From: Niastella vici
Lineage (GTDB): Bacteria; Bacteroidota; Bacteroidia; Chitinophagales; Chitinophagaceae
Direction: 5' to 3'
Length of the DNA stretch: 64,000 bases
NCBI RefSeq assembly: GCF_002077945.1
Contig: NZ_LVYD01000001.1
Span: 620,001-684,000 of the forward strand
Below the pieces are notes generated by a model, which had not been told where the DNA came from, searched no databases, and saw only the letters and a program-made list of their open reading frames with translations. Of the stretch, positions 1-64,000 are shown one piece after another. How positions within the stretch are numbered: the stretch's first letter is position 1; every line of letters starts with the position of its first letter. Both the position numbers and the translations under genes were made by a program.

Positions 1-556
1 CGAGTTGTTCGGTAATACCGGTAGCAGCTTTTTCAGCTACGCGGCCACCGCCGAATTGTTTTTCGCCAATATGAATGATACCATTTAAGAAGGTACCATT
101 AGTTAGCACAACAGATTTTGATTTTATTTCATGACCAAGGCCGGTTACTACTCCACAGGCGCGGCCATCTTTAACGACCAAACCTTTTACCATGTCCTGG
201 TAAAAATCAACATTAGGAGTCTTTTCTAATAGCTCACGCCAGGTAGCGGCAAATAACATGCGGTCACTTTGAGCACGGGGACTCCACATGGCCGGACCTT
301 TTGAAAGGTTAAGCATGCGAAACTGGATCATGCTGAGGTCGGTGACGATGCCTGAGTATCCACCCATGGCATCAATTTCACGTACAATTTGACCTTTGGC
401 AATACCACCCATGGCAGGGTTGCAACTCATTTGAGCAATGGTTTGCATGTTCATGGTTACTAAAAGAACCTTAGACCCAAGGTTAGCGGCAGCAGCGGCG
501 GCTTCACAACCGGCATGACCTGCCCCTACAACTATTACATCGTATTCTGGAAACAT
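1..556 (-). CDS. mnmG: tRNA uridine-5-carboxymethylaminomethyl modification enzyme MnmG (GidA), N-terminal part
   Basis: FAD-dependent half of the MnmE-MnmG complex, which modifies U34 of certain tRNAs in the cytoplasm. Only about the first 185 residues lie in the window; the rest runs off the left edge. Translation of the minus strand begins MFPEYDVIVVGAGHAGCEAA, the FAD-binding Rossmann motif GxGxxG with the family-typical HAGCEAA. It continues with MGGIAKGQIVREIDAMGG and with FLNGIIHIG, all diagnostic of MnmG. The start at 554-556 is the only sensible ATG before the Rossmann motif. A possible -7 element (TAATTTTG read on the minus strand) lies within about 15 bases upstream. In many bacteria gidA/mnmG lies near the replication origin, which matters here because parS-like sites follow directly upstream of it. 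Confidence 0.97.
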   Translation of the reverse strand, partial: MFPEYDVIVVGAGHAGCEAAAAAANLGSKVLLVTMNMQTIAQMSCNPAMGGIAKGQIVREIDAMGGYSGIVTDLSMIQFRMLNLSKGPAMWSPRAQSDRMLFAATWRELLEKTPNVDFYQDMVKGLVVKDGRACGVVTGLGHEIKSKSVVLTNGTFLNGIIHIGEKQFGGGRVAEKAATGITEQL

Positions 557-1796
557 GGTGCAAAATTACAAGATGGTAAGCAAGGGGTAAAAAGAGAAAA
601 AGGAGGGGTAAGGGAAAATGGGGATTGAAAGGTGGGTTTTAGGATTGCTTTAGGAAGAATATCGCTTTACTCTTTCCCGCTCCACGCATTCTATAAGTCC
701 AGTACATAACCAACACACCGCTCATTAAACTCCATCAACGTCTAAACTCTCCCTTTCAAGTTATTCTTCATGATTTGTTTGGGTTTTTAAGTTAATCCTG
801 GGTCTGAAATAGCTGGTTCGAATTTGGCTCCTGGGTACTGATCCCCTTCTATTGTTTCAATAGGAAAGCTGATAAATAAATGTTCACCCTTGTGGATTCG
901 AAAGGTAAAAGGAAGTATTGATGTAGAGGGTTAACTCATTTTATAAAATGATAGAAAGGGGGGATAACCTTAACCTGGATGACCCTTAAGAAATTTCCTT
1001 TTATGCCAGTTCCATAAAATGTATAGTGAGCATTCTGGTAAACTCTGAAATATTTTTGGGGCACTAAGTGGTTGCTTAAGGAAGGGTTATACCTGGTTGG
1101 TCTTATGTTGGATTGGGTTTATTGGTATAGGGAAAGCCTCTGGACCATACTAGTATGCGAGTTTTCTCATTAAGCAGGAATTAGGATATATCTACTAAGG
1201 GCCTTCGCCCCATGTTTTTTCAAACTTTCGTATCATGGAGCATAGATATTGGGATCTTAGGGATTGGTACATAATAGGTGCATTTACCATGATTTTTATA
1301 GGGTTCAAATGAAGGAAATAGTGAAGGGTCATGCACCAGCTAAGTCAGGGTTGTTTAGATGAGGGTGCTTTTTTTGATAATTGTTTACAAGGACTTATCT
1401 GGGTGAATCTGTCTGGTACTGGTTTACTCATTCTTTTAAGGGGTCTATTCTACTGATAATCCAGGTGAAGGGTTCTAATTAGTGGTACCTATTTATGGAA
1501 TTGACCCGGTAATTCTGTTAGCTATCCTTTTCCTTTTTCTTAAAGGTCTATGGTTATAAATATTTAAAAGTGGGGGACTCCCCTCCTCTTGAATGTCTAA
1601 GTTCCCTGGAAGATGGGCCCTTCCAATATTTTAGGGTATCCTGTTTTATTAGTCTACGGACAAAGGATAGTCTTACAAGTTTTGATCTTTCTTCTTCTAC
1701 CCTCCCAATTAGATTCGTTTGTATAGTTAGTTATTGGGTTTTCTATAAATAGTCTTTCAGATCTGGTATGTTCCTTTTGCGTGGAATGAGGTTTGA

Positions 1797-1812
1797 TGTT
1801 CCACGTGGAACC
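1797..1812 (+). other. parS-like centromere site, copy 1
   Basis: The sequence TGTTCCACGTGGAACC contains the perfect 14-bp palindrome GTTCCACGTGGAAC at 1798-1811. This matches the widely conserved chromosomal parS core bound by ParB (GTTnCACGTGnAAC). An identical 16-mer in inverted orientation lies at 4009-4024. No ParA or ParB gene is in the window, so binding is inferred from the motif. Confidence 0.85.
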
Positions 1813-1975
1813 AACTACTCTGTAATTGAGGTATATAAGTGTGGTGATTTCAAGTTTGATTCTAATAGGGATTGATTAGTCCTACCACTAAGGATGTCTT
1901 TATTTGTCGATCCTATACAGGGTGAAGATTTAAATCCCCTGTTAAAAGGGGTAACCTCTCATCTCCTTTACCTAT

Positions 1976-3690
1976 TCTTCAAGCTTTTGTTCCTTCCTGG
2001 TTTTTCCTTGTAAAGGTTGGTTACCTCCGCTCCTTGTATTAATCTGGGTTCCCCTGCTTTATTTGAAAGGAGTAGAAAGGGGAGAATTAGGGACAAGGTA
2101 GAAGGTAGTCCTTTCCTGTTTGAAGAGTTCAATTATCATTTCTTTTGACCAATTGTTCGAGAGTTTGTTCCTTCCTGGTTATTTCTGATAAAGGTTGGTT
2201 ACCCTCCTTGTAGTTATTCGGATTCTCCCGACTTATATGTAAGGATTAGAAAGGGAAAATAAGGGTAAAGGGAAGATAGTCTCCTGATTGAAAAGCTCAA
2301 TTATCCTATCCTTGACTCCTTCCTCCAGCTTTTGCTCCTCTCAGGATATTCCTGTAAAGTGCGGTTACCTCCTTGTTGTAAAACCGGATTCTCCGGCCTT
2401 ATTTGTAAGGAGTAGAAAGGGAAAATAAGGTAAGATATTCCCTTCCTGTTTGAAGAGTTCTATTATCCTATCCTTCGACCTATCCTTCAACCTTTCTGGT
2501 CCTTCCAGGATATTCCTCTTAAAGCTTAGCTACCTCCTTGTTGTAATCCAGGTTCTCGAGCCTTATTTTTAAGGTTTAGAAAGGGATGATTAGGGGTAGG
2601 TGGAAGATAGTCTTCTGATTGAAAAGTTCAATTATCCTGTCTTTGACCCATTCTTCCAGCTTTTGATCCTCCCAGGATATGCCTGGTAAAGGTTAGTTAT
2701 CTCCTTGTAGTAATGCCAGAGTTCCCCCGTATTTATACAGATTTGTAATGGAGGATAAGGGGTAAGGTAGAAGATAGTCCTCGCTGATTGAGTAGGCTCT
2801 CTGATATAGTAGGTTTAAAAGGACTCTTTTAACTTGGAATGTTCCCGATAAAGTTTGCTTTATCCTTGTTATAGTTCCCGATTACCCAGCCTTCCCTTTC
2901 AAAGGATTAGTGAAAGACCACATGCACAAGGCTTAAAGGGTTATCCTATTTGAAAGATTTGCCTGTAGTTGTAAGGTCATTATGGACCTTTTTTATTCCA
3001 GTGTATGTGCCTGGTAAAGGTCATCTTGTTCCACTATGGTATAACCTTTGGGTTCCCTACCCTCCCTTTATGGGTTTAGTAAGGTTATGGGTTGAAGGTT
3101 TCTACCCATTTCTTGTAAGGCACCGTTTTCCCTTAAACTTGTATTTACTAATAGAGCTTGTATCTAAAGGAAGCCCTTTATAAAGGTTGGTTTCTACTTT
3201 ATATACAATTTGGTATTTCCTGGCTCACCTTGGATGGGAGAAACAAAGGCTTAGAGTATTTATTGTTGATTTATCCCTGACTTTTACGGTTCACTTAGGC
3301 GCCTTCCTCGATGTTCATTATAGACTTTTTATCTCCAGGATATTGCTGGTAGGTATTCTTTCCCTTTAGTTACCCTGCCCCTTTGGCCTTATCTGTATGG
3401 ATAAGAGGGTGAGGCTTAAGGATAGGATTTTAGAGGTTTTCAGTTTGAAAGGATTTATGAAATCTTAGGACCATAGCTCTTTTGTTGAGGAAGGGAGTTT
3501 CTGGTAAGGTGGGATTCTTTACCAGGATTTTATATAAGGTCGTTGAACGAACTCGGGGTCTGTTTAAATAGATTCTTCATAGATGATCAGAACTTAGAGT
3601 TTGACTATCACTTCAGGTATTTAGTCTCTTTAGTTAGCAGGTAATATCAAAGATTGGGTAATAAGTATAGTTAGTTAAGGTTATTTCAAT
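1976..3690. repeat. Degenerate tandem array, period about 166 bp, 10-11 units
   Basis: A conserved block beginning TAAAGGTTGGTTACCTCC and followed by CTTGTTGTAAT recurs in degenerate form. Its TAAAGG-like anchor is at 2011, 2189, 2355, 2520, 2687, 2849, 3015, 3181, 3350, 3505 and 3676. The spacings are therefore 178, 166, 165, 167, 162, 166, 166, 169, 155 and 171 bp. A second shared block, TGAAAAGTTCAATTATCCT-like, recurs at 2121, 2289, 2451, 2620 and about 2789, which confirms the period independently. Units 2-5 are the most alike and the ends of the array are strongly diverged. The array lies wholly between the two parS-like sites. It contains no plausible gene. Confidence 0.8.
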
Positions 3691-4008
3691 TCAAGACTCC
3701 TTAATAGTTCGGTTCTTTTCTCCTCAGGTCGGGAAGACTGATGTTTGTTTTGAACCCCTGGAAATTGCTTGTCCTAAGGGTATTCAGGAACCTTAGAATA
3801 GTTAAGTTTTTAGGAGGGTTGGCAAGAGCAGAAGGTGAGTTCAGGGGAACTAACTTGATCATTTATTTAAGGCGGGAAACAGGAAAAGGGAGTTCCAATC
3901 ATATAGTCGGAACTCCTATTTACTTTGGCCAAGGTCAGTTCTTACCAAAGGGGACACTTTGTTCTTCTGTAATGAAGTAAGTAAGGATAATAAGGTGCTG
4001 ATAATCTT

Positions 4009-4024
4009 GGTTCCACGTGGAACA
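4009..4024 (-). other. parS-like centromere site, copy 2 (inverted)
   Basis: GGTTCCACGTGGAACA on the plus strand is the exact reverse complement of the 16-mer at 1797-1812. It ends two bases before the ybeY stop codon (4027-4029), in the 3' flank of that gene. The two sites are 2.2 kb apart and face each other across the 166-bp repeat array. Confidence 0.85.
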
Positions 4025-4026
4025 TC

Positions 4027-4476
4027 TTATTTAGCTTTAGATAAGTAGTAGTGTAGATATTTATCCTCGGCTTTTCGCATCAGGACCTGGTCCTTTTGAG
4101 TTTTGTCTTTATAACCACATAAATGCAGGGCTCCATGAAAGATCACTCTTAATAATTCCTGTTTAAAGGATACTTCATAATTCTGGGCATTATCCTTTAC
4201 CCGGTCAACACTTATATATATTTCCCCGATCACAGCCTTTGGGTTGTTACTAAGATCGAACGTAATGATATCTGTATAATAGTTGTGCTGTAGATGTTGT
4301 TTATTGATCTCCAAAAGGTATTCGTCTGAACAGAATATGTACTGAAGTTGTTCCAATTTGGTCTTCTCCTTCTTAAATAGATCCCGGATTACTTCTTTAG
4401 CCAGCGTTCGTTGGGTAAAAGAAACAGGTAATAAAAAGTGAAACTGAATGGGGGGAGTTGATTTATTATTATGCAT
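4027..4476 (-). CDS. ybeY: Endoribonuclease YbeY (16S rRNA maturation factor)
   Basis: Metal-dependent RNase used in 16S rRNA 3'-end maturation and ribosome quality control. The 149-residue length is normal. The metal site is visible as HGALHLCGYKD at residues 114-124: His114 and His118 are present, but the position of the third histidine in the classical H-x3-H-x5-H pattern is Asp124. This looks like a lineage variant, since the rest of the motif is intact. The gene stands alone and is divergent from feoA across 60 bp, with a -7 element TAGCTTTG (minus strand) in the gap. Its stop codon nearly touches the second parS-like site. Confidence 0.93.
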   Translation of the reverse strand: MHNNKSTPPIQFHFLLPVSFTQRTLAKEVIRDLFKKEKTKLEQLQYIFCSDEYLLEINKQHLQHNYYTDIITFDLSNNPKAVIGEIYISVDRVKDNAQNYEVSFKQELLRVIFHGALHLCGYKDKTQKDQVLMRKAEDKYLHYYLSKAK

Positions 4477-4508
4477 TTTTCGAAATTCGTAACAGTCTTT
4501 AAATAATA

Positions 4509-4522
4509 CAAAGCTACATTTG
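4509..4522. promoter_or_regulatory. Overlapping divergent -7 promoter elements for ybeY and feoA
   Basis: The 14 bases CAAAGCTACATTTG contain a Bacteroidota-type -7 box on each strand. TACATTTG on plus (4515-4522) points to feoA, and TAGCTTTG on minus (complement of 4509-4516) points to ybeY. The two boxes share the central TA pair, so the two promoters should compete for sigma factor. The assignment rests on the TAnnTTTG consensus; the -33 elements are not clear. Confidence 0.6.
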
Positions 4523-4536
4523 TTGACTATTGAATT

Positions 4537-4770
4537 ATGAAACGATTATCAGAAATAGGAACAGGAACCGTTGCCCGCATACTTTCTTTTGAAAACAACG
4601 ACCTGTTTCTGAAACTAATGGAAATGGGTTGTGTGCCGGGTGAATTGGTTAAGGTAGAACAAATTGCTCCCCTGGGCGATCCCATCTCAATAACTGTGGC
4701 AGGCTATAACCTCAGCTTAAGATTGAATGAAGCCGATAACATTTTTGTAGAAGAACTGGGAATAAGATAA
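4537..4770 (+). CDS. feoA: FeoA-family protein (orphan)
   Basis: Small SH3-like cytoplasmic protein that normally assists the ferrous iron transporter FeoB. The 77 residues match the family length and show the pattern of the fold: RLSEIGTGTVARI at the start, LKLMEMGCVPGELVKV in the middle (family: L-x2-G-x3-G-x2-V) and ISITVAGYNLSLRLNEA near the end. No feoB follows: the gene ends in a terminator and then a long repeat array, so it is transcribed alone. The metalloregulator-like SH3 domain of DtxR is an alternative use of the fold, but no HTH is present. The function is therefore likely iron-linked but unproven here. Confidence 0.85.
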   Translation: MKRLSEIGTGTVARILSFENNDLFLKLMEMGCVPGELVKVEQIAPLGDPISITVAGYNLSLRLNEADNIFVEELGIR

Positions 4771-4790
4771 ACACTTCCCGGTTCTTTTTT
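4753..4790 (+). terminator. Intrinsic terminator overlapping the feoA stop codon
   Basis: GAACTGGGAA (4753-4762, still inside the feoA coding sequence) pairs with TTCCCGGTTC (4775-4784), with one G-T wobble, followed by six T. The TAA stop at 4768-4770 sits in the loop. Confidence 0.8.
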
Positions 4791-4902
4791 ACTCTCCTCC
4801 TTAACTCCGTTGGGTTCCTCTATCATCCTTCCCCAGGAATATTGAACCGGACATTTAAAGTCAAAAACTTGACTGCATGCCGCTGCCATTAGGGTATATC
4901 CC

Positions 4903-5469
4903 TTGCCTATTCCATTATATAACTCACTTACTTTATAACATTACTTGCTTACGCTGAATCATTGCTTGCTAACAATGCATCATTAGTAACTGACTTCGTA
5001 TCATTACTCCGCGACTTTGGTCTATAGCTCCGCGACTTGTGTTTATAAATTCGTGACTTCTCAGTCAAAGTCAGTGACTTTTGTCCAAAGGTCTGCTACC
5101 TATCATTCAAAGTTGTTGACCAATGCACCATTGTTAGTGAGCAACATATCAATCTCAGTGAGCAATGCACCAATGTTAACGAGTAACAAATCAATATTAG
5201 TGAGCAACTCATCAATGTCAGCGAGCAATGCACCAGTGTTTGCGAGTAACGCATCGATGTTAGTGAGCAATGCATCATTGTTGGTGAGTAATGCACCATT
5301 GTAAGCTACTTACATTGCAAAGTCAGCGACTTATGCTCCAGAGTCAGGTAGCTGTTATTCAATGTCGCCGAACTATACTGCATTGTCGCCGGGTAATGCA
5401 TCATTGTTTGCGAGTAATACACAATTGCTCCCAGGTAATGCACCATTGTAAGTTACCAACGCCGCATAA
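4903..5469. repeat. Array of 27 units in strict 21-bp phase
   Basis: From 4903 to 5469 the sequence divides into 27 consecutive 21-bp units with no insertion or deletion, although the units diverge in sequence. The best-conserved stretch (5113-5301) has units like TTAGTGAGTAATGCATCATT plus a final G. Many units contain the dyad CAATG-3 bases-CATTG. A second subfamily, with TCAGTGACTT at its start, fills 5008-5091. The frame that reads the units as 7-residue repeats carries stops at 4936, 4984, 5302 and 5449. There is no signal peptide, so coding is unlikely. A 21-bp period equals two DNA helical turns. The rest of the gap up to nadD (5470-5713) holds nothing recognisable. Confidence 0.9.
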
Positions 5470-5713
5470 TTAATCATTGGCGATCCACAGTTGATCACCT
5501 GAACTGTAGATTGCAATTCCTGTCCTCCTACTTTCAAAAATCCTTCAACCCACTCATCCTCACTATCTTTGAATCTGTTTCTTTGCAGAAATTATTCGTC
5601 ACCGGACGCTGTTAATTCAGGAACTTTAAAAGCTGGAATTACAAAGCCAATGGTAAGAACCTGGCCAACTCATTCAATAAGCAGCTGGCCAAAAGCACAA
5701 TTATTATTTACAG

Positions 5714-6286
5714 ATGAAAATCGGATTATACTTTGGGTCGTTCAATCCTATTCACCATGGTCATTTGATCATTGCCAATTACATGTTGCAGAACTCTGAT
5801 CTTGATCAAATATGGCTGGTGGTGTCACCGCAAAATCCATTCAAACAATCGGGCAGTTTGTTGAATTCTTACGACCGGCTCAACCTGGTGCAGCTGGCCA
5901 TCGAAACGGAACCGAAATTAAAAGCCAGCGATATTGAATTTCGTTTACCGCAACCATCCTATACCGTGAATACACTGGCCTATTTGCATGAAAAATATCC
6001 TACGCATCAGTTCGCTATCATTATGGGCAGCGACAGTTTTGAAAACCTTTCCAAATGGAAAAACTATGAATTCATTCTGCAGCATTGCCCTATTTACGTA
6101 TACCGGCGGCCCGGCCACGAAGTGATCAATAATTTTTCGCAGGGCAGTATAACCATCATGGATGCGCCCCTGCTGCAAATTTCAGCTACGCATATTCGCA
6201 ACAATATCAGGCATGGGAAATCGATCCGGTATCTGGTGCCAGACAAAGTGCTACAGGAAATAGAGAGAAACGGGTACTATCGCTAA
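5714..6286 (+). CDS. nadD: Nicotinate-nucleotide adenylyltransferase
   Basis: Transfers AMP from ATP to nicotinate mononucleotide, giving deamido-NAD in NAD biosynthesis. The 190 residues carry the nucleotidyltransferase signature GSFNPIHHGH (residues 8-17) and the C-terminal ISATHIR (156-162), the family's ISSTxxR motif. MGSDSFENLSKWKNYE in the middle is also typical. The ATG at 5714 places the GxFxPxHxGH motif at the usual distance from the N-terminus. The gene stands alone, with the 21-bp array upstream and a 460-bp gap downstream. A second NAD-related group (pnuC and a NadR-type kinase) lies at 31.7-32.9 kb. Confidence 0.95.
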   Translation: MKIGLYFGSFNPIHHGHLIIANYMLQNSDLDQIWLVVSPQNPFKQSGSLLNSYDRLNLVQLAIETEPKLKASDIEFRLPQPSYTVNTLAYLHEKYPTHQFAIIMGSDSFENLSKWKNYEFILQHCPIYVYRRPGHEVINNFSQGSITIMDAPLLQISATHIRNNIRHGKSIRYLVPDKVLQEIERNGYYR

Positions 6287-6747
6287 CGGATGAACGTAGT
6301 TAGTTTACTTTTACCGCACCCCTGAAATTGCCAGCCCATATTGGCTTTCAACAACGCCCTGGGTGTTGATCTGCGTTTATTGATCGCGGAAGTTGCAGCG
6401 CCTGCATCAACATTTCGCACTATGGGTTTTGGCTGTGTACTATCGCCAAAAAATACAGGCTGAGGTTATCCCGGGCGGGCGCCGGTACTGCCACAAAACT
6501 GCCCGTTTACCTTTTATATTTGTGCGTTCGCTGGCTACCAATGAGGGTTGCAGTAATTTGCCGGTTGCAACCGATCCCACTTCCGGCTACCGTGGAACTA
6601 TAAACCCGTTGTTGATCATCACTTTATTAGAAGTTGATTAAAATCACCTTTCCCTTTCACTATTTACTGAATCTTTGTGCTCAAGTAATAATTCCATCCG
6701 CTATCTAACAACCAGAGCAAAGAGAAAATAATGAACCTTTTCATATT
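6287..6747. other. Intergenic gap with no recognised feature
   Basis: An open frame of 82 codons at 6393-6641 (plus) has no signal, domain or start-site support and is not called. The stretch around 6470-6500 is locally GC-rich. I see no hairpin terminator for nadD and no RNA gene. Confidence 0.5.
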
Positions 6748-7632
6748 ATGAAAATAATTACTGTATTTTCACTGTTATTATTCCTCGGTTCTTCCTTATG
6801 GGCCCAACCCGTTGATCACCGGTTGCAAAAACAGCTCAGCGACCTTGTGAAAGATCTGCATGGCGATATTGGGGTGTATGTAAAAAATCTGCGTACGGGA
6901 AAAAGTGCGATGGTCAATGCAGATTCAATATTTCCTACCGCCAGCATGGTGAAGGTCACGATCCTGATCGGTATTCAGGATAAGATTGAAAAAGGTCAGC
7001 TTGAATACCATCAACCGCTGGAATATAAGGACTCCCTGTTTTATGCGGGGGAAGATATTCTGGGGTCATTTAAAAACGGGGAAAAAATAGGATTGAACAA
7101 GGTCATGATGCTGATGCTTACCACCAGCGACAATACTGCCAGTTTGTGGTTGCAAAGTTTGGCTGGAACGGGCACACGCATCAATGAAATTCTCGACTCC
7201 CTGGGATTGGTTCATACCCGGGTGAATTCAAGAACACCGGGCCGGGAAGCCAACCGCCAGCAATACGGATGGGCACAAACCACACCGCGCGAAATGGGTA
7301 CGCTGATGGAAAAAATCTATCGCGGTGAGGTGATCAGCAAAAGCTCCAGCGAAAAAATGATTAGGTTGTTGGGAAGAAATTATAATGATGAACAAGCGAT
7401 CGCGGAAATTCCGCCGTACATATTTGTGGCATCTAAAAATGGTTGTGTAAATGCATCGCGCAGTGAAATATTGCTGGTGATGGCGCCGCATGGTCCGTAC
7501 ATTTTTTCGGTTCAAACCAAAAACCTGCAGGACCAAAGTTGGGGTAACTCAAATGAGGCCTGGGTACTTACCCGGAAACTCTCGGCCTTGTGCTGGAATT
7601 ATTTTGAGCCCCGATCGCGCTGGAAACCATGA
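6748..7632 (+). CDS. Class A beta-lactamase-like serine hydrolase, periplasmic
   Basis: Secreted serine hydrolase of the beta-lactamase/penicillin-binding superfamily. A signal peptide ends near SSLWAQ (residue 20). The acylation motif S-x-x-K is S66-M-V-K69 and the second motif is S127-D-N129. The third motif is K230-N-G rather than the usual KTG or KSG. The Omega-loop region (SRTPGREANRQQYGWAQTTP, 161-180) has Glu167 near the place of the deacylating glutamate, but the ExxxN spacing of true class A enzymes is not kept. It may be a weak or divergent lactamase or a D-peptide hydrolase. It lies 61 bp upstream of the chromate-type transporter and could be cotranscribed. Length (294) is normal for class A. 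Confidence 0.75.
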   Translation: MKIITVFSLLLFLGSSLWAQPVDHRLQKQLSDLVKDLHGDIGVYVKNLRTGKSAMVNADSIFPTASMVKVTILIGIQDKIEKGQLEYHQPLEYKDSLFYAGEDILGSFKNGEKIGLNKVMMLMLTTSDNTASLWLQSLAGTGTRINEILDSLGLVHTRVNSRTPGREANRQQYGWAQTTPREMGTLMEKIYRGEVISKSSSEKMIRLLGRNYNDEQAIAEIPPYIFVASKNGCVNASRSEILLVMAPHGPYIFSVQTKNLQDQSWGNSNEAWVLTRKLSALCWNYFEPRSRWKP

Positions 7633-7693
7633 TTATAAGACGTCGAAATGTTGCACATTACCTAACTTGTGCCCTTTAGGTTGAATTGAACGA

Positions 7694-8965
7694 ATGGGAA
7701 TGATTATTCTGCGCCATATACCTTTCTTGAAAGCTGTCTTTATTCATAGTATTTCTGCCTTTGGCGGACCGCAAGGGCATTTTGGTATGGTGATGAAAAC
7801 TTTTGTTCATCGCCGGCATGATGTTACCGAACAGGAACTGCTTGAGTATAATTCTTTTTGCCAGCTGTTGCCCGGCGCTTCTTCTACCCAGGTATTAACG
7901 CTCATCGGTTATAAACGCGGCGGTATTCCGCTCGCCATTTTAACCCTGATGATCTGGATTGCGCCGGCCTGTATTTTGATGGGCGCCTTTTCTTTCCTGC
8001 TGCAATTTTTCGATAGTCAGTCAATGGGCAATGGCATCTTCAAATTCATTCAACCCATGGCCGTGGGCTTTCTGGCTTTTGCCGCAACGCGGTCTTTCAA
8101 ACTAGCCATACATAATAATATTACCCGGGTGATAATGATAGTGAGTACCATCACTACTTATTTCCTGTTTAAATCGCCGTGGATATTTCCGGTGTTGCTG
8201 GTGATCGGCGGATTTGTCACTAACCTGAGTGATAAACGCATTCCCGAAAAAGCGCAACCCGTTAAACAAATAAAATGGGGAAATATCTGGCTGTTCGCGA
8301 TCATCTTTTTAGTAGCCGGGGTTGTCAGTGAATTGGCCCGTAAGAACGACTGGCCCAATCGCCGCCCGTTGAACCTGTTCGAAAATACCTATCGTTTCGG
8401 CAGCCTGGTATTTGGCGGCGGACAGGTATTGATACCCATGATGTATGAGCAATATGTTGAGCGCCCCAAGTCGCCGGTGGTTATCAGAAAAAACCTGAAT
8501 AAAAAAGGAAGCGTTATCAGTATTGAGCGAAACGATTTTTATACCGGCGCCGGAGTTGTTAGGGCCATCCCCGGTCCTGTATTTTCCATTGCATCATTTA
8601 TGGGTGGAATGGCGATGAAAGACAAAGGCACTGGCTGGCAAATATTGGGTTGTGTTATTGGGTCCATTGCTATTTTTTTACCCAGCGCCCTGCTGGTACT
8701 TTTCTTTTTTCCCATTTGGTATAATCTGCAACGATATGTAATTGTATACCGCGCTATGGAAGGCATCAATGCCGTGGTAGTTGGCATTATGGTAGCCGGC
8801 ACCATTTATATGATGCGCGATATTTCTGTGATCGGTTTTCATACTGTTAGTTTAGTAAATATTGGTGTTATAGCGGGCACCTGGCTGTTGCTTACATTTA
8901 CCCGCATTCCTTCTCCTCTTATTGTATTGATCTGCCTTTTGCTCGGATGGGCGTTTCAGATATAG
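7694..8965 (+). CDS. chrA: Chromate transporter family protein ChrA, long form
   Basis: Inner-membrane CHR-family ion transporter; proven members export chromate. The 423 residues hold two homologous halves. The N-terminal half shows [11 protein letters not shown]-like residues near 24 and [20 protein letters not shown] near 57. The C-terminal half shows [16 protein letters not shown] and [14 protein letters not shown] hydrophilic insertion ([19 protein letters not shown]) precedes the last PGP motif. About ten hydrophobic segments are visible. ATG codons at 7694 and 7700 are both possible. The actual substrate is not shown by the sequence. Confidence 0.88.
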
Positions 8966-9081
8966 CGCCAAACGCCTGATTGGGCCTGCAACACATTTGG
9001 TTTTATGTAATTTTTGGGCAGAATTATAAAATTGCTATTCCCGCTCAATTTTAGTAAATTACGATAGAGCTATTTGAATGT

Positions 9082-10371
9082 ATGAGACGCCTATTACTAT
9101 ATTGCTTCTTGCTTATTGTAAGTCCGGGGGCATTGTATGCGCAGAAAGTACTTTCCATAAAATTAGATGCTACTATAAATCCCGCCACCGCCGACTTCAT
9201 TCATCGCGCTATTGACATTGCACAAAAAGAACGGTCATCCTGTTTACTGATCCATTTGAATACACCTGGTGGATTATTAAAAAGTACGCGGGTTATTGTA
9301 GGCGATATACTCGAGTCGCCGGTTCCCATCATTGTATATGTTTCGCCCGGTGGTGCGCATGCCGGCTCGGCCGGTGTATTTATAACTATGGCTGCGCATA
9401 TTGCAGCCATGGCGCCCGGTACAAATATTGGCGCGGCGCATCCCGTAACTACACAGGGCGAAATGGATACCATCATGAGTGCAAAAGCTACCAACGATGC
9501 TATGGCGTTCATCAGGTCAATTGCCGCCAAACGCGGGCGCAATGCGGAATGGGGCGCACAGGCCGTTAGTAACAGTGTGTCACTCACTGAATCTGAAGCG
9601 CTGCAAAATAATGTCATCAATTTGATCGCATCAAATGAACAGGAATTGCTGAACAGTATCGATGGCAAAAGCATCCCCGTTAGCACAGGCACCGTTGTGC
9701 TGCATACAAAAAATGCAACAGTGACAACACTCGATATGGGCTGGGGTGAAAAAATGCTGAACATTCTCAGCGATCCCAATGTAGCGTATATATTGTTTAT
9801 GCTGGGACTGTATGGATTGATCTTTGAACTCTATAGTCCCGGCGCTATTTTCCCCGGAATTATCGGCGGCATTAGTATCATTCTTGCCCTGTACACCATG
9901 CATACCTTACCGGTAAATTATGCCGGCCTCGCGCTGATCGTTTTTGGCGTAATACTCTTTTTGCTCGAAATAAAAATTGTAAGTCATGGCCTGCTGGCTA
10001 TCGGTGGAGTTATTTCTTTATTGCTGGGTTCCCTGATGTTGATAAGAACCGATGAAACCTGGGCAATGGCCAGTTTGTCGTTGAGTGTGATCATAACAGC
10101 CGTAGCTGTTTCATCGCTGTTCTTCCTGTTCGTAATAAGCATGGGAATAAAAGCCCAGCGGGCAAAGCCGGCCATCGGGCTCGAAGCCATGGTGGGGGAA
10201 ATTGGCCAGTCGTTAAGTGAATTGAATCCCGTTGGCACGGTGCGCATGCATGGGGAGATCTGGAAAGCCATCTCATCGACGGGGCTTATTCCAGAAGGGA
10301 AGAAAGTGGTCGTGACCGGATTTTTAAATCTTACCCTGCAGGTTGAACCATATATAGAGCCCTCAGTATAA
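9082..10371 (+). CDS. nfeD: NfeD-family membrane-bound serine protease (long form, NfeD1b)
   Basis: Membrane protein with an N-terminal ClpP-like serine protease domain, a transmembrane block and a C-terminal OB-fold NfeD domain. A signal peptide covers residues 1-20. HLNTPGG (58-64) and AHAGSAGVF (92-100, with the nucleophile Ser in GSAG) mark the protease. The ILFMLGLYGLIFELYSPGA segment starts the membrane part. GLEAMVGEIGQSLSELNPVGTVRMHGEIW near the C-terminus is the OB fold. It is followed after 12 bp by a stomatin-type gene, the classic partnership in which NfeD-type proteases cleave stomatins. The function in membrane quality control is inferred from family knowledge. Confidence 0.93.
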   Translation: MRRLLLYCFLLIVSPGALYAQKVLSIKLDATINPATADFIHRAIDIAQKERSSCLLIHLNTPGGLLKSTRVIVGDILESPVPIIVYVSPGGAHAGSAGVFITMAAHIAAMAPGTNIGAAHPVTTQGEMDTIMSAKATNDAMAFIRSIAAKRGRNAEWGAQAVSNSVSLTESEALQNNVINLIASNEQELLNSIDGKSIPVSTGTVVLHTKNATVTTLDMGWGEKMLNILSDPNVAYILFMLGLYGLIFELYSPGAIFPGIIGGISIILALYTMHTLPVNYAGLALIVFGVILFLLEIKIVSHGLLAIGGVISLLLGSLMLIRTDETWAMASLSLSVIITAVAVSSLFFLFVISMGIKAQRAKPAIGLEAMVGEIGQSLSELNPVGTVRMHGEIWKAISSTGLIPEGKKVVVTGFLNLTLQVEPYIEPSV

Positions 10372-10383
10372 ATCAATTTTTAT

Positions 10384-11169
10384 ATGAACACATTACCTAT
10401 CTCAGCTTCGGCCATTGTTATATTGTTGTTCCTGGTCTTTGTTCTTTCAAGCGCCATTCGCATCTTACGCGAATACGAACGGGGTGTTGTCTTCAGGTTA
10501 GGCCGCCTGATGGCAGTTCGCGGGCCCGGCCTCATTCTGTTAATACCGGTCATTGACAAAATGGTGAAAGTAAGCTTGCGCACCGTGGTAATGGATGTGC
10601 CGCCGCAGGATATCATTACCGAAGACAACGTATCAATAAAAGTGAATGCGGTTGTATACTTCAGGGTGTTGCAGCCACAAAAGGCCATTGTAGAAGTGGA
10701 GAATTACCTGGTGGCAACTTCCCAGTTCTCGCAAACCACCTTACGTAGTGTATTGGGACAATCGGAGCTCGATGACCTGCTTTCACAACGCGAAAAAATA
10801 AATCAGAAACTGCAACAGATCATTGATACCCATACCGAACCATGGGGTATAAAGGTATCGAACGTTGAAGTGAAACAAATTGACCTGCCCCAGGAAATGC
10901 AACGGGCAATGGCCAAACAGGCTGAAGCTGAACGCGAACGCCGCTCGAAGGTGATTGCCGCGGAAGGGGAATACCAGGCCTCGCAGCGGCTGGCAGATGC
11001 TGCCCGCATTCTGAGCGATCAGCCCAGCGCGCTTACCTTGCGGTACCTGCAAACCCTAAGGGAGATCGCTACCGAAAATAACTCAACCACCATATTCCCT
11101 GTACCCATTGACCTCTTAACCCCGTTTTTAAATATGGATAAGGGAAAGGGAAAACTAATGGATTCTTAG
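10384..11169 (+). CDS. Stomatin/slipin-type SPFH membrane protein
   Basis: Membrane-anchored SPFH/PHB scaffold of 261 residues. One N-terminal transmembrane helix (residues 8-28) is followed by the stomatin signature [14 protein letters not shown] and [20 protein letters not shown]. The SPFH core includes [21 protein letters not shown]-like residues. A coiled, charged stretch rich in A, E and R ([20 protein letters not shown]) ends the domain. It forms an operon with nfeD, 12 bp upstream. Bacterial slipins organise membrane microdomains, and the paired NfeD protease probably acts on this protein. Confidence 0.93.
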
Positions 11170-11367
11170 TAATGTGATATATTTATAAACCCTGACTCAT
11201 ATTTACATTTTATTAATTTCCCGGGATAAACACGGAGTATTCTTTTATTAAATGTCTCTTATACAGTAACTTCATAATGGGGATTTTTGAGTCAAAAACG
11301 ATAAATTGATGCTTACCGCCGGTCGCTTGCCAGCGCATTAATTTTTAAAGCAGAAGAAAACCGGAAC

Positions 11368-14040
11368 ATGAGTGCAGAACATCAACGACTTGCGGTTAAC
11401 TCCACAAGGACAATTCCTTTGGAGCAATGGGGACCGTATTTAAGCGAACGCCAATGGGGTACTGTAAGAGAAGATTTTAGTCCAAACAGCGATGCCTGGA
11501 ATTATATAACCCATGACCAGGCCCGTTTTCGCGCCTACCGTTGGGGCGAAGATGGTATTGCCGGCATTTCTGATTTCTTTCAGAACCTGTGTTTTTCCGT
11601 AGCTGTATGGAATGGGAAAGACGCTATACTGAAAGAACGGCTTTTTGGCCTTGGCAACTATGAAGGTAATCATGGCGAGGATGTGAAAGAATTGTATTAC
11701 TACCTCGACAATTTGCCCACCCATTACTACATGGAGTATTTGTATAAATACCCACAGAATAAATTTCCATACGATGACCTTTTATCTGTAAACAGACAAC
11801 GCTCCCGCACTGAGCCGGAGTACGAGATACTGGATACAGGCATCTTCAATAACAATGAATATTTTGATGTAAACGTTACCTACGCAAAACATAGCTCAAG
11901 TGATATTTGCATCAGGATCAATATTCATAACCATCATACCAAATCGGCCGAAATAACAGTATTGCCTACCCTATGGTTTTATAACCGCTGGAGCCATGAT
12001 GCCTCAAAGAAAAAACCTTCTATTGCATGGCGCGATAAAACCTCGGTAAAAGCTACTCATCACCGGCTGGGAACTTATTATTTATATTTTCAACCCCCGC
12101 GCGATTGCCTGTTCACCGAGAACGAAACCAATTTTGAAAAAGTGAACGGCAAACCCAATCTGTCTCCTTTCACCAAAGATGCCTTTCATGGTGCCATCAT
12201 AAAAGGAGAGAATATTGCGGCATTGCGGCAGAAGAAATCAGGGACCAAGTTTTCGCCTGTATACAAATTAAGGATACAGGGCGGCCGGTCAGAAAGCATT
12301 TATCTGCGCCTGAGCAATAAAATGATAGATACTCCTTTTCAGCCTGGCTTTGAAGACATCTTCACTTTGCGGAAAGAGGAAGCAGATGCATTTTATGCAA
12401 AAGTATTGGCCAACACGCCCAATAGCGGGCTGGCGAAAATTCAACGCCGGGCGCTGGCAGGCTTACTATGGAGTAAACAGTATTACCACTTCGATGTTGA
12501 AAAATGGCTAACCACCGGCGACCAGATAACGCCGGCAAGCGCCTCAAGGTTAACCGGGCGGAACCATGATTGGAAACACCTCAAGAACCAGGATATCATT
12601 TGCATGCCCGATAAATGGGAGTACCCCTGGTATGCAGCCTGGGACCTGGCCTTTCAGTGTATTCCCATGGCCATGGTTGATCCGGTTTTTGCCAAACACC
12701 AGCTTACGCTGATCATGCGGGAATGGTATATGAAACCCGATGGACAATTACCCGCGTATGAATGGAATTTCAGTGATGTGAACCCACCGGTGCAGGCCTG
12801 GGCAGCACTGGAAGTGTACCGAATTGAAAAGAAGCAAACCGGCAAGGGCGATATTCCATTTCTGAAACGCATTTTCCAGAAGCTCATCATCAATTTCACC
12901 TGGTGGATAAACCGGAAAGATTCCAATGGGAACAACATGTTCCAGGGCGGGTTCCTTGGCCTGGATAATATCGGGGTATTTAACCGCAGCCACCTGGTGC
13001 ATAACGATATGGAACTGGAACAGGCCGATGGCACCAGCTGGATGGGGATGTATGCCCTGAATATGATGGATATGGCCCTGGAAATAGCCATGCACGATAA
13101 CTCATTTGAAGATACTGCAACAAAATTCTTCGAGCACTTCGTTATGATCGCCGAGGCGCTGAATGAGCAGGGCATGTGGAACCAGGAAGACAAATTCTTT
13201 TATGACACCCTGTCAATTGCCGGTTCAGAACCATTGCATTTACGCATCTTCTCCATTGTAGGCCTCACCAGTCTTTTCGCGGTATCAACCATTGAAAAGC
13301 GCATGCTCGATAAACTGGGTGATTTCAGAAAACGCATCACCTGGTTCGAGAACTACCGGAAGAAAAATAATAAGTTCTGGCCCAATGAAGAAAGAAGCGA
13401 TGGCAAAACTATTTTACTGTCACTGGTGCCAAAAGAACGGGTGGTGTTCCTGTTGCAGCGGTTGTTGGATGAAACGCAGTTCTTATCACCATGGGGCATA
13501 CGCGCTTTGTCGAAACACCATGAAAAGAATCCGTTTTCGGTAACCATCCGTGGTACTGAATATAAGATACAATACGAACCCGGCGATTCTACATCAGATA
13601 TGTTTGGCGGCAACTCCAACTGGCGCGGCCCGTTATGGATGCCGATAAACTATATCATCATTCAATCAATTCGCCACTTTGGTGAGTTTTATGGAAATGA
13701 GCTGGAAGTGGAATGCCCTATTGGTTCAGGAAATAAAATGAATTTGGTAGAGGTAGCCGAAGAACTCACGCGGCGATTGATCACGTTGTTTCAACCAAAC
13801 CAGCATGGCAAACGCCCGGCGCATGGGGCATACAGCTGGTTTTATCAACGTTCAGAAAATGCCGATCTTGTTTTGTTCTATGAGTATTTTCATGGTGAAA
13901 CCGGTGCGGGCCTTGGCGCCAGCCACCAAACCGGATGGACGGCACTGGTAGCTGAGCTGGTGCATTCCCTGTCAGAAAAACAATTTATAACAGACGAAGA
14001 GCCAGCGCCTGTAAAGAAACAACCGCAGACAGAAGAATAG
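11368..14040 (+). CDS. GH63/MGH1-like glucosidase, 890 residues
   Basis: Large cytoplasmic protein (no signal peptide) of the glycoside hydrolase 63-like (alpha/alpha)6-barrel superfamily, which includes processing glucosidases and mannosylglycerate hydrolases. The N-terminal third has the beta-sandwich-like region with ERQWGTVREDFSPNSDAWNY. The barrel shows YPWYAAWDLAFQ (about residue 420), LPAYEWNFSDVNPPVQAW (about 460) and NSNWRGPLWMPINY (about 750). The Asp in AWD and the acidic residues in YEWNFSD are the likely catalytic region, by family analogy. The gene is monocistronic, with a strong terminator downstream. The substrate cannot be named from sequence; an alpha-glucoside is a guess. 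Confidence 0.8.
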   Translation: MSAEHQRLAVNSTRTIPLEQWGPYLSERQWGTVREDFSPNSDAWNYITHDQARFRAYRWGEDGIAGISDFFQNLCFSVAVWNGKDAILKERLFGLGNYEGNHGEDVKELYYYLDNLPTHYYMEYLYKYPQNKFPYDDLLSVNRQRSRTEPEYEILDTGIFNNNEYFDVNVTYAKHSSSDICIRINIHNHHTKSAEITVLPTLWFYNRWSHDASKKKPSIAWRDKTSVKATHHRLGTYYLYFQPPRDCLFTENETNFEKVNGKPNLSPFTKDAFHGAIIKGENIAALRQKKSGTKFSPVYKLRIQGGRSESIYLRLSNKMIDTPFQPGFEDIFTLRKEEADAFYAKVLANTPNSGLAKIQRRALAGLLWSKQYYHFDVEKWLTTGDQITPASASRLTGRNHDWKHLKNQDIICMPDKWEYPWYAAWDLAFQCIPMAMVDPVFAKHQLTLIMREWYMKPDGQLPAYEWNFSDVNPPVQAWAALEVYRIEKKQTGKGDIPFLKRIFQKLIINFTWWINRKDSNGNNMFQGGFLGLDNIGVFNRSHLVHNDMELEQADGTSWMGMYALNMMDMALEIAMHDNSFEDTATKFFEHFVMIAEALNEQGMWNQEDKFFYDTLSIAGSEPLHLRIFSIVGLTSLFAVSTIEKRMLDKLGDFRKRITWFENYRKKNNKFWPNEERSDGKTILLSLVPKERVVFLLQRLLDETQFLSPWGIRALSKHHEKNPFSVTIRGTEYKIQYEPGDSTSDMFGGNSNWRGPLWMPINYIIIQSIRHFGEFYGNELEVECPIGSGNKMNLVEVAEELTRRLITLFQPNQHGKRPAHGAYSWFYQRSENADLVLFYEYFHGETGAGLGASHQTGWTALVAELVHSLSEKQFITDEEPAPVKKQPQTEE

Positions 14041-14058
14041 ATTAACTCAACAACAATA

Positions 14059-14109
14059 ATCCCGGGTGATCAATATCTGTTACAGGATATGTCATCCGGG
14101 ATATTTTTT
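14059..14109 (+). terminator. Intrinsic terminator after the GH63-like gene
   Basis: A long hairpin with arms at 14059-14079 (starting ATCCCGGGTGA) and 14084-14102 (ending TCATCCGGGAT) is followed by a run of six T at 14104-14109. Confidence 0.8.
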
Positions 14110-14244
14110 CAATAGGCTGATTGTCTTCACATTTGTAACTGTTCTCTTATCTTCCAAACAGCCATCGTTCCCCACCCTGCCCATGGCATAAACATTGCAA
14201 AACTATAAGCGAGAAGGACATAATTTATACATAAAAGGATAGCT

Positions 14245-15117
14245 ATGAAGAAAGTATATGTAGTTATTCCGGCTTTCCTTTTTGTGTTTGCATCAGTATG
14301 TGCACAGAACGATTCTGCAAGCCTACGAAGTGTCGATACAACACCCATATTACAGCCGGAAATAAAAGCAAAACCAAGAGAAGTTTATAAATTGAACCTG
14401 GGGGCCGATATACCGGTGACCGCTACGGGAACTATATGGTCGTTATACGCCTTTACAAAAATTTATAACAAAGATGCTTCCAACGAAGAAACGATACTGG
14501 CATTGAATAAAAGCGATGTCAATAGGTTCGACCGTTGGGCAATAAAGCCTTATTCAAAAAGGATCGATGATATCAGTTATATTCCATTCTATGCATCGAT
14601 GCCCATGCCGGTATTTTTCTTATTCGATAACAAAATGAGAAAGGATTTTGCAAAGTTGTCGTTCCTGTATCTGGAAGCGATGTCGGTAACCGGATTGCTA
14701 TATACCGGGTCAACCTATTTTACCAATAGGTACAGGCCCTATGTATATAGTGAAGAAACTGATCTTGATTATCGTACGCGCGGTGGCGGTAAGAATTCGT
14801 TTTATGCCGGTCACGTGGCGTTGGTGGCCACCTCCACTTTCTTTATGGCGCAGGTGTATGCCGACTACCATCCTGAATCAAAAATAAAATGGGTTTTTTA
14901 TGGAATAGCAACAGCTGCTACCGGTGCAACCGCTTATTTACGGCATGCTGGTGGCCTGCATTTCCCTTCTGATATTTTATTAGGTGTAGTACAAGGTACA
15001 GTGACCGGCTTACTGGTACCCCGCATTCACCGCACCAAATGGATCAAAAATCCAAATCTTTCTATAATGCCGTTTATGGGGCAATCGAATGGACTGGCGG
15101 TAAGATATAAACTATAA
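14245..15117 (+). CDS. PAP2-family membrane phosphatase
   Basis: Secreted or membrane phosphatidic-acid-phosphatase-type enzyme of 290 residues. A signal peptide ends near SVCAQ (residue 21). The three PAP2 motifs are present: the RP of NRYRPY (164-165) in motif 1, KNSFYAGH (183-190, with the catalytic His) in motif 2 and RHAGGLHFPSD (233-243, with His and Asp) in motif 3. Several hydrophobic segments lie between them. The likely substrate is a lipid phosphate such as undecaprenyl pyrophosphate or a phosphatidylglycerophosphate; the sequence does not decide. It stands alone between two terminator or intergenic stretches. Confidence 0.88.
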   Translation: MKKVYVVIPAFLFVFASVCAQNDSASLRSVDTTPILQPEIKAKPREVYKLNLGADIPVTATGTIWSLYAFTKIYNKDASNEETILALNKSDVNRFDRWAIKPYSKRIDDISYIPFYASMPMPVFFLFDNKMRKDFAKLSFLYLEAMSVTGLLYTGSTYFTNRYRPYVYSEETDLDYRTRGGGKNSFYAGHVALVATSTFFMAQVYADYHPESKIKWVFYGIATAATGATAYLRHAGGLHFPSDILLGVVQGTVTGLLVPRIHRTKWIKNPNLSIMPFMGQSNGLAVRYKL

Positions 15118-15152
15118 GATCAGCGTGAAGCAGATAAAGAAGTGGCCCTGAA

Positions 15153-15671
15153 TTATATCACAGAAAATTCTATAGGAAATTCTACAACCCCTGACACATT
15201 CTTTAATGCGTTGGGGGTTAATTCCAAAGCCATAAATACTTCGGCGGGTGCATCGAATGGTGGTCTGATGTGCCAGCGGGCTGCGGGTAAAAATCCAAAT
15301 TTTGGAAAATAGTATTCATGACCAAAAACGAAAACATCGGTATAACCAAGTTCAGTTGCTTTTTGTAAACCGAAGGTGATCATTTTAGCACCAACGCCTC
15401 TTTTTTGATAAACAGGATGAACTACCATTGATGAAATACCCAGGCTTTGGTAGTGGTAGTCGCCATTTGTAATGGTGACCTTAGAAAATAAAATATATCC
15501 GATTAAAAGACCATCTGAATAAGCTACCAACGATAGTTCAGGAATAAAATTTGGTCCCTGGCGCACATGATCAACCAACCGGGCTTCATTTTCCTGTCCA
15601 AAAACCAATTTGTTTAGCTCAAAGACATCATCGATGTCATCTGGCTTTTCGGGGTGTATAGAAATGTTCAT
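15153..15671 (-). CDS. GNAT-family N-acetyltransferase
   Basis: Acetyl-CoA-dependent acyltransferase of about 172 residues. The start MNISIHPEKPDDIDDVFELN at 15671 is preferred because the family fold begins there; an upstream in-frame ATG at 15713 would add 14 residues unlike the family. The acetyl-CoA loop is visible as VHPVYQKRGVGAKMITFGL (V-x4-Q-x2-G-x-G). It is followed by VFVFGHEYYFPKFGFLPA, the usual YYxxxGF motif. It resembles YhbS-type acetyltransferases; the acceptor is unknown. Confidence 0.87.
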   Translation of the reverse strand: MNISIHPEKPDDIDDVFELNKLVFGQENEARLVDHVRQGPNFIPELSLVAYSDGLLIGYILFSKVTITNGDYHYQSLGISSMVVHPVYQKRGVGAKMITFGLQKATELGYTDVFVFGHEYYFPKFGFLPAARWHIRPPFDAPAEVFMALELTPNALKNVSGVVEFPIEFSVI

Positions 15672-15990
15672 AGTAGTAACATTACATAAGTTATAATACA
15701 AATTACAAACCACATTTTTTTCGATGGCCTGCTACCATACAACGTTACCGTGCTACTTATAAGATAACGTGGTTAACTTAATAGTTGTATGCAAAAGGAG
15801 AAGATTTTGTTAACGACTGGTAAATACCTCTACAATATCTACGTAAAATTCGGCTGCGGGGTTTTCTCTAAACTAAAACTACCAGTGAGTTTCTACCTGC
15901 CCGCTACCAATTTTGCGACAGCATCATTTATGTATAACAATCACTTAGGCTGATTGTTGTGCCGTTTGTATTCACTTGTAATTACGACAG

Positions 15991-16467
15991 TTACATTTCC
16001 AGCGCCGCCACTTCGCGGGCATAATCATGTTGAAGGTCTTCGTGCAAAGCAAGCAGGGCCTTGTTTATTTTTTGAACCTGGCCTTTGTACAGGTTGGCAA
16101 TAACGGGGTTTTTTTCAATGGGAATGCCTGATTCCTTAATGGATTGGCAAAAATAGATCAGCAGTTCAACGGTAACCTGGGAAGAGCCGGTATACCTGAG
16201 ATGTTTAGTGATGTGTCTTAATATTTTGCGCAGTGTTTTTTTAACGAAATATAAACTGCTATGGTTTATTTGTGCAAATTCGGCATCAATTTCCTTTTTT
16301 ATTGATTGTACAAAGCCATTTTCATCATGTGCTTCGAAGAGCAGGTACGTTAGTAATTCTTTATTTTCCTTTTTATATTTTGCCAGCCGCAGGCACAGTT
16401 CGGTTAATTCTGCTGCCGGCAAATTCAATAATTCCTGTTTTAGTTCATGAACGGATGCGCTTCTCAT
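15991..16467 (-). CDS. Conserved hypothetical protein, 158 residues
   Basis: Not recognised. It is soluble, highly alpha-helical by composition (ELKQELLNLPAAELTELCLRL at the start) and charged. There is no signal peptide or membrane segment. Its ATG overlaps the stop of the upstream GNAT gene by four bases (ATGA), so the two are translationally coupled. The pattern LNLPAAELTELCLRLAKYKKENKELLTYLLFEA suggests a helical repeat, but no function can be assigned. Confidence 0.75.
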   Translation of the reverse strand: MRSASVHELKQELLNLPAAELTELCLRLAKYKKENKELLTYLLFEAHDENGFVQSIKKEIDAEFAQINHSSLYFVKKTLRKILRHITKHLRYTGSSQVTVELLIYFCQSIKESGIPIEKNPVIANLYKGQVQKINKALLALHEDLQHDYAREVAALEM

Positions 16468-16919
16468 GGGTACAAATTTAGTGTCTTTACAAATCCTGTA
16501 GTTTTCGGTTCAAAACCCAGATGCTGGTAAAAGGCATGCGCCTCTTTTCGTTCGTCGCGGTTCCCGCTGTTTAAAAGGATGTGGCCGGCGCCCAGTTCAA
16601 TTGCCCAGTCGGTTGCTTTTTGCAACAAGGCTTTTCCTAACCCCAGTTTTCTGTATGCTTTATATACAACCAGGGCCCCCACACTGATATATATTCCGTT
16701 TTTTTCATAGTAAATATTTCGCACCAGCCCTATCATGCCTGCTACCTGGTTATTGCAAACAGCAATCCAGGTGGCATAGTCGGGATGGTGCTGCAGCCCG
16801 TTATAACGGGCCTGCATTTCAGCCACCGTTGTGGGGTAGCCCAGTTCGTTCATCAGCGATGCCAGGGCGGCAACGTCCTCCTCCTTTGCAGGCCTTATAA
16901 GGATATTATTTCCAACCAT
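16464..16919 (-). CDS. GNAT-family N-acetyltransferase
   Basis: A 151-residue acetyltransferase. It starts NILIRPAKEEDVAALASLM, the common GNAT N-terminus. The coenzyme A loop is seen in VVYKAYRKLGLGKALLQKA (R-x2-G-x-G-x2-L), and the C-terminal motif is AHAFYQHLGFEP. It overlaps the downstream 158-residue gene by four bases. The divergent nitrilase-family gene starts 66 bp away. The acceptor is unknown. Confidence 0.88.
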   Translation of the reverse strand: MVGNNILIRPAKEEDVAALASLMNELGYPTTVAEMQARYNGLQHHPDYATWIAVCNNQVAGMIGLVRNIYYEKNGIYISVGALVVYKAYRKLGLGKALLQKATDWAIELGAGHILLNSGNRDERKEAHAFYQHLGFEPKTTGFVKTLNLYP

Positions 16920-16985
16920 AGTAGATTAAAAATACAGCACTTAACGAAATGCACAAGTATTACCTTTGGTATACTAATAAAGATC

Positions 16986-17861
16986 ATGTCAACACTTACC
17001 ATTACCACCATACAAAGCAATTTGCATTGGGAGAACAAAGTTGCCAATTTGCAACAATTTGAAGAAAAGATCAGGCAGTTGCAACGGACCGAAATAGTAA
17101 TTCTGCCCGAAATGTTCAGCACCGGGTTTAGCATGCAAACAGAAAAACTGGCCGAAAAAATGGATGGCCCCACTGTTGCATGGATGAAGAAGCTATCGGC
17201 CGAAAAAAAGATCATCCTCACCGGCAGTTTGATCATTGAAGACGAGGGCAATTATTACAATCGCCTGGTATGGATGTTGCCTAATGGCCAATACGGCTAT
17301 TACGACAAACGCCATTTGTTTGCCTATGGCCAGGAAGACCAGCATTATACACCCGGCAATAAACGCCTGATCGCTTCCGTGAAAGGTTGGAAGATCAACC
17401 TGCTGGTATGTTACGACCTGCGGTTCCCGGTGTGGAGCCGGCAAAAACCGGCCGATTCATCTCTCGCCGATCTCGTTGCCTCGGAAATGGAAGCGCATGA
17501 TTTTCCCATGCCCCCGCCGGAGGAAACAGGTTCATCAGCCACTGAACAGTCGCCGGAGTATGATTTGCTGGTATATGTTGCCAACTGGCCCGAGCGCCGC
17601 AATCATGCCTGGAAAACATTGTTGCAGGCCCGGGCAATAGAGAACCAATGTTATGTAGTGGGTGTGAACCGCGTAGGGAACGATGGCAATGGCAATTACC
17701 ACAGCGGCGATAGTATGATCGTTGATGCTATGGGAACTGTGCTGTATACAAAATCACACGAAGAAGATATTTTCACTATAACCCTGGAAAAGGGATCACT
17801 GGAAGAAGTACGGAATAAATTGCCATTCCTGAAAGATGGAGATCGCTTCCTCATTGCTTAA
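16986..17861 (+). CDS. Carbon-nitrogen hydrolase, omega-amidase (YafV/NIT2) type, with loop insertion
   Basis: Nitrilase-superfamily amidase of 291 residues, probably hydrolysing alpha-ketoglutaramate or a similar amide. The catalytic triad is visible: Glu42 in LPEMFSTGF, Lys108 in YYDKRHLFAYG and Cys142 in LLVCYDLRFPVW. ANWPERRNHAWKTLLQARAI and GVNRVGNDGNG are typical of the YafV group. The ATG at 16986 gives the family N-terminus STLTITTIQSNLHW. About 35 extra residues (about 153-190, low complexity, rich in Pro, Glu and Ser) lie between the catalytic-Cys strand and YDLLVYVANWP, where relatives have only a short loop. The frame and catalytic residues are intact. Confidence 0.9.
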   Translation: MSTLTITTIQSNLHWENKVANLQQFEEKIRQLQRTEIVILPEMFSTGFSMQTEKLAEKMDGPTVAWMKKLSAEKKIILTGSLIIEDEGNYYNRLVWMLPNGQYGYYDKRHLFAYGQEDQHYTPGNKRLIASVKGWKINLLVCYDLRFPVWSRQKPADSSLADLVASEMEAHDFPMPPPEETGSSATEQSPEYDLLVYVANWPERRNHAWKTLLQARAIENQCYVVGVNRVGNDGNGNYHSGDSMIVDAMGTVLYTKSHEEDIFTITLEKGSLEEVRNKLPFLKDGDRFLIA

Positions 17862-17900
17862 TAGACAGCTTCACATCACCCAACCAATTGAATAAACAGC

Positions 17901-18998
17901 ATGTATACAGCTTATACAAACGGGAAAATATTTACAGGAGAAGAAATAGCCGCTAACAAAGCCGTATTAACAGAAAGTGATGTAATTGTTGACGTAGTGA
18001 ATGCAGATGCCGTTCCCTCCCAATACAGAACAGAAGACCTGAAAGGATTTACATTGGCCCCGGCCTTTGTTGACCTGCAGATCTATGGAGGCAATGGAAA
18101 ATTATTCTCGCAAGATCTAAGTGTGGAATCGTTGAAGGCTACGTATGAATATTGTTTACATGGCGGGTGTACGCATTTTATGATCACCATGGCCACCAAT
18201 ACTATTGAAAAATTCCTGCAGGGTTTTGAGGTAGTGCGGGCTTACCGCGAACAGGGTGGTAAGGGCTTGCTGGGTTTGCACCTCGAAGGGCCTTACATTA
18301 ACCCGGTAAAAAGAGGCGCGCACCTGGAGGCCTGTATAAAAACACCTACTGTTGAAGAAGTGAGTATGCTGCTGAAAAAAGGCGAAGGCGTTTTCAGAAT
18401 GATGACTGTGGCGCCTGAAACATGTGATGATGCAATTATTGAATTGTTGCAAAGCCATAACATAATTATTTCTGCAGGCCATACCAATGCCACTTATCAA
18501 CAGGCGATGACCGCTTTTAATAAAGGCATTCCGGCCGCCACGCATTTATTTAATGCGATGTCGCCTTTGCAACACCGCGAACCGGGTATGGTGGGCGCCA
18601 TCATGAATCATCCCTTTGTAAGGGCCAGCATTGTTTGTGATGGAGTTCATGTTGATTATGCGGCGGTACACATTGCCAAAAAAGTATTGGGGCGCCGGCT
18701 GTTCTTTATTACCGATGCAGTCGCTGAAACTACTTCAGGTGAATATCAACACCTGTTCAGGGGCGACAGATATGCTTTACCCGATGGAACATTGTCGGGC
18801 TCGGCGCTTACCATGCTGCAGTGTGTAAAAAATGCGGTTGCTTATGCCGGTATATCTCTCGAAGAAGCCTTGCGTATGGCCGCGGCTTATCCGGCACAAC
18901 TGATCACTGCTGAAAAACTGGGAAAAATTGAAAAAGGCTTTCAGGCCGATTTTGTGGTGTTTGATGATATGCTTGAGCTGCAACGGGTTTATTGTTGA
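17901..18998 (+). CDS. nagA: N-acetylglucosamine-6-phosphate deacetylase
   Basis: Removes the acetyl group from GlcNAc-6-phosphate in amino-sugar recycling. The 365 residues show LAPAFVDLQIYGGNGK (family: PGFIDxQxNGxxG). The metal ligands are Glu129 in HLEGPY, His194 in SAGHTNATY and His215 in ATHLFNAMSPL. The catalytic Asp lies in FITDAVAET. GKIEKGFQADFVVFDD closes the amidohydrolase fold. It starts 39 bp after the nitrilase gene and may be cotranscribed. Its last ten bases overlap the end of the convergent S41 peptidase gene. Confidence 0.94.
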   Translation: MYTAYTNGKIFTGEEIAANKAVLTESDVIVDVVNADAVPSQYRTEDLKGFTLAPAFVDLQIYGGNGKLFSQDLSVESLKATYEYCLHGGCTHFMITMATNTIEKFLQGFEVVRAYREQGGKGLLGLHLEGPYINPVKRGAHLEACIKTPTVEEVSMLLKKGEGVFRMMTVAPETCDDAIIELLQSHNIIISAGHTNATYQQAMTAFNKGIPAATHLFNAMSPLQHREPGMVGAIMNHPFVRASIVCDGVHVDYAAVHIAKKVLGRRLFFITDAVAETTSGEYQHLFRGDRYALPDGTLSGSALTMLQCVKNAVAYAGISLEEALRMAAAYPAQLITAEKLGKIEKGFQADFVVFDDMLELQRVYC

Positions 18999-20500
18999 GC
19001 GATCCCTATTTTATGCATGATCATGCGGCGTATAACGGCTGCTTTGGGATCAATACCCCGGCGAATGGTTTCCTGCGTGGGCGACACCTGTATATCGGGA
19101 ATAATGCCCCGGCCTTCTTTTACCAGGTCTTTATCCATTACCAACCTGAATTTGGGTAGTCTGAAACGTACTTTGGTATTGGGTAAGGTAACATCGGGGA
19201 TCATCCAGGCTGTATTGCCATAGGCGCCACCACCCGTTTCTTCCCCAATCACTTTCACATTATGCTGGCCCTGCAGGGCTTTTACAAACAAGGTAGTGGC
19301 TGAAAAAGAATTGCCCCCTGTAACCAGGTATATATCTCCGTTGAAATGATTGTGTTTTTTGGGATGGAAATAATGCCGCTCAAAATACCCGAAATGATAG
19401 TGGCCATCTTCTTTCTGTTTGTGGGTTACAAACTGCATCAGTGACCAGTAAAATGGCTGCCAGGCTATGTATTTGTGGTATTTGCTGCTTTTGCGCACGG
19501 CGTACAATGAATCGGCCAGTTTAAATTTCTTGTCGACCAGGTACCGGGTCAACAGGGTAGAAATGCCGGCATCACCGCCGCCATTGGTGCGCACATCGAC
19601 CACCAGGTGTTGAATATTGCGTTTTTTCATTTCGCGGAAAGCCTGGCGAAAGAAAGACCGTAATTTATTTCCTCTTGAAAACGTATGAAGGGTCATGTAA
19701 GCCGAAGACAGGCTGGTATCAATTTGAACCATGCGGGCGCTGAACGAGTAATGGCGGGTGCCATCTTTCGGCGGTTTGGTGGCTATCCTGTTGCCGGGAA
19801 CCCGTTTAGTAGTGTCTTTTGCGGAAGGGTCGAATACCGGTACACTTACTGTTTGTTCGGCGCCCGTGCTATCTACATAGGTTACAGCGATCTGGTCCTT
19901 CATCCCCATTATATTCCGGTACAGGCTGCCAAAAGCCCCGCTGTTGCTAAGCGATTGGTATTTGCCATTGAGGCTGTTGCCATCACCCGAAATATAGTTC
20001 AGGAAGGTATCGGTAAGCTGCCTGGTGCTGTACCCGTCGATGGCGGTCACCAGCGTACCATATTTCAGGATGGAATCTTTTCTGTTGATATTGGCGATTA
20101 TAGCCATGGAATCGCTCCAAACCTTGAAACTCAGGGGGAACATCTTTATTTTGGCGGTATCGAGGTACCGGCCAAATTGTTTGGAATACTTAACTGCGGT
20201 ATGTCCGCAATGGATCTTACTGACAACAAAGGAAAGAACATTTCTGAACTGCTGTTCGGTCATGGAATCGGTGATGCTTTGGAAACCGGCATCGAAAAAA
20301 TGATCCATGCTGTCTTTCGGGGTGAACCAGTACAGGCTGGGATGCGATTCTTCCAGGATCCCGCGGAAAACGCGGTAGTCCTGCTGTAATTGGTTTTTAG
20401 TGTATTTATGCTGAGGATCAAAGGATTGCCGTGATGCAGAGCAGCCAACAAGGCCCGAAATCAAAACAATAATGGCAACGTTAACTAACTTCTGCATCAT
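18989..20500 (-). CDS. S41-family peptidase, lipoprotein
   Basis: Tail-specific-protease-type serine peptidase of 503 residues. The N-terminus has a lipobox LISGLVGC (Cys20), so it should be a membrane-anchored lipoprotein. The S41 core is visible as HLVVDVRTNGGGDAG and as VTGGNSFSATTLFVKAL, with the nucleophile Ser in NSFSAT, then GEETGGGAYGNTA. The C-terminus LVKEGRGIIPDIQVSPT is also typical. No clear PDZ domain is seen. Two adjacent ATGs (20500 and 20497) are equivalent. thiL lies 12 bp upstream on the same strand, so cotranscription is likely. Confidence 0.87.
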   Translation of the reverse strand: MMQKLVNVAIIVLISGLVGCSASRQSFDPQHKYTKNQLQQDYRVFRGILEESHPSLYWFTPKDSMDHFFDAGFQSITDSMTEQQFRNVLSFVVSKIHCGHTAVKYSKQFGRYLDTAKIKMFPLSFKVWSDSMAIIANINRKDSILKYGTLVTAIDGYSTRQLTDTFLNYISGDGNSLNGKYQSLSNSGAFGSLYRNIMGMKDQIAVTYVDSTGAEQTVSVPVFDPSAKDTTKRVPGNRIATKPPKDGTRHYSFSARMVQIDTSLSSAYMTLHTFSRGNKLRSFFRQAFREMKKRNIQHLVVDVRTNGGGDAGISTLLTRYLVDKKFKLADSLYAVRKSSKYHKYIAWQPFYWSLMQFVTHKQKEDGHYHFGYFERHYFHPKKHNHFNGDIYLVTGGNSFSATTLFVKALQGQHNVKVIGEETGGGAYGNTAWMIPDVTLPNTKVRFRLPKFRLVMDKDLVKEGRGIIPDIQVSPTQETIRRGIDPKAAVIRRMIMHKIGIAQQ

Positions 20501-20512
20501 GCTATCACCGGT

Positions 20513-21547
20513 TTATTTTTTAAAGGCGTTCCAGCCCTGGGCTGTAATGTTATGCACGTGGCCGCCTTTGGTATTTATTTTTATTCCTTCAGCGGCATCG
20601 GTCATATAGCCAATCACGCTAATTTGTTCATTTAAAACGATCTTTTCGTAATCAGATTGTTTCATAGTGAACAGTAATTCATAATCTTCGCCCCCACTTA
20701 ACGCACAGGCCGTTGGGTCTATTTCAAATTTAAAGGCCGCTTTGCGCATTTCCTCGGCAATGGGTATTTTTTCCTCATACAATACGCATCCAAGTTGGCT
20801 TTGTTCGCAAATGTGCAGTACTTCCGAGCTCAGTCCATCGCTGATATCCATCATGGAGGTGGGCATAATTTGCTGCGCATCCAGGAACTCAATGATGTCT
20901 TTACGGGCTTCGGGTTTTAACAGCCGGCCAATCACATAGCTTTCGCCTTCCAGGTCGGGTTGCACCTGTGGGTGCTCGAGGTAGATCTGTTTTTCACGTT
21001 CCAGGAACAGCAAACCAACGTAGGCGGCGCCCAGGTCGCCGCTGCAGCAAAGCAGGTCGCCTTTTTGGGCGGTATTCCTTTTAACATATTTACCGGGCGT
21101 TACTTCGCCAAGGGCAGTTATGGAGATCACAAACCCTTTTTGCGAAGAACTGGTGTCGCCACCTATGAGGTCGACCCCATACTTTTCGCAGGCGGCATAA
21201 ATACCTTCATAAAATTCGCTGAGCGCTTCCACACTAAAGCGGTTGCTGAAGGCGATGCTCACTGTAATTTGGGTGGGCGTGGCGTTCATGGCATAAATGT
21301 CGCTCAGGTTAACGATCACGCTTTTATACCCCAGGTGTTTAAGGGGGGTATACATGAGGTCAAAGTGAATGCCTTCGACCAGCAAGTCGGTGGAAACCAC
21401 GGTTTGTTTACCAAAATGGTCAATAACCGCGGCATCATCGCCAACGCCAACGATAGACGAGGCATTTTGCAGCTCAATATTTTTGGTCAGGTGTTCTATC
21501 AATCCAAATTCGCCCAGCGAACTTATTTCTGTTCTGCTTTCACTCAT
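20513..21547 (-). CDS. thiL: Thiamine-monophosphate kinase
   Basis: Phosphorylates thiamine monophosphate to thiamine pyrophosphate using ATP. The 344 residues carry the PurM-like signature: VGVGDDAAVIDHFGKQTVVS, then STDLLVEGIHFDLMYTPLKH, VNLSDIYAMNATPTQ and GGDTSSSQKG. DISDGLSSEVLHICEQS and ALSGGEDYELLFT mark the C-terminal half. The start at 21547 fits the family (SLGEFGLIEHLTK follows). The S41 peptidase gene follows 12 bp downstream. No TPP riboswitch was seen upstream. Confidence 0.94.
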   Translation of the reverse strand: MSESRTEISSLGEFGLIEHLTKNIELQNASSIVGVGDDAAVIDHFGKQTVVSTDLLVEGIHFDLMYTPLKHLGYKSVIVNLSDIYAMNATPTQITVSIAFSNRFSVEALSEFYEGIYAACEKYGVDLIGGDTSSSQKGFVISITALGEVTPGKYVKRNTAQKGDLLCCSGDLGAAYVGLLFLEREKQIYLEHPQVQPDLEGESYVIGRLLKPEARKDIIEFLDAQQIMPTSMMDISDGLSSEVLHICEQSQLGCVLYEEKIPIAEEMRKAAFKFEIDPTACALSGGEDYELLFTMKQSDYEKIVLNEQISVIGYMTDAAEGIKINTKGGHVHNITAQGWNAFKK

Positions 21548-21589
21548 GATGCTGATATGGTATTATCTTTTAAAATAAATAGCAATATT

Positions 21590-21612
21590 CCGCCTTCGCG
21601 AAGCGAAGGCGG
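21590..21612. repeat. Perfect GC-rich palindrome upstream of thiL
   Basis: CCGCCTTCGC (21590-21599) and GCGAAGGCGG (21603-21612) form a perfect 10-bp stem with a GAA loop. No T-run follows on either strand. It lies in the 126-bp gap between suhB and thiL, and looks like a REP-type intergenic palindrome rather than a terminator. Confidence 0.7.
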
Positions 21613-21673
21613 AGCAGGTTGAATAGACTATTAAAGTTATTGAATTATTCGGCAGGTATCCGGTATGGGCCTC

Positions 21674-22450
21674 TTATGCCTTGTCGTTCACCCATTTTAA
21701 CACATCGTCGTGTATTTTCCCATTAGTGGCGGCGATATGTGGCTGGTAGGGTGAATAAGGATTGCCTTCAAAATCGGTTACTTTACCTCCGGCTTCTTCA
21801 ACCATTAAAAATCCGGCGGCGCTGTCCCAGGCATTTAATTTGTGTTCGTAGAAACCGTCAAAACGGCCGGCGGCTACCCAGCAAAGGTCCATAGCGGCAG
21901 AGCCCAAACGGCGTACGGGTACCCCGGCCCTGATAAAGCGGGAAAATGCCTCGAGCGGGCCATTGGGTTGGTTGATATAAGTATAGGGAAAGCCGGTTAC
22001 CAGGCATGATCTCATGACATCCGCTTCAGTACTCACATGAATGGTGTCGCCGTTGAGCGTTGCGCCCTTTCCTTTTTCAGCGAAATAATATTCTTTTATT
22101 ATTGGGTTCAGCACAGCGCCCATGATCATAGTGCCATTGTACTCAAGACCAATGGATACACAGCAAATAGGAATACCATGGGCAAAGTTCACAGTACCAT
22201 CGATTGGGTCGATGATCCATTTATACTGGCTGTCCATGATGATTTCCCCGGCTTCTTCACTCATGATATAATGGTCGGGAAACTGTTGTTTAATGGTATC
22301 AATGATGGCTTTTTCAGAAGCATGGTCGGCTTCGGTAACCAGGTTGTTTATACCTTCTTTATTGCTTATCTGCAATGTTTTTGAATTAAAATAATGCTGC
22401 AGCACCCTGGCGCCGGCTTCAGTGGCGTTTATTAGTGTTTCTTTTAACAT
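21674..22450 (-). CDS. suhB: Inositol monophosphatase family protein
   Basis: Mg-dependent, Li-sensitive phosphatase of 258 residues (IMPase/SuhB type). Metal-binding motif A is WIIDPIDGTVNFAHGIP, and motif B is WDSAAGFLMVEEAGG near the C-terminus. The upstream Glu is in MSEEAGE. Length and motif order are normal. It is divergent from a GT2 gene across 68 bp. The physiological substrate (inositol phosphate or another sugar phosphate) cannot be decided. Confidence 0.93.
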   Translation of the reverse strand: MLKETLINATEAGARVLQHYFNSKTLQISNKEGINNLVTEADHASEKAIIDTIKQQFPDHYIMSEEAGEIIMDSQYKWIIDPIDGTVNFAHGIPICCVSIGLEYNGTMIMGAVLNPIIKEYYFAEKGKGATLNGDTIHVSTEADVMRSCLVTGFPYTYINQPNGPLEAFSRFIRAGVPVRRLGSAAMDLCWVAAGRFDGFYEHKLNAWDSAAGFLMVEEAGGKVTDFEGNPYSPYQPHIAATNGKIHDDVLKWVNDKA

Positions 22451-22518
22451 GGCGCAAAGATAAGGGGGTGTTGAGGAACCTGATAACTTGTAAGCATTTC
22501 TGGTTTATTTTGCATCCT

Positions 22519-23688
22519 ATGTTGCTGTCTGTCATAATTGTTAACTATAATGTGAAATACTTCCTGGAGCAATGCCTGTGCTCGGTACGGAAAGCTATTG
22601 GGGAAATGACTGTAGCAACCGGCGAGCGGAATGTGGAAGTGTGGGTTGTAGATAACAATTCAACCGATGGAAGCATTGAATACCTGCAACCAAGGTTTCC
22701 TTTTGTTCAATTTATAAAGAATTCGGCGAACCAGGGCTTTTCGAGGGCCAATAACCAGGGATTGCAAAAGGCCCAGGGCAAGTACATTTTGTTTTTAAAC
22801 CCCGATACCATTATACCCGAAGATGCCTTTACAAGTTGTATTGCCTTTATGGAATCAACGCCCGATGCAGGGGCATTGGGTGTTCAAATGATAGATGGTA
22901 CCGGACAATACCTGAAGGAATCAAAAAGAGGGTTTCCCTCCATGTGGGTATCGTTTTGTAAAATGAGCGGGTTAACGCGTTGGTTCCCCACTTCAAAGAT
23001 ATTTGCCCGGTATTACATGGGGCATTTGAGTAACCAGGAGGTGAATAAAGTAGATATACTTTCCGGCGCTTATATGATGGTAAAAAAGTCTGCGCTGAAT
23101 AAAACCGGTGGTTTCGATGAGCAGTTCTTTATGTATGCCGAAGACATCGATCTCAGTTACCGGTTACAGCAGGCGGGGCATATCAATTATTATTTTCCGC
23201 ATTGTTCCATTATACATTTCAAAGGCGAAAGCACCCGCAAGGACAGTAAGTATGTACGCCAGTTTTACAAAGCGATGGTGCAGTTTGTACAGAAGCACTT
23301 TCATGGGGAGCTGGCCTGGTTTTATACGGGTTTGCTGGAAGCCGTGATCTGGTTACGGGCAGGATTAACTTTTGTAAGCAGGGAACATGAAGAACGATCA
23401 TTAAAATACCAGGGCACGCCCACCTTTTATTTGGCCGGCGATGAAAAAAGCGCGAATGAAGTGCGATCGATCCTAACGGCATTTCCCAGGTATAGCATTA
23501 CCACCAACAATGAAGACGCCCGGGAATGGATCTTCTGCGAAGGCCCTTCGTTCCTGTTCAGGCAAATGATTGAACAATTGAAAACCTGTCCGCCCTGGTT
23601 AAAAGCATTTATTCATGCCAGTGGTACTTATACTATTGTGGGAAGTCATTCAAAAGACCAGCGGGGATTTGTGATTGTGCTGGAGTAA
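22519..23688 (+). CDS. Family 2 glycosyltransferase
   Basis: Nucleotide-sugar-dependent GT-A enzyme of 389 residues. The start at 22519 begins MLLSVIIVNYNVKYFLEQ, the standard GT2 N-terminus; a longer frame from 22435 adds residues unlike the family. WVVDNNSTDGSIEYL binds the nucleotide, ILFLNPDTIIP contains the metal-binding region, and GGFDEQFFMYAEDIDLSYRL is the typical acceptor/catalytic segment. The last 110 residues form an extra soluble domain of unknown role. It may act in surface polysaccharide or rhamnan-type synthesis (WbbL-like), but no partner genes are adjacent. Confidence 0.9.
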   Translation: MLLSVIIVNYNVKYFLEQCLCSVRKAIGEMTVATGERNVEVWVVDNNSTDGSIEYLQPRFPFVQFIKNSANQGFSRANNQGLQKAQGKYILFLNPDTIIPEDAFTSCIAFMESTPDAGALGVQMIDGTGQYLKESKRGFPSMWVSFCKMSGLTRWFPTSKIFARYYMGHLSNQEVNKVDILSGAYMMVKKSALNKTGGFDEQFFMYAEDIDLSYRLQQAGHINYYFPHCSIIHFKGESTRKDSKYVRQFYKAMVQFVQKHFHGELAWFYTGLLEAVIWLRAGLTFVSREHEERSLKYQGTPTFYLAGDEKSANEVRSILTAFPRYSITTNNEDAREWIFCEGPSFLFRQMIEQLKTCPPWLKAFIHASGTYTIVGSHSKDQRGFVIVLE

Positions 23689-24097
23689 GTGCAAAATTAC
23701 CTGGGTGAATACGTGAGTAAAGATAACCTGCCTGTTTATCGTTATACCTTCTTCAATTACTTAGTTTAGCGGCATAATTCACTATTTACTATGAACCCGT
23801 AAATATATTACACCAGTCCCCGGCGCCACTTTAAGGATTTATAAAAAACAGTTGCACATCTATCGGTCATTTTTACACGCCTATTGGCAAAATTGCACGA
23901 ATATTAAATTTTAAAACTTACTATTTACAGCTATTGTAGATTTGGTTAATCAATTTGACCTGCTGGCAGAAATATGTCCCATCCATAGTAGCATTACTGT
24001 TTAATTCCTCTATACGATCTCAATTTATTGCGCCTGGCTATTGCCGGGCCATGGTATCATTAATTATCATTTCATAACCATTTAAATTTCACTTATT
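23689..24097. other. AT-rich intergenic gap
   Basis: About 410 bases separate the GT2 gene from a pair of secreted-protein genes. No gene, RNA or strong hairpin is recognised. It probably holds the promoter of the downstream pair, but I cannot point to a convincing -7/-33 pair. Confidence 0.5.
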
Positions 24098-24766
24098 ATG
24101 AAAATTCGTAGGATCTATTTAGTTGCAATTGGTATTATTGCCATCCCTTTTCTTTTTGCGTTAACCCTGCCAGCTAATGATGAATTGTTTTTTGCCGATA
24201 ATGGGCAGATCCGCAGTTTTGACAACATGCACCGCATCCTGTTCAGGCGTGATGAAGATAAAATGGAGATGCGTGAATATGGAAGCATTATTTTCTCGTC
24301 GGGTGCAGTATATGGAACAGAAATGGAACGGATGAGAGTTGATCAGGATGGTAACGTGTGTATTAATACGATTGATCCAAAAGGATACAGGCTTGCTGTA
24401 AATGGTGATGCGCTTTTTACAGGTAAAGTGGGAATTGGCACTGATAACCCTGGTTCCATGCAACTGGCCGTTGAAGGCAGAATTGGCGCGCGTGAAGTAC
24501 AGGTTACTTTGCAAAATCCTTTTCCCGATTATGTGTTTGACTCAAAATACAAATTGAAGAGTCTTAATAATCTGGAAAATTATATCAACCAGAACAAACA
24601 TTTGCCAGGAATTCCTTCTGCTGCTGACGTAGAAAAAAATGGCGGTATTGAGCTTGGAAAAATGAATACGAAGTTGCTTGAGAAAATAGAAGAATTGACG
24701 TTACATGTTATTGAACTTAATAAAAAAATAGAAAAACTGGAAAAGGAAGCATCGATAGCTAAATAA
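24098..24766 (+). CDS. Secreted tail-fibre-like protein
   Basis: A 222-residue exported protein of a type common in Bacteroidota. The signal peptide covers about residues 1-21. The middle contains the KVGIGTDNPGSMQLAVEGRI motif found in repeat-bearing tail-fibre-like adhesins. The C-terminus is the recognisable block with PDYVFDSKYKLKSLNNLENY, NKHLPGIPSA and a terminal coiled coil (KIEELTLHVIELNKKIEKLE). It precedes a T9SS substrate by 30 bp, so the two are likely an operon. The role is probably cell-surface structure; no enzyme motif is present. Confidence 0.75.
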   Translation: MKIRRIYLVAIGIIAIPFLFALTLPANDELFFADNGQIRSFDNMHRILFRRDEDKMEMREYGSIIFSSGAVYGTEMERMRVDQDGNVCINTIDPKGYRLAVNGDALFTGKVGIGTDNPGSMQLAVEGRIGAREVQVTLQNPFPDYVFDSKYKLKSLNNLENYINQNKHLPGIPSAADVEKNGGIELGKMNTKLLEKIEELTLHVIELNKKIEKLEKEASIAK

Positions 24767-24795
24767 GCAAACCTTACCTCACTAAAATTAATCGA

Positions 24796-25971
24796 ATGAA
24801 ATACTTAATATATAAATGGCTTGCGGTATTGCTGCTACTTTTTTTCGGCAGCGTTGCCATTGCACAGAATATAAACCTTCCCTTTAAAACCTCCTGCGGC
24901 TACTCCACAGCGTGTAATCCTTTTTTGAATAGTTATAGTTGCACACAGTCAATTGTCATTCGGGCAACACACGGGTCGCCGAAATTTTATGCGGCAGATT
25001 CATCAATTGAATTTCGGGCAGCATTAACCTCCACAGAACAGCTAGGGGAGGGCCTTACGTTTGCATATCTGTTTAAAGCAGGTAAATCATACACGATTAA
25101 ATTCAAATATAAGGGCCTACCCTCCACACAGTTAGTAGCTTATCCTTATTTAATTGCCGGATTTACCAATGATCCGCCAAGATATAATGATGGTTGTGGG
25201 CTTGGATACCTTCCACGCGTCGATATGGATAATCCAACTAAATTTACAGTTACCAAAAGTGAAACCACCTCATCTTTTGATTTTGTACCAGGAAAGGATT
25301 ACTTCAACCTGTGGATACTTACGTCTCCTTTACAATTCGACGAGACCGGGTTATTGCTTATTTCCCTGGAAATTGTTGATCATGGCGTACCGCCTACCTA
25401 TACCTGTTACCAGAATGGCACTTTTGATTTTTGTAGCCAGGTTTGGAATAAAAGTGTAGACGTAAGAGCGGCTAATCCAATATCACTTAATTGTGATGCT
25501 TTCAAAACGTCGAGCTTACCGGCGGCCGGATCTACTTTCGTAAGGCGCTTTACCGCACCTTCGATAAGGCTTTCGCCAGGCTTTATTGCTTATGCAGCAG
25601 ACCCATCAGGCGCCATACGAACGTTAAGGATATTGCCGTCTACAGCTCCCTGCACTCAGGCATTCAGGGTTGCTTCCGGGGTCAGCAATATTCAAAACGA
25701 GGTAGCATTGGAACAACCGAAACTGGAAAATGTCAAAATTTATCCATCGCCATCCAACGGATTGGTAAATATTCAATTTAACAGATCTGAATTACTGAAT
25801 GCAGAAATAACAGTGACAGATCAATCGGGCCGGATAGTATATAAAATGAGTAACAAATCGGAAAGTAACCAGATACAACTAAACTTACAGCACTTATCAA
25901 ACGGTTTATACTTTATTAAAGTAAATGCACAAAATAAGGTAGCCGTTAAAAAAGTATTGATCAGTAAATAA
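24796..25971 (+). CDS. Secreted protein with T9SS type A sorting domain
   Basis: A 391-residue exported protein with a signal peptide ending near SVAIAQ (residue 24). The C-terminal 75 residues (from VKIYPSPSNGLVNIQF to VAVKKVLISK) form a type A T9SS sorting domain, including the typical LSNGLYFIKVN. The rest is beta-rich with six or more cysteines, which suggests disulfides outside the cell. No catalytic motif was recognised. It follows the tail-fibre-like gene by 30 bp and ends before a clear terminator. Confidence 0.85.
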   Translation: MKYLIYKWLAVLLLLFFGSVAIAQNINLPFKTSCGYSTACNPFLNSYSCTQSIVIRATHGSPKFYAADSSIEFRAALTSTEQLGEGLTFAYLFKAGKSYTIKFKYKGLPSTQLVAYPYLIAGFTNDPPRYNDGCGLGYLPRVDMDNPTKFTVTKSETTSSFDFVPGKDYFNLWILTSPLQFDETGLLLISLEIVDHGVPPTYTCYQNGTFDFCSQVWNKSVDVRAANPISLNCDAFKTSSLPAAGSTFVRRFTAPSIRLSPGFIAYAADPSGAIRTLRILPSTAPCTQAFRVASGVSNIQNEVALEQPKLENVKIYPSPSNGLVNIQFNRSELLNAEITVTDQSGRIVYKMSNKSESNQIQLNLQHLSNGLYFIKVNAQNKVAVKKVLISK

Positions 25972-26035
25972 TCTGTTTGAATTAACCAAATACGAAATCT
26001 ATTCAAGGGACTCAATCCCCAAATAAACGATTTTC

Positions 26036-26063
26036 AAAAACCCGCATAAACCGGCGGGTTTTT
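26036..26063 (+). terminator. Intrinsic terminator after the T9SS substrate gene
   Basis: AAAAACCCGC (26036-26045) pairs with GCGGGTTTTT (26054-26063), loop of eight bases; the T-run extends to 26065. Confidence 0.85.
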
Positions 26064-26167
26064 TTCTTTTAACCCATGCAGCGAACGCTAATCTTTGCAA
26101 AATGTGCAATATATCAGGCTAAAAACCTTTAATTTTGGTAATGCCTGACCAAACGGGCAACTAATGA

Positions 26168-27706
26168 ATGGCCCTAATTGATATCTCTTTACCCCGGTCG
26201 GTTGCCAGAGCGTTGCGGTTGCCTGCGAAGTCGCCCAGAAGGCAGCAGATCAGGGTGTTAAAGAAATTGCTGAAAAAAGCCCGGTTTACCGAATTCGGTC
26301 AAAAATACCGGTTCGATGAGATCCTATTGAGCAAACATGCCGGGAAAAAATTCCAGCAACTGGTCCCCACCTATGATTATAACAAGATATATGAAGAATG
26401 GTGGCATAAAACACTAGAAGGGAAACGGGACATTTGCTGGCCTGGAAAGATCAAATATTTTGCCCTCAGCTCCGGAACCTCCGAAGCTGCCAGTAAATAT
26501 ATACCCATCACCAATGATCTGATGCGGGGTAACCGCATCGTCATGATCAAACAATTACTTTCTTTACGCACTTATCACGATATTCCTGTAAAAAGTATTG
26601 GCAAAGGCTGGTTGATGCTGGGCGGTAGTACCGACCTGCAAAAAGGACCCGGGTACTATGCCGGCGACCTTAGCGGTATAACCGCTAAAAAAGTACCGTT
26701 CTGGTTCTCCCCCTTTTATAAACCAGGTAAAAAAATTGCCCGTACCAAAGACTGGAACAGCAAAATTGAAGCTATTGTTGAAGAAGCGCCTAACTGGGAC
26801 ATTGGTTTTGTGGTAGGCGTTCCGGCCTGGATCCAGATGTGCATGGAAAAGATCATTGAACGTTACCAGCTCAATTCCATCCACGATATGTGGCCGAACC
26901 TGGCCTTTTTTGTACATGGGGGCGTTTCCTTTGAACCGTATAAACAGGGTTTTAATAAACTGGTGGCCAAACCGCTTACATTTATTGAAACCTACCTGGC
27001 CTCGGAAGGCTTTATCGCTTACCAGGACCGCCAGGATACCCCAGGTATGAAGCTGGCGCTGAACGACCATATCTTTTTTGAGTTTGTGCCCTTTAACGGG
27101 GATAATTTCGATGCCGACGGCAACCTGGTTGAAAACCCGGAAGCCCTGATGATTCACCAGGTTGAAGAAGGGAAAGACTATGCGATCCTGCTGAGCACTA
27201 CTGCCGGCGCCTGGCGTTATTTGATTGGCGATACCATCCGCTTTGTTGATAAGGAACGTTGCGAAATAATCATCACCGGCCGAACCAAACACTTTTTGAG
27301 CCTTGTTGGCGAACACCTGAGTGTTGATAATATGAATAAAGCCATCAAGCTGGCCAGCGAAGAAATGAATGTGAACATTCCCGAATATACGGTGGCGGGT
27401 ATCCCCCACGGCCTGTTCTTTGCCCACCAATGGTGGATAGCCTGCGACGATGCCGTGGATACTGATGTACTGCGTCAGAAGATCGACAACTGCCTCAAAG
27501 AATTGAACGACGACTATGCGGTGGAAAGGAACAGCGCGCTGAAGGAAGTTTACCTGAATGTGCTGCCTGTTTCAAAATTCATGGAATTCATGCAACTGAA
27601 GGGAAAGATCGGTGGGCAGCATAAATTTCCGCGTGTTATGAAGGGTAAGATGTTCGAAGACTGGGCAAAATTCATAGAAACGGGAACTATTTCGCAACCA
27701 GTATAG
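26168..27706 (+). CDS. GH3 auxin-responsive-promoter-family protein (acyl-adenylate-forming)
   Basis: A 512-residue member of the GH3 family of the ANL superfamily, which in plants conjugates amino acids to hormone acids through an acyl-adenylate. Bacterial homologues are widespread in Bacteroidota, with unknown substrates. The nucleotide-binding motif is FALSSGTSEAASKYIP (phosphate loop). Further family blocks are GGVSFEPYKQGF, ETYLASEGF, YAILLSTTAGAWRYLIGDTIRF and GRTKHFLSLVGEHLS. The start at 26168 (MALIDISLPRSVARAL) is preferred. It stands alone. Confidence 0.9.
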   Translation: MALIDISLPRSVARALRLPAKSPRRQQIRVLKKLLKKARFTEFGQKYRFDEILLSKHAGKKFQQLVPTYDYNKIYEEWWHKTLEGKRDICWPGKIKYFALSSGTSEAASKYIPITNDLMRGNRIVMIKQLLSLRTYHDIPVKSIGKGWLMLGGSTDLQKGPGYYAGDLSGITAKKVPFWFSPFYKPGKKIARTKDWNSKIEAIVEEAPNWDIGFVVGVPAWIQMCMEKIIERYQLNSIHDMWPNLAFFVHGGVSFEPYKQGFNKLVAKPLTFIETYLASEGFIAYQDRQDTPGMKLALNDHIFFEFVPFNGDNFDADGNLVENPEALMIHQVEEGKDYAILLSTTAGAWRYLIGDTIRFVDKERCEIIITGRTKHFLSLVGEHLSVDNMNKAIKLASEEMNVNIPEYTVAGIPHGLFFAHQWWIACDDAVDTDVLRQKIDNCLKELNDDYAVERNSALKEVYLNVLPVSKFMEFMQLKGKIGGQHKFPRVMKGKMFEDWAKFIETGTISQPV

Positions 27707-27749
27707 CAATTGCTGATTTTTGGATTTAGAAATTTTGCGCATACGCCCG

Positions 27750-27804
27750 CATATTGAGAATTCTCAAGATCTCGAAATCCCGAAATCTCGAAATCCCCAA
27801 TATG
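27750..27804. repeat. 55-bp element with inverted ends and 8-bp tandem words
   Basis: CATATTG (27750-27756) and CAATATG (27798-27804) form perfect inverted ends. The interior contains GAGAATTCTC and then alternating 8-bp words CTCGAAAT and CCCGAAAT. It lies in the gap between GH3 and the LysE gene. It resembles the other two word-repeat elements in this window in design, not in sequence. Confidence 0.65.
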
Positions 27805-27859
27805 TTTTCCTACCTTGCGTTCACGTATAATAAAATTGGAAGATCTATAAGGAATCAGC

Positions 27860-28504
27860 ATGTGGCAAGCCATAATTTATGGGTTAACGCTGGGATGTAT
27901 ACTTGCGCTCTCTGTAGGGCCCGTAATATTTACCGTAATAAAGCAAAGTTTGAATAATGGACATACCGGTGGTTTGGCTTTTGTGACCGGGGTATGGATC
28001 AGTGATATAATATTAGTGGTTGTAAGCAATGCCTTTTCAGCATTTGTTACCGGGTTAATGGCTTACAAAAGTGTCATTGGCTATTTGGGCAGCACCTTTC
28101 TGGTGGCAGTTGGCATTTTTTATTTGTTCTTTAAAAAAGTGACCCTGCGTACCGATGCCGAAGGCAATGCCCTGAAATTCCGCAAACGCGACATGTTTAG
28201 GATCCTTTCCAGCGGCTTTTTATTGAATACCCTTAATCCCAGCATCTTTCTTTTTTGGCTGGGCACCGCATCGGCTTGTTCTAAATACAGTTTTAACCAA
28301 CGCTTCCTGATCTTCTCCATTTGCCTGGCCGTAAATATTGCTGCAGATATCTTAAAAGTAATGCTGGCCGGTAAATTGCGCAACAAACTTACCCTGCACA
28401 ACATTTCATTAATAAACAAGATCTCGGGCATCATCCTGGTAGGGTTTGGTCTCGTGCTCTTTTATGCTGCGTTTTTTCATCCCGACAGGATCATGGGCCA
28501 TTAA
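27860..28504 (+). CDS. LysE/RhtB-family amino-acid exporter
   Basis: Inner-membrane exporter of 214 residues. LysE-type features are LALSVGPVIFTVIKQSLNNGHTGG near the N-terminus (family: G-P-x3-x3-G-x2-G) and LLNTLNPSIFLFWLG in the middle. About six transmembrane helices are visible. The ATG at 27860 follows a purine-rich AAGGAAT stretch. The substrate (basic or neutral amino acid) cannot be assigned. Confidence 0.88.
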   Translation: MWQAIIYGLTLGCILALSVGPVIFTVIKQSLNNGHTGGLAFVTGVWISDIILVVVSNAFSAFVTGLMAYKSVIGYLGSTFLVAVGIFYLFFKKVTLRTDAEGNALKFRKRDMFRILSSGFLLNTLNPSIFLFWLGTASACSKYSFNQRFLIFSICLAVNIAADILKVMLAGKLRNKLTLHNISLINKISGIILVGFGLVLFYAAFFHPDRIMGH

Positions 28505-28599
28505 CAAATTTTGCTATAACAGATCCGCCGTTTCTTTTCAGCTTCCTTTAACAAATCATTAGTTAAATAACAAAACGGCCCTGTGTAACTTGTTGCCGC

Positions 28600-29175
28600 A
28601 TGAAGCAAGCTATACTATTAATATTACTGGTATCTGTAACGGAAGTAGCCTTATCCCAAACCTCAGATTTTATTGTATTAAAAAAACGGAACAACCGTAC
28701 TTTAAAGACCTACTATCCCGGCGCTTTTATTTCGGCCAAAACATATAATGGTTTCGCTATAAACGGATTTATAAAAGAGATCAGGAACGATTCTATCATC
28801 ATTCATCAGGAGGAACGGCAGCTGGTAAACAAGGGCTTTGGCATGGAGCTCGATACCGTAGCCTATTTGGTAGCGTTCGATTACCACGACATTAAATCAT
28901 TTCATTACACCAGTCAGTATACCTGGGGCCGCAAAAGAGGATTTGCTGTAATAACCATTCCCCGCCTGATGCGGCTGGGGGGCGTTGGCTTTCTCACTCT
29001 GGAACTGGTGAATACCGCATACAGAGGAGAATCCATTACTGCTAATAATAAACTGGTGCCTTTAGGCATTGCGGCCGGAGTGGCCGTCACCGGTTTTGCC
29101 ATTACTTATTTTCAGAATAAGAGCGATAAAGCAGGCGGCAAATACAAAGTGGTGTATGTGAAAAACAGCCATTAA
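28600..29175 (+). CDS. Exported hypothetical protein, 191 residues
   Basis: Not recognised. A signal peptide ends near EVALSQ (residue 20). A soluble region with IRNDSIIIHQEERQLV follows; this is the pattern of Bacteroidota proteins with a small beta-domain after the signal. There are then two hydrophobic segments (about residues 123-140 and 152-170), suggesting membrane insertion. The gene lies 95 bp after the LysE gene and 79 bp before mtgA on the same strand. A cell-envelope role is only a guess. Confidence 0.75.
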   Translation: MKQAILLILLVSVTEVALSQTSDFIVLKKRNNRTLKTYYPGAFISAKTYNGFAINGFIKEIRNDSIIIHQEERQLVNKGFGMELDTVAYLVAFDYHDIKSFHYTSQYTWGRKRGFAVITIPRLMRLGGVGFLTLELVNTAYRGESITANNKLVPLGIAAGVAVTGFAITYFQNKSDKAGGKYKVVYVKNSH

Positions 29176-29254
29176 GAAAATATTGTCACCCGCCGCAACG
29201 TTAAATGAACAGCAATCAAAATTGTATCTTGCAGGCCAAAGCAGTTCCCTACTC

Positions 29255-29959
29255 ATGTCAACTAAAACGAAAGAAAAAGCCCTTAGGATCTGGCGTATTG
29301 TAAAACGGACTTTACTCTTTCTGTTTCTATTCCAGCTATTTTATATTCTCCTGTTAAAATGGGTTGACCCGCCGTTTACCTTAACCCAATTGGGTAGCTT
29401 ATTTGGCGGAAATGGGTTGAAGCGGGATTATGTGCATATGAAAGAAGTTTCTTCCTATGCGCGGTTGTCGTTCATTGCTGCTGAAGACCAACTGTTTCCC
29501 GATCATAATGGGTTCGACTGGAAAAGCATTAATAAGGCGATGGAATACAACAAAAAGAAGCCCAACCGTATTAAGGGTGCGTCCACCATCAGCCAGCAGG
29601 TAGCCAAAAATGTTTTCCTGTGGCAGGGCCGCAGCTGGTTTCGTAAAGGATTGGAAGTGTATTTCACCTTCATGATCGAATTGTTATGGGGAAAGAACCG
29701 CATTATGGAAATGTACCTGAATGTTTCAGAAATGGGACCCGGTATATTCGGGATAGAAGCCGCCGCACAGAATTATTTTAAAAAGCCCGCCAAAAAACTC
29801 ACCCGGGCCGAAGCGGCTATGATTGCATCATGCATGCCCAACCCCAAAAAATATACGGTAAAACCATTATCAAGATATGTGGCTACCCGTTACCCCTGGG
29901 TTATGAAACAAATGGCCTTTTTGCAAAACGACCCCGATATTCAAAAAATACTGCAATAG
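29255..29959 (+). CDS. mtgA: Monofunctional biosynthetic peptidoglycan transglycosylase
   Basis: Polymerises lipid II into glycan strands at the inner membrane (GT51). The start at 29255 gives MSTKTKEKALRIW, then one transmembrane helix (about 17-35). GT51 motifs are visible: FIAAEDQLFPDHNGFDW with the catalytic Glu, KGASTISQQVAKNVFLW, GKNRIMEMYLNVSEMG, GIEAAAQNYFKKPAKKL and EAAMIASCMPNPKKY. No transpeptidase domain is present. The stop abuts the end of the convergent GT39 gene with no gap. Confidence 0.94.
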   Translation: MSTKTKEKALRIWRIVKRTLLFLFLFQLFYILLLKWVDPPFTLTQLGSLFGGNGLKRDYVHMKEVSSYARLSFIAAEDQLFPDHNGFDWKSINKAMEYNKKKPNRIKGASTISQQVAKNVFLWQGRSWFRKGLEVYFTFMIELLWGKNRIMEMYLNVSEMGPGIFGIEAAAQNYFKKPAKKLTRAEAAMIASCMPNPKKYTVKPLSRYVATRYPWVMKQMAFLQNDPDIQKILQ

Positions 29960-31651
29960 CTATTTCACTTCCAATTCGAATTCAGTGCTGTTGATGGTCG
30001 GGAAACCGGTCAGCACACTGCCGATACATATACGGGCGGTATATTTCTTTTTCGGTAAATAGGCGGGAATGTTAACTGTAAGCGTGAGGGTATTGCCGGT
30101 TAAATTTTTTACGGTAGACCCCGAATTAATAAGTGCTATTACATCCCAATCTTCATACAATGCCAGCCAGATGTTCGTTTCGCTATAGGCCGGCTGCTGA
30201 AACAGGGCTTTATAGTGATTGGGCGCACTGATCTTTGTATTTATTTGAATTGTGTGGGGTTGCGGAACAGAACAACTGATGCCTGAGAACAGCACCCTCG
30301 AAAATGAATAAAAACCTTTAACTATACTTTCATGCGGAAACGACCACCCATGTGGTTTAAAGATACTCCTGAGATACGCATCATCATCGGGCAGGTCAAC
30401 ATAAACATCTTTGCCGATCAATGAATCTTCTATAGGCCACATATTATAATTATTGCGGCGATAATAAGGCGAGTTTAGGGAGAATGCGATGTTTCCCGAA
30501 TAGAACCAGTATTTGGAAGCCTGCTGGTAGGTGTTTACAAATACAACCGGTAAATTCCCCGCTTTATTGCGTATCTCGGTTGTTCGTTCCCGGTTTCCAT
30601 GGAACTCATTCCGCTGTATCCAGGAAACGGCCGGGAACCAGGACATAAGATAAAGGCGGGCTGCCAGCACAAGTAATAAGGTAACCGGCAAACTTCTGTA
30701 TAACCATTTTTGCAATTGATAATGTTGTACCAGGTGCCGGTGGCTCAACACCATCAACGGTATAAAGGCTACAACCGTCCAGTTGGCTTCAACCCGGCCT
30801 TTGTAAGTACTTATAAGAAATATGATGTACGTACCGGCTAATGTGTACTTCAATGCCCGTTCCAGTCCAGAAACCGGGCGGTATCTAAACGCCCCCCACA
30901 GCAGGAACCAGCCCATGACCGGACCGGCAAAAAGAATTTGTCCAATCAGGTATTCGGTAGTGAACCTGAACTGGTAGTGCGAAGCATTCCGTTCGAACAA
31001 ATGATATTGAACCGAGGGGAAATTATGTTTATACTGCCAGTAAAGATGTGGTGCAAATAACACCAGGCAAACCAGTGCCGCTACGTAGGTATAACGGTTG
31101 GCAAATAATTTAGGGTTCGATAATAATGTAAAAGCGATCACCAGTATACCATGGTACTTGCTGTATAACATTAAAGCCATGCAAATGCCCAACAGCAGGG
31201 CGCTGATGTAATTGGTGTTTTGCAGGAACCGGTTGTACAACCAGAAGAAGAGTACTACAAAAAATAACAGCGGTATATCAGGAGCCGCCAGCATGCCGCC
31301 AATTTGTGCAACCACCAGTGATAACGCTACGGCATAAAATAATCGATCGTCTTTTTTACAGGTGAGTTGATGAACAAAATATATAGTGGCGGTATTCAGG
31401 ATAACAATAAACAGGCGAACGCCCAGTTCGTTATGAAAGATCGCATAACCAACTCTTATCAATGCAGCAACCATTGGGGGATGATCAAAATACCCCCAAT
31501 CTAAAAACCGGGAATACACCCAGTAATAGGCTTCATCATCGAGTAATTCTGTGGTGGCTGCCTGAATAATATTTATCAAAGCCCATCCAAGAAAAAATAG
31601 CAAACGATGATTTCTCTGCAGAGCGTTTTGCATACGACAACAACAATGCAA
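29960..31651 (-). CDS. GT39/ArnT-like membrane glycosyltransferase
   Basis: Polytopic GT-C enzyme of 563 residues that would transfer a sugar from a polyprenyl-phosphate donor on the outer face of the inner membrane. The family motif with the catalytic Asp is TELLDDEAYYWVYSRFLDWG near residue 37, followed by GYFDHPPMVAALI. About ten transmembrane helices follow, then a soluble C-terminal beta-domain of about 200 residues. ATGs at 31651 and 31633 are both possible. It is the third gene of a run with pnuC and the NadR-type kinase (17-bp gap). The acceptor is unknown. Confidence 0.88.
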   Translation of the reverse strand: MHCCCRMQNALQRNHRLLFFLGWALINIIQAATTELLDDEAYYWVYSRFLDWGYFDHPPMVAALIRVGYAIFHNELGVRLFIVILNTATIYFVHQLTCKKDDRLFYAVALSLVVAQIGGMLAAPDIPLLFFVVLFFWLYNRFLQNTNYISALLLGICMALMLYSKYHGILVIAFTLLSNPKLFANRYTYVAALVCLVLFAPHLYWQYKHNFPSVQYHLFERNASHYQFRFTTEYLIGQILFAGPVMGWFLLWGAFRYRPVSGLERALKYTLAGTYIIFLISTYKGRVEANWTVVAFIPLMVLSHRHLVQHYQLQKWLYRSLPVTLLLVLAARLYLMSWFPAVSWIQRNEFHGNRERTTEIRNKAGNLPVVFVNTYQQASKYWFYSGNIAFSLNSPYYRRNNYNMWPIEDSLIGKDVYVDLPDDDAYLRSIFKPHGWSFPHESIVKGFYSFSRVLFSGISCSVPQPHTIQINTKISAPNHYKALFQQPAYSETNIWLALYEDWDVIALINSGSTVKNLTGNTLTLTVNIPAYLPKKKYTARICIGSVLTGFPTINSTEFELEVK

Positions 31652-31668
31652 TCATAAAAAGAGTTCTA

Positions 31669-32202
31669 TTACTCAAATAAATCATTCACCGACTGAACGG
31701 CTTTTTGAAACCGCTCATCATAATTTCCGGAAATCTCAATCCAGGGAACAGATTGATTGGTCAGGATATTTTTGTAGATGCTGTATAACTGTTGTCGGCG
31801 GGTCAGATCGGGGTACTCACGTAAAATATCTTTTACCCAAGGTAAGTCAATATTGCATAAAAGGTATAAATCATATTTTCTTTTTGTAATCTGATCAGGT
31901 ATCCAGGTGTGGCATTTGCCAAAAACAAAATCACACCATACTTTCATTACGTACTGGTCGGTATCAATGAACAGTAATTTTGAATGGCCCGCTTTTTCAA
32001 TATAGCTTTCTTCAAGCGCCACCTGCCCCTGGGCAATGGTAAGCAAATCGTCGTAGGTATATTCGGTGCCATGTTGTAATAAGTATTCCCGGGCATATTC
32101 AGGCACCCAACTGGTTTTATAATAATTGGCCAGTTGTTCGCTCAATGTACTTTTGCCCGTTGACTCAGGGCCTATTACAACCACTTTTTTCATTATCCCC
32201 AT
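31669..32202 (-). CDS. NadR-type ribosylnicotinamide kinase (AAA P-loop)
   Basis: ATP-dependent kinase of 177 residues corresponding to the C-terminal domain of NadR; it phosphorylates nicotinamide riboside to NMN. Walker A is GPESTGKST (about residues 11-19). Further family blocks are WVPEYAREYL, FIDTDQYVMKVWCDFVFG and LYLLCNIDLPWVKD. No HTH or adenylyltransferase domain is present. The start could be 32202 or 32193 (MKKVVVIGPEST). It overlaps the pnuC stop by one base. Together they make a transporter-kinase salvage pair. Confidence 0.92.
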   Translation of the reverse strand: MGIMKKVVVIGPESTGKSTLSEQLANYYKTSWVPEYAREYLLQHGTEYTYDDLLTIAQGQVALEESYIEKAGHSKLLFIDTDQYVMKVWCDFVFGKCHTWIPDQITKRKYDLYLLCNIDLPWVKDILREYPDLTRRQQLYSIYKNILTNQSVPWIEISGNYDERFQKAVQSVNDLFE

Positions 32203-32870
32203 TAATTGTTTTTGCCAAAAAGGTCAACCTGTTCAGGAATTTTGTTAGCTGCTTTCAGTGCCCGCTTTCGCCATTCCAGTAATCCGAACACCGCCATTAC
32301 CAATAATATAAAATAAAAAACACTGGTGAACACATAATGCTTAACAAAGTATAACGGTATGGAGGCTATGTTGGTGACGATCCACCAGAACCAGCTCTCC
32401 ACTTTCTTTTTTGCCATCAGCCACATGCCGGTGAAAGCGGTGGAAGAGGCAAATGCATCGGCCCAGGGAATGGTGGCTGAATTAAATGCAGATTTAAGCC
32501 AGGTAAGTGCGCTGAAAATGGCAACATAGAAAAATGCACAAAATAATAGTTGCTGAACCCATTCACGGCCGGTGGATAATTGAACGGTTACCACATAATG
32601 CTGCTCCTGATCTTTTTTCACCCATAATACCCATCCGTAAATACTCATGATGGTATAATACAGGTTAACGCTCGCCTCGCCATACAGGTGGCCATCCACG
32701 CTCAGGAATATGTAAATTACGGTGCTGATAAGGCCTACCGGGTATACCAGAATATTTTCAATTCGTGAAAACCATACGCTGGCAATGCCTGCAAACACGG
32801 CAATATACTCCCACCACGTCGTGTTGCGCATGTCATTAACGAACTGACTGATTACTTCTTCGTACGTCAT
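32202..32870 (-). CDS. pnuC: Nicotinamide riboside transporter PnuC
   Basis: Inner-membrane facilitator of 222 residues, taking up nicotinamide riboside; the downstream kinase traps it as NMN. Seven or so hydrophobic segments are visible. Family motifs include GLISTVIYIFLSVDGHLYGEA, YYTIMSIYGWVLWV and SWFWWIVTNIASIPLYFVKHY (family: N-W-x-x-W-I-x-x-N). No TPP riboswitch was found upstream, which favours nicotinamide riboside over thiamine as substrate. It is divergent from the SDR gene. Confidence 0.92.
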   Translation of the reverse strand: MTYEEVISQFVNDMRNTTWWEYIAVFAGIASVWFSRIENILVYPVGLISTVIYIFLSVDGHLYGEASVNLYYTIMSIYGWVLWVKKDQEQHYVVTVQLSTGREWVQQLLFCAFFYVAIFSALTWLKSAFNSATIPWADAFASSTAFTGMWLMAKKKVESWFWWIVTNIASIPLYFVKHYVFTSVFYFILLVMAVFGLLEWRKRALKAANKIPEQVDLFGKNN

Positions 32871-32976
32871 GCTGTAAAAAAATGCAAGATAGTTCTATTG
32901 AAGAAATATTTATCGTGACCCAATTCTCCCCACGTCATGCCGGTTTCCGATATTTGACCAACAAAATAGTTATCAA

Positions 32977-33804
32977 TTGAGTTATTTTACCAATAAGACC
33001 GTTTGGATAACCGGCGCTTCTTCGGGCATTGGAGAAGCGCTTACGTATGAACTGGCCAAACAGGGCGCAAAAATTATTATATCGGCCCGCCGCGAAGCAG
33101 AGCTTAAACGCGTACAACAACAGGCCTGTCCGAACGGATCATCCGGGCAGGCCGGCGGCTCGAATATAGTCATTCTCCCCCTCGACCTGGAAGCTGCGGC
33201 GACCTTTCCTTCAAAAGTACAGGAAGCCGTGAGCGCATTTGGCCAGATAGATATCATGATCCACAATGGGGGTATAAGCCAGCGGGGTACGGTAATAGAC
33301 ACGCTGCCTGCCGTACAACGAAAAGTAATGGAGGTTGATTATTTCAGCTATATAGAACTTACCAGGCTGTTGTTGCCGCATATGCAACAAAGAAAGACGG
33401 GGCATATTGTCGCCATCAGCAGTGTTATGGGCAAAATAGGAACTCCCATGCGCTCGGCGTATGCGGCGGCCAAACATGCCCTGCACGGATTTTTTGATTG
33501 CCTGCGCGCCGAAGTGTGGAACGACAAGATAAAAGTGACCCTTATTATGCCGGGATATATTCGAACGCAGGTTTCCCTGAATGCGGTTACTGCTTCGGGC
33601 GAGAAATTGAATGAGCTGGGTAAAAACATTGGGCATGGCTACGAGGCGGGTAAAACCGCTCAACAGATCCTGCATGCGATACAAAAGGGGAAATTCGAAA
33701 AATATGTAGGCCGGCCTTTTTCACAGGAATGGATGGCCATTCACCTGATGCGGTTATTTCCATCGATGGCCATCAGGGTATTTAAAAATGCCGTACCGCA
33801 ATAG
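32977..33804 (+). CDS. Short-chain dehydrogenase/reductase with a palindromic in-frame insertion
   Basis: NAD(P)-dependent oxidoreductase of 275 residues. The cofactor motif TGASSGIGEA is at residues 13-22. The catalytic residues are Ser149 (ISSVMG), Tyr162 and Lys166 (YAAAK). The start is TTG at 32977: no ATG or GTG is available before the first strand (KTVWITG). Between RREAELKRVQQQ and IVILPLDL, where relatives have a short loop, there are about 12 extra residues (ACPNGSSGQAGG) encoded by a GC-rich hairpin (own entry). The last 23 bases overlap the convergent SRPBCC gene. The substrate is unknown. Confidence 0.9.
   Translation: MSYFTNKTVWITGASSGIGEALTYELAKQGAKIIISARREAELKRVQQQACPNGSSGQAGGSNIVILPLDLEAAATFPSKVQEAVSAFGQIDIMIHNGGISQRGTVIDTLPAVQRKVMEVDYFSYIELTRLLLPHMQQRKTGHIVAISSVMGKIGTPMRSAYAAAKHALHGFFDCLRAEVWNDKIKVTLIMPGYIRTQVSLNAVTASGEKLNELGKNIGHGYEAGKTAQQILHAIQKGKFEKYVGRPFSQEWMAIHLMRLFPSMAIRVFKNAVPQ
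33123..33153 (+). repeat. REP/RPE-like palindrome inside the SDR coding sequence
   Basis: GGCCTGTCCG (33123-33132) pairs with CGGGCAGGCC (33144-33153), with one G-T wobble and an 11-base loop. It encodes about residues 49-59 of the SDR, at a surface loop between two secondary-structure elements. It is more GC-rich than the surrounding gene. The position and palindrome recall in-frame palindromic elements known from Rickettsia. Confidence 0.55.
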
Positions 33805-34336
33805 TGCCATCATACAATTCGCAGAATTTTTTAAGGTCCATTAATCCCTGGGTAACCTGCTGTTTGAGATTTTTGTGCAGCATATAACCCATTAAACGCC
33901 CTATTGGGTAAGGGAAAGTGCCGAAGTTGAGCCAGGTGACCTTGGTTTCATCGGTGCCCCATTCTTCAAATTGCCAGTTATCGCGGGCAGAAACCTTTAC
34001 CGGTTTCAGCAATTCAAAATCGAAATGAATATGCCGTTCGTCAATGTCGCGCAGGGTAAGACAGCCCGCGCCGATCTTTGTTCGTTTCCATGAATATTTA
34101 TGGCCCGGCCGTTTCGATATACCGGTTATATTACTTTCACTGGGGCTATCTTTTGGCTGCCAGGGATTCCATAATATATGATTGTGAAAATCGGCCACTT
34201 TATCCATCACAAAATCACACGGCTTTTTAATTATAGCTGATTTCTCTATAAAATACCCATCCGGTAAAAATAAGGCGATGATCAACAGGAGCACTATCAC
34301 CACCACCAATGCTGCCAAAATATACAGAAAGGTCAT
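33782..34336 (-). CDS. SRPBCC-family protein with N-terminal membrane anchor
   Basis: A 184-residue protein: one transmembrane helix (about residues 3-24) and then a START/Bet v1-like domain (polyketide-cyclase/SRPBCC type). Typical blocks are FIEKSAIIKKPCDFVMDKVADF, WNPWQPKD and VTWLNFGTFPYPIGRLMGYM. It likely binds a hydrophobic ligand at the membrane. Its end overlaps the convergent SDR gene by 23 bp. No partner is evident. Confidence 0.8.
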   Translation of the reverse strand: MTFLYILAALVVVIVLLLIIALFLPDGYFIEKSAIIKKPCDFVMDKVADFHNHILWNPWQPKDSPSESNITGISKRPGHKYSWKRTKIGAGCLTLRDIDERHIHFDFELLKPVKVSARDNWQFEEWGTDETKVTWLNFGTFPYPIGRLMGYMLHKNLKQQVTQGLMDLKKFCELYDGTIAVRHF

Positions 34337-34410
34337 AAACCTGCTGTTTTGCTGAATTTACTGCATTCCCGCAACACAGCCAAGCCGGTGCATAAATAAC
34401 CGGCCACAAA

Positions 34411-35256
34411 TTAAAAGTCGAACCGCATGGTTGCCGTGGAATAAAACAGATTGTCGGCTTTTTGCGAACTGCCATTGGCTGTTACTACATTTTGGGGTAA
34501 AACATACGCAGGTGTTATGATGAAATTCATTTTGCCAATACCATATATAATGGAACAGGAAAGTTCATACGATAATATGCTGAACCGGCTGCTGCTTTCA
34601 GTTACAGTTTGTTGCCCGGCAGGAAAGATCAGAAACTTTTTTTCCTGTAGCCAGGTTTTAGAAAATCGCTGTGTACCAAAATAACTGTATGCTGCAGGCG
34701 TGATCACAATAACGCCGCTTTTCCCTACGGGGTCAATCCTGAAAGCATGGTCGAGCCCGGCATAGGCGCCAAAATCAGTTTGATTGCTGAATTTCGCATC
34801 GGCCCCACCGTTTACAGAAATCACTTTGTTGGTATTGGTGAATCTTATGCCTGCCTGTTCTTTTACTACTGATTGCAATAAGCTTATATCGGCATTGTAA
34901 AAAAAGCGGGCACCAAAAATACTTCCGCTCCAATTGCCTTTTTTGTTTTTGAACTTGTAACCTGCCTCTATGGTAGTAGCTCCATAGGAAGTAGCAATGG
35001 CATTATTGATGAAAATAAAATTCGAGAACAGGTACAATCCATTACTTAGCGTAATGCCGGCAAAAGGATAGAAAGCCTGGCTTTTAAGACTGTCGGTTCT
35101 GCCATAATAATTGAGCCCCGAATTAAATGATACGCCGGCGGTAAAAGTTATTTTCTTTTTTGCAGAAGTGACAACGGAATCGGTTTGTTGCGCCTGTAAT
35201 ACCAGGCATGCAATAGCCAATGGAAAAAGGGTGATTACTTTTTTCATAAAAACCAT
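34411..35256 (-). CDS. Predicted outer-membrane beta-barrel protein
   Basis: A 281-residue exported protein not assigned to a named family. The signal peptide ends near LVLQAQ; the true start may be the MKK at 35247 rather than 35256. The mature part alternates polar and hydrophobic residues with many aromatic strand ends. It closes with YSTATMRFDF, whose C-terminal Phe is typical of outer-membrane barrels. It may be cotranscribed with the 209-residue secreted gene upstream, although a hairpin lies between them. The function is unknown. Confidence 0.7.
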   Translation of the reverse strand: MVFMKKVITLFPLAIACLVLQAQQTDSVVTSAKKKITFTAGVSFNSGLNYYGRTDSLKSQAFYPFAGITLSNGLYLFSNFIFINNAIATSYGATTIEAGYKFKNKKGNWSGSIFGARFFYNADISLLQSVVKEQAGIRFTNTNKVISVNGGADAKFSNQTDFGAYAGLDHAFRIDPVGKSGVIVITPAAYSYFGTQRFSKTWLQEKKFLIFPAGQQTVTESSSRFSILSYELSCSIIYGIGKMNFIITPAYVLPQNVVTANGSSQKADNLFYSTATMRFDF

Positions 35257-35278
35257 GTTGAAAGTGCGGGTTGAAAAT

Positions 35279-35305
35279 ACCTTCCCGGTCCATGACCGGG
35301 AAGGT
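35279..35305 (-). terminator. Hairpin between the low-complexity gene and the barrel gene
   Basis: ACCTTCCCGGT (35279-35289) pairs perfectly with ACCGGGAAGGT (35295-35305). On the minus strand it is followed only by ATTTTC, so termination may be partial. That would allow some read-through into the downstream barrel gene. Confidence 0.6.
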
Positions 35306-35321
35306 TATAGAAGCATAGGGA

Positions 35322-35951
35322 CTATTGTTTGCTGGCTGTTACGGCAGTTTCACTGCTTGCCTGGGTAGATGAAGAAACGGACGTGTTTGAAGCGGTTTCT
35401 TTCACTGCTTTTGCGGTGTTGGCAGTAGTTGATCTTACTTTTCCGGCTGTTTGCTGGGTTTTTTCAACGGCCACTTCTTTTGTTTTTTGAACTTTTTCTA
35501 TTGCGGCGCCGGGTACCTGGTTGCCCGCCTGGTTATTTGAATTGCTGTTAATGGTAACGCCATTACCAGCACCTGCAGCTACAGCCACGTTGTTATCACT
35601 GTTAAGTGTAGTAGCTGACCCTGCATTGCCCTGCGCATTGGCGCCGGCATTGGCATTCACAGTAGTATTACTTGTTACATTACTTACCTGCGAACCGGCA
35701 TTGGCTGCACCTTTCTTTGTTGCTGAAACAGTATTGGCTGTCACCGATCTGGTGGTATTCACTGTTTTTTGTGAGGCACTTTGAACACTTGAATGGGTCG
35801 ATTGAACGGCTGTGCTGGCACCGCTGGTACTAATACTGGAAGCAGTATGCAAGGTGGCCGAAGTAGCGCCACCCAAACTGAGCTGTGCTTTTGAAACTGT
35901 TGCGATCATTGTGGCTGCTGCAGTAGTAATAAACAGGATGTGTACTTTCAT
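35322..35951 (-). CDS. Secreted low-complexity Ala/Ser/Thr/Asn-rich protein
   Basis: A 209-residue exported protein; the signal peptide ends near TVSKAQ (residue 23). The mature chain is almost wholly built from A, S, T, N, V, G, Q and K, with no cysteine or tryptophan. It has an Asn/Gly/Ala-rich centre and a Lys/Glu/Thr-rich C-terminal helix-like segment (KVQKTKEVAVEKTQQTAGKV). It is not recognised as a known family. It could be a surface or periplasmic fibre-like or intrinsically disordered protein. The open frame is clear, and the signal peptide supports it as real. Confidence 0.75.
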   Translation of the reverse strand: MKVHILFITTAAATMIATVSKAQLSLGGATSATLHTASSISTSGASTAVQSTHSSVQSASQKTVNTTRSVTANTVSATKKGAANAGSQVSNVTSNTTVNANAGANAQGNAGSATTLNSDNNVAVAAGAGNGVTINSNSNNQAGNQVPGAAIEKVQKTKEVAVEKTQQTAGKVRSTTANTAKAVKETASNTSVSSSTQASSETAVTASKQ

Positions 35952-36276
35952 AAATCTTGATTTTAGTTAAATAAATAGTCGTTTTATGGTTAAGACAAAG
36001 GTTGCCTTCTTCAACCGGCTGCATGGGAAATATGCTGCCTGTTGAAACAAATCAGTGCCATTAAAATTTTAGCTGTTCAGATAAGGGGTACGCTTAGGGG
36101 GTAAGTACAGGTTGTACTATCTGGGTTCTTGTTTTGACCTTTTCGATGGATAATGGTTTAATCGGTCTTCTACGGTTTATGAAAGGTGAAATTTTCCCGT
36201 TCACATATGTACAAAAAAAGACCTTCCCTTTTGGGGAAGGTTTAAAAACGCGTTAAATTATATTAACAGAGATATG
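35952..36276. other. Gap between the low-complexity gene and nfu
   Basis: This 325-bp stretch holds the leader of the low-complexity gene (its first 40 bases are AT-rich) and, at the right end, the nfu terminator. Nothing else is recognised. Confidence 0.5.
36213..36241 (-). terminator. Intrinsic terminator of nfu
   Basis: ACCTTCCC (36221-36228) pairs with GGGAAGGT (36234-36241). On the minus strand it is followed by C and seven T (36213-36219). Confidence 0.85.
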
Positions 36277-36873
36277 TTATTCTGCTTCTGCCACTACTTC
36301 TTTAACTTCAGGGATCATGCGCTTCATCATTCCTTCAATACCTGCTTTTAAGGTTATCATCGATGAAGGGCAACCGCTGCACGAACCTTGCAACATCAGG
36401 TTTACAACACCATCGCTGTAGCTTTTGAATTGAATAGCGCCACCATCCATTTCAACTGCAGGCTTTACATAGTTTTCCAACAATTCCTTAATACGCTTCA
36501 CCACATCATCGTCATCGGCAGCTACCATATTGGAGCTTTCCGGTACAATGGTAGCAATCTCTTCTTCATTGATCACTACTTTATTTTCTTCCAGGTATTC
36601 TTTCAAAAACTGGCGAATGGTAGGTATAACATCATTCCATTCTGTTTCAGGAGTTTTTGTAAGCGTTACGAAGTTGCTGGCAATAAAAACGGCTTTTATA
36701 AAGGGAAAACCAAATAATTCAGTAGCCAGTGGTGAAGGCTTTGCATTTTCCACATCCGGAAAATCAATGCTTTTACCCGGGTACAATAATTTGTTAGCCA
36801 CAAATTTCATTGTCTCCGGATTAGGCGTCATTTCTGTATAAATACTAATGACAGGATTTCCTGTTTTGATCAT
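36277..36873 (-). CDS. Nfu-type Fe-S cluster carrier protein
   Basis: Scaffold or carrier that delivers Fe-S clusters to apo-proteins. The 198 residues hold an N-terminal Nfu domain (YTEMTPNPETMKFVANKLL) and a C-terminal NifU-like domain with the cluster-binding CxxC in LQGSCSGCPSSMITLKAGIE. The start at 36873 is preferred because an AAGGAAG ribosome-binding stretch lies just upstream and homology starts there; an open frame reaches 37056. The neighbouring MerC-like, SCO1 and Fur genes make this a metal-related stretch. Confidence 0.93.
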   Translation of the reverse strand: MIKTGNPVISIYTEMTPNPETMKFVANKLLYPGKSIDFPDVENAKPSPLATELFGFPFIKAVFIASNFVTLTKTPETEWNDVIPTIRQFLKEYLEENKVVINEEEIATIVPESSNMVAADDDDVVKRIKELLENYVKPAVEMDGGAIQFKSYSDGVVNLMLQGSCSGCPSSMITLKAGIEGMMKRMIPEVKEVVAEAE

Positions 36874-37043
36874 GATACTTCCTTCTTTTAAGTTGATTAC
36901 AAAAATAACAAATGCCCGCTGCAAATGTTTCTTATTTTGGAAATCTTTGCGCGGTGAAATAAAATAGGCCGGGCGGCTAATTGACCATTCCAGGAGGGCT
37001 AAAGCCGTATACGGAGGGTTTTCTGGTCCCCGGTTAGCCTTTT

Positions 37044-37436
37044 TTAATGATCGCAATCATCTTCATGGGCGTGGTTGTGTACCCGGCAGGCCCTGAAATT
37101 GATCAAATGAGCGGAAACGATCAATAATACGGCAAAAGGCAGGATCCACAATTGGTATTGATGCCATATTTGTTTGGCAATCAACCCGGTAATGCCGGCA
37201 GAAAAGATGATTATGGGGAAGGGGCTGTGATGATGCTTTTTATAACCATGGCGCAGTGAATAAACGCCAATGCCAAAGGCCAGCAGGATCATAAAATATT
37301 CAAAGGCCTGATTTTCAATGATATTTATGCCTAAAACAGGCAAACTGGATAAAAGCAGGGGCAATATTGCGCAATGGATAGCGCAGGCCAGTGAAGCCGC
37401 CACCCCCATTGCATCCCAGTTTACTCTAAAATTCAT
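37044..37436 (-). CDS. MerC-domain membrane protein with His-rich tail
   Basis: Small inner-membrane protein of 130 residues with four hydrophobic helices. The MerC-type metal motif is AIHCAILPLL near the first helix (Cys after a conserved His). The C-terminus, CRVHNHAHEDDCDH, is rich in His, Asp and Cys and can bind metal. The ATG at 37436 is preferred over 37472 because the N-terminal helix starts close after it. No mer operon is present. It lies divergent from SCO1 and near Fur, so metal uptake or homeostasis is more likely than mercury resistance. Confidence 0.8.
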   Translation of the reverse strand: MNFRVNWDAMGVAASLACAIHCAILPLLLSSLPVLGINIIENQAFEYFMILLAFGIGVYSLRHGYKKHHHSPFPIIIFSAGITGLIAKQIWHQYQLWILPFAVLLIVSAHLINFRACRVHNHAHEDDCDH

Positions 37437-37550
37437 TGCCCGAAGATAAGAAGTAAATTCAAACGCATGCAACTTTGTTGCAAAATGATTCGTTATAAAA
37501 TAAATTCATTGGTGGGCGGAACGGGTAACCGTACCTTTGATGGCTGAAAA

Positions 37551-38213
37551 ATGATTTCTATTATGCGCCGGAAATGGATCTTTTATATTGGGTTTTTTTT
37601 GGTGTTGGTTATTGGCTTTTATGTGGCCTTAACGCAGGTTATTCCGGGCTTTGGCGAGGTTAAACTGCCAGTGGTAAGCCGCGTTCAACCCTTCAGCTTT
37701 ACCAACCAGGACGGGCAGCAGATCACCGAAAGAATCATGGAAGGCAAAGTATATGTGGCGGAGTACTTTTTTACCACCTGCCCCAGTATATGCCCCATGC
37801 TGAACACCAATATGAAGAAGATCTACGAGGCTTTTAAGGATGAACCCGGTTTTTTGATCCTGTCGCACACCGTTGATCCCGAGAACGATAATGTGGCCCG
37901 GTTAAAATGGTATGCCGATTCCATGCACGTAAATACCCAGCGCTGGATATTTGTAACGGGTCGAAAAGACAGCCTGTACCAGGCCGCCCGCAACAGCTAC
38001 CTGCTCGATGACCCCGCGAATAACCTGCAGAACATAAACGACCAGTTCCTGCATACCCAGTTCTTTGCCCTGGTCGACAGGAACGGACGGGTTCGTAAAA
38101 TTTATGATGGACTGAAAAAAGCCGAGATAGAAGAATTGAAGAAAGACATAAAGCGATTGTTGAAAGAACGCGGCTCAAATGAGCGGTTCTCAAATAATAT
38201 ATTTGGCAGCTAA
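37551..38213 (+). CDS. SCO1/SenC-family copper chaperone
   Basis: Membrane-anchored thioredoxin-fold protein used to load copper into cytochrome oxidase. The 220 residues have one N-terminal transmembrane helix (about 8-28). The copper ligands are Cys77 and Cys81 in FFTTCPSICPM and His168 in QFLHTQFF. The DGQQITERIMEGKVYVAEYFF block is family-typical. ATG codons at 37551 and 37563 are both possible. The Fur-family gene starts 9-30 bp downstream, so the two are likely cotranscribed. Confidence 0.93.
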   Translation: MISIMRRKWIFYIGFFLVLVIGFYVALTQVIPGFGEVKLPVVSRVQPFSFTNQDGQQITERIMEGKVYVAEYFFTTCPSICPMLNTNMKKIYEAFKDEPGFLILSHTVDPENDNVARLKWYADSMHVNTQRWIFVTGRKDSLYQAARNSYLLDDPANNLQNINDQFLHTQFFALVDRNGRVRKIYDGLKKAEIEELKKDIKRLLKERGSNERFSNNIFGS

Positions 38214-38242
38214 CACTACCTGTGGTTAAAGAAGATCAAATA

Positions 38243-38659
38243 ATGGAAGCACAGATAGACGAAATACTTCGTAAAAATCAATTGAGTGTGACCGGTAGCC
38301 GCAAACGGATCCTGGAATTATTCCTGGCGAGCAACGGGGCGCTGGCGCATGGAGATATTGAAAAAAAGACCGGCGAAAAATTCGACCGGGTAACCGTATA
38401 TCGTACGCTGCAAACCTTTCTCGAAAAAGGCATCATTCATACAATACCAACCCCCGATAATTCGGTGCTGTATGCCCTGTGCAAAGACAATTGCACCGAG
38501 GGGCATCACCACGATAACCATGTTCATTTTATTTGCCGTGAATGTGGGAAAACTATTTGTCTAGCCGATATTACCATCCCTGAAGTAAAACTGCCCGGTG
38601 GATTTCTGCCACACGAATACCAGATGATTGTGACCGGTCTGTGCAAGGAGTGCCGGTAA
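38243..38659 (+). CDS. Fur-family metalloregulator
   Basis: Cytoplasmic metal-dependent repressor of 138 residues (145 if a GTG at 38222 is used; the ATG at 38243 has the AAAGAAG stretch upstream). The winged HTH is visible as VTGSRKRILELFL and FDRVTVYRTLQTFLEKGIIH. The metal sites are the His-rich GHHHDNHVHFIC and two Cys pairs, CRECGKTIC and CKEC, which bind structural zinc. It may be Fur or Zur; the sequence alone does not decide. The SCO1/MerC context suggests metal homeostasis. A weak hairpin with a T-run at 38738-38761 may end the transcript. Confidence 0.93.
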   Translation: MEAQIDEILRKNQLSVTGSRKRILELFLASNGALAHGDIEKKTGEKFDRVTVYRTLQTFLEKGIIHTIPTPDNSVLYALCKDNCTEGHHHDNHVHFICRECGKTICLADITIPEVKLPGGFLPHEYQMIVTGLCKECR

Positions 38660-38915
38660 AAACTTGACGAAGATCATGAAATTTAGATCTCCGGTTACCC
38701 GGCAACGGTGTATTAGGAGAAAATAAAGCCGTGTATCCCGGTGTACAATAACCGGTTTTTTATTGTATGCCTGTTCTGTGATCAATATATTGAGAAAAGC
38801 ACTGAATTGATTAACTAAATAGCAACGCTCAATCAATTTTGCTTAGATCAATCAAAACATAGGCCAGGCCTGGTTTTGCTTTGTTTAGAATAATTAAAAA
38901 ACTATTAAAATATAT

Positions 38916-39025
38916 AAAAAAACAAAGCCCCGATGTAGAAACACCGGGACTTTTGGTTAAGGCTCTGATTAGTAGCTATTTTATGATGGCAGGTAGTTGA
39001 ACTACCCTTATCTAACTATTTTTAG
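38916..39025 (-). ncRNA. Candidate small RNA with its own promoter and terminator
   Basis: Read on the minus strand, a -7 box TATATTTG (complement of 39031-39038) is followed by about 110 bases with no open frame. These contain the perfect hairpin GGTAGTT-C-AACTACC (38992-39006) and end in an intrinsic terminator. The terminator arms are 38924-38936 and 38941-38953, followed by TTTG and seven T (38916-38922). The stretch lies in the 430-bp gap between fur and the M3 peptidase gene. The hairpin could instead be the long 3' UTR of the M3 peptidase gene. No known RNA family was recognised. Confidence 0.5.
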
Positions 39026-39089
39026 TGCTACAAATATAATAGAATGAATTAATATTTCGCATACCATGAACTGGGTATTTTTTTCCCGG

Positions 39090-40820
39090 CTAGGGATGAA
39101 CGTTTAGCTTGTCCATTTCGCCTTTAACAAATTGCATTAACTGCTTTATGTAGTCGGGAGAAAAATTAAATACAAGTCCTGCTGCGCTGTACAATTCAGG
39201 CAGTGTTTTGGTTCCACCCAATTGTAAAGACATCATATAGTTATTAAGTGCTGCTGCTTTATTTTGTCTGAATTGCATCCATAACCCGATGGCGCCTAAC
39301 TGGGCAATACCATATTCAATGTAATACAGGGGCACTTCAAACAAATGCAGCTGTCTTTGCCAGGCATAGGTGCGATATTCTGAAAGTCCTTCCCAGTCAA
39401 TTACCCCACTCGAAAATTCGTTCAGGATCTCCATCCACTTTGCCGCCCTTTCTTCTGTGGTATGTGAAGGGTTTTCGTATACCCAGTGTTGAAACTTATC
39501 AATGGTGGCGATCCAGGGGAAAATGGTGATCACTCTTTCCAGCTGGTGCTCTTTTGCCCTGATCAGGTCTTCTTCATTGTCAAAGAAAACATCCCAGGCA
39601 TCCATGCTGAACAATTCCATCGACATGCTGGCTACTTCGGCTATCTCCATGGGATACTCTTTGAAAGAGGTTAACTCCAATGGATGGGCGAGGAAGGAAT
39701 GCACGGCATGACCGCCTTCATGTACCATGGTGGTAACATCGCTCATTTGCCCGGCCGCATTCATAAAAATGAAGGGGGCGCCTGTTTCGGCGAGCGGACA
39801 GTTATACCCGCCGGGGGCTTTCCCTTTGCGGCTGTCGAGATCGAGCCTTTTCATTTCACCCATTTTACGCAGGCAATCGGCGAAGAAGGGGTGTACCTGG
39901 TCAAAACATGCAATGCTTTTTTCAAGCAGTTCACCGGCTGTGCTGAACGGATTCAGCGGCGTAATGCCTTCGGGTTCTGCTTCCGAATCCCAGGGGCGTA
40001 AGGAAGGGAGGTTCAGTTTTTTCTTTTTCCGTTCATTGATAATATTTACCAGGGGCAGTATGTGCTGTTTTACTGCTTCGTGAAACTGGAAGCAATCTTC
40101 CTTGGTATAATCAAAACGGCCCAGCTCTTTGAATTTATAATCCCGGTAATTATCAAAACCGGCATTTTTAGCCACCTGGTGTCTTTTCTGCACCAATTGC
40201 GTATACAGGTCATTGAGCGCCGCCTTGTCTTGTAAGCGTCTTTCGTTGATCTTGCGGTAAACGCTTTCGCGTAAAGCACGGTCATGGCTTTCTAAAAATT
40301 TGGAAGCCTGTTGCAGGGTATATTCCTTTCCCTCAACCTCAACCGTCATTTTACCGGCAATGGTGCCAAACTGCTGGGCCAGTACGGCCAGCTCTGATTG
40401 CAGGGGAATATTTTCTTCGCGGAACAGCTCTATGCTTTTGCGTACACTGCGCAGGTAAGTAAAATATTTATCCTTGTCGAGCGCAGTGATGAACGGACTT
40501 TCAACCAGTTTTTTATTCAGCTTATCGGCGTAGGGTTGAATTTGGGGCTGAATTTGCGTTACAAAGAAAACGAATGCTTCTTCCAGCGCCTTGTTTTCGG
40601 TATCGCAGGTCATTTTGATCTGGCGCCAGCAGGCATCTTCACTCACCACGGCTTCCAGCTCGCTCATGTCGTGCAACCATTTCTCCAGGTCAGCTTTTGA
40701 ATTAATGGGTCTGTCGAGCAGGTTCTTGAAATAAGGTTCCAGATTGTCCCAGGTAGTTACAGTAAAATCTTCCGGTAAAAACTGCCGGGGCAACTTTTTT
40801 ATGTCTGCAGTATAATTCAT
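39090..40820 (-). CDS. M3-family oligoendopeptidase (PepF-like)
   Basis: Cytoplasmic zinc metallopeptidase of 576 residues degrading oligopeptides. The zinc site is MVHEGGHAVHSFLAH near residue 365 (HExxH), with the downstream Glu in EIAEVASMSMELF. The N-terminal helical region is family-like (ITALDKDKYFTYLRSVRKS). No signal peptide is present. It is transcribed alone; the terminator at 38916-38953 is the first on this strand after the stop. Confidence 0.93.
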   Translation of the reverse strand: MNYTADIKKLPRQFLPEDFTVTTWDNLEPYFKNLLDRPINSKADLEKWLHDMSELEAVVSEDACWRQIKMTCDTENKALEEAFVFFVTQIQPQIQPYADKLNKKLVESPFITALDKDKYFTYLRSVRKSIELFREENIPLQSELAVLAQQFGTIAGKMTVEVEGKEYTLQQASKFLESHDRALRESVYRKINERRLQDKAALNDLYTQLVQKRHQVAKNAGFDNYRDYKFKELGRFDYTKEDCFQFHEAVKQHILPLVNIINERKKKKLNLPSLRPWDSEAEPEGITPLNPFSTAGELLEKSIACFDQVHPFFADCLRKMGEMKRLDLDSRKGKAPGGYNCPLAETGAPFIFMNAAGQMSDVTTMVHEGGHAVHSFLAHPLELTSFKEYPMEIAEVASMSMELFSMDAWDVFFDNEEDLIRAKEHQLERVITIFPWIATIDKFQHWVYENPSHTTEERAAKWMEILNEFSSGVIDWEGLSEYRTYAWQRQLHLFEVPLYYIEYGIAQLGAIGLWMQFRQNKAAALNNYMMSLQLGGTKTLPELYSAAGLVFNFSPDYIKQLMQFVKGEMDKLNVHP

Positions 40821-40906
40821 TTGATCACCTTTTTAAATAAGAAAGCTACAAACTTCAGGTATAAAAACCAGCAGCCTGTAGCTTTAGTTTATTAAAGTTT
40901 TCTAAA

Positions 40907-41599
40907 TTACTTTTTGGCGTCTTTTTTAGGAGCCGCTTTCTTTTTAGCAGGCGCTTCTTCAGCACCGTCAGCGTCTTCTTTTTTGGCTTTGGGAGCCGCT
41001 TTTTTCTTGGGGGCCGCTTCCTTCTTTTCTTCGTCGCCAGCTTCGCTGTCTTCTTTTTTAGCCTTGGGGGCCGCTTTTTTCTTGGGCGCTTCTACTTCTT
41101 TAGCTTCTTTGGCCTCTTTAGGCTCTTTGGCGGCTTTTGGCTTTTCTTCTTTGGCCGTGGCTTTTTCTTCTACTACGGGAGCAGCTTCCTCTACGAGTTC
41201 TTCCTCAGGGGCAGCTTCTCTTAATTTGATCTCAACATTATTTGATTTCAGCACGCCGAACCATTTTACCATTTTCTTCATATCGCTGGAGTATACCCGG
41301 TCGAAGTCGAGGTCGGCATATACTTTTTCGAAATATTTTTTAACGGCTGCGTTATCCTTTTCATCGGGCAGTTTTTCGCCGCTGCTGTCCATGGCTGTGA
41401 AAATATCAACCAGGTTAACATTATCCCGAACGGTATATACTTCAATGCTTTCGAGATGAGAAAAATTATGTACCCTGCTCGAAACAAATTTTGTGCTCTT
41501 GTCTTCCAGTGACCGTACAATAGCGCCATCAGATTTACTGCTCACCAATTCGAACAATCCTGGTAAACCTGTTACGGCAACAATTTTAGCGTATTCCAT
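40907..41599 (-). CDS. DUF5606 protein with histone-like Lys/Ala-rich tail
   Basis: A 230-residue protein. The first 130 residues match the Bacteroidota DUF5606 type (MEYAKIVAVTGLPGLFELVS; SSRVHNFSHLESIEVYT; YFEKVYADLDFDRVYSSDMK). The last 100 residues are low complexity: first Glu/Lys/Ala, then a tandem block with KKKAAPKAKKED occurring twice and a KKKAAPKK ending. This composition resembles histone H1-like nucleoid proteins and could bind nucleic acid, which is inference. It stands alone. Confidence 0.85.
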   Translation of the reverse strand: MEYAKIVAVTGLPGLFELVSSKSDGAIVRSLEDKSTKFVSSRVHNFSHLESIEVYTVRDNVNLVDIFTAMDSSGEKLPDEKDNAAVKKYFEKVYADLDFDRVYSSDMKKMVKWFGVLKSNNVEIKLREAAPEEELVEEAAPVVEEKATAKEEKPKAAKEPKEAKEAKEVEAPKKKAAPKAKKEDSEAGDEEKKEAAPKKKAAPKAKKEDADGAEEAPAKKKAAPKKDAKK

Positions 41600-41836
41600 A
41601 TCAATTCAAAATTTTTAAGGAGTTGCAAGATAATCTGATTTTGGCAAACGGTGTTCCAAAATAGTCTGAAAGATAAGTATCCCAATACAGGGCCGGGGGC
41701 CGGTGTTGGGGTAGTGCCAACCGCTTTTGGGGCTTTTTACGACTTTTAGGGCCCTAAATTTTCATTCAGCCGCAGGTTTTTAGCTAAAGCAGCATCCAAT
41801 ATCCATACACTTACTTAAACTAAATCTCATAGCATC

Positions 41837-42262
41837 ATGAAAAAAGTGATTTTTTTACTAGCGATTGCCATAACCGGTGTATTAGCCGTACAGGCCCAGG
41901 GCGGCGGGGGCGGCGGATTTCAGCGCCGGACTCCGGAAGAAAGATTGAAGATGGTTAAGGAAAAGCTGACCGACCTGAAGCTGGATAAGGACCAAACTAC
42001 CAAAAGCGACAGCGCTTTTTTAGATTATTATAAAGCGCAGGAAAAAATGTTTGAAGAGATGCGGGCCGGTGGTGGCGCCCCTGACCGCGACGCCATGCGT
42101 GAAAAAATGCAAAAACTGGCCGCAGAACGCGACGAAAAGCTGAAAAAGATCTTTACTGAAGATCAATTCAAAAAGTGGCACGATGAAATAGAGCCTACTA
42201 CCCGCCCGCAACGCGGCGGTGGAGGCCCTGGTGGCAACCGCGGCGGTGGCGGTAACAATTAA
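41837..42262 (+). CDS. Periplasmic Spy/CpxP-like small protein
   Basis: A 141-residue exported protein with a signal peptide ending near AVQAQ (residue 21). The mature part is helical and charged (PEERLKMVKEKLTDLKLDKDQ; FTEDQFKKWHDEIEP), resembling the LTxxQ-type Spy/CpxP family of periplasmic chaperones. Gly-rich runs are at both ends (GGGGGGFQRR and a Gly/Arg/Pro tail). It is followed by a clear terminator. The family assignment is by pattern only. Confidence 0.7.
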   Translation: MKKVIFLLAIAITGVLAVQAQGGGGGGFQRRTPEERLKMVKEKLTDLKLDKDQTTKSDSAFLDYYKAQEKMFEEMRAGGGAPDRDAMREKMQKLAAERDEKLKKIFTEDQFKKWHDEIEPTTRPQRGGGGPGGNRGGGGNN

Positions 42263-42290
42263 TGGCTTTGATGCACACGTTATAGGATGT

Positions 42291-42322
42291 ACCCCGGTAA
42301 TTATATTATCGGGGTTTTTTTT
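42291..42322 (+). terminator. Intrinsic terminator of the Spy-like gene
   Basis: ACCCCGGTAAT (42291-42301) pairs with ATTATCGGGGT (42305-42315), with one wobble, followed by T up to 42322. Confidence 0.85.
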
Positions 42323-42330
42323 GGTCAATG

Positions 42331-42417
42331 GTGAATGGTCAATGGATCCGAATTTTTGAGGTTTCCGTTTGTCCGGAATCCTACCGATTCGCGAGTTATT
42401 CACCATTGACCATTCAC
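42331..42417. repeat. 87-bp element with 15-bp inverted ends made of 7-bp words
   Basis: GTGAATGGTCAATGG (42331-42345) and CCATTGACCATTCAC (42403-42417) are perfect inverted repeats around 57 bases. Each arm is built of 7-bp words of the type TCAATGG/TGAATGG, and a third word precedes the left arm (42324-42330). It fills the gap between the terminator of the Spy-like gene and the stop codon of the convergent LytTR gene. Confidence 0.75.
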
Positions 42418-42419
42418 CC

Positions 42420-43184
42420 CTATTGCCCCATCCATTGCTTGAAGGCGGCGGCGTTTTCCTGGCTTATTATAATGTCCTCGGTGACCAGGGGCACCACCTC
42501 GAGCAGGAGCTTGCTTTTGGGATAGGTCTTTATCCGCTTTATAGCACTCATATTTACCAGGTATTTGCGGTTAACCCGGTAAAAAGCGGCAGGGTCAACC
42601 TGGGTCTCAATATCGGCCAGCGACTGGTCCATGATAAACTTCTGACCGCTGCTGTCAACCATACACACCAGCTTGTGGGTGGCATAAAAATAGGCCACCT
42701 CTTCCGTTTTAATACTGATGTAGTCGGTGCCGCGTTTTACGAGGAACCGCTTTTTATAACCCGATTGGGATAGTTGGGAAGCTGCCTGGGGCCAGTCGGC
42801 CAGGGCTTTGTAACCGGCGGTGAAATGTTGTTTCAGCTTTTGGTATTTGTTAAGGGCGGCATCCAGTTTTTCGGGTTTTACCGGCTTCAACAGATAATCA
42901 ATGCTGTTATGCTCAAACGCTTCCTGCCAGTATTCGTCATACGCCGTAATAAAAATAACCGGGCATTCCACGTTTATTTCTTCAAATATTTTAAAGGATA
43001 ATCCATCGCTGAGCTCAATATCCATAAAAATAAGATCGGGTGCGGGATGCTCCTGCAACCAGCTGATGGCTTCTTTAATACTGCCCAGCACCCCTTCAAC
43101 AAAAACCGGTTGATTGCAAACGGCCAGCAATGACAATAATTTTTCTGCTGCCGGTTTTTCGTCTTCTATGATTACACATTTCAT
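42420..43184 (-). CDS. LytTR-family response regulator
   Basis: Two-component regulator of 254 residues: a receiver domain (residues 1-120; phospho-acceptor Asp55 in LIFMDIELSDG; acidic pair in IIEDEK) and a C-terminal LytTR DNA-binding domain (RFLVKRGTDYISIKTEEVAYFYA; FYRVNRKYLVNMSAIKRIK). It follows its sensor kinase by 14 bp on the same strand and forms an operon with it. The target genes are unknown. Confidence 0.94.
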   Translation of the reverse strand: MKCVIIEDEKPAAEKLLSLLAVCNQPVFVEGVLGSIKEAISWLQEHPAPDLIFMDIELSDGLSFKIFEEINVECPVIFITAYDEYWQEAFEHNSIDYLLKPVKPEKLDAALNKYQKLKQHFTAGYKALADWPQAASQLSQSGYKKRFLVKRGTDYISIKTEEVAYFYATHKLVCMVDSSGQKFIMDQSLADIETQVDPAAFYRVNRKYLVNMSAIKRIKTYPKSKLLLEVVPLVTEDIIISQENAAAFKQWMGQ

Positions 43185-43198
43185 CCGAATAATATTTG

Positions 43199-44278
43199 TT
43201 AGGCAATTTTCAGCACCGGTAATGAAACCGTGAAATCACTGGCTGATTCCTTTACGCTGATCTCCTTACTGGTTGTTAATTTATAACGTTCGCCCAGGTT
43301 ATGTAAACCAATGCGCGAAGAGGTTTTTCGTAAAACTTTTTTCCGTACCTGGTTATGAATGATCAATTCATCGTTTTGCATTTCGATGGTAATTACCAGG
43401 GGAACGGCATCTGAAAACTCATTGTGCTTGATGGCATTTTCAACCAGTATCTGCAATGAAATGGGTGGAATAAGATACTGATCGTACAAAGCTGCGTCAA
43501 AATGTACCTGCAATTGTACCGCCTGTTCAAACCTGATCTTTAACAGGGAAAAATAATCGGTTAAAAATCCCATTTCTTCATGCAGCAATACCAGCTCCCG
43601 GGCCTTGTTTTGAAGAATATAACGGTAAACATCAGCCAGGTTATCGTTGAACCGCCTTGCTTTGGGCGGATCTTTTTCAATAAGATGCGATAAAGCGTTC
43701 AGCGAATTAAAAATAAAATGCGGGTCAATCTGATTTTTGAGCGCCTGCAGCTCTGCTTCGGCCCGCGCCCTTTCCAACTGTTCTTTTTTCAGTTTTTCAT
43801 TTTCGGCTTCCCGCACCAGAAAAACAGTTTCATAGATATGTGTAATGAACAACACACATATCATAATGATCAGGGTGGTGGTCCTGATGGTTTCCCACTG
43901 CACCACGCCGCTATTGAATAGCTTGTACCAGATAACCAGTAACAAAGCGCTGATTGGAATAGTATAGAATGAGATGGCCAGCACCAGCACAACAATTTTA
44001 CGAACCGGTTTATTGAACCAGTCAAAATAACTGCGCAGGGTAAAAAGCAAATAACGGTTCCCCTCCCATATTATAAAGGCAATGCCAATGGTAAATAAAA
44101 AACTGAGCTTGATTGTCCAGGTACTCAGGGCATGTTGATCGACCATACCGGTAACCAACGGTATAACCACCCCGCAGGCGGGAATAAGTATTACCCTGAA
44201 CCCGATATCGTTCAGCGGCTCGGCGCCGGGTATTTTTTTGATCGGCTTATTTTTGATATTGATCGCCTGCTTTTCCAG
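43199..44278 (-). CDS. LytS/YehU-type sensor histidine kinase, probable non-ATG start
   Basis: Membrane sensor kinase with four predicted helices, a coiled coil and a His-kinase/ATPase region. The phospho-His is in NQIDPHFIFNSLNALSHLI, and the ATP domain shows LQILVENAIKHNEF and GIGLHNLGERYKL-like residues. The first GTG (44170) leaves out a conserved-looking stretch: the same frame runs up to a TAA and reads LEKQAINIKNKPIKK, then NDIGFRVILIPACG. No ATG, GTG or TTG lies there. A CTG at 44278, seven bases after AAAAGGG, is the best start. This gives about 359 residues. It forms an operon with the LytTR gene. Confidence 0.85.
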   Translation of the reverse strand: MEKQAINIKNKPIKKIPGAEPLNDIGFRVILIPACGVVIPLVTGMVDQHALSTWTIKLSFLFTIGIAFIIWEGNRYLLFTLRSYFDWFNKPVRKIVVLVLAISFYTIPISALLLVIWYKLFNSGVVQWETIRTTTLIIMICVLFITHIYETVFLVREAENEKLKKEQLERARAEAELQALKNQIDPHFIFNSLNALSHLIEKDPPKARRFNDNLADVYRYILQNKARELVLLHEEMGFLTDYFSLLKIRFEQAVQLQVHFDAALYDQYLIPPISLQILVENAIKHNEFSDAVPLVITIEMQNDELIIHNQVRKKVLRKTSSRIGLHNLGERYKLTTSKEISVKESASDFTVSLPVLKIA

Positions 44279-44389
44279 CCTGATTCCCTTTTAGTTGAAG
44301 GTGTAAAAATTAGCAAATAGATTTGAAATAACCATAAAACGTGTCGGGGTTCGCCATATGCCATGATAAACAGGTACGCCGGCGGTTTT

Positions 44390-44842
44390 ATGAAAAATTA
44401 TTTGTTTATGATGATGCCCTTAATAAACTGGTGGGCGGTGCTTGTTGCCGGCATTTCTTCTTTTGTTGTAGGCGGAATATGGTATTCACCAGGTTTGTTT
44501 GGAAGGGCCTGGATGAAAGACAACAATTTTACCGAAGAGGAAATAAGAAAGGGCGGGAATAAAGGAAAGATATTTGGCTTTACGCTTATTTTCTCGCTGT
44601 TGATGGCTGTTAACCTGGCCATGTTCCTGGCAACGCCGGCTGGTTGTCCTTCGGAATGTGCGGCCAAACCTGATATTGCCTGGGGCGCCACAGCCGGTTT
44701 TTTGGCCGGCATCTGGACCTTTTGCGCCATCGCCATACACAGTTTGTTTGAACTAAAGCCCTGGCGGCTGATCTGTATAAACGGATTTTACAGTATGGTG
44801 GCGCTTACATTAATGGGCGCCATTATTGGAGCCTGGCGATAG
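44390..44842 (+). CDS. DUF1761 membrane protein
   Basis: A 150-residue membrane protein with four hydrophobic helices and the DUF1761-type beginning INWWAVLVAGISSFVVGGIWYSP, then LFGRAWMKDNNFTEEE. The start may also be the ATG at 44363, which adds nine residues. The function of the family is unknown. It is transcribed alone and ends before a strong terminator. It is divergent from the LytS-type kinase gene. Confidence 0.87.
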   Translation: MKNYLFMMMPLINWWAVLVAGISSFVVGGIWYSPGLFGRAWMKDNNFTEEEIRKGGNKGKIFGFTLIFSLLMAVNLAMFLATPAGCPSECAAKPDIAWGATAGFLAGIWTFCAIAIHSLFELKPWRLICINGFYSMVALTLMGAIIGAWR

Positions 44843-44995
44843 ATAAAAATTTGATAACACCTGCATAGTATAACTTTTGTTCTAATGTATAGCCTTGAAA
44901 AATTACTGAGCATTATTAAGCTCGCTTACTACCTTATTCTACATAGTGTCCTTCCGAAGTGATCGAAAAATATTCCTGAAGGGCGTTTATAATAC

Positions 44996-45033
44996 AGGTC
45001 CCGGGTTTTAAAAAGCCCGGGACCTTTGTTTTT
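44996..45033 (+). terminator. Intrinsic terminator after the DUF1761 gene
   Basis: AGGTCCCGGG (44996-45005) and CCCGGGACCT (45016-45025) form a perfect 10-bp stem, followed by TTGTTTTT. It lies about 150 bp after the stop codon. Confidence 0.8.
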
Positions 45034-45081
45034 CAGAAGTGCGGTCTTACGTGAACCTAAGTAGAAGATCTTTTGGGTTTT

Positions 45082-45136
45082 ACAGGGACCTAACCCGGAC
45101 ATAACAGGGACCTCACCGGGACCTTACCAGGATATT
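45082..45136. repeat. Five 11-bp tandem units
   Basis: Five consecutive 11-bp units related to ACAGGGACCTA (for example ACAGGGACCTC at 45104 and ACCGGGACCTT at 45115) fill 45082-45136 without indels. The gap 44843-45308 holds these, the terminators on either side and otherwise no gene. Confidence 0.75.
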
Positions 45137-45243
45137 ATCCTTATGAGGTCCTTTTTAAGTCCTTGAAAAACCCCTGTTTGTTTCGGGCGGGATCCTAAAA
45201 ATCCGTTGTACCGCCCAAAAAATTTGGTCAACTGGCTGTAAAT

Positions 45244-45276
45244 AAAAAAAGCGCCCCGATGCATCGGGACGCCTTT
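45244..45276 (-). terminator. Intrinsic terminator of the DUF1579 gene
   Basis: A near-perfect palindrome centred on CCGATGCATCGG (stem 45251-45272, with G-T wobbles) is followed by seven T on the minus strand (45244-45250). It lies 33 bp beyond the DUF1579 stop. Confidence 0.85.
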
Positions 45277-45308
45277 TACGCCTTGCCGGTTATGCCTTGC
45301 CGGACTAT

Positions 45309-45881
45309 TTATTTCATTCTGGTAAACGTAATTTCCATAGTCTTGAACTCCTCACCACCCTGGTTCATATACATTTCCAATTTTTGGGTATTGTCATTAA
45401 CCGCGGTAAAAACCTGTCTTACATCCATTTCCTTGCCGGTGGCAGGGTCGGTTGTTTTACCTTTCATGGTAGCGCTTTTTGTGGCATTGTCCCAGGTGCC
45501 TTCCATATACATTATGCCGGTTCCCATATTATCGATCCAGGTACTGATAAGCATTTTTTTTGCATTGTCCCAGGCTAAAGTACCCTGGCCTTCGAAGGGC
45601 TGGCCCATCATGTTGCCGGTATGTGTGCTTTGCTGGTAACGGCCGCCCATCACCATTTTATTTACGCAGGTAGAAGTGCTTTTGGTGGGTGGGGCGCCTG
45701 GTTGCATCCAAAAGGTTACATCCTCTTTCCATTTTCCATCCCATTTGGCAATCATCTTATGTACATCGCCAGGCGTCATATAATCCGTCCAGGCTTTCAT
45801 TTGATCCTGTGTTTGTGCACTGGCCTGAAAGCCGTAGATGAAGAACAGAGCGGCAGATACCGCAATGACTAGCTTTTTCAT
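45309..45881 (-). CDS. DUF1579 exported protein
   Basis: A 190-residue exported protein with a signal peptide ending near FQASAQ (residue 23). The DUF1579 pattern is clear: WDGKWKEDVTFWMQPGAPPTKS, then MVMGGRYQQSTHTGNMMGQPFEG and GTLAWDNAKKMLISTWIDNMGTG. The fold is lipocalin-like; the function is unknown. It is transcribed alone. Confidence 0.88.
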   Translation of the reverse strand: MKKLVIAVSAALFFIYGFQASAQTQDQMKAWTDYMTPGDVHKMIAKWDGKWKEDVTFWMQPGAPPTKSTSTCVNKMVMGGRYQQSTHTGNMMGQPFEGQGTLAWDNAKKMLISTWIDNMGTGIMYMEGTWDNATKSATMKGKTTDPATGKEMDVRQVFTAVNDNTQKLEMYMNQGGEEFKTMEITFTRMK

Positions 45882-46043
45882 GTCTGTTAGTTTTAGTTAA
45901 AATTACAAAATCAAAAAAGGTACCAATATGCAAACTGATCAATATCAATTAATACCCGATGAAACAGGAATGCGAAGGGATGAAAAGGCAGGGGATCAGT
46001 ACGGGATCTGTACCTTCAAGCAGTTATCCAAAAACATAACGTT

Positions 46044-46250
46044 ATGAGAGAATATCTTGCTATTACGGCATTGTTGCTGGTATGTATACATGCATCTTTC
46101 GGCCAACAGGTAACTTATACCGGTAAGGAGTTTAAACCACTACACGGTTTAAGCGGTTTGTGAAAAATGGATATGCAACGTGGGGCCATATACGAAGAAT
46201 GGACCGTTCAGGAGGATGGGAAGCATATCTCCTACTTCTTACTTCGCGCC
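46044..46250 (+). pseudogene. Nonsense-mutated, 3'-truncated DUF6265-like exported protein
   Basis: An ATG at 46044 opens a signal peptide (LLVCIHASFGQQ) and a short mature part. After HGLSGL it meets TGA (46161-46163). In the same frame the sequence continues KMDMQRGAIYEEWTVQEDGK and then HISYFLLRAS. With Trp in place of the stop (TGG to TGA is one change), this matches the GxWxM..GxxYExW pattern of the DUF6265 type. Similarity ends near 46245, where the convergent amidohydrolase gene begins. The family's remaining C-terminal half is missing, so the gene is both interrupted and truncated. Confidence 0.65.
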
Positions 46251-47339
46251 TCAATCAGGAAACTGCGATTTATCGATATTGGGAATAATGCGCAATGCAT
46301 TTTTATAATATACTTTCTTCAAAATAGCATCGGGTAATCCCATGCCATACATGGCCCAGAATGCATGGTACTTTTTGTGGTAAGGAAAATATTCATCATC
46401 TGTTTCCAGCACCCTGAAATAGGTGGTATACTCTTCGGGCACCCAACTGTCTTTTCCAAACAAAATACGGTCCTGGTATTTTTCAAAGAACTGGCGGGCC
46501 ATACGGGGCTGGCGGCCCAGTTCGGCAATCACAGCGCCAAATTCAACCACTACGTTCGGCATTTCATCTAACAGCTGTCCGAGTTTGGGGAGGTTATTGG
46601 GATACCAGCCAAAATGCGCGGCAATAAATGTAGTGTGGGGATGTTTTTTGAACATGCGGTGTTGTTCTTCGATCAATACTTCCCACGGCGCGGGGTCAGT
46701 ATCGCTTCTTTTGCGGCCAGGGTGTGATTCGATCTCGAGCCAGCGTTCATTGTGTTCATCTTCCGGGTCCCAGAAAGGTTTGGGATCGGCGGTATGGATG
46801 ATCACCGGTATTTTTAACTCACCGGCTTTATCCCAAATGGCGTCGAGGCGGGGATCATCAACCGTTACCCGTTTGCCGGTATTGTCTTTTACAGATAGTC
46901 CCAGGTTCTTGAATATCTTCAGGCCATTGGCGCCATATTTTACATCTTCTTCCAATTGTTTCACCGCTTTTTCCGTCCAGCCGGCTTCGCCTATACCACT
47001 GAAATCAATATTGGCAAAAACAATAAACCGTTTGGGGCTGGTTGAGCGAATATTGTCGATCTTGTTTTGCAGGCTTTTACCATTATCGCCACTGAGGTTC
47101 ACCATCACTGCCATATTGAGTTTGTCCATGTCTTTTACCAGGTCTTTGAGATCTGAGGGCGACATGCCTCGTTGGTGATTATGTACATCGATGAATGGAT
47201 ATTTGGCGCGGGTTAATTTATGTTCCGGTACAACAAGCGTTGATGTTGGCGTATATTTTTCAAAATCCATGTGCGATGATTGCGCACAGGCGGTATGAAG
47301 CAGTAGAAGGGAACCGGCGATGATGCTTAGTGTCCTCAT
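46251..47339 (-). CDS. Exported amidohydrolase-family metal-dependent hydrolase
   Basis: A 362-residue TIM-barrel hydrolase of the amidohydrolase-2 type. The start at 47339 gives a signal peptide ending near HTACAQ; a longer frame to 47378 has no support. Metal ligands are seen in FIDVHNH (HxH), IIHTADPKPFWD, FIAAHFGWYPNN and ILFGKDSWVPEEY (Asp). Similar proteins are decarboxylase- or hydrolase-like; the substrate is unknown. The 3' end lies against the remnant of the DUF6265 gene. Confidence 0.88.
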   Translation of the reverse strand: MRTLSIIAGSLLLLHTACAQSSHMDFEKYTPTSTLVVPEHKLTRAKYPFIDVHNHQRGMSPSDLKDLVKDMDKLNMAVMVNLSGDNGKSLQNKIDNIRSTSPKRFIVFANIDFSGIGEAGWTEKAVKQLEEDVKYGANGLKIFKNLGLSVKDNTGKRVTVDDPRLDAIWDKAGELKIPVIIHTADPKPFWDPEDEHNERWLEIESHPGRKRSDTDPAPWEVLIEEQHRMFKKHPHTTFIAAHFGWYPNNLPKLGQLLDEMPNVVVEFGAVIAELGRQPRMARQFFEKYQDRILFGKDSWVPEEYTTYFRVLETDDEYFPYHKKYHAFWAMYGMGLPDAILKKVYYKNALRIIPNIDKSQFPD

Positions 47340-47416
47340 GCAACAAATTTTTGACAAATTAGGTGCATTTGGTTGCAATTGGAAACCGGTGGTGTAAAAG
47401 GGAGGATGCTCAGGAC

Positions 47417-48085
47417 CTAAACACCATCCCTGATCGGGTGATCTGTATCCTGTAACGCGCTTTCAATTCGTTGCTGCAGGTCATGGTAAGTTGTATACCC
47501 TGATGCCAGCATAATAAACTTCGACTCATTGACCTGCAATAATACTGCCGGGAACCCGGTTACTTTTAGCTGGGTGCAGATGGAGAATTCGTGGAAAGCT
47601 TTTTCTTTATACGCAGGGTCTTTCAACAGGTGATAAAACTCATTCACCGGAATGGCATATTTCTCCAGCAAATGCCGATAAGCCTCGTCATCGCACAGAT
47701 CGCGTCCTTCGTATTGTAAGGCATATTGCAGATCGGCTGCAAATGCTATCTGTTTATCGGGATGGTATTCTTTAAATACACACATGGCTATGGCCGGTTT
47801 TAACGAATTGGGGAACCAGTCACTTAGACCGGGGTTTTTAATATGCCATAGAAAATCTTCTCCAAAGCGGGCGCCGGTATGTGTTGTCACCGTTTGGCAA
47901 TTGTTTATAAAGTAATCGGCCATTACACTGATTGGTTTGGGGTTTTCAGGAATGATCATACCGCCTGAAAGCACTTCAAACTGAACCTTGTTCTTATAGT
48001 CTTCAGCTATTCGTAACATAACCGGACTAAATGCATAACACCAGTTGCAATATGCATCGTAACAATAAAAGATGACGGGCTCCAT
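47417..48085 (-). CDS. DsbA-family (FrnE-like) thioredoxin-fold protein
   Basis: A 222-residue protein without a signal peptide, so cytoplasmic. The redox motif is CNWC (residues 13-16) in YDAYCNWCYAFSP. TGFPAVLLQV carries the cis-Pro loop. The helical insertion between strands fits DsbA/FrnE-type oxidoreductases or isomerases. The upstream gene is the amidohydrolase's neighbour on the same strand, with a 77-bp gap. Its physiological partner is unknown. Confidence 0.87.
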   Translation of the reverse strand: MEPVIFYCYDAYCNWCYAFSPVMLRIAEDYKNKVQFEVLSGGMIIPENPKPISVMADYFINNCQTVTTHTGARFGEDFLWHIKNPGLSDWFPNSLKPAIAMCVFKEYHPDKQIAFAADLQYALQYEGRDLCDDEAYRHLLEKYAIPVNEFYHLLKDPAYKEKAFHEFSICTQLKVTGFPAVLLQVNESKFIMLASGYTTYHDLQQRIESALQDTDHPIRDGV

Positions 48086-48122
48086 ATTAATAATGAAATT
48101 ACAGCTATCCTTGCAAAATTTA

Positions 48123-48159
48123 ATAAAAAACGGCTATCTATGCTTACACAGATAGCCGT
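48123..48159 (-). terminator. Intrinsic terminator of the lipocalin-like gene
   Basis: ACGGCTATCT (48130-48139) and AGATAGCCGT (48150-48159) form a perfect stem, followed by a T-run on the minus strand. Confidence 0.85.
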
Positions 48160-48191
48160 TGCCGGTAGAGATATTAGTACTTTTTTTGTTG

Positions 48192-48704
48192 TTATTTTTT
48201 TCTTTTCCTGTAAATGAGAATGGCTTCTTCGGTGGTGTTTTTACCGGTTTTTACCAGGCCTTTGAGCGTGAGAATGTTTTCATCAACGCCGATCACAACA
48301 AACACCTGTGCATCATTACCGGTTGCGTCATTCAGCTTTAATACGGTTGGTCTTCTTTCATCAACCACTCTTTTGCCCATATCATATTTCACTTCTTTTA
48401 CCAATTCTTCTTTCAAATTCCACTTGTATAACCTGATCTCGTTGGTGCATCCGTTGTGGCTGCAACCATTATAGGTTTTGGCGTTGAAGTCGGGAAGTAA
48501 TTCCATTTGCTGATCTTTTCTGCATTCATCATATTCCCAAAAAGCATCTGAAGAACGATATCCATCTTTATTGAGATCAACGGGGTGCTTAAACTTAACA
48601 GACTGCAGTACCCACAAACCCGTAAACTGAGAAGTGTCGTATTGGGCGTACAGAGTGAAAATAAATAAAAAGCAAATGACACAAATAGCTAAAATTCGTT
48701 TCAT
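48192..48704 (-). CDS. Exported lipocalin-like hypothetical protein
   Basis: A 170-residue exported protein with a signal peptide ending near TLYAQ (residue 20). The beginning FTGLWVLQSVKF is typical of small lipocalin-like Bacteroidota proteins, and four Cys in the mature part (YDECRKD, CSHNGC) could form disulfides. No catalytic motif is seen. It is transcribed alone. Confidence 0.7.
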   Translation of the reverse strand: MKRILAICVICFLFIFTLYAQYDTSQFTGLWVLQSVKFKHPVDLNKDGYRSSDAFWEYDECRKDQQMELLPDFNAKTYNGCSHNGCTNEIRLYKWNLKEELVKEVKYDMGKRVVDERRPTVLKLNDATGNDAQVFVVIGVDENILTLKGLVKTGKNTTEEAILIYRKRKK

Positions 48705-48816
48705 AGTATAAGATTAAGGGTATAATTCACAGAAACGAGTTTCTGTAAAAAGAACGCCGAAAGATCAAAAATATTTCTGTAAAAGTGAAATGTTTGCTTA
48801 AAAAAACCTTTATCAA

Positions 48817-49398
48817 TCATTTACTAATCAATGCTTCCAACATGGTTTTTGTAGAAGGCCAATCTGGTTGAATAATACTGTAAACAATCGTGTTGCGGAA
48901 TGTTCCGTCGTCGTTCTTTCGATGGCACCGCAGTATTCCTTCTCTGATGCCGCCGATCTTTTCAATGGCTTTTTGCGATCGTATATTGGTTTCTCTCGTT
49001 CTGAATTCTACGCGCATGATCTGCTGTCTTTCGAAACACTGCATCAATAGTAAATATTTACTTTCTATATTAACCTTTGTACCCCAAACAATTGGTGACA
49101 GCCAGCTGGGGCCTACCTCCACCTGTTGATTCACTGCATCAATAAAGTTGAATCCGGTACTGCCACAAACCTTGTTATTTGTTTTGTTCCTGATAACATA
49201 TGTTACCCGTTCCTCATTCCCATTTTTATGTTGGATGTCTTTGATAAATTCTTCAAAGGACGTTTTATCAACAGGGTTATAGGGCAGGTTCTTCCAGATC
49301 CTTTCATCAAATACAATTGATTCCAATTCGGAAATATGATCATTTGTAAATCGTTCAAGATCTATATGATGGCCGCTAATGAACCGATCAAATTGCAT
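48817..49398 (-). CDS. GNAT-family acetyltransferase, RimJ/RimL type
   Basis: A 193-residue acetyltransferase with the RimJ/RimL-type layout: LERFTNDHISELESIVFDERIW at the start, VCGSTGFNFIDAVNQQVEVG in the middle, and VEFRTRETNIRSQKAIEKIGGIREG near the C-terminus (family: R-x-N-x2-S-x2-x2-x-x-G). It may acetylate a ribosomal protein or another amine. It is transcribed alone on the minus strand. Confidence 0.88.
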   Translation of the reverse strand: MQFDRFISGHHIDLERFTNDHISELESIVFDERIWKNLPYNPVDKTSFEEFIKDIQHKNGNEERVTYVIRNKTNNKVCGSTGFNFIDAVNQQVEVGPSWLSPIVWGTKVNIESKYLLLMQCFERQQIMRVEFRTRETNIRSQKAIEKIGGIREGILRCHRKNDDGTFRNTIVYSIIQPDWPSTKTMLEALISK

Positions 49399-49582
49399 AT
49401 AATTATTATTTCATCTTTTCCCGGGCCTTTTCTATCAGCATGAAAAGAATAACACCGGAAAACAAATTATCTAAATTTTTTTGATGGTAGGTCTCAATAA
49501 TACCCAGATACCCGCCTTCGCTACAGTTACAACGGGCAATGCCCGCGCCTTCTTAGCCGGCTGGCGGATTCAGCGGACAAAG

Positions 49583-49616
49583 CAAAAAAAATCCCTCCGG
49601 TTTAACCAGAGGGATT
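49583..49616 (-). terminator. Intrinsic terminator of the 835-residue gene
   Basis: AATCCCTCCGG (49590-49600) pairs with CCAGAGGGATT (49606-49616), with one wobble, followed by T on the minus strand. Confidence 0.85.
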
Positions 49617-49640
49617 ATATATAATTTTTATTACCCTGTT

Positions 49641-52148
49641 TTAATGTCTTCCGAAGCGACCATAACCACCACCGGAAGAACGGCCACCGCCACCAGATGA
49701 ACCGCCACCGCTGTTGCCACTGTTTCCGCCCGAAGGTCTTGAAAAATTTCCACCACCTGAAGGCCGGGAGAAACCGGGGCCATTACCGCCGCCGCCGCCA
49801 CGTGGTGAGTAATTACCTTGTGGTTGTTGAACAGGCCGGCTCGGTTGTTCAAAGCTTCTGCCTCCGCCATAGCCTCCTCTGTTACCACCTGGATTATCAA
49901 AACTACGCTGTGGCGGAACCTGGTTCTGCCAGCCACCATTGGGGCGTTGAATATTTCGGTCGGACTGACTGTTCTGTGGTTGCAGTTCCCGGCCGTTTCC
50001 GCGGCTGGGGAAATTGCTATTCCAATCACGGCCACTGTTGTTGCCGTTGTTGGATGGGCTGCTAAATCTGCCGCCCTGGTTTTGCGGACTTACCACGGGG
50101 TTTGAATTACCCGGGGTTCTCCAACCTCTGTCATTGCCGTTATTGCCTGGGTTCTGTCTGTCGCGGTTGTACATTCCGTAACCCGGATTGTTGGAACCGC
50201 CATTACCAAAACGTTGATTGCGGCCGTTATTGTTACCGTTGCTGCTGAAGCGTCCGTTACCTGCCACATCCATGCGGCCCCCATTATAACCACCGCCATA
50301 ACGGCCACCTCCGTCGGGACCATTGGGGCGATAATTCCGGGTCACTACGCCGTTTCTGCCGTTGTATATGTTGGTACGGGCATAATAGTTATTTATAACC
50401 GTTACATTGTTGTACTGACGATATGATCTGTAGCTGTTGTAGCCGTAATATCCGCTGCGGTAGTAATAGGATGGTCCATAGTAGCAGGGGCGGTAAACGC
50501 GTGGTCCCCACCAGCCGCCATAACCCCAGTAACCCCAGGGATTGTAACCGCCATATCCTATGCTTACATTAAACCAATCGTAACCAAATCCGAGGCCGAA
50601 TCCCCAGCCAAACCAGGGGTTGTAACGGATACCAAATCCCCAGGTGTATGGGCGGGGATAATAGTAGTGACCGTACCAGGGGCGATAGTAATAACCGGTT
50701 CCATATACTACTGTAGGACCGTATACATAAGCATTCAAATAACCTGGTGTGTAGCCCATGTAAACATAATCGGGTGTAACATCATAGATGTAAACATATT
50801 TCATGTAATACACGGGATAGCGGGGCGGAATGAGCGCTACCGCATATGGGCGGTTAATACAAACGTTCCAGGGACCAACTGCGTTGTACGATTCGTACCA
50901 GATACCGTTATCAACACTATAGTAGCGGCCGCGCCAGCGAAGTACCGATACCGGTGTATTGGTAGCGTAGTACATGTCGGTTCCATCAATTGCTTCAAAC
51001 TCAGGGTCTCCATCATAATTTACGTCTTCATGTACTTTATTGCGCTCTACTTTGGCGGTTTGCGGAACCTGTGCTTCGGCAATGGCGTCATTGGCCTGAT
51101 CGGTGCCGGCTACGCTGGCCAGTACATTGTCTTTCGGCGAGCCTTTGGGAATTTTTGCAAAATCGGCCGGTAACTGATCTGCCGCCACATACTGCCAGTT
51201 GCCGCTCAGGGTTTTTGATTTGTACCAGCGTCCTGACAGCAACACATAATATTCCTGTGAATTGATGTCCATGAAAATATCATTCTCTGAGTTGGACACA
51301 TACAGTAAACCGGTATTTTGAACAGCTGCAAAATTGGCTTCGCCTTTTGACTGTACCAATTCTGCGGGTTCAGTGGTAACTACAATATTGTAAATGGTAT
51401 TGGGATCTGTTTCCTTTCCTTCTTCCGGGTTTTTCTTATCCGCCTCTTTCATTGCCTCTTCAATTTTCTGGAGATTGGAAGGAATGTCGGAGATCATTTT
51501 ATAAGGACCGGTTGCGGCGGGCGCCATATACCAGTGCTTGCCACCGTACAGGTAATACCTGCTGTCGCGGTTTTTGACCATAACAAAAGGTGTATTCACC
51601 ACTGCTTCAACACCCCAGTCTTTATTGGTTTGCAGTTTGGGTGCGCCATCAATTGAAACCAGGATGGAAGGCACGTTGGTGTAAATAACTTTTGGTGGGG
51701 TGTTGTTGATTTGAGTGGCCAGGTTGGTCTGTTGTTTGTTCAGGTCAAGCGAAGTTTGCAAATCACTTTCCCCAAATGAAATATCCCAGGAAGGCACTTT
51801 GTCTTCCATAGTGTTGGCGATGCTTTCGAGTTTGTCGTCATCGGTAACACCCGGGAGTTTAATGTTGGTGATGTAAATTGATTTTACCTGTACTTCTTTG
51901 CCATGGGTTTCGGTAGTGGCCTTTAACCAGGCTACGCCAAACACTGGTTCTGACTTGCCGTTTTCCACTATAGAAATGGCTGCATGGGCTTTCAATGTGT
52001 TATCGGCATATGATTCGGGCTGCCATTGGTACAGCTTAATGATGGTCCCTTCGGAAGTGGTGGCAGTTTTGGGCCAATTCTCCTGCGCCATGACCAAATG
52101 CGTGATCATGCTACCTAACAAAACGGCCACCAATGTAAAGATCTTCAT
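49641..52148 (-). CDS. Large exported protein with Gly/Tyr/Trp-rich and Gly/Asn/Arg-rich C-terminal half
   Basis: An 835-residue exported protein with a signal peptide ending near LVMAQ (residue 21). Residues 25-430 are ordered and contain a repeated block: RDSRYYLYGGKHWYMAPAATGPY, SQEYYVLLSGRWYKSKTLSGNW and RGRYYSVDNGIWYESYNAVGPW, i.e. three copies of a WY/SG-GxW motif. This resembles a carbohydrate-binding-like repeat. Residues 430-570 are Tyr/Gly/Pro/Trp-rich, and 590-835 are Gly/Asn/Arg/Ser-rich and probably disordered. There is no T9SS domain. A surface or matrix role is likely; no enzyme is recognised. Confidence 0.8.
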   Translation of the reverse strand: MKIFTLVAVLLGSMITHLVMAQENWPKTATTSEGTIIKLYQWQPESYADNTLKAHAAISIVENGKSEPVFGVAWLKATTETHGKEVQVKSIYITNIKLPGVTDDDKLESIANTMEDKVPSWDISFGESDLQTSLDLNKQQTNLATQINNTPPKVIYTNVPSILVSIDGAPKLQTNKDWGVEAVVNTPFVMVKNRDSRYYLYGGKHWYMAPAATGPYKMISDIPSNLQKIEEAMKEADKKNPEEGKETDPNTIYNIVVTTEPAELVQSKGEANFAAVQNTGLLYVSNSENDIFMDINSQEYYVLLSGRWYKSKTLSGNWQYVAADQLPADFAKIPKGSPKDNVLASVAGTDQANDAIAEAQVPQTAKVERNKVHEDVNYDGDPEFEAIDGTDMYYATNTPVSVLRWRGRYYSVDNGIWYESYNAVGPWNVCINRPYAVALIPPRYPVYYMKYVYIYDVTPDYVYMGYTPGYLNAYVYGPTVVYGTGYYYRPWYGHYYYPRPYTWGFGIRYNPWFGWGFGLGFGYDWFNVSIGYGGYNPWGYWGYGGWWGPRVYRPCYYGPSYYYRSGYYGYNSYRSYRQYNNVTVINNYYARTNIYNGRNGVVTRNYRPNGPDGGGRYGGGYNGGRMDVAGNGRFSSNGNNNGRNQRFGNGGSNNPGYGMYNRDRQNPGNNGNDRGWRTPGNSNPVVSPQNQGGRFSSPSNNGNNSGRDWNSNFPSRGNGRELQPQNSQSDRNIQRPNGGWQNQVPPQRSFDNPGGNRGGYGGGRSFEQPSRPVQQPQGNYSPRGGGGGNGPGFSRPSGGGNFSRPSGGNSGNSGGGSSGGGGRSSGGGYGRFGRH

Positions 52149-52381
52149 ATGGGAAAGTTTATTTTTTTACAATTGTCCATTACGACGATTTTCTTACTTT
52201 AATTTACTACAAATTAGACGGCAGTTTTAGTGTGAGGTTTGTAAATAACGGAACATTGACAAAATATTAGACAAATCAAATGTTAACGGAGCGGGTTTGG
52301 TGGATAAATTTATGCCTTTTTAACAAGGTGGTTGTTGCAATCACTGACATTTAGCCATTTACGTGTATTTTTGAGCGAGTT

Positions 52382-53038
52382 ATGAAAAATCGGAAAAACT
52401 TATTTATTGCCCTGGAAGGAATCGATGGCAGCGGTAAAAGTACCCAGACGAAATTGTTAACGGAAAAATTAACGGCTCTGGGCCACAAAGTATACAGCAC
52501 TTTTGAACCTACCGATAACCAGATCGGTAAAATGATCAGAAACATTTTCAGTGGTAAGGTGAAAGCCGATAACCGGGTGGTTGCCGGTTTGTTTGTGGCC
52601 GACCGTTTAGATCATTTATTGAATGAGGAGTATGGGATTGTGAAAAAAATAGAAGCAGGTTATACGGTGATCTGTGACCGGTATTGTTTTTCTTCCTATG
52701 CCTATCAGGGTGCGCATATGGATATGGATTGGGTAATACAGGCCAACTCCATGAGTGCGCAAATACTGCGACCCGATGTAAATATTTTTATCGATGTTTC
52801 GCCCGAGATAAGCATGCAGCGTCTGCACTCCAGCAGAGACAACATGGAGATCTATGAAACAATTGACAACCAGAAACTGGTGCGGGCAAAGTATGTGGAA
52901 GCGTTTGAGAAATTGAAATCCCTTGAAAAAATATTTATGGTCAATGGCGACCGTACGCCTGATCTTATCGCCCATGATATCTGGAACAAGGTAGCGTCGA
53001 TGCTGGGGATAGAACAATTGAATGCGGAAAATCAGTAA
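52382..53038 (+). CDS. tmk: Thymidylate kinase
   Basis: Phosphorylates dTMP to dTDP. The 218 residues show Walker A in FIALEGIDGSGKSTQTKLL, the DRY-like segment ICDRYCFSSYAYQG and the LID/Asp motif in VNIFIDVSPEISMQRL. The length is normal. Convergent with polA, with a shared bidirectional terminator between them. A possible -7 box TATTTTTG lies at 52366-52373, which would leave almost no leader, so I do not call it. Confidence 0.95.
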   Translation: MKNRKNLFIALEGIDGSGKSTQTKLLTEKLTALGHKVYSTFEPTDNQIGKMIRNIFSGKVKADNRVVAGLFVADRLDHLLNEEYGIVKKIEAGYTVICDRYCFSSYAYQGAHMDMDWVIQANSMSAQILRPDVNIFIDVSPEISMQRLHSSRDNMEIYETIDNQKLVRAKYVEAFEKLKSLEKIFMVNGDRTPDLIAHDIWNKVASMLGIEQLNAENQ

Positions 53039-53053
53039 TAGCAGAACGATCGT

Positions 53054-53100
53054 ATAAGATAAAGCCCTGGCAGCTTATTGTTGCCAGGGCTTTATCTTAT
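53054..53100. terminator. Bidirectional terminator between tmk and polA
   Basis: A perfect 19-bp stem (53054-53072 and 53082-53100) with a 9-base loop; the core is AAAGCCCTGGCA / TGCCAGGGCTTT. T-rich on one side (GTTTTT after 53100), so strongest for tmk, but symmetrical enough to serve polA. Confidence 0.85.
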
Positions 53101-53104
53101 GTTT

Positions 53105-55975
53105 TTAATGCGCTTCGAGCCAGTTAATACCTGATCCTATTTCTGCTTCAACCGGCACTTCATTGGGTAATGGCAATGCCGATCGCATACAATCGAGAAT
53201 GATGGGTTTAATAGTTTCCACTTCTTCTTTCACCGCATCGAACACCAACTCGTCATGCACCTGCAGGATCATTCTTGATTCGAACTTATGTTTGCGGAAT
53301 TCATGATAGACCTTTATCATGGCCAGTTTGATCATATCTGCGGCCGTTCCCTGAATGGGTGAGTTGATGGCGTTTCGTTCGGCAAAACCACGCACGGTAA
53401 AGTTTGATGAATTGATATCACGCAACCAGCGTTTGCGACCCATAAGCGTTTGTACATAGCCATTTTCGCGTGCAAAGGCTTTTGTACTCTCCATATAGGT
53501 ATCGATACCGGCAAATTGTTTTTTATAGTTGTCGATGATCTCTTTGGCTTCGGTGCGGCTGATACCGAGGTTGTCGGCCAACCCAAATGCCCCCTGGCCG
53601 TAGATAATACCGAAGTTTACGCTTTTGGCTTTATAGCGTTGTTCCTTGGTTACAGCAGATTCTTCAACCCCATACACTTTTGCGGCAGTAGCGGTATGAA
53701 TGTCGATTCCCTTTTTGAAGGCATCGCACATGGCCGGGTCGCCACTGATGCCGGCCACAATGCGTAATTCAATTTGCGAATAGTCGGCCGAGATCAGTAC
53801 CCGGTTGCTATCACGCGGAACGAATGCTTTTCGAATTTCGCGGCCCCTTTCTGTACGGATAGGTATGTTTTGCAGATTGGGGTTATTGCTGGAGAGCCGG
53901 CCCGTTACGGCAACAGCCTGTGCATAGGAGGTATGCACGCGGCCGGTTTTACGATTGATCAGTTCGGGCAGCGAATCAACGTATGTTGATTTGAGTTTGG
54001 TGAGTTCGCGGAATGCCAGAATGTCTTCAACGATCTTGTTCTCGTGGGCAAGTTTCATCAACACATCTTCTCCTGTAGCGTATTGCCCTGTCTTTGTTTT
54101 CCTGGCTTTGGGATCGAGCTTCAGTTTCTCAAAAAGCACTTCCCCTAATTGCTTGGGCGAAGCCAGGTTGAATTTTACTCCCGCCTGTTCATATACGCTG
54201 TCTTCTGCTTTGGCTGCTTCGCGTTCCAACTCCTTTGAGTATTCGTGCAGAAAATCCTGATCTACCTTTACGCCTTCATATTCCATTTCCATCAACACTT
54301 TTGCCAGCGGATTTTCTACCTCATGAAATACTTTTTCAACCTCTTTGCTTTTAATCAGCGGAGAAAGCACCTGTTTCAATTGCAGGGTAATATCGGCGTC
54401 TTCTGCGGCGTAATCGCTGATCTTATCAATGGCTACATCGCGCATGTTCAACTGGTTCTTTCCTTTTTTACCGATCAGTTCTTCAATATGAACCGGTTCA
54501 TACCCCAAAAAGCGGGCGCTGAGCATATCCATACTGCGTTTTCCATCGGGCTCAATAACATAATGCGCCAGCATGGTATCAAAGGTTTCGCCAAATAACT
54601 CATAGCCATACCATTTCAACACCAGCATGTCGTATTTCAGGTTCTGGCCAATCCACAGTACATCTTTTCTATTGAATACGGGTTCAAATTGTTTCAGAAT
54701 GGCGCGTGTTGCTTCCTGGTCGGCGGGGCAGGGAATGTAATACGCTTCGCCGGGTTTAAAAGAAAAGCTCATACCTACCAGCTCCACATCGTTGGCATCT
54801 ATACCGGTGGTTTCGGTATCGAAGCAGATCTCTTTTTCTTCGAGTAATTCTTTTACCAGGTTTTTAATTGCGGCCTCTTCCTGTATGGTGCGGTATTGGT
54901 GGGCGGTATTTTGAATATTTTTGCCGGCATGCACAATGTCTCCATCTTCAGCACGATCAGTATCGCCTGTTTCTTCTGCTACTTCCGCTTTGGGGGTTTT
55001 TGGCTCCGCTTTTGATTTTCCTTCCACTGCATTACCAAACAGATCGGTTTGAACTCCCTGTGGTACTGCCCCCGGAACAATGCTTAACTCTTCGCCCAAA
55101 ATGCGTTTGGCAACGGTCTTGAATTCCAGTTCTATGAAAACTTCTTTCAGCAGATCGCGATTCCATTCTTTCAGGCGGAAATCTTCTTCATGAAATTCGA
55201 TGGGTACATTGGTAATAATGGTGGCCAGTTTTTTGGAAAGGATGGCGGAGTTCTTGCCATTGCGCACCTTTTCGCCCAGGGCGCCTTTTATTTTGTCGGC
55301 ATTTTCGAGCACATTTTCCAGGGTGCCGTATTCGGCCAGTAGTTTGGCTGCTGTTTTTTCACCCACCCCGGCAATGCCTGGAATATTATCCACGGCATCG
55401 CCCATTAAACCTAAAATGTCAATTACCTGGTGAACTTCTTTGATATTCCATTTTTCACAAACCTCTTTGGCGCCAAGGATCTCTGCATCGCCGCCCTGGT
55501 AACCGGGTTTGTATATTTTGATATTGCCATCGACCAGCTGGCCATAATCTTTATCGGGTGTAACCATAAAGACCTCATAACCGGCAGCGGCGCCTTTTTT
55601 ACTCAGGGTGCCTATAACATCATCTGCTTCATAGCCATCAACTTCGAGTACCGGGATGTTAAAGCCGCGGATCAGTTTTTTAATATCCGGAATAGCGGCC
55701 AGCAGGTCTTCAGGCGCTTCCTGGCGGTTGGCTTTGTAATCGGTGAATTCTGTATGCCGTTCGGTGGGCGCCTGCGTATCGAAACAAACCGCCATGTGTG
55801 TAGGCTTCTGGTTGTTGATGAGGTCGAGCAGGGTATTAATAAAACCAAATTGCGCGTTGGTGTTCTTGCCTTTTGAGGTTATTCGTGGGTTGCGGATAAG
55901 GGCATAATAGGCACGAAAGATGAGTGCCAGTGCATCGAGCAAAAAAACTTTCTTATCATTTGATTGATTCTCCAT
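53105..55975 (-). CDS. polA: DNA polymerase I
   Basis: A 956-residue three-domain polymerase: 5'-3' exonuclease (residues 1 to about 290; YEADDVIGTLSKKG), 3'-5' proofreading exonuclease (from about 380; CFDTETTGIDAND with both catalytic acids, so likely active) and family A polymerase (SADYSQIELRIVAGISGD at about 730 and LQVHDELVF at about 908). An acidic linker of about 60 residues (KSKAEPKTPKAEVAEETGDTD) separates the first two domains and is longer than usual. It is transcribed toward tmk. Confidence 0.96.
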   Translation of the reverse strand: MENQSNDKKVFLLDALALIFRAYYALIRNPRITSKGKNTNAQFGFINTLLDLINNQKPTHMAVCFDTQAPTERHTEFTDYKANRQEAPEDLLAAIPDIKKLIRGFNIPVLEVDGYEADDVIGTLSKKGAAAGYEVFMVTPDKDYGQLVDGNIKIYKPGYQGGDAEILGAKEVCEKWNIKEVHQVIDILGLMGDAVDNIPGIAGVGEKTAAKLLAEYGTLENVLENADKIKGALGEKVRNGKNSAILSKKLATIITNVPIEFHEEDFRLKEWNRDLLKEVFIELEFKTVAKRILGEELSIVPGAVPQGVQTDLFGNAVEGKSKAEPKTPKAEVAEETGDTDRAEDGDIVHAGKNIQNTAHQYRTIQEEAAIKNLVKELLEEKEICFDTETTGIDANDVELVGMSFSFKPGEAYYIPCPADQEATRAILKQFEPVFNRKDVLWIGQNLKYDMLVLKWYGYELFGETFDTMLAHYVIEPDGKRSMDMLSARFLGYEPVHIEELIGKKGKNQLNMRDVAIDKISDYAAEDADITLQLKQVLSPLIKSKEVEKVFHEVENPLAKVLMEMEYEGVKVDQDFLHEYSKELEREAAKAEDSVYEQAGVKFNLASPKQLGEVLFEKLKLDPKARKTKTGQYATGEDVLMKLAHENKIVEDILAFRELTKLKSTYVDSLPELINRKTGRVHTSYAQAVAVTGRLSSNNPNLQNIPIRTERGREIRKAFVPRDSNRVLISADYSQIELRIVAGISGDPAMCDAFKKGIDIHTATAAKVYGVEESAVTKEQRYKAKSVNFGIIYGQGAFGLADNLGISRTEAKEIIDNYKKQFAGIDTYMESTKAFARENGYVQTLMGRKRWLRDINSSNFTVRGFAERNAINSPIQGTAADMIKLAMIKVYHEFRKHKFESRMILQVHDELVFDAVKEEVETIKPIILDCMRSALPLPNEVPVEAEIGSGINWLEAH

Positions 55976-56026
55976 ATGGTATCCTCTGGTTAAGTTTCAC
56001 AATGCCCCGAAGTTAGGAACTATGAA

Positions 56027-56099
56027 GCTTAAAAAAGACGGTTAATTAGCCCATCGGCCCGATAGTTATACCGGTGCAAAACCCGATGGCTAATTAACC
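56027..56099 (-). terminator. Long hairpin upstream of polA, probable terminator of the 54-residue gene
   Basis: Arms at 56040-56057 (GGTTAATTAGCC...) and 56082-56099 (ending GCTAATTAACC) pair over about 17 bp with one bulge. On the minus strand it is followed by GTCTTTTTT. It lies between the 54-residue gene and polA, so it could also act as an attenuator in the polA leader. Confidence 0.65.
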
Positions 56100-56185
56100 T
56101 AATATGGAGAAGGCCATCCACCAGCCGGCAGATGGGCAGCGTATTCATGGTTGTTACAATGTAAAATGAACTGCTCACTACATTA

Positions 56186-56350
56186 TTAATGAGTGGTGGC
56201 AACAGTACTTGATTTAGGACTGTTTTTAAGTGCAGTGTGATTCGGGTTCATGTCTTCAGTTTTTGAAAACTTTACCAGGTAAATAGCAAATGCCAGTAAG
56301 GCAAATGCGAACAGGTTGAATAAACGACGGCGCATACGACGGGCTCTCAT
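56186..56350 (-). CDS. 54-residue single-pass membrane protein
   Basis: A short open frame on the minus strand starts MRARRMRRRLFNLFAFALLA. It has an Arg-rich N-terminus, one transmembrane helix (about residues 10-27) and a polar tail ending STVATTH. The positive-inside pattern suggests an N-in membrane protein. No Shine-Dalgarno sequence is evident. A strong hairpin with a T-run follows downstream, and uvrB lies upstream on the same strand. It is not recognised. The helix and the terminator support it as a real gene, but I cannot prove translation. Confidence 0.6.
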   Translation of the reverse strand: MRARRMRRRLFNLFAFALLAFAIYLVKFSKTEDMNPNHTALKNSPKSSTVATTH

Positions 56351-56468
56351 GATAAAAAGATATTGGGGTTAGGGGTTGATTCAGAACACTTTAAAAACGG
56401 GCCGATGTGGATAATATTATATCTTAGGCAAAAAAGATTTAGTGATTAACAATATGACGGGCACTTTC

Positions 56469-58508
56469 CTACCCCTTCATTTCCTGCAATTGTTTTTGCA
56501 AGACAAACATTTCATCGCGTAAGCGGGCAGCTTCCATAAAGTCGAGGTCGCGTGCGGCTTTTTCCATTTCCTTTTTGGTTTTGGCGATCGCCTTTTCCAT
56601 TTGGGGTATGGTTTGATAAACAACCTGTTCTTCGGCCGCGGTGGTCACCAGCTCTTCATTCGGCGCCAACGCGTATGGGTTGGCCGGATCGTACCCTTTA
56701 ATATCCAGCACGGAAGTTTGGGCAAAAACCTGGTCGCGCGATTTCTTCACGGTTTTGGGAGTAATGCCGTGAAGGGTATTGAAGGCGATCTGTTTTTCGC
56801 GGCGGCGGCTGGTTTCATCAATTGTGCGCTGCATACTTACGGTCATGGTGTCGGCATAAAAGATCACCAGTCCGTCAACGTTACGGGCGGCGCGGCCGGC
56901 TGTCTGGGTCAGCGATTTTTCATTACGCAGGAATCCTTCTTTATCGGCATCGAGGATGGCTACCAGCGATACTTCGGGCAAATCGAGTCCTTCGCGCAAC
57001 AGGTTCACCCCAACCAGTACGTCAATTTCACCCAGGCGCAACTGCCGCAATATTTCAACCCGCTCCAGGGTATCTACCTCGCTGTGAATGTATTTTGATT
57101 TGATATTGATGCGATGTAGGTACTTGTCCATTTCTTCGGCCATCCGCTTGGTGAGCGTGGTCACCAGTACCCGGTCGCCTTTCTTCACCCGTTTGTCAAT
57201 TTCATCGAGCAGGTCGTCGATCTGGTTCACGCTGGGGCGGATCTCGATCGGCGGATCGAGCAAACCGGTTGGGCGCACCACCTGTTCCACTACGACGCCG
57301 CCTGTTTTTTCCAGCTCATAATCGCCGGGCGTGGCCGATACAAATATGGTTTGATCGAGCATGGTCTCGAACTCGTGAAAGTTCAAAGGCCGGTTATCCA
57401 GTGCAGAAGGCAGGCGGAAGCCATAGTCAACCAGCACCAGTTTACGGCTGCGGTCGCCCCCATACATGCCGCTAACCTGGGGCACGGTCTGGTGGCTTTC
57501 ATCTATTACACATAAAAAGTCTTTCGGAAAATAATCCAGCAGGCAGAACGGCCGGGTGCCGGGGAAGCGGCGGTCAAAGAAGCGCGAATAGTTTTCTACC
57601 CCATTACAATAACCCAGTTCGCGGATCATTTCCACATCATAATTCACACGCTCGTTGAGGCGCTGGGCTTCAATAAATTTTCCTACGCTTTTAAAATAAG
57701 CAACCTGGGCGGCGCTTTCATCCTGTATTTCGGCGAGGATCTGCTGTATCATATCCTTGGGCGCCAGGTACAGGTTGGCCGGGAAGATGGCGGCATTTTC
57801 TACCATGCCGATCCGTTTGCCGGTCTTTATATCGAGGGTTTCAATGGTCTCAATTTCATCGCCAAAAAAAGTGATGCGGTAACCAAAGTCAACATAAGGG
57901 AGGTTGATATCAACCGTATCGCCCTGTACCCTGAAATTACCCCGGTTAAAATCGATCGTGCTGCGCGAATACAGGGAGTTAACCAATGCATGCAAAAAGC
58001 CCTGGCGGCTGATCACCTGGCCCTGGTGAATGCGGATGATCCCGTTCTCGAATTCGGCAGGGTTACCGATACCATAGATACAGCTTACCGAGGCTACTAC
58101 AATGATATCGCGGCGGCCACTGAGCAATTCGGTGGTGGCCTGCAGCCGCAGTTTATCCAGTTCTTCGTTGATACTCAGGTCTTTTTCAATATAAGTATCA
58201 CTCACCGGCATATAGGCCTCGGGCTGGTAATAGTCGTAATAGCTTACAAAATACCCTACGGCATTTTCGGGGAAGAACTGTTTGAATTCCCCATACAACT
58301 GGGCTACCAGGGTTTTGTTATGGGTGAGCACCAAAGTAGGTTTTTGTACCTGCTGAATAACATTGGCAACGGTAAAGGTTTTACCAGAACCGGTTACCCC
58401 CAGCAGGGTTTGGTATTTTTCACCGTCCCGCAGTCCTGCTGTGAGCTGGCGAATAGCTTCCGGCTGATCGCCGGCAGGTTGATATGGAGCGAATAATTTA
58501 AAGGCCAT
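56469..58508 (-). CDS. uvrB: Excinuclease ABC subunit B
   Basis: DNA helicase-like damage-verification subunit of nucleotide excision repair (679 residues). The start at 58508 gives MAFKLFAPYQPAGDQPEAI, the normal N-terminus; a longer frame to 58568 is not supported. Walker A is LLGVTGSGKTFT. The beta-hairpin region reads YFVSYYDYYQPEAYMP, and the DEAD-like motif is CVIDESHQTVPQ. The helicase C-terminal part shows VGVNLLREGLDLPEVSLVAI. A UVR motif closes the protein (KAARDLDFMEAARLRDEMF). Confidence 0.96.
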   Translation of the reverse strand: MAFKLFAPYQPAGDQPEAIRQLTAGLRDGEKYQTLLGVTGSGKTFTVANVIQQVQKPTLVLTHNKTLVAQLYGEFKQFFPENAVGYFVSYYDYYQPEAYMPVSDTYIEKDLSINEELDKLRLQATTELLSGRRDIIVVASVSCIYGIGNPAEFENGIIRIHQGQVISRQGFLHALVNSLYSRSTIDFNRGNFRVQGDTVDINLPYVDFGYRITFFGDEIETIETLDIKTGKRIGMVENAAIFPANLYLAPKDMIQQILAEIQDESAAQVAYFKSVGKFIEAQRLNERVNYDVEMIRELGYCNGVENYSRFFDRRFPGTRPFCLLDYFPKDFLCVIDESHQTVPQVSGMYGGDRSRKLVLVDYGFRLPSALDNRPLNFHEFETMLDQTIFVSATPGDYELEKTGGVVVEQVVRPTGLLDPPIEIRPSVNQIDDLLDEIDKRVKKGDRVLVTTLTKRMAEEMDKYLHRINIKSKYIHSEVDTLERVEILRQLRLGEIDVLVGVNLLREGLDLPEVSLVAILDADKEGFLRNEKSLTQTAGRAARNVDGLVIFYADTMTVSMQRTIDETSRRREKQIAFNTLHGITPKTVKKSRDQVFAQTSVLDIKGYDPANPYALAPNEELVTTAAEEQVVYQTIPQMEKAIAKTKKEMEKAARDLDFMEAARLRDEMFVLQKQLQEMKG

Positions 58509-58594
58509 AATATTATTGTGTAGATAGGAGCTGGTAAATTTCGTGTAAAGACTAACACAAAGGTGCAATCCCGTTCACAAATTTACCACCTGGT

Positions 58595-58626
58595 CCCTTT
58601 CCAAAGTTGTGTGGCTTTGGAAAGGG
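58595..58626. other. Perfect 12-bp hairpin in the uvrB leader region
   Basis: CCCTTTCCAAAG (58595-58606) pairs with CTTTGGAAAGGG (58615-58626) around an 8-base loop. There is no T-run on either strand, so it is probably not a simple terminator. It lies about 90 bp upstream of the uvrB start and 200 bp past the mgsA stop. The gap 58509-58822 has no other recognised feature. Confidence 0.6.
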
Positions 58627-58822
58627 TAGTGTTTATATTAAAACGAACCGGGCTATTAAATGTTCATGGATGGGGAAGCCGCTGGGGGTTGGGGCGCTGA
58701 GTGGTTCCTGCCGGTAAACCCGCACCTGTTTGGTAGCCGGGTATTTGGGGAAGGCTGCGGAAAAGCACCATCAATTTGAATAAGGGTTGGCTTATCGCAT
58801 AGTCGCGGTAGCTTGTGAAATG

Positions 58823-59275
58823 TTAAATTTTTCTATTGAGATAGGTTGTGTAATCAGGAATGTTCACCATGTATTCTTCGTTCATGAGGGGCGAGGTAAG
58901 TATGAAGTCGGCTGTTGCCCGGTCGTTGGCGACAATGCAGTTCCAGGCAATGGCTACCCGTAATAATGCTTTTACATCACTGTCGTGCGGTTGTGCTTCC
59001 ATGGGGTCCCAGAAGAAGATCAACATGTCTATATCGCCGCCGGCGATCATGGCGCCAATTTGCTGATCGCCGCCCAAAGGCCCGCTGAGCAAGGCTCTTA
59101 CCGGGCGGTCGAGGCTGTTCTCCAACAGTTTGCCGGTTGTTCCGGTCGCATACAGTTCGTGCCGGGCCAGTACTGTTTTATTAAACTCTGCCCATTCTAT
59201 CAGGTCTTTTTTCTTGTTATCGTGCGCTACCAAAGCAATGCGTTTACGGGCGTTTAATTTTCTTACTTTAAGCAT
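58823..59275 (-). CDS. mgsA: Methylglyoxal synthase
   Basis: Converts dihydroxyacetone phosphate to methylglyoxal and phosphate. The 150 residues have the catalytic and binding region LSGPLGGDQQIGAMIAGGDI and FFWDPMEAQPHDSDVKALLR, and the phosphate-binding VAHDNKKKDLI and TGTTGKLL. The start at 59275 (MLKVRKLNARKRIALVAHD) fits family length; a frame upstream to 59314 is not needed. It stands alone between uvrB and a T9SS substrate. Confidence 0.94.
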   Translation of the reverse strand: MLKVRKLNARKRIALVAHDNKKKDLIEWAEFNKTVLARHELYATGTTGKLLENSLDRPVRALLSGPLGGDQQIGAMIAGGDIDMLIFFWDPMEAQPHDSDVKALLRVAIAWNCIVANDRATADFILTSPLMNEEYMVNIPDYTTYLNRKI

Positions 59276-59437
59276 AGACTTGTGTTCTTGATGATATTTT
59301 ATATAGGGGAACAAGGTAATTGACTTTTGAAAAACTTTAACTCCCCGGTTTGAATTTTATTAGCGCCTTCAACGTTTTCCACATTCGGGCACAGTAATTG
59401 TTAATAGTGATGTTCTGATTTTTGACCCATTAAATTC

Positions 59438-60064
59438 ATGAAGAAAGGCGTTCTGGTATATTTAATATGCCTGCTCGTGCATGTATGTATAGCGCAGGAA
59501 GTACCAACGGTAACACCGCTGGTAAACCAATTTCCTGCAGACAGTTCATCGTATATCACCAATCTTTCAGTGAGCATTTTTGAAAACGCCCGGGTCATCC
59601 TCAACTGGAAACAACCCGAAGATACTTCCCTCACATTTGCTGTTATAGAACGAAGCACCGGTGGCCGTAATTTTGAGGTTGTGGCTGTGCTGAAACAATC
59701 GGAGATAAAACCCGAAAATGAATGGATAGACGAAGCGCCGCCCAAGGGCCGCAGTTTATACCGGGTTCGTTTTTCAGGTAAAGAAGTACAACCAGCCTAT
59801 TCAAAGGCGGTAGAAACGTTAATTGCGGGTGATATTTCTTTTCGCTTTTATCCTAACCCCGTAGATAATATCCTTATTATACGGTCTGAAGCAGTACTCG
59901 ATATTCAGGTTGTTGATGCAGTTGGTAAACAACGGATCGGTATAAACAATTTGCAGGGGCTGCAAACTTTGAATGTGAGCGGGCTCGAGAAAGGCATTTA
60001 TTTTCTGCGCATAAACAATCACACAACGGGGCTTCTTACCCAGGAAAAATTACTGAAGAATTAA
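59438..60064 (+). CDS. Secreted protein with T9SS type A sorting domain
   Basis: A 208-residue exported protein with a signal peptide ending near VCIAQ (residue 20). The middle has a fibronectin-III-like strand pattern (VILNWKQPEDTSLTFAVIER; GRSLYRVRFSGKE). The C-terminus, FYPNPVDNILIIRSE to LLTQEKLLKN, is a type A T9SS sorting domain, with GLEKGIYFLRIN. It is transcribed alone; the substrate or partner is unknown. Confidence 0.85.
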   Translation: MKKGVLVYLICLLVHVCIAQEVPTVTPLVNQFPADSSSYITNLSVSIFENARVILNWKQPEDTSLTFAVIERSTGGRNFEVVAVLKQSEIKPENEWIDEAPPKGRSLYRVRFSGKEVQPAYSKAVETLIAGDISFRFYPNPVDNILIIRSEAVLDIQVVDAVGKQRIGINNLQGLQTLNVSGLEKGIYFLRINNHTTGLLTQEKLLKN

Positions 60065-60461
60065 AAGAGTAAATTAAAGAAACCATGCTCAACCGATAAT
60101 AGCATGTTGAAGGAACTTGCTGTTTCAAAATGTCAATAACTTTCCTGATCTGCCATCCTGTTATTCGCCAAAAGGCTAAGTATTAATATGTATATAATTG
60201 ATTTACTTGTTATTATAGGGATAAAGTAAGTGTGTATTTATACGTAAAATCAGGTATAAAAGGCCTCATTTACCTTGGTATTTTTACTATTACCACAAAA
60301 TGGTATTGCAGATATCAGAATTCAACACTATTTTTACCTCGGTTTTTCATAGGATATTGGATTTTAAAAGCGGGGTTGAATTTCTATTCAGACCCCTTTT
60401 TTATTTTATACAACTGTCGTACTAACCTACCCGATATATTTCGCTTTAATAAAATTTGTTC
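60065..60461. other. AT-rich gap before the recA terminator
   Basis: No gene is supported. A 90-codon open frame at 60232-60504 runs into the recA terminator hairpin and is not credible. No T9SS-gene terminator or RNA gene is clear. Confidence 0.5.
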
Positions 60462-60493
60462 CAAAAAAAATGTCCCGACGAAAGTCGGGACAT
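60462..60493 (-). terminator. Intrinsic terminator of recA
   Basis: ATGTCCCGAC (60470-60479) and GTCGGGACAT (60484-60493) form a perfect 10-bp stem with a GAAA loop on plus (TTTC on minus), followed by eight T on the minus strand. Confidence 0.9.
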
Positions 60494-60606
60494 TTACTTA
60501 CTAACCCATATAATTCAACTGAACCTATTTACTGATCTGCGACGAGGCTTTTAAGCTGTAATACCTGTATAGTTGAGGGTGGTATTACATCGCTGATCAT
60601 TTATAC

Positions 60607-61611
60607 CTATGAAGCTTGTTGCATTTCTTTGATCTTTTCCCTGATCTTGACTTCAATTTCGTTCGACAGTTCGGGGTTATCGAGCAATAATTGTTTAACC
60701 GCATCGCGTCCCTGTCCCAGTTTATCAGAGTTATAGCTGAACCAGCTACCGCTTTTGTTCACAATACCCAGTTCAACGCCCATATCGAGGATTTCACCGG
60801 CTTTTGAGATGCCTTCGCCAAATACGATATCGAATTCTGCTGCACGGAAAGGAGGAGCTACTTTATTTTTTACCACTTTTACTTTAACCCGGTTACCGAT
60901 GGCTTCGTCACCGTCTTTTATTTGTGCGGTGCGGCGAATATCCAAACGAACCGAAGCGTAGAATTTCAGGGCGTTACCACCGGTTGTGGTTTCGGGGTTA
61001 CCGAACATGACGCCTATTTTTTCACGCAACTGGTTAATAAAGATGCAGATGGTATTTGTTTTATTAATAGTGGCGGTCAGTTTACGCAGGGCCTGTGACA
61101 TAAGGCGGGCCTGTAAACCCATTTTGCTATCGCCCATTTCACCTTCCAGCTCACCTTTGGGTACCAGGGCGGCCACTGAGTCGATCACCACTACATCCAG
61201 CGCGCCTGATAATATAAGGCGGTCGGCTATTTCCAGGGCTTGCTCACCATAGTCGGGTTGGGAAATGAGCAGGTTGTCTACATCAACACCCAGCTTTCTG
61301 GCGTACAGGCTGTCAAAGGCGTGCTCCGCATCGATAATGGCGCACATCCCGCCTTTTTTCTGGGCTTCAGCGATAACATGTATGGCGATGGTTGTTTTAC
61401 CGGAAGATTCAGGTCCGTAGATCTCAACGATACGGCCTTTTGGCAAACCGCCAATACCGAGGGCTGAATCGAGGCCAATTGAGCCGGTTGAAATTACTTC
61501 CATGGGCTCTGTTGACTTTTCATTCATCATCATCACACTGCCCTTACCGAAATCTTTTTCAATTTTATCTATAGTTAGCTTAAGCGCTTTTTGTTTTTCG
61601 TTCTGTGACAT
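60607..61611 (-). CDS. recA: Recombinase RecA
   Basis: ATP-dependent strand-exchange protein for recombinational repair. The 334 residues show Walker A in [18 protein letters not shown], Walker B in [19 protein letters not shown] and the family block [17 protein letters not shown]. The C-terminal domain is normal in length. No canonical LexA box was seen upstream. The promoter is described separately. It stands alone. Confidence 0.97.
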
Positions 61612-61633
61612 AATGGGTTGTTTTTAATTCTTT

Positions 61634-61676
61634 CAAATTTACCGATTGCCAAATGTAGAGAAAATTATATTATCAA
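61634..61676 (-). promoter_or_regulatory. Promoter region of recA
   Basis: On the minus strand a TTG (complement of 61674-61676) lies 16 bases upstream of TACATTTG (complement of 61650-61657), the TAnnTTTG type -7 box. A second box TAAATTTG (complement of 61634-61641) lies closer to the gene. The assignment rests on consensus match. Confidence 0.6.
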
Positions 61677-61743
61677 CACTAATTATTTTAGTAATAAAGG
61701 GCTAATTATTTTGGGGATACCTGGTTGTCAGGAAGATTCATAA

Positions 61744-61856
61744 GTTACCGGTTACCAGTTTCCGGTTTCCGGGCTTTAGCATTCGGGACTACTAATTATT
61801 ATCGGGAATCCTGAGATTTCAGCTACCTGGTAACCGGCATCCCGGTAACCGGTAAC
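61744..61856. repeat. 113-bp element with 13-bp inverted ends made of 7-bp words
   Basis: GTTACCGGTTACC (61744-61756) and GGTAACCGGTAAC (61844-61856) are perfect inverted repeats. The left arm continues as further 7-bp words close to TTTCCGG, and the right arm mirrors them with GGTAACCGG. It lies in the 1.0 kb gap between recA and the OmpA-like gene (61612-62636). Confidence 0.75.
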
Positions 61857-61865
61857 AAAATAAAA

Positions 61866-61893
61866 AACCCTGCCAGCGCGACGTAGCAGGGTT
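61866..61893 (-). other. Terminator-like hairpin with no clear gene
   Basis: AACCCTGC (61866-61873) pairs with GCAGGGTT (61886-61893); on the minus strand it is followed by a T-rich run (TTTTTTATTTT), the form of a terminator. No minus-strand gene lies upstream of it within the window up to 63.7 kb. It could end an unrecognised transcript or belong to the adjacent repeat element. Confidence 0.5.
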
Positions 61894-61989
61894 ACCCACA
61901 TGAAATTTCTAGAGAAAACTACTTCTGGAAAAGGCAATGGCTGAAACCATGTGAGGCAACAAAGTGACAATAAATCCCAATACCAATCA

Positions 61990-62006
61990 ATACCACTTAG
62001 TGGTAT
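61990..62006. promoter_or_regulatory. 17-bp perfect palindrome, candidate operator
   Basis: ATACCACTTAGTGGTAT is a perfect odd-length palindrome, followed by a T-run on plus (62006-62011). It is preceded by a direct copy of part of itself (CAATACCA at 61978-61985 and 61988-61995). It may be a dimeric regulator's operator or a weak terminator. Beyond it, to 62636, no gene is supported: a 119-codon frame at 62023-62382 matches no family. Confidence 0.5.
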
Positions 62007-62636
62007 TTTTTAGTCACGGGTTGTGTTTAAAAGACCGGGTTGTTTTGCGCATACACCATTTAGATCAGCATTTGGCATGACAATCTGCCAATTACAAATT
62101 ATACAAGCAGGATTTTTTACATGTAATGGGTGTAACAGCAATTGGTATTATTCGGCGATGTGCTCCGGAGAACATACAACCGGGAGGGTAATTTTGACAT
62201 TCTCAAAGGAGGCACACGATTGCGTAAGGCGTAATCACCAGGTAAGCCACGACCCGTTTTTTGGTTTGCGGTGCAACGGATCGAAAAAGAACTTTGTTAA
62301 AATAATCTCCGGTTACCATGCATTGCGTAACGAATACCATTCGCCGTTAGTTTGTACGTATGTTCCAAAAGCGGTTGTCTAGGCAATGCTACGGCGACGA
62401 AACGTGAAGCGCTTCGGTTGCACGCGTTAAAAAAAATGTCAGTTTGTATGCTATACACCGCATAGCAAAAAAAATTTATTAAAACGATCTTAAATTCCTG
62501 ATTTATACAAAATTGACAGCGGGTTAAATGGTTTCATCAATACCTTTGCGACTGCTGGGCACAATACTTGCGTAAGGGGCTCAATAAAGGGAAGTGATCG
62601 TGAGGCAATTGGCTAATCAATAAAAACAACATAAAT

Positions 62637-63503
62637 ATGAAATGCAAACAGGTGTTATTTACAGGGCTTTCTTCTCTGTTACTTTTTTCATGCGTTAGCT
62701 CAAAGAAATTTAAAGGGGAGGTGGCAAAGTATGATGAATTGAATGGTAACTATATCAAAGTGCAGGGTGACCTGAAAAGCTGTGAAGATGCTAAAGCTGA
62801 ATATGCCCGTAATAAAACAGCCCTGGAAAACGAAATTGCAAATCTGAAAAAGCAAAATGATTTTTTAAAGGAGAACAATACGACAGCCCTGAAGCAGCTG
62901 CAGGATCTGTCGGTTATTTCTTCCACACAAGCCGAGAGCATAAAGAAATCACTGGATAATATCGGTGCTAAAGATGCCTATATACAGGACCTGCAGGCTT
63001 CCATGGCGCGTAAAGATTCATTGAACATGGCGCTGGTGATGAACCTGAAAGGTGCTATTGGCAACCTGGCCGATGAGGACATCAACATCAAGGTTGACAA
63101 AGGCGTTGTATACATTGACATTAGCGACAAATTGCTGTTTAACAGCGGCAGCTATGTTATAACCCCGAAAGCAAATGAAGTGCTCGGTAAAGTGGCTAAA
63201 GTATTAAAAGCGCAACCTGATATTGAATTCATGGTAGAAGGCCATACTGATAACGTGAAATTTGCAAAAGGCTTGCTGCTCGACAACTGGGACCTGAGCG
63301 TGCACCGCGCTACCGCTGTTGTACGTGTGCTGCAAAACCAGTATGGTCTTAACCCGGCCCATATCGCAGCTGCCGGCCGCGGTGAATATTTACCCGTAGC
63401 ACCAAACGATACGCCTGCAGGCCGTGCTGCCAACCGCAGAACAAGGATCGTGATCCTTCCACAGCTTGATCAATTCTTTAAATTACTGGAGCCTAAGAAA
63501 TAA
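62637..63503 (+). CDS. OmpA-family peptidoglycan-binding lipoprotein
   Basis: A 288-residue outer-membrane lipoprotein. The signal ends in a lipobox LLLFSC (Cys19). A coiled-coil region (about 25-130; Lys/Glu/Leu-rich) is followed by an OmpA domain: KLLFNSGSYVITPKANEVL, FMVEGHTDNVKF and LSVHRATAVVRVL with the conserved Arg and Asp. It should anchor the outer membrane to peptidoglycan. It ends before a perfect terminator. Confidence 0.92.
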   Translation: MKCKQVLFTGLSSLLLFSCVSSKKFKGEVAKYDELNGNYIKVQGDLKSCEDAKAEYARNKTALENEIANLKKQNDFLKENNTTALKQLQDLSVISSTQAESIKKSLDNIGAKDAYIQDLQASMARKDSLNMALVMNLKGAIGNLADEDINIKVDKGVVYIDISDKLLFNSGSYVITPKANEVLGKVAKVLKAQPDIEFMVEGHTDNVKFAKGLLLDNWDLSVHRATAVVRVLQNQYGLNPAHIAAAGRGEYLPVAPNDTPAGRAANRRTRIVILPQLDQFFKLLEPKK

Positions 63504-63527
63504 GGATAATTATCCTTACAAATTATC

Positions 63528-63559
63528 AAAGGCCTCCCGATAGATCGGGAGGCCTTTTT
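63528..63559 (+). terminator. Intrinsic terminator of the OmpA-like gene
   Basis: AAAGGCCTCCCGAT (63528-63541) and ATCGGGAGGCCTTT (63544-63557) form a perfect stem, followed by T. A second palindrome, AAGGATAATTATCCTT, lies at 63502-63517, next to the stop. Confidence 0.9.
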
Positions 63560-63744
63560 AATGCGGGTATGGTTCTAAGTGATTTTACCTAAAATTTGTT
63601 CAATGATGTTTAATTTTAGTCTTCAATGACATTATTTCTTTTACAAACCCTGTGAATGCGATAATTTGTCCGTTCGTCGATCATTTTTCAGGTTGCGATT
63701 CGTTTGAGAAACGAAACCCTAAGGAAACGCCCAGACCGGTTATT

Positions 63745-64000
63745 ATGAAACACGTCAGATGGATCATTTTGTTTGCCCTTTTAACAGGGGGCTTGTTGCC
63801 ATTTTGCCTGGCAAAGGATGAACCATTGACTAAAATACCTGCCCGCCACGGAGTACTTGACCTGCGTTCAGCCAATTTGAACGAGGGCTCATTTTCTTTA
63901 AGTGGCGAATGGCAATTTTACTGGCGCCGGTTATTGCAACCGGGCGATACCATCTCTGCCTCACCCGACTTTGTTCCCTACCCTTCGCTCTGGAACAGGA
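63745..64000 (+). CDS. N-terminus of a 7TMR-DISM-type sensor protein (partial)
   Basis: An open frame from ATG 63745 runs off the right edge of the window. A signal peptide or first helix covers about residues 5-26. The sequence after it, GVLDLRSANLNEGSFSLSGE followed by WQFYWRRLLQPGDTI, matches the 7TMR-DISMED2 extracellular domain, which usually precedes seven helices and a histidine kinase, diguanylate cyclase or LytTR output. The output domain is outside the window. Only about 85 residues are visible. Confidence 0.75.
   Translation, partial: MKHVRWIILFALLTGGLLPFCLAKDEPLTKIPARHGVLDLRSANLNEGSFSLSGEWQFYWRRLLQPGDTISASPDFVPYPSLWNR

What the first reader, a model, noticed from the sequence alone, without database searches (positions are those of the whole stretch)
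1797..4024. Two identical parS-like sites in inverted orientation bracket the gene desert beside mnmG
TGTTCCACGTGGAACC at 1797-1812 and its exact reverse complement at 4009-4024 carry the chromosomal parS core. They are the only two such 14-mers I saw in 64 kb. They face each other over 2.2 kb of DNA without genes, and all the repeat units lie between them. This suggests a ParB-loading centromere, probably near the origin, with mnmG as a common origin-side neighbour. The pairing of parS sites with a satellite-like array is, to my knowledge, not a described arrangement in Bacteroidota.
Basis: partly seen in the sequence, partly recalled or inferred. Interest (0 to 1): 0.85.

Follow-up and report, generated by a model that had tools for sequence, protein, structure and literature searches.

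The report
Origin-side centromere in a gene desert
The two matching DNA words are almost certainly the landing sites (parS) of the machinery that pulls the two chromosome copies apart, near the replication origin of a soil bacterium; the unusual part is that they sit in several thousand bases of mostly gene-free, repeat-prone DNA whose length, but not whose sequence, is kept in related species.

Summary
Confirmed. GTTCCACGTGGAAC occurs exactly twice in the 10.06-Mb genome, at the stated places. All 10 genus genomes held carry 2-3 copies, all in the gap upstream of mnmG (G008: beside ybeY; its contig ends before mnmG). In three single-contig relatives the sampled cumulative GC-skew minimum brackets the sites, while dnaA and parB lie 0.7-2.6 Mb away. 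DnaA-like boxes, mostly with one mismatch, cluster 4.4-5.2 kb from the mnmG start on its other side in 9 of 9 testable genus members: the likely oriC. ParA-ParB and SMC are present. The slot is old: 49 of 80 MnmG loci have parS cores just upstream. So this is the ParABS centromere beside oriC.

New is the desert: 2.7-4.5 kb in ten species against a family median of 0.5 kb, gene-free in seven, largely unalignable, with a different tandem array in 5 of 10, poor in A-tracts. Two of those five arrays lie outside the parS pair, so 'bracketing' is incidental. I favour a kept-empty runway for ParB clamps, but a neutral origin is about as likely. Depletion of the promoter -7 box was not desert-specific.

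The parts
1..556 (-). mnmG (gidA), 5' part; the gene continues left of the window (C1:618694-620556)
   Evidence: Pfam GIDA E 1.1e-162; position
561..568 (-). possible mnmG -7 promoter box (TAATTTTG on the - strand), 4 nt from the start codon
   Evidence: CAAAnnTA at desert position 5 in 9 of 10 genus members; G008 lacks this stretch because its contig starts later; TAnnTTTG is the sigma-A -7 consensus mapped in Flavobacterium psychrophilum (PMC9723704, passages)
557..4026 (.). gene desert between mnmG and ybeY, 3470 bp
   Evidence: longest ATG ORF 79 aa; 2.7-4.5 kb in the ten genus members, largely without sequence similarity
1797..1812 (+). parS1, TGTTCCACGTGGAACC
   Evidence: identical to Pseudomonas aeruginosa parS1/parS4
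4009..4024 (-). parS2, same 16-mer on the - strand, 2 nt from the ybeY stop codon
   Evidence: within 17-23 nt of the ybeY end in 8 of 10 genus members, not in G003 and G006
1964..2714 (+). tandem array, period about 167 bp, 4.5 copies, 73% matches
   Evidence: TRF; weaker copies to about 3421; the stretch 1813-4008 matches nowhere else in the own genome
4027..4476 (-). ybeY, endoribonuclease YbeY
   Evidence: Pfam YbeY E 3e-28

Best explanation
These are the two chromosomal parS sites of a ParABS system, i.e. the centromere, 6-8 kb from the likely oriC. ParB (encoded far away) would load at the two sites, slide along the flanking DNA as a clamp and recruit ParA and SMC, so that this segment is moved first after replication (inferred from the known ParABS mechanism). 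In this genus the mnmG-parS-parS-ybeY gap has grown to 2.7-4.5 kb, gene-free in seven of ten species, poor in A-tracts and poor in fold. I propose that its length and its lack of genes and of bound proteins are what is kept, as a roadblock-poor runway for ParB and SMC, while the sequence drifts and tandem duplications rise and fall in it. Shown: sites, position, origin signal, conservation of place and length, loss of sequence similarity, composition. Inferred: ParB binding, the runway, and selection on length. The confidence figure (0.8) is for the first part, a parS centromere beside an oriC that lies outside the desert. The purpose of the desert is a separate question: runway about 0.35, neutral about 0.45 (first rival, which shares the parS reading), something else the rest.
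For: Two sites in 10.06 Mb; the backward-read control pattern is absent in all genomes. All 10 genus genomes have 2-3 cores, in the gap upstream of mnmG or, in G008, beside ybeY. Sampled skew minimum between 7.65 and 8.10 Mb in G004 (sites 7.83), 2.21 and 2.45 Mb in G027 (2.37), 0.50 and 0.84 Mb in G031 (0.63); on the own contig the six 20-kb samples to the left are -0.018, -0.151, -0.037, -0.019, -0.037, +0.001, and to the right of the desert skew is +0.015 and +0.024. DnaA-like boxes, 4-6 within 1 kb, in the SurA-like - nadA gap in 9 of 9 genus members. ParA-ParB operon, ParB with N-terminal, HTH and C-terminal domains, PDB ParB matches to E 9.2e-56, SMC E 6.9e-301. The 16-mer equals P. aeruginosa parS1/parS4. 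Gap: genus 2685-4519 bp against a median of 509 bp in 102 family genomes. A-tracts: AnTn 6-mers observed/expected 0.30 in the ten genus deserts, 0.46 in 11 other gene-free parS gaps, 0.67 in convergent gaps, 0.84 co-directional, 0.93 divergent; below expectation in 10 of 10 deserts; 34 of 112 expected in the seven gene-free deserts.
Against: No binding or expression data. Of the boxes in the candidate oriC only two of 39 (one each in G001 and G005) are exact TTATCCACA, none in the own genome, and 1-kb skew bins near the locus are noisy. Three of the 10 genus gaps hold a shared gene (200-265 aa from the first ATG, no Pfam match for the one tested) beside parS1 (G003, G004, G008), so the zone need not be empty. 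The depletion of TAnnTTTG (10 observed, 37 expected, both strands) is also seen in ordinary convergent gaps (10 observed, 24 expected), so avoidance of promoters is no special mark of this desert. mnmG differs by 11% or more between species, so loss of similarity is no faster than neutral drift would allow. Published work finds that ParB can pass roadblocks by recruitment in trans, and cites ChIP-seq without strong changes near genes (PMC9242446, passages), which weakens the need for a runway. A quarter of the 102 readable family gaps are 134 bp or less.
Confidence: 0.8

Rival explanations
1. The sites are parS, but the desert and its array are neutral: genes beside parS are lost, for instance because ParB silences them, and the gap then grows and shrinks freely with slippage and duplication.
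For: The gap correlates weakly with genome size (Spearman 0.26, n=102). The slot carries quite different contents among relatives: a CAP-domain gene, an unrelated gene without Pfam match, another gene without Pfam match, or nothing. ParB represses promoters next to parS3/parS4 in P. aeruginosa (PMC5521831, passages). No shared motif of 9-10 nt beyond shuffles.
Against: All ten genus members keep at least 2.7 kb while sampled gaps of six genus members have medians of 106-200 bp; a neutral stretch should also gain A-tracts as other noncoding DNA does (inference).
Confidence: 0.45
2. The desert is, or contains, the replication origin itself.
For: The skew minimum lies here at the resolution of 167-450 kb samples, and mnmG (gidA) is a neighbour of oriC in E. 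coli (recalled).
Against: At most two boxes within 1 mismatch of TTATCCACA in any genus desert and no cluster, while boxes cluster on the other side of mnmG in 9 of 9; in 19 of 70 MnmG loci long enough, at least 4 boxes in 400 bp lie 3.5-6.5 kb past the mnmG start, against 0 of 360 control segments.
Confidence: 0.07
3. The desert encodes a long structured RNA.
For: Size, position and strand asymmetry would allow it.
Against: No Rfam match at gathering score in the four deserts searched (G000; G003, G004, G007); mean folding z -0.15 against -0.91 in other noncoding DNA of the genus; little sequence conservation.
Confidence: 0.04
4. The 16-mers are chance or belong to a mobile element or plasmid.
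For: A second ParB-like domain, in a 632-aa open frame, exists in the genome (C24).
Against: Genome-wide rarity, zero in the control pattern, and conservation of place.
Confidence: 0.01

Closest known systems
Chromosomal ParABS with origin-proximal parS cluster, e.g. Pseudomonas aeruginosa parS1-4
   Same: Identical 16-mer (parS1/parS4 TGTTCCACGTGGAACC, PMC4368675, passages seen); few perfect sites near the origin; ParA-ParB operon and SMC found here
   Different: parAB is far from the sites here (relatives); only two or three sites, in one intergenic gap of several kb
Origin parS clusters of gut Bacteroidota (Bacteroides caecimuris, Muribaculum intestinale; PMC10197239, passages seen)
   Same: parS cluster and GC skew mark the origin; the paper notes that the origin does not systematically coincide with dnaA
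   Different: That study reports no condensin homologue in its two Bacteroidetes; this genome has an SMC hit over the curated cut-off. The passages I saw mention no desert and no mnmG-ybeY slot
Regional (satellite) centromeres of eukaryotes (recalled)
   Same: Works-like resemblance only: conserved function and place, divergent repeats of 150-330 bp
   Different: No homology; parS is sequence-specific and conserved; a large array is present in only 5 of 10 species and sometimes outside the parS pair

Membership tests
Chromosomal ParABS centromere (parS) | 16-bp palindrome of the parS consensus | tested here: met
Chromosomal ParABS centromere (parS) | sites rare and clustered near the replication origin | tested here: met
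   2 in the genome; skew minimum in three single-contig relatives, sampled at 20 x 20 kb each; own genome sampled for skew on contig C1 only
Chromosomal ParABS centromere (parS) | cognate chromosomal ParA and ParB | tested here: met
   C49 operon, Pfam domains, PDB matches; that this ParB is the cognate one is inferred
Chromosomal ParABS centromere (parS) | parAB close to the sites and to oriC, as in many models (recalled; common but not defining) | tested here: not met
   parB 0.7-2.6 Mb from the sites in G004, G027, G031
Chromosomal ParABS centromere (parS) | ParB binds and spreads from the sites | not testable with these tools
   needs ChIP-seq
Replication origin (oriC) | cluster of DnaA boxes within the desert | tested here: not met
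   the cluster lies outside the window
Structured noncoding RNA locus | conserved sequence or stable fold | tested here: not met

The most novel reading that the evidence does not exclude
Bacteria of this genus (and, in other genera, relatives such as G145, G137 and G083) keep a regional centromere: parS seeds inside kilobases of DNA selected for length and for being featureless (no genes, no A-tracts, no fold), in which satellite arrays arise again and again, so that the centromere is defined by short seeds plus a stretch of 'empty' DNA and not by sequence, much as in eukaryotes.
Probability: 0.25. Interest if true: 0.8.

Novelty: new variant of a known kind. Interest (0 to 1): 0.5.

Why it matters
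It gives the centromere and the likely origin of a group in which dnaA and parAB are misleading landmarks: the gap upstream of mnmG can be used to find them. It also offers a natural series, from a 55-bp gap to 4.5 kb, for testing whether the DNA around parS must be free of transcription and bound proteins for ParB and SMC to work, and why satellite-like DNA arises at a bacterial centromere.

Tried and rejected
Shared motifs in the deserts: 7- to 10-mers common to many species are no more frequent than in shuffles. Half-parS sites: GTTCCAC 6 observed, 3.0 expected; GTTTCAC 7 against 3.0; GTTCCA 25 against 16.8, over ten deserts, with four of the six GTTCCAC in G007 alone; too weak to claim ParB half-site arrays. 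RNA. Remnants of the slot genes in the genus deserts: tblastn of 15 slot proteins gave nothing better than E 0.09, while slot proteins find each other at up to E 8e-85.

Promoter-free desert: TAnnTTTG was the most depleted of 4096 patterns in the ten deserts, and rank 3 in the seven gene-free ones and in 11 other gaps. For other noncoding DNA the rank was 682 and for coding DNA 98. The control with convergent gaps (observed/expected 0.41 against 0.27) showed the same avoidance, so I withdrew it as a special feature.

My own gene caller is rough: it missed ybeY and feoA in the window, so its gap there (5208 bp) is too long; of the ten larger gaps elsewhere that I checked, most contain long open frames (up to 1129 aa), but G004 C1:4957239-4959888 (longest frame 121 aa) and a 2.2-kb gap in G001 (108 aa) do not. 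In some searches the genus deserts include the three that hold a gene; one search leaves them out.

Full report
Observation. In the 10.06-Mb, 134-contig genome these are the only two places with at most one mismatch to the perfect palindrome, and the only two exact copies of GTTYCACGTGRAAC. The window is C1:620001-684000. The sequence equals parS1 and parS4 of Pseudomonas aeruginosa, which its ParB binds with an affinity only slightly below that for the perfect palindrome (PMC4368675, passages).

Place. In one search, 32 of 59 genomes hold KGTTCCACGTGGAAC; the control pattern is found in none. I fetched 20 of those 32 (10 genus members, own included, and 10 others of the family). In 19 of 20 mnmG lies beside the sites (in G008 the contig ends first), and ybeY is found in 18 of 20. 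Of these 80, 49 have a parS core (GTTYCACGTGRAAC) within 1.7 kb upstream of mnmG; 109 of 141 cores lie there, 22 around the mnmG stop codon and 6 inside mnmG; the control pattern has none in 1.53 Mb. Thirty-one loci have no such core; in only a few of these does the contig end that close, and the strict pattern may miss variants. The slot is therefore old and not peculiar to this genus.

Origin. In three single-contig relatives, G004 (9.03 Mb, same genus), G027 and G031, twenty 20-kb samples each place the cumulative skew minimum at the sites (4-12% of each genome sampled). dnaA and parB are far: G004 sites 7.83 Mb, dnaA 0.00, parB 1.39; G027 2.37, 4.32, 4.21; G031 0.63, 2.54, 3.24. On the own contig the skew is zero or negative in six samples to the left and positive to the right, though single 1-kb bins vary in sign. 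Boxes like TTATCCACA do not cluster in the desert. They cluster 4.4-5.2 kb from the mnmG start on the other side, in the gap between a SurA-like gene and nadA (gene identities from the own genome), in 9 of 9 genus members tested, 4-6 boxes each; only 2 of these 39 boxes are exact, the others have one mismatch. In 60 background samples of 20 kb, three held 3 boxes in 500 bp. Among the 10 family members outside the genus a cluster is at -4.2 to -5.0 kb in four (12 boxes in G027), elsewhere in four (G015, G024, G031, G035), and absent in two (G012, G014). Of 70 MnmG loci long enough, 19 have at least 4 boxes in 400 bp at +3.5 to +6.5 kb; of 360 control segments, none. The own candidate oriC is at about C1:615.70-616.15 kb, outside the window, 5.6-6.1 kb from parS1.

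Machinery. A ParA-ParB operon is on C49; ParB matches Spo0J and ParB structures. SMC is on C124.

The desert. The gap is 2685-4519 bp in the ten genus members (G008's 2957 is a lower bound because its contig starts inside). In 147 family genomes the gap could be read by hand for 102: median 509 bp, and at least 2.5 kb only in G000, G007, G145 and G137. Between genus members the deserts share about 45 bp next to mnmG, the parS sites with a few flanking bases, and little else; the exception is G004-G008 (947 bp, 72%), explained by a gene beside parS1 also present in G003 (264 and 265 aa in G003 and G008, 203 aa from the first ATG in G004; hydrophobic C-terminal segments by eye; no Pfam match for the G003 protein). 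So seven of ten deserts are without a recognised gene (longest ATG ORF 67-113 aa). mnmG identity is 0.83-0.89 in the 14 of 36 species pairs printed (the others are not above 0.85), so the loss of similarity needs no special speed; what needs explaining is the retained length.

Arrays. TRF finds large tandem arrays in 5 of 10 genus deserts with periods 167, 193, 213, 75/150/288 and 183 bp, which do not align with each other. In G003 and G007 the array lies outside the parS pair. In 1.28 Mb from six genus members (window included), noncoding arrays with period at least 60 and score at least 200 were found at six places outside the window, one with a score above 500; the best array of each of the five deserts scores 540-919. 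Outside the genus, arrays of period 60 or more recur in 3 of 11 gene-free parS gaps: G145 (133 bp, 9 parS), G137 (68 bp, 3 parS) and G083 (106 bp x 8.3, 3 parS). The own array is found nowhere else in the genome. Arrays at this locus thus seem to arise repeatedly, but half of the genus has no large one.

Composition. The deserts are T-rich on the + strand (10 of 10) and mostly G-rich (8 of 10), poor in A-tracts and poor in fold. AnTn 6-mers are at 0.30 of the shuffled expectation, A5 0.55 and T5 0.57; convergent gaps of the same genus give 0.67, 1.14 and 0.85. The seven gene-free deserts alone give 34 of 112 expected AnTn 6-mers. In 11 gene-free parS gaps outside the genus the ratios are 0.46, 0.75 and 0.58. 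Array copies are not independent, so these counts are over-dispersed; the sign for AnTn 6-mers is the same in all ten deserts. The sigma-A -7 box TAnnTTTG (consensus seen in PMC9723704, passages) is strongly depleted, but so it is in convergent gaps; I read this as the general avoidance of stray promoters.

Mechanism. ParB loads at parS and slides as a CTP clamp; roadblocks stop sliding, although clamps can pass them by recruitment in trans (PMC9242446, passages). A long stretch without genes, A-tracts and, by general avoidance, promoters would let clamps and SMC spread freely around the two seeds. This fits length without sequence, but it is not shown, and the neutral rival (ground that no gene can use; compare ParB repression near parS3/parS4, PMC5521831, passages) is about as likely.

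Novelty. Searches of the open library for parS with Bacteroidetes or Bacteroidota (36 papers, 15 listed; 386, 20 listed), for oriC with mnmG in Bacteroidetes (27, 15 listed), for parS with tandem repeats and centromeres (43, 15 listed) and for parS with mnmG and ybeY (6 listed) showed no paper whose title or opening of the abstract describes this slot, desert or array; the unlisted ones were not seen. Livny 2007, the parS survey, is not held and may list such sites. I read no paper in full; passages were seen of PMC10197239, PMC4368675, PMC13342612, PMC9723704, PMC9242446 and PMC5521831.

Noticed in passing
window 4939-5449: A second, different minisatellite (21-nt units, GAGCAATGCACCA-like) lies between feoA and nadD, about 0.9 kb right of parS2 and outside the parS pair.
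   Followed up: no
L249, L252, L253, L256 (G103, G114, G129, G154): In relatives with a gap of about 750-800 bp a CAP-like gene (Pfam CAP for G103; the others by similarity) sits between two parS sites, and in these four its start codon runs into parS, so the protein begins MFHVK. G107 and G023 have the gene and two parS but a different start.
   Followed up: yes
L247, L248, L251, L254, L255 (G097, G112, G157, G066, G122): Another slot gene of about 190-220 aa, without Pfam match for the member tested (G157), occupies the same gap; no strict parS core was found there.
   Followed up: partly
L030, L031, L035 (G003, G004, G008), beside parS1: A gene of about 265 aa, without Pfam match for the member tested (G003), lies in the desert of three genus members; in G004 the frame opens without an early ATG.
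   Followed up: partly
named loci among L116-L195: A further parS core lies around the mnmG stop codon (22 cores), and six cores lie inside mnmG, five of them at the same place near codon 128.
   Followed up: no
G000 C24:337202-337642: A second ParB-like domain in a 632-aa open frame; G015 has a like one.
   Followed up: no
L067 5239-7888 (G004 C1:4957239-4959888): Another stretch of 2.65 kb without a frame above 121 aa or an Rfam match, far from the origin.
   Followed up: partly
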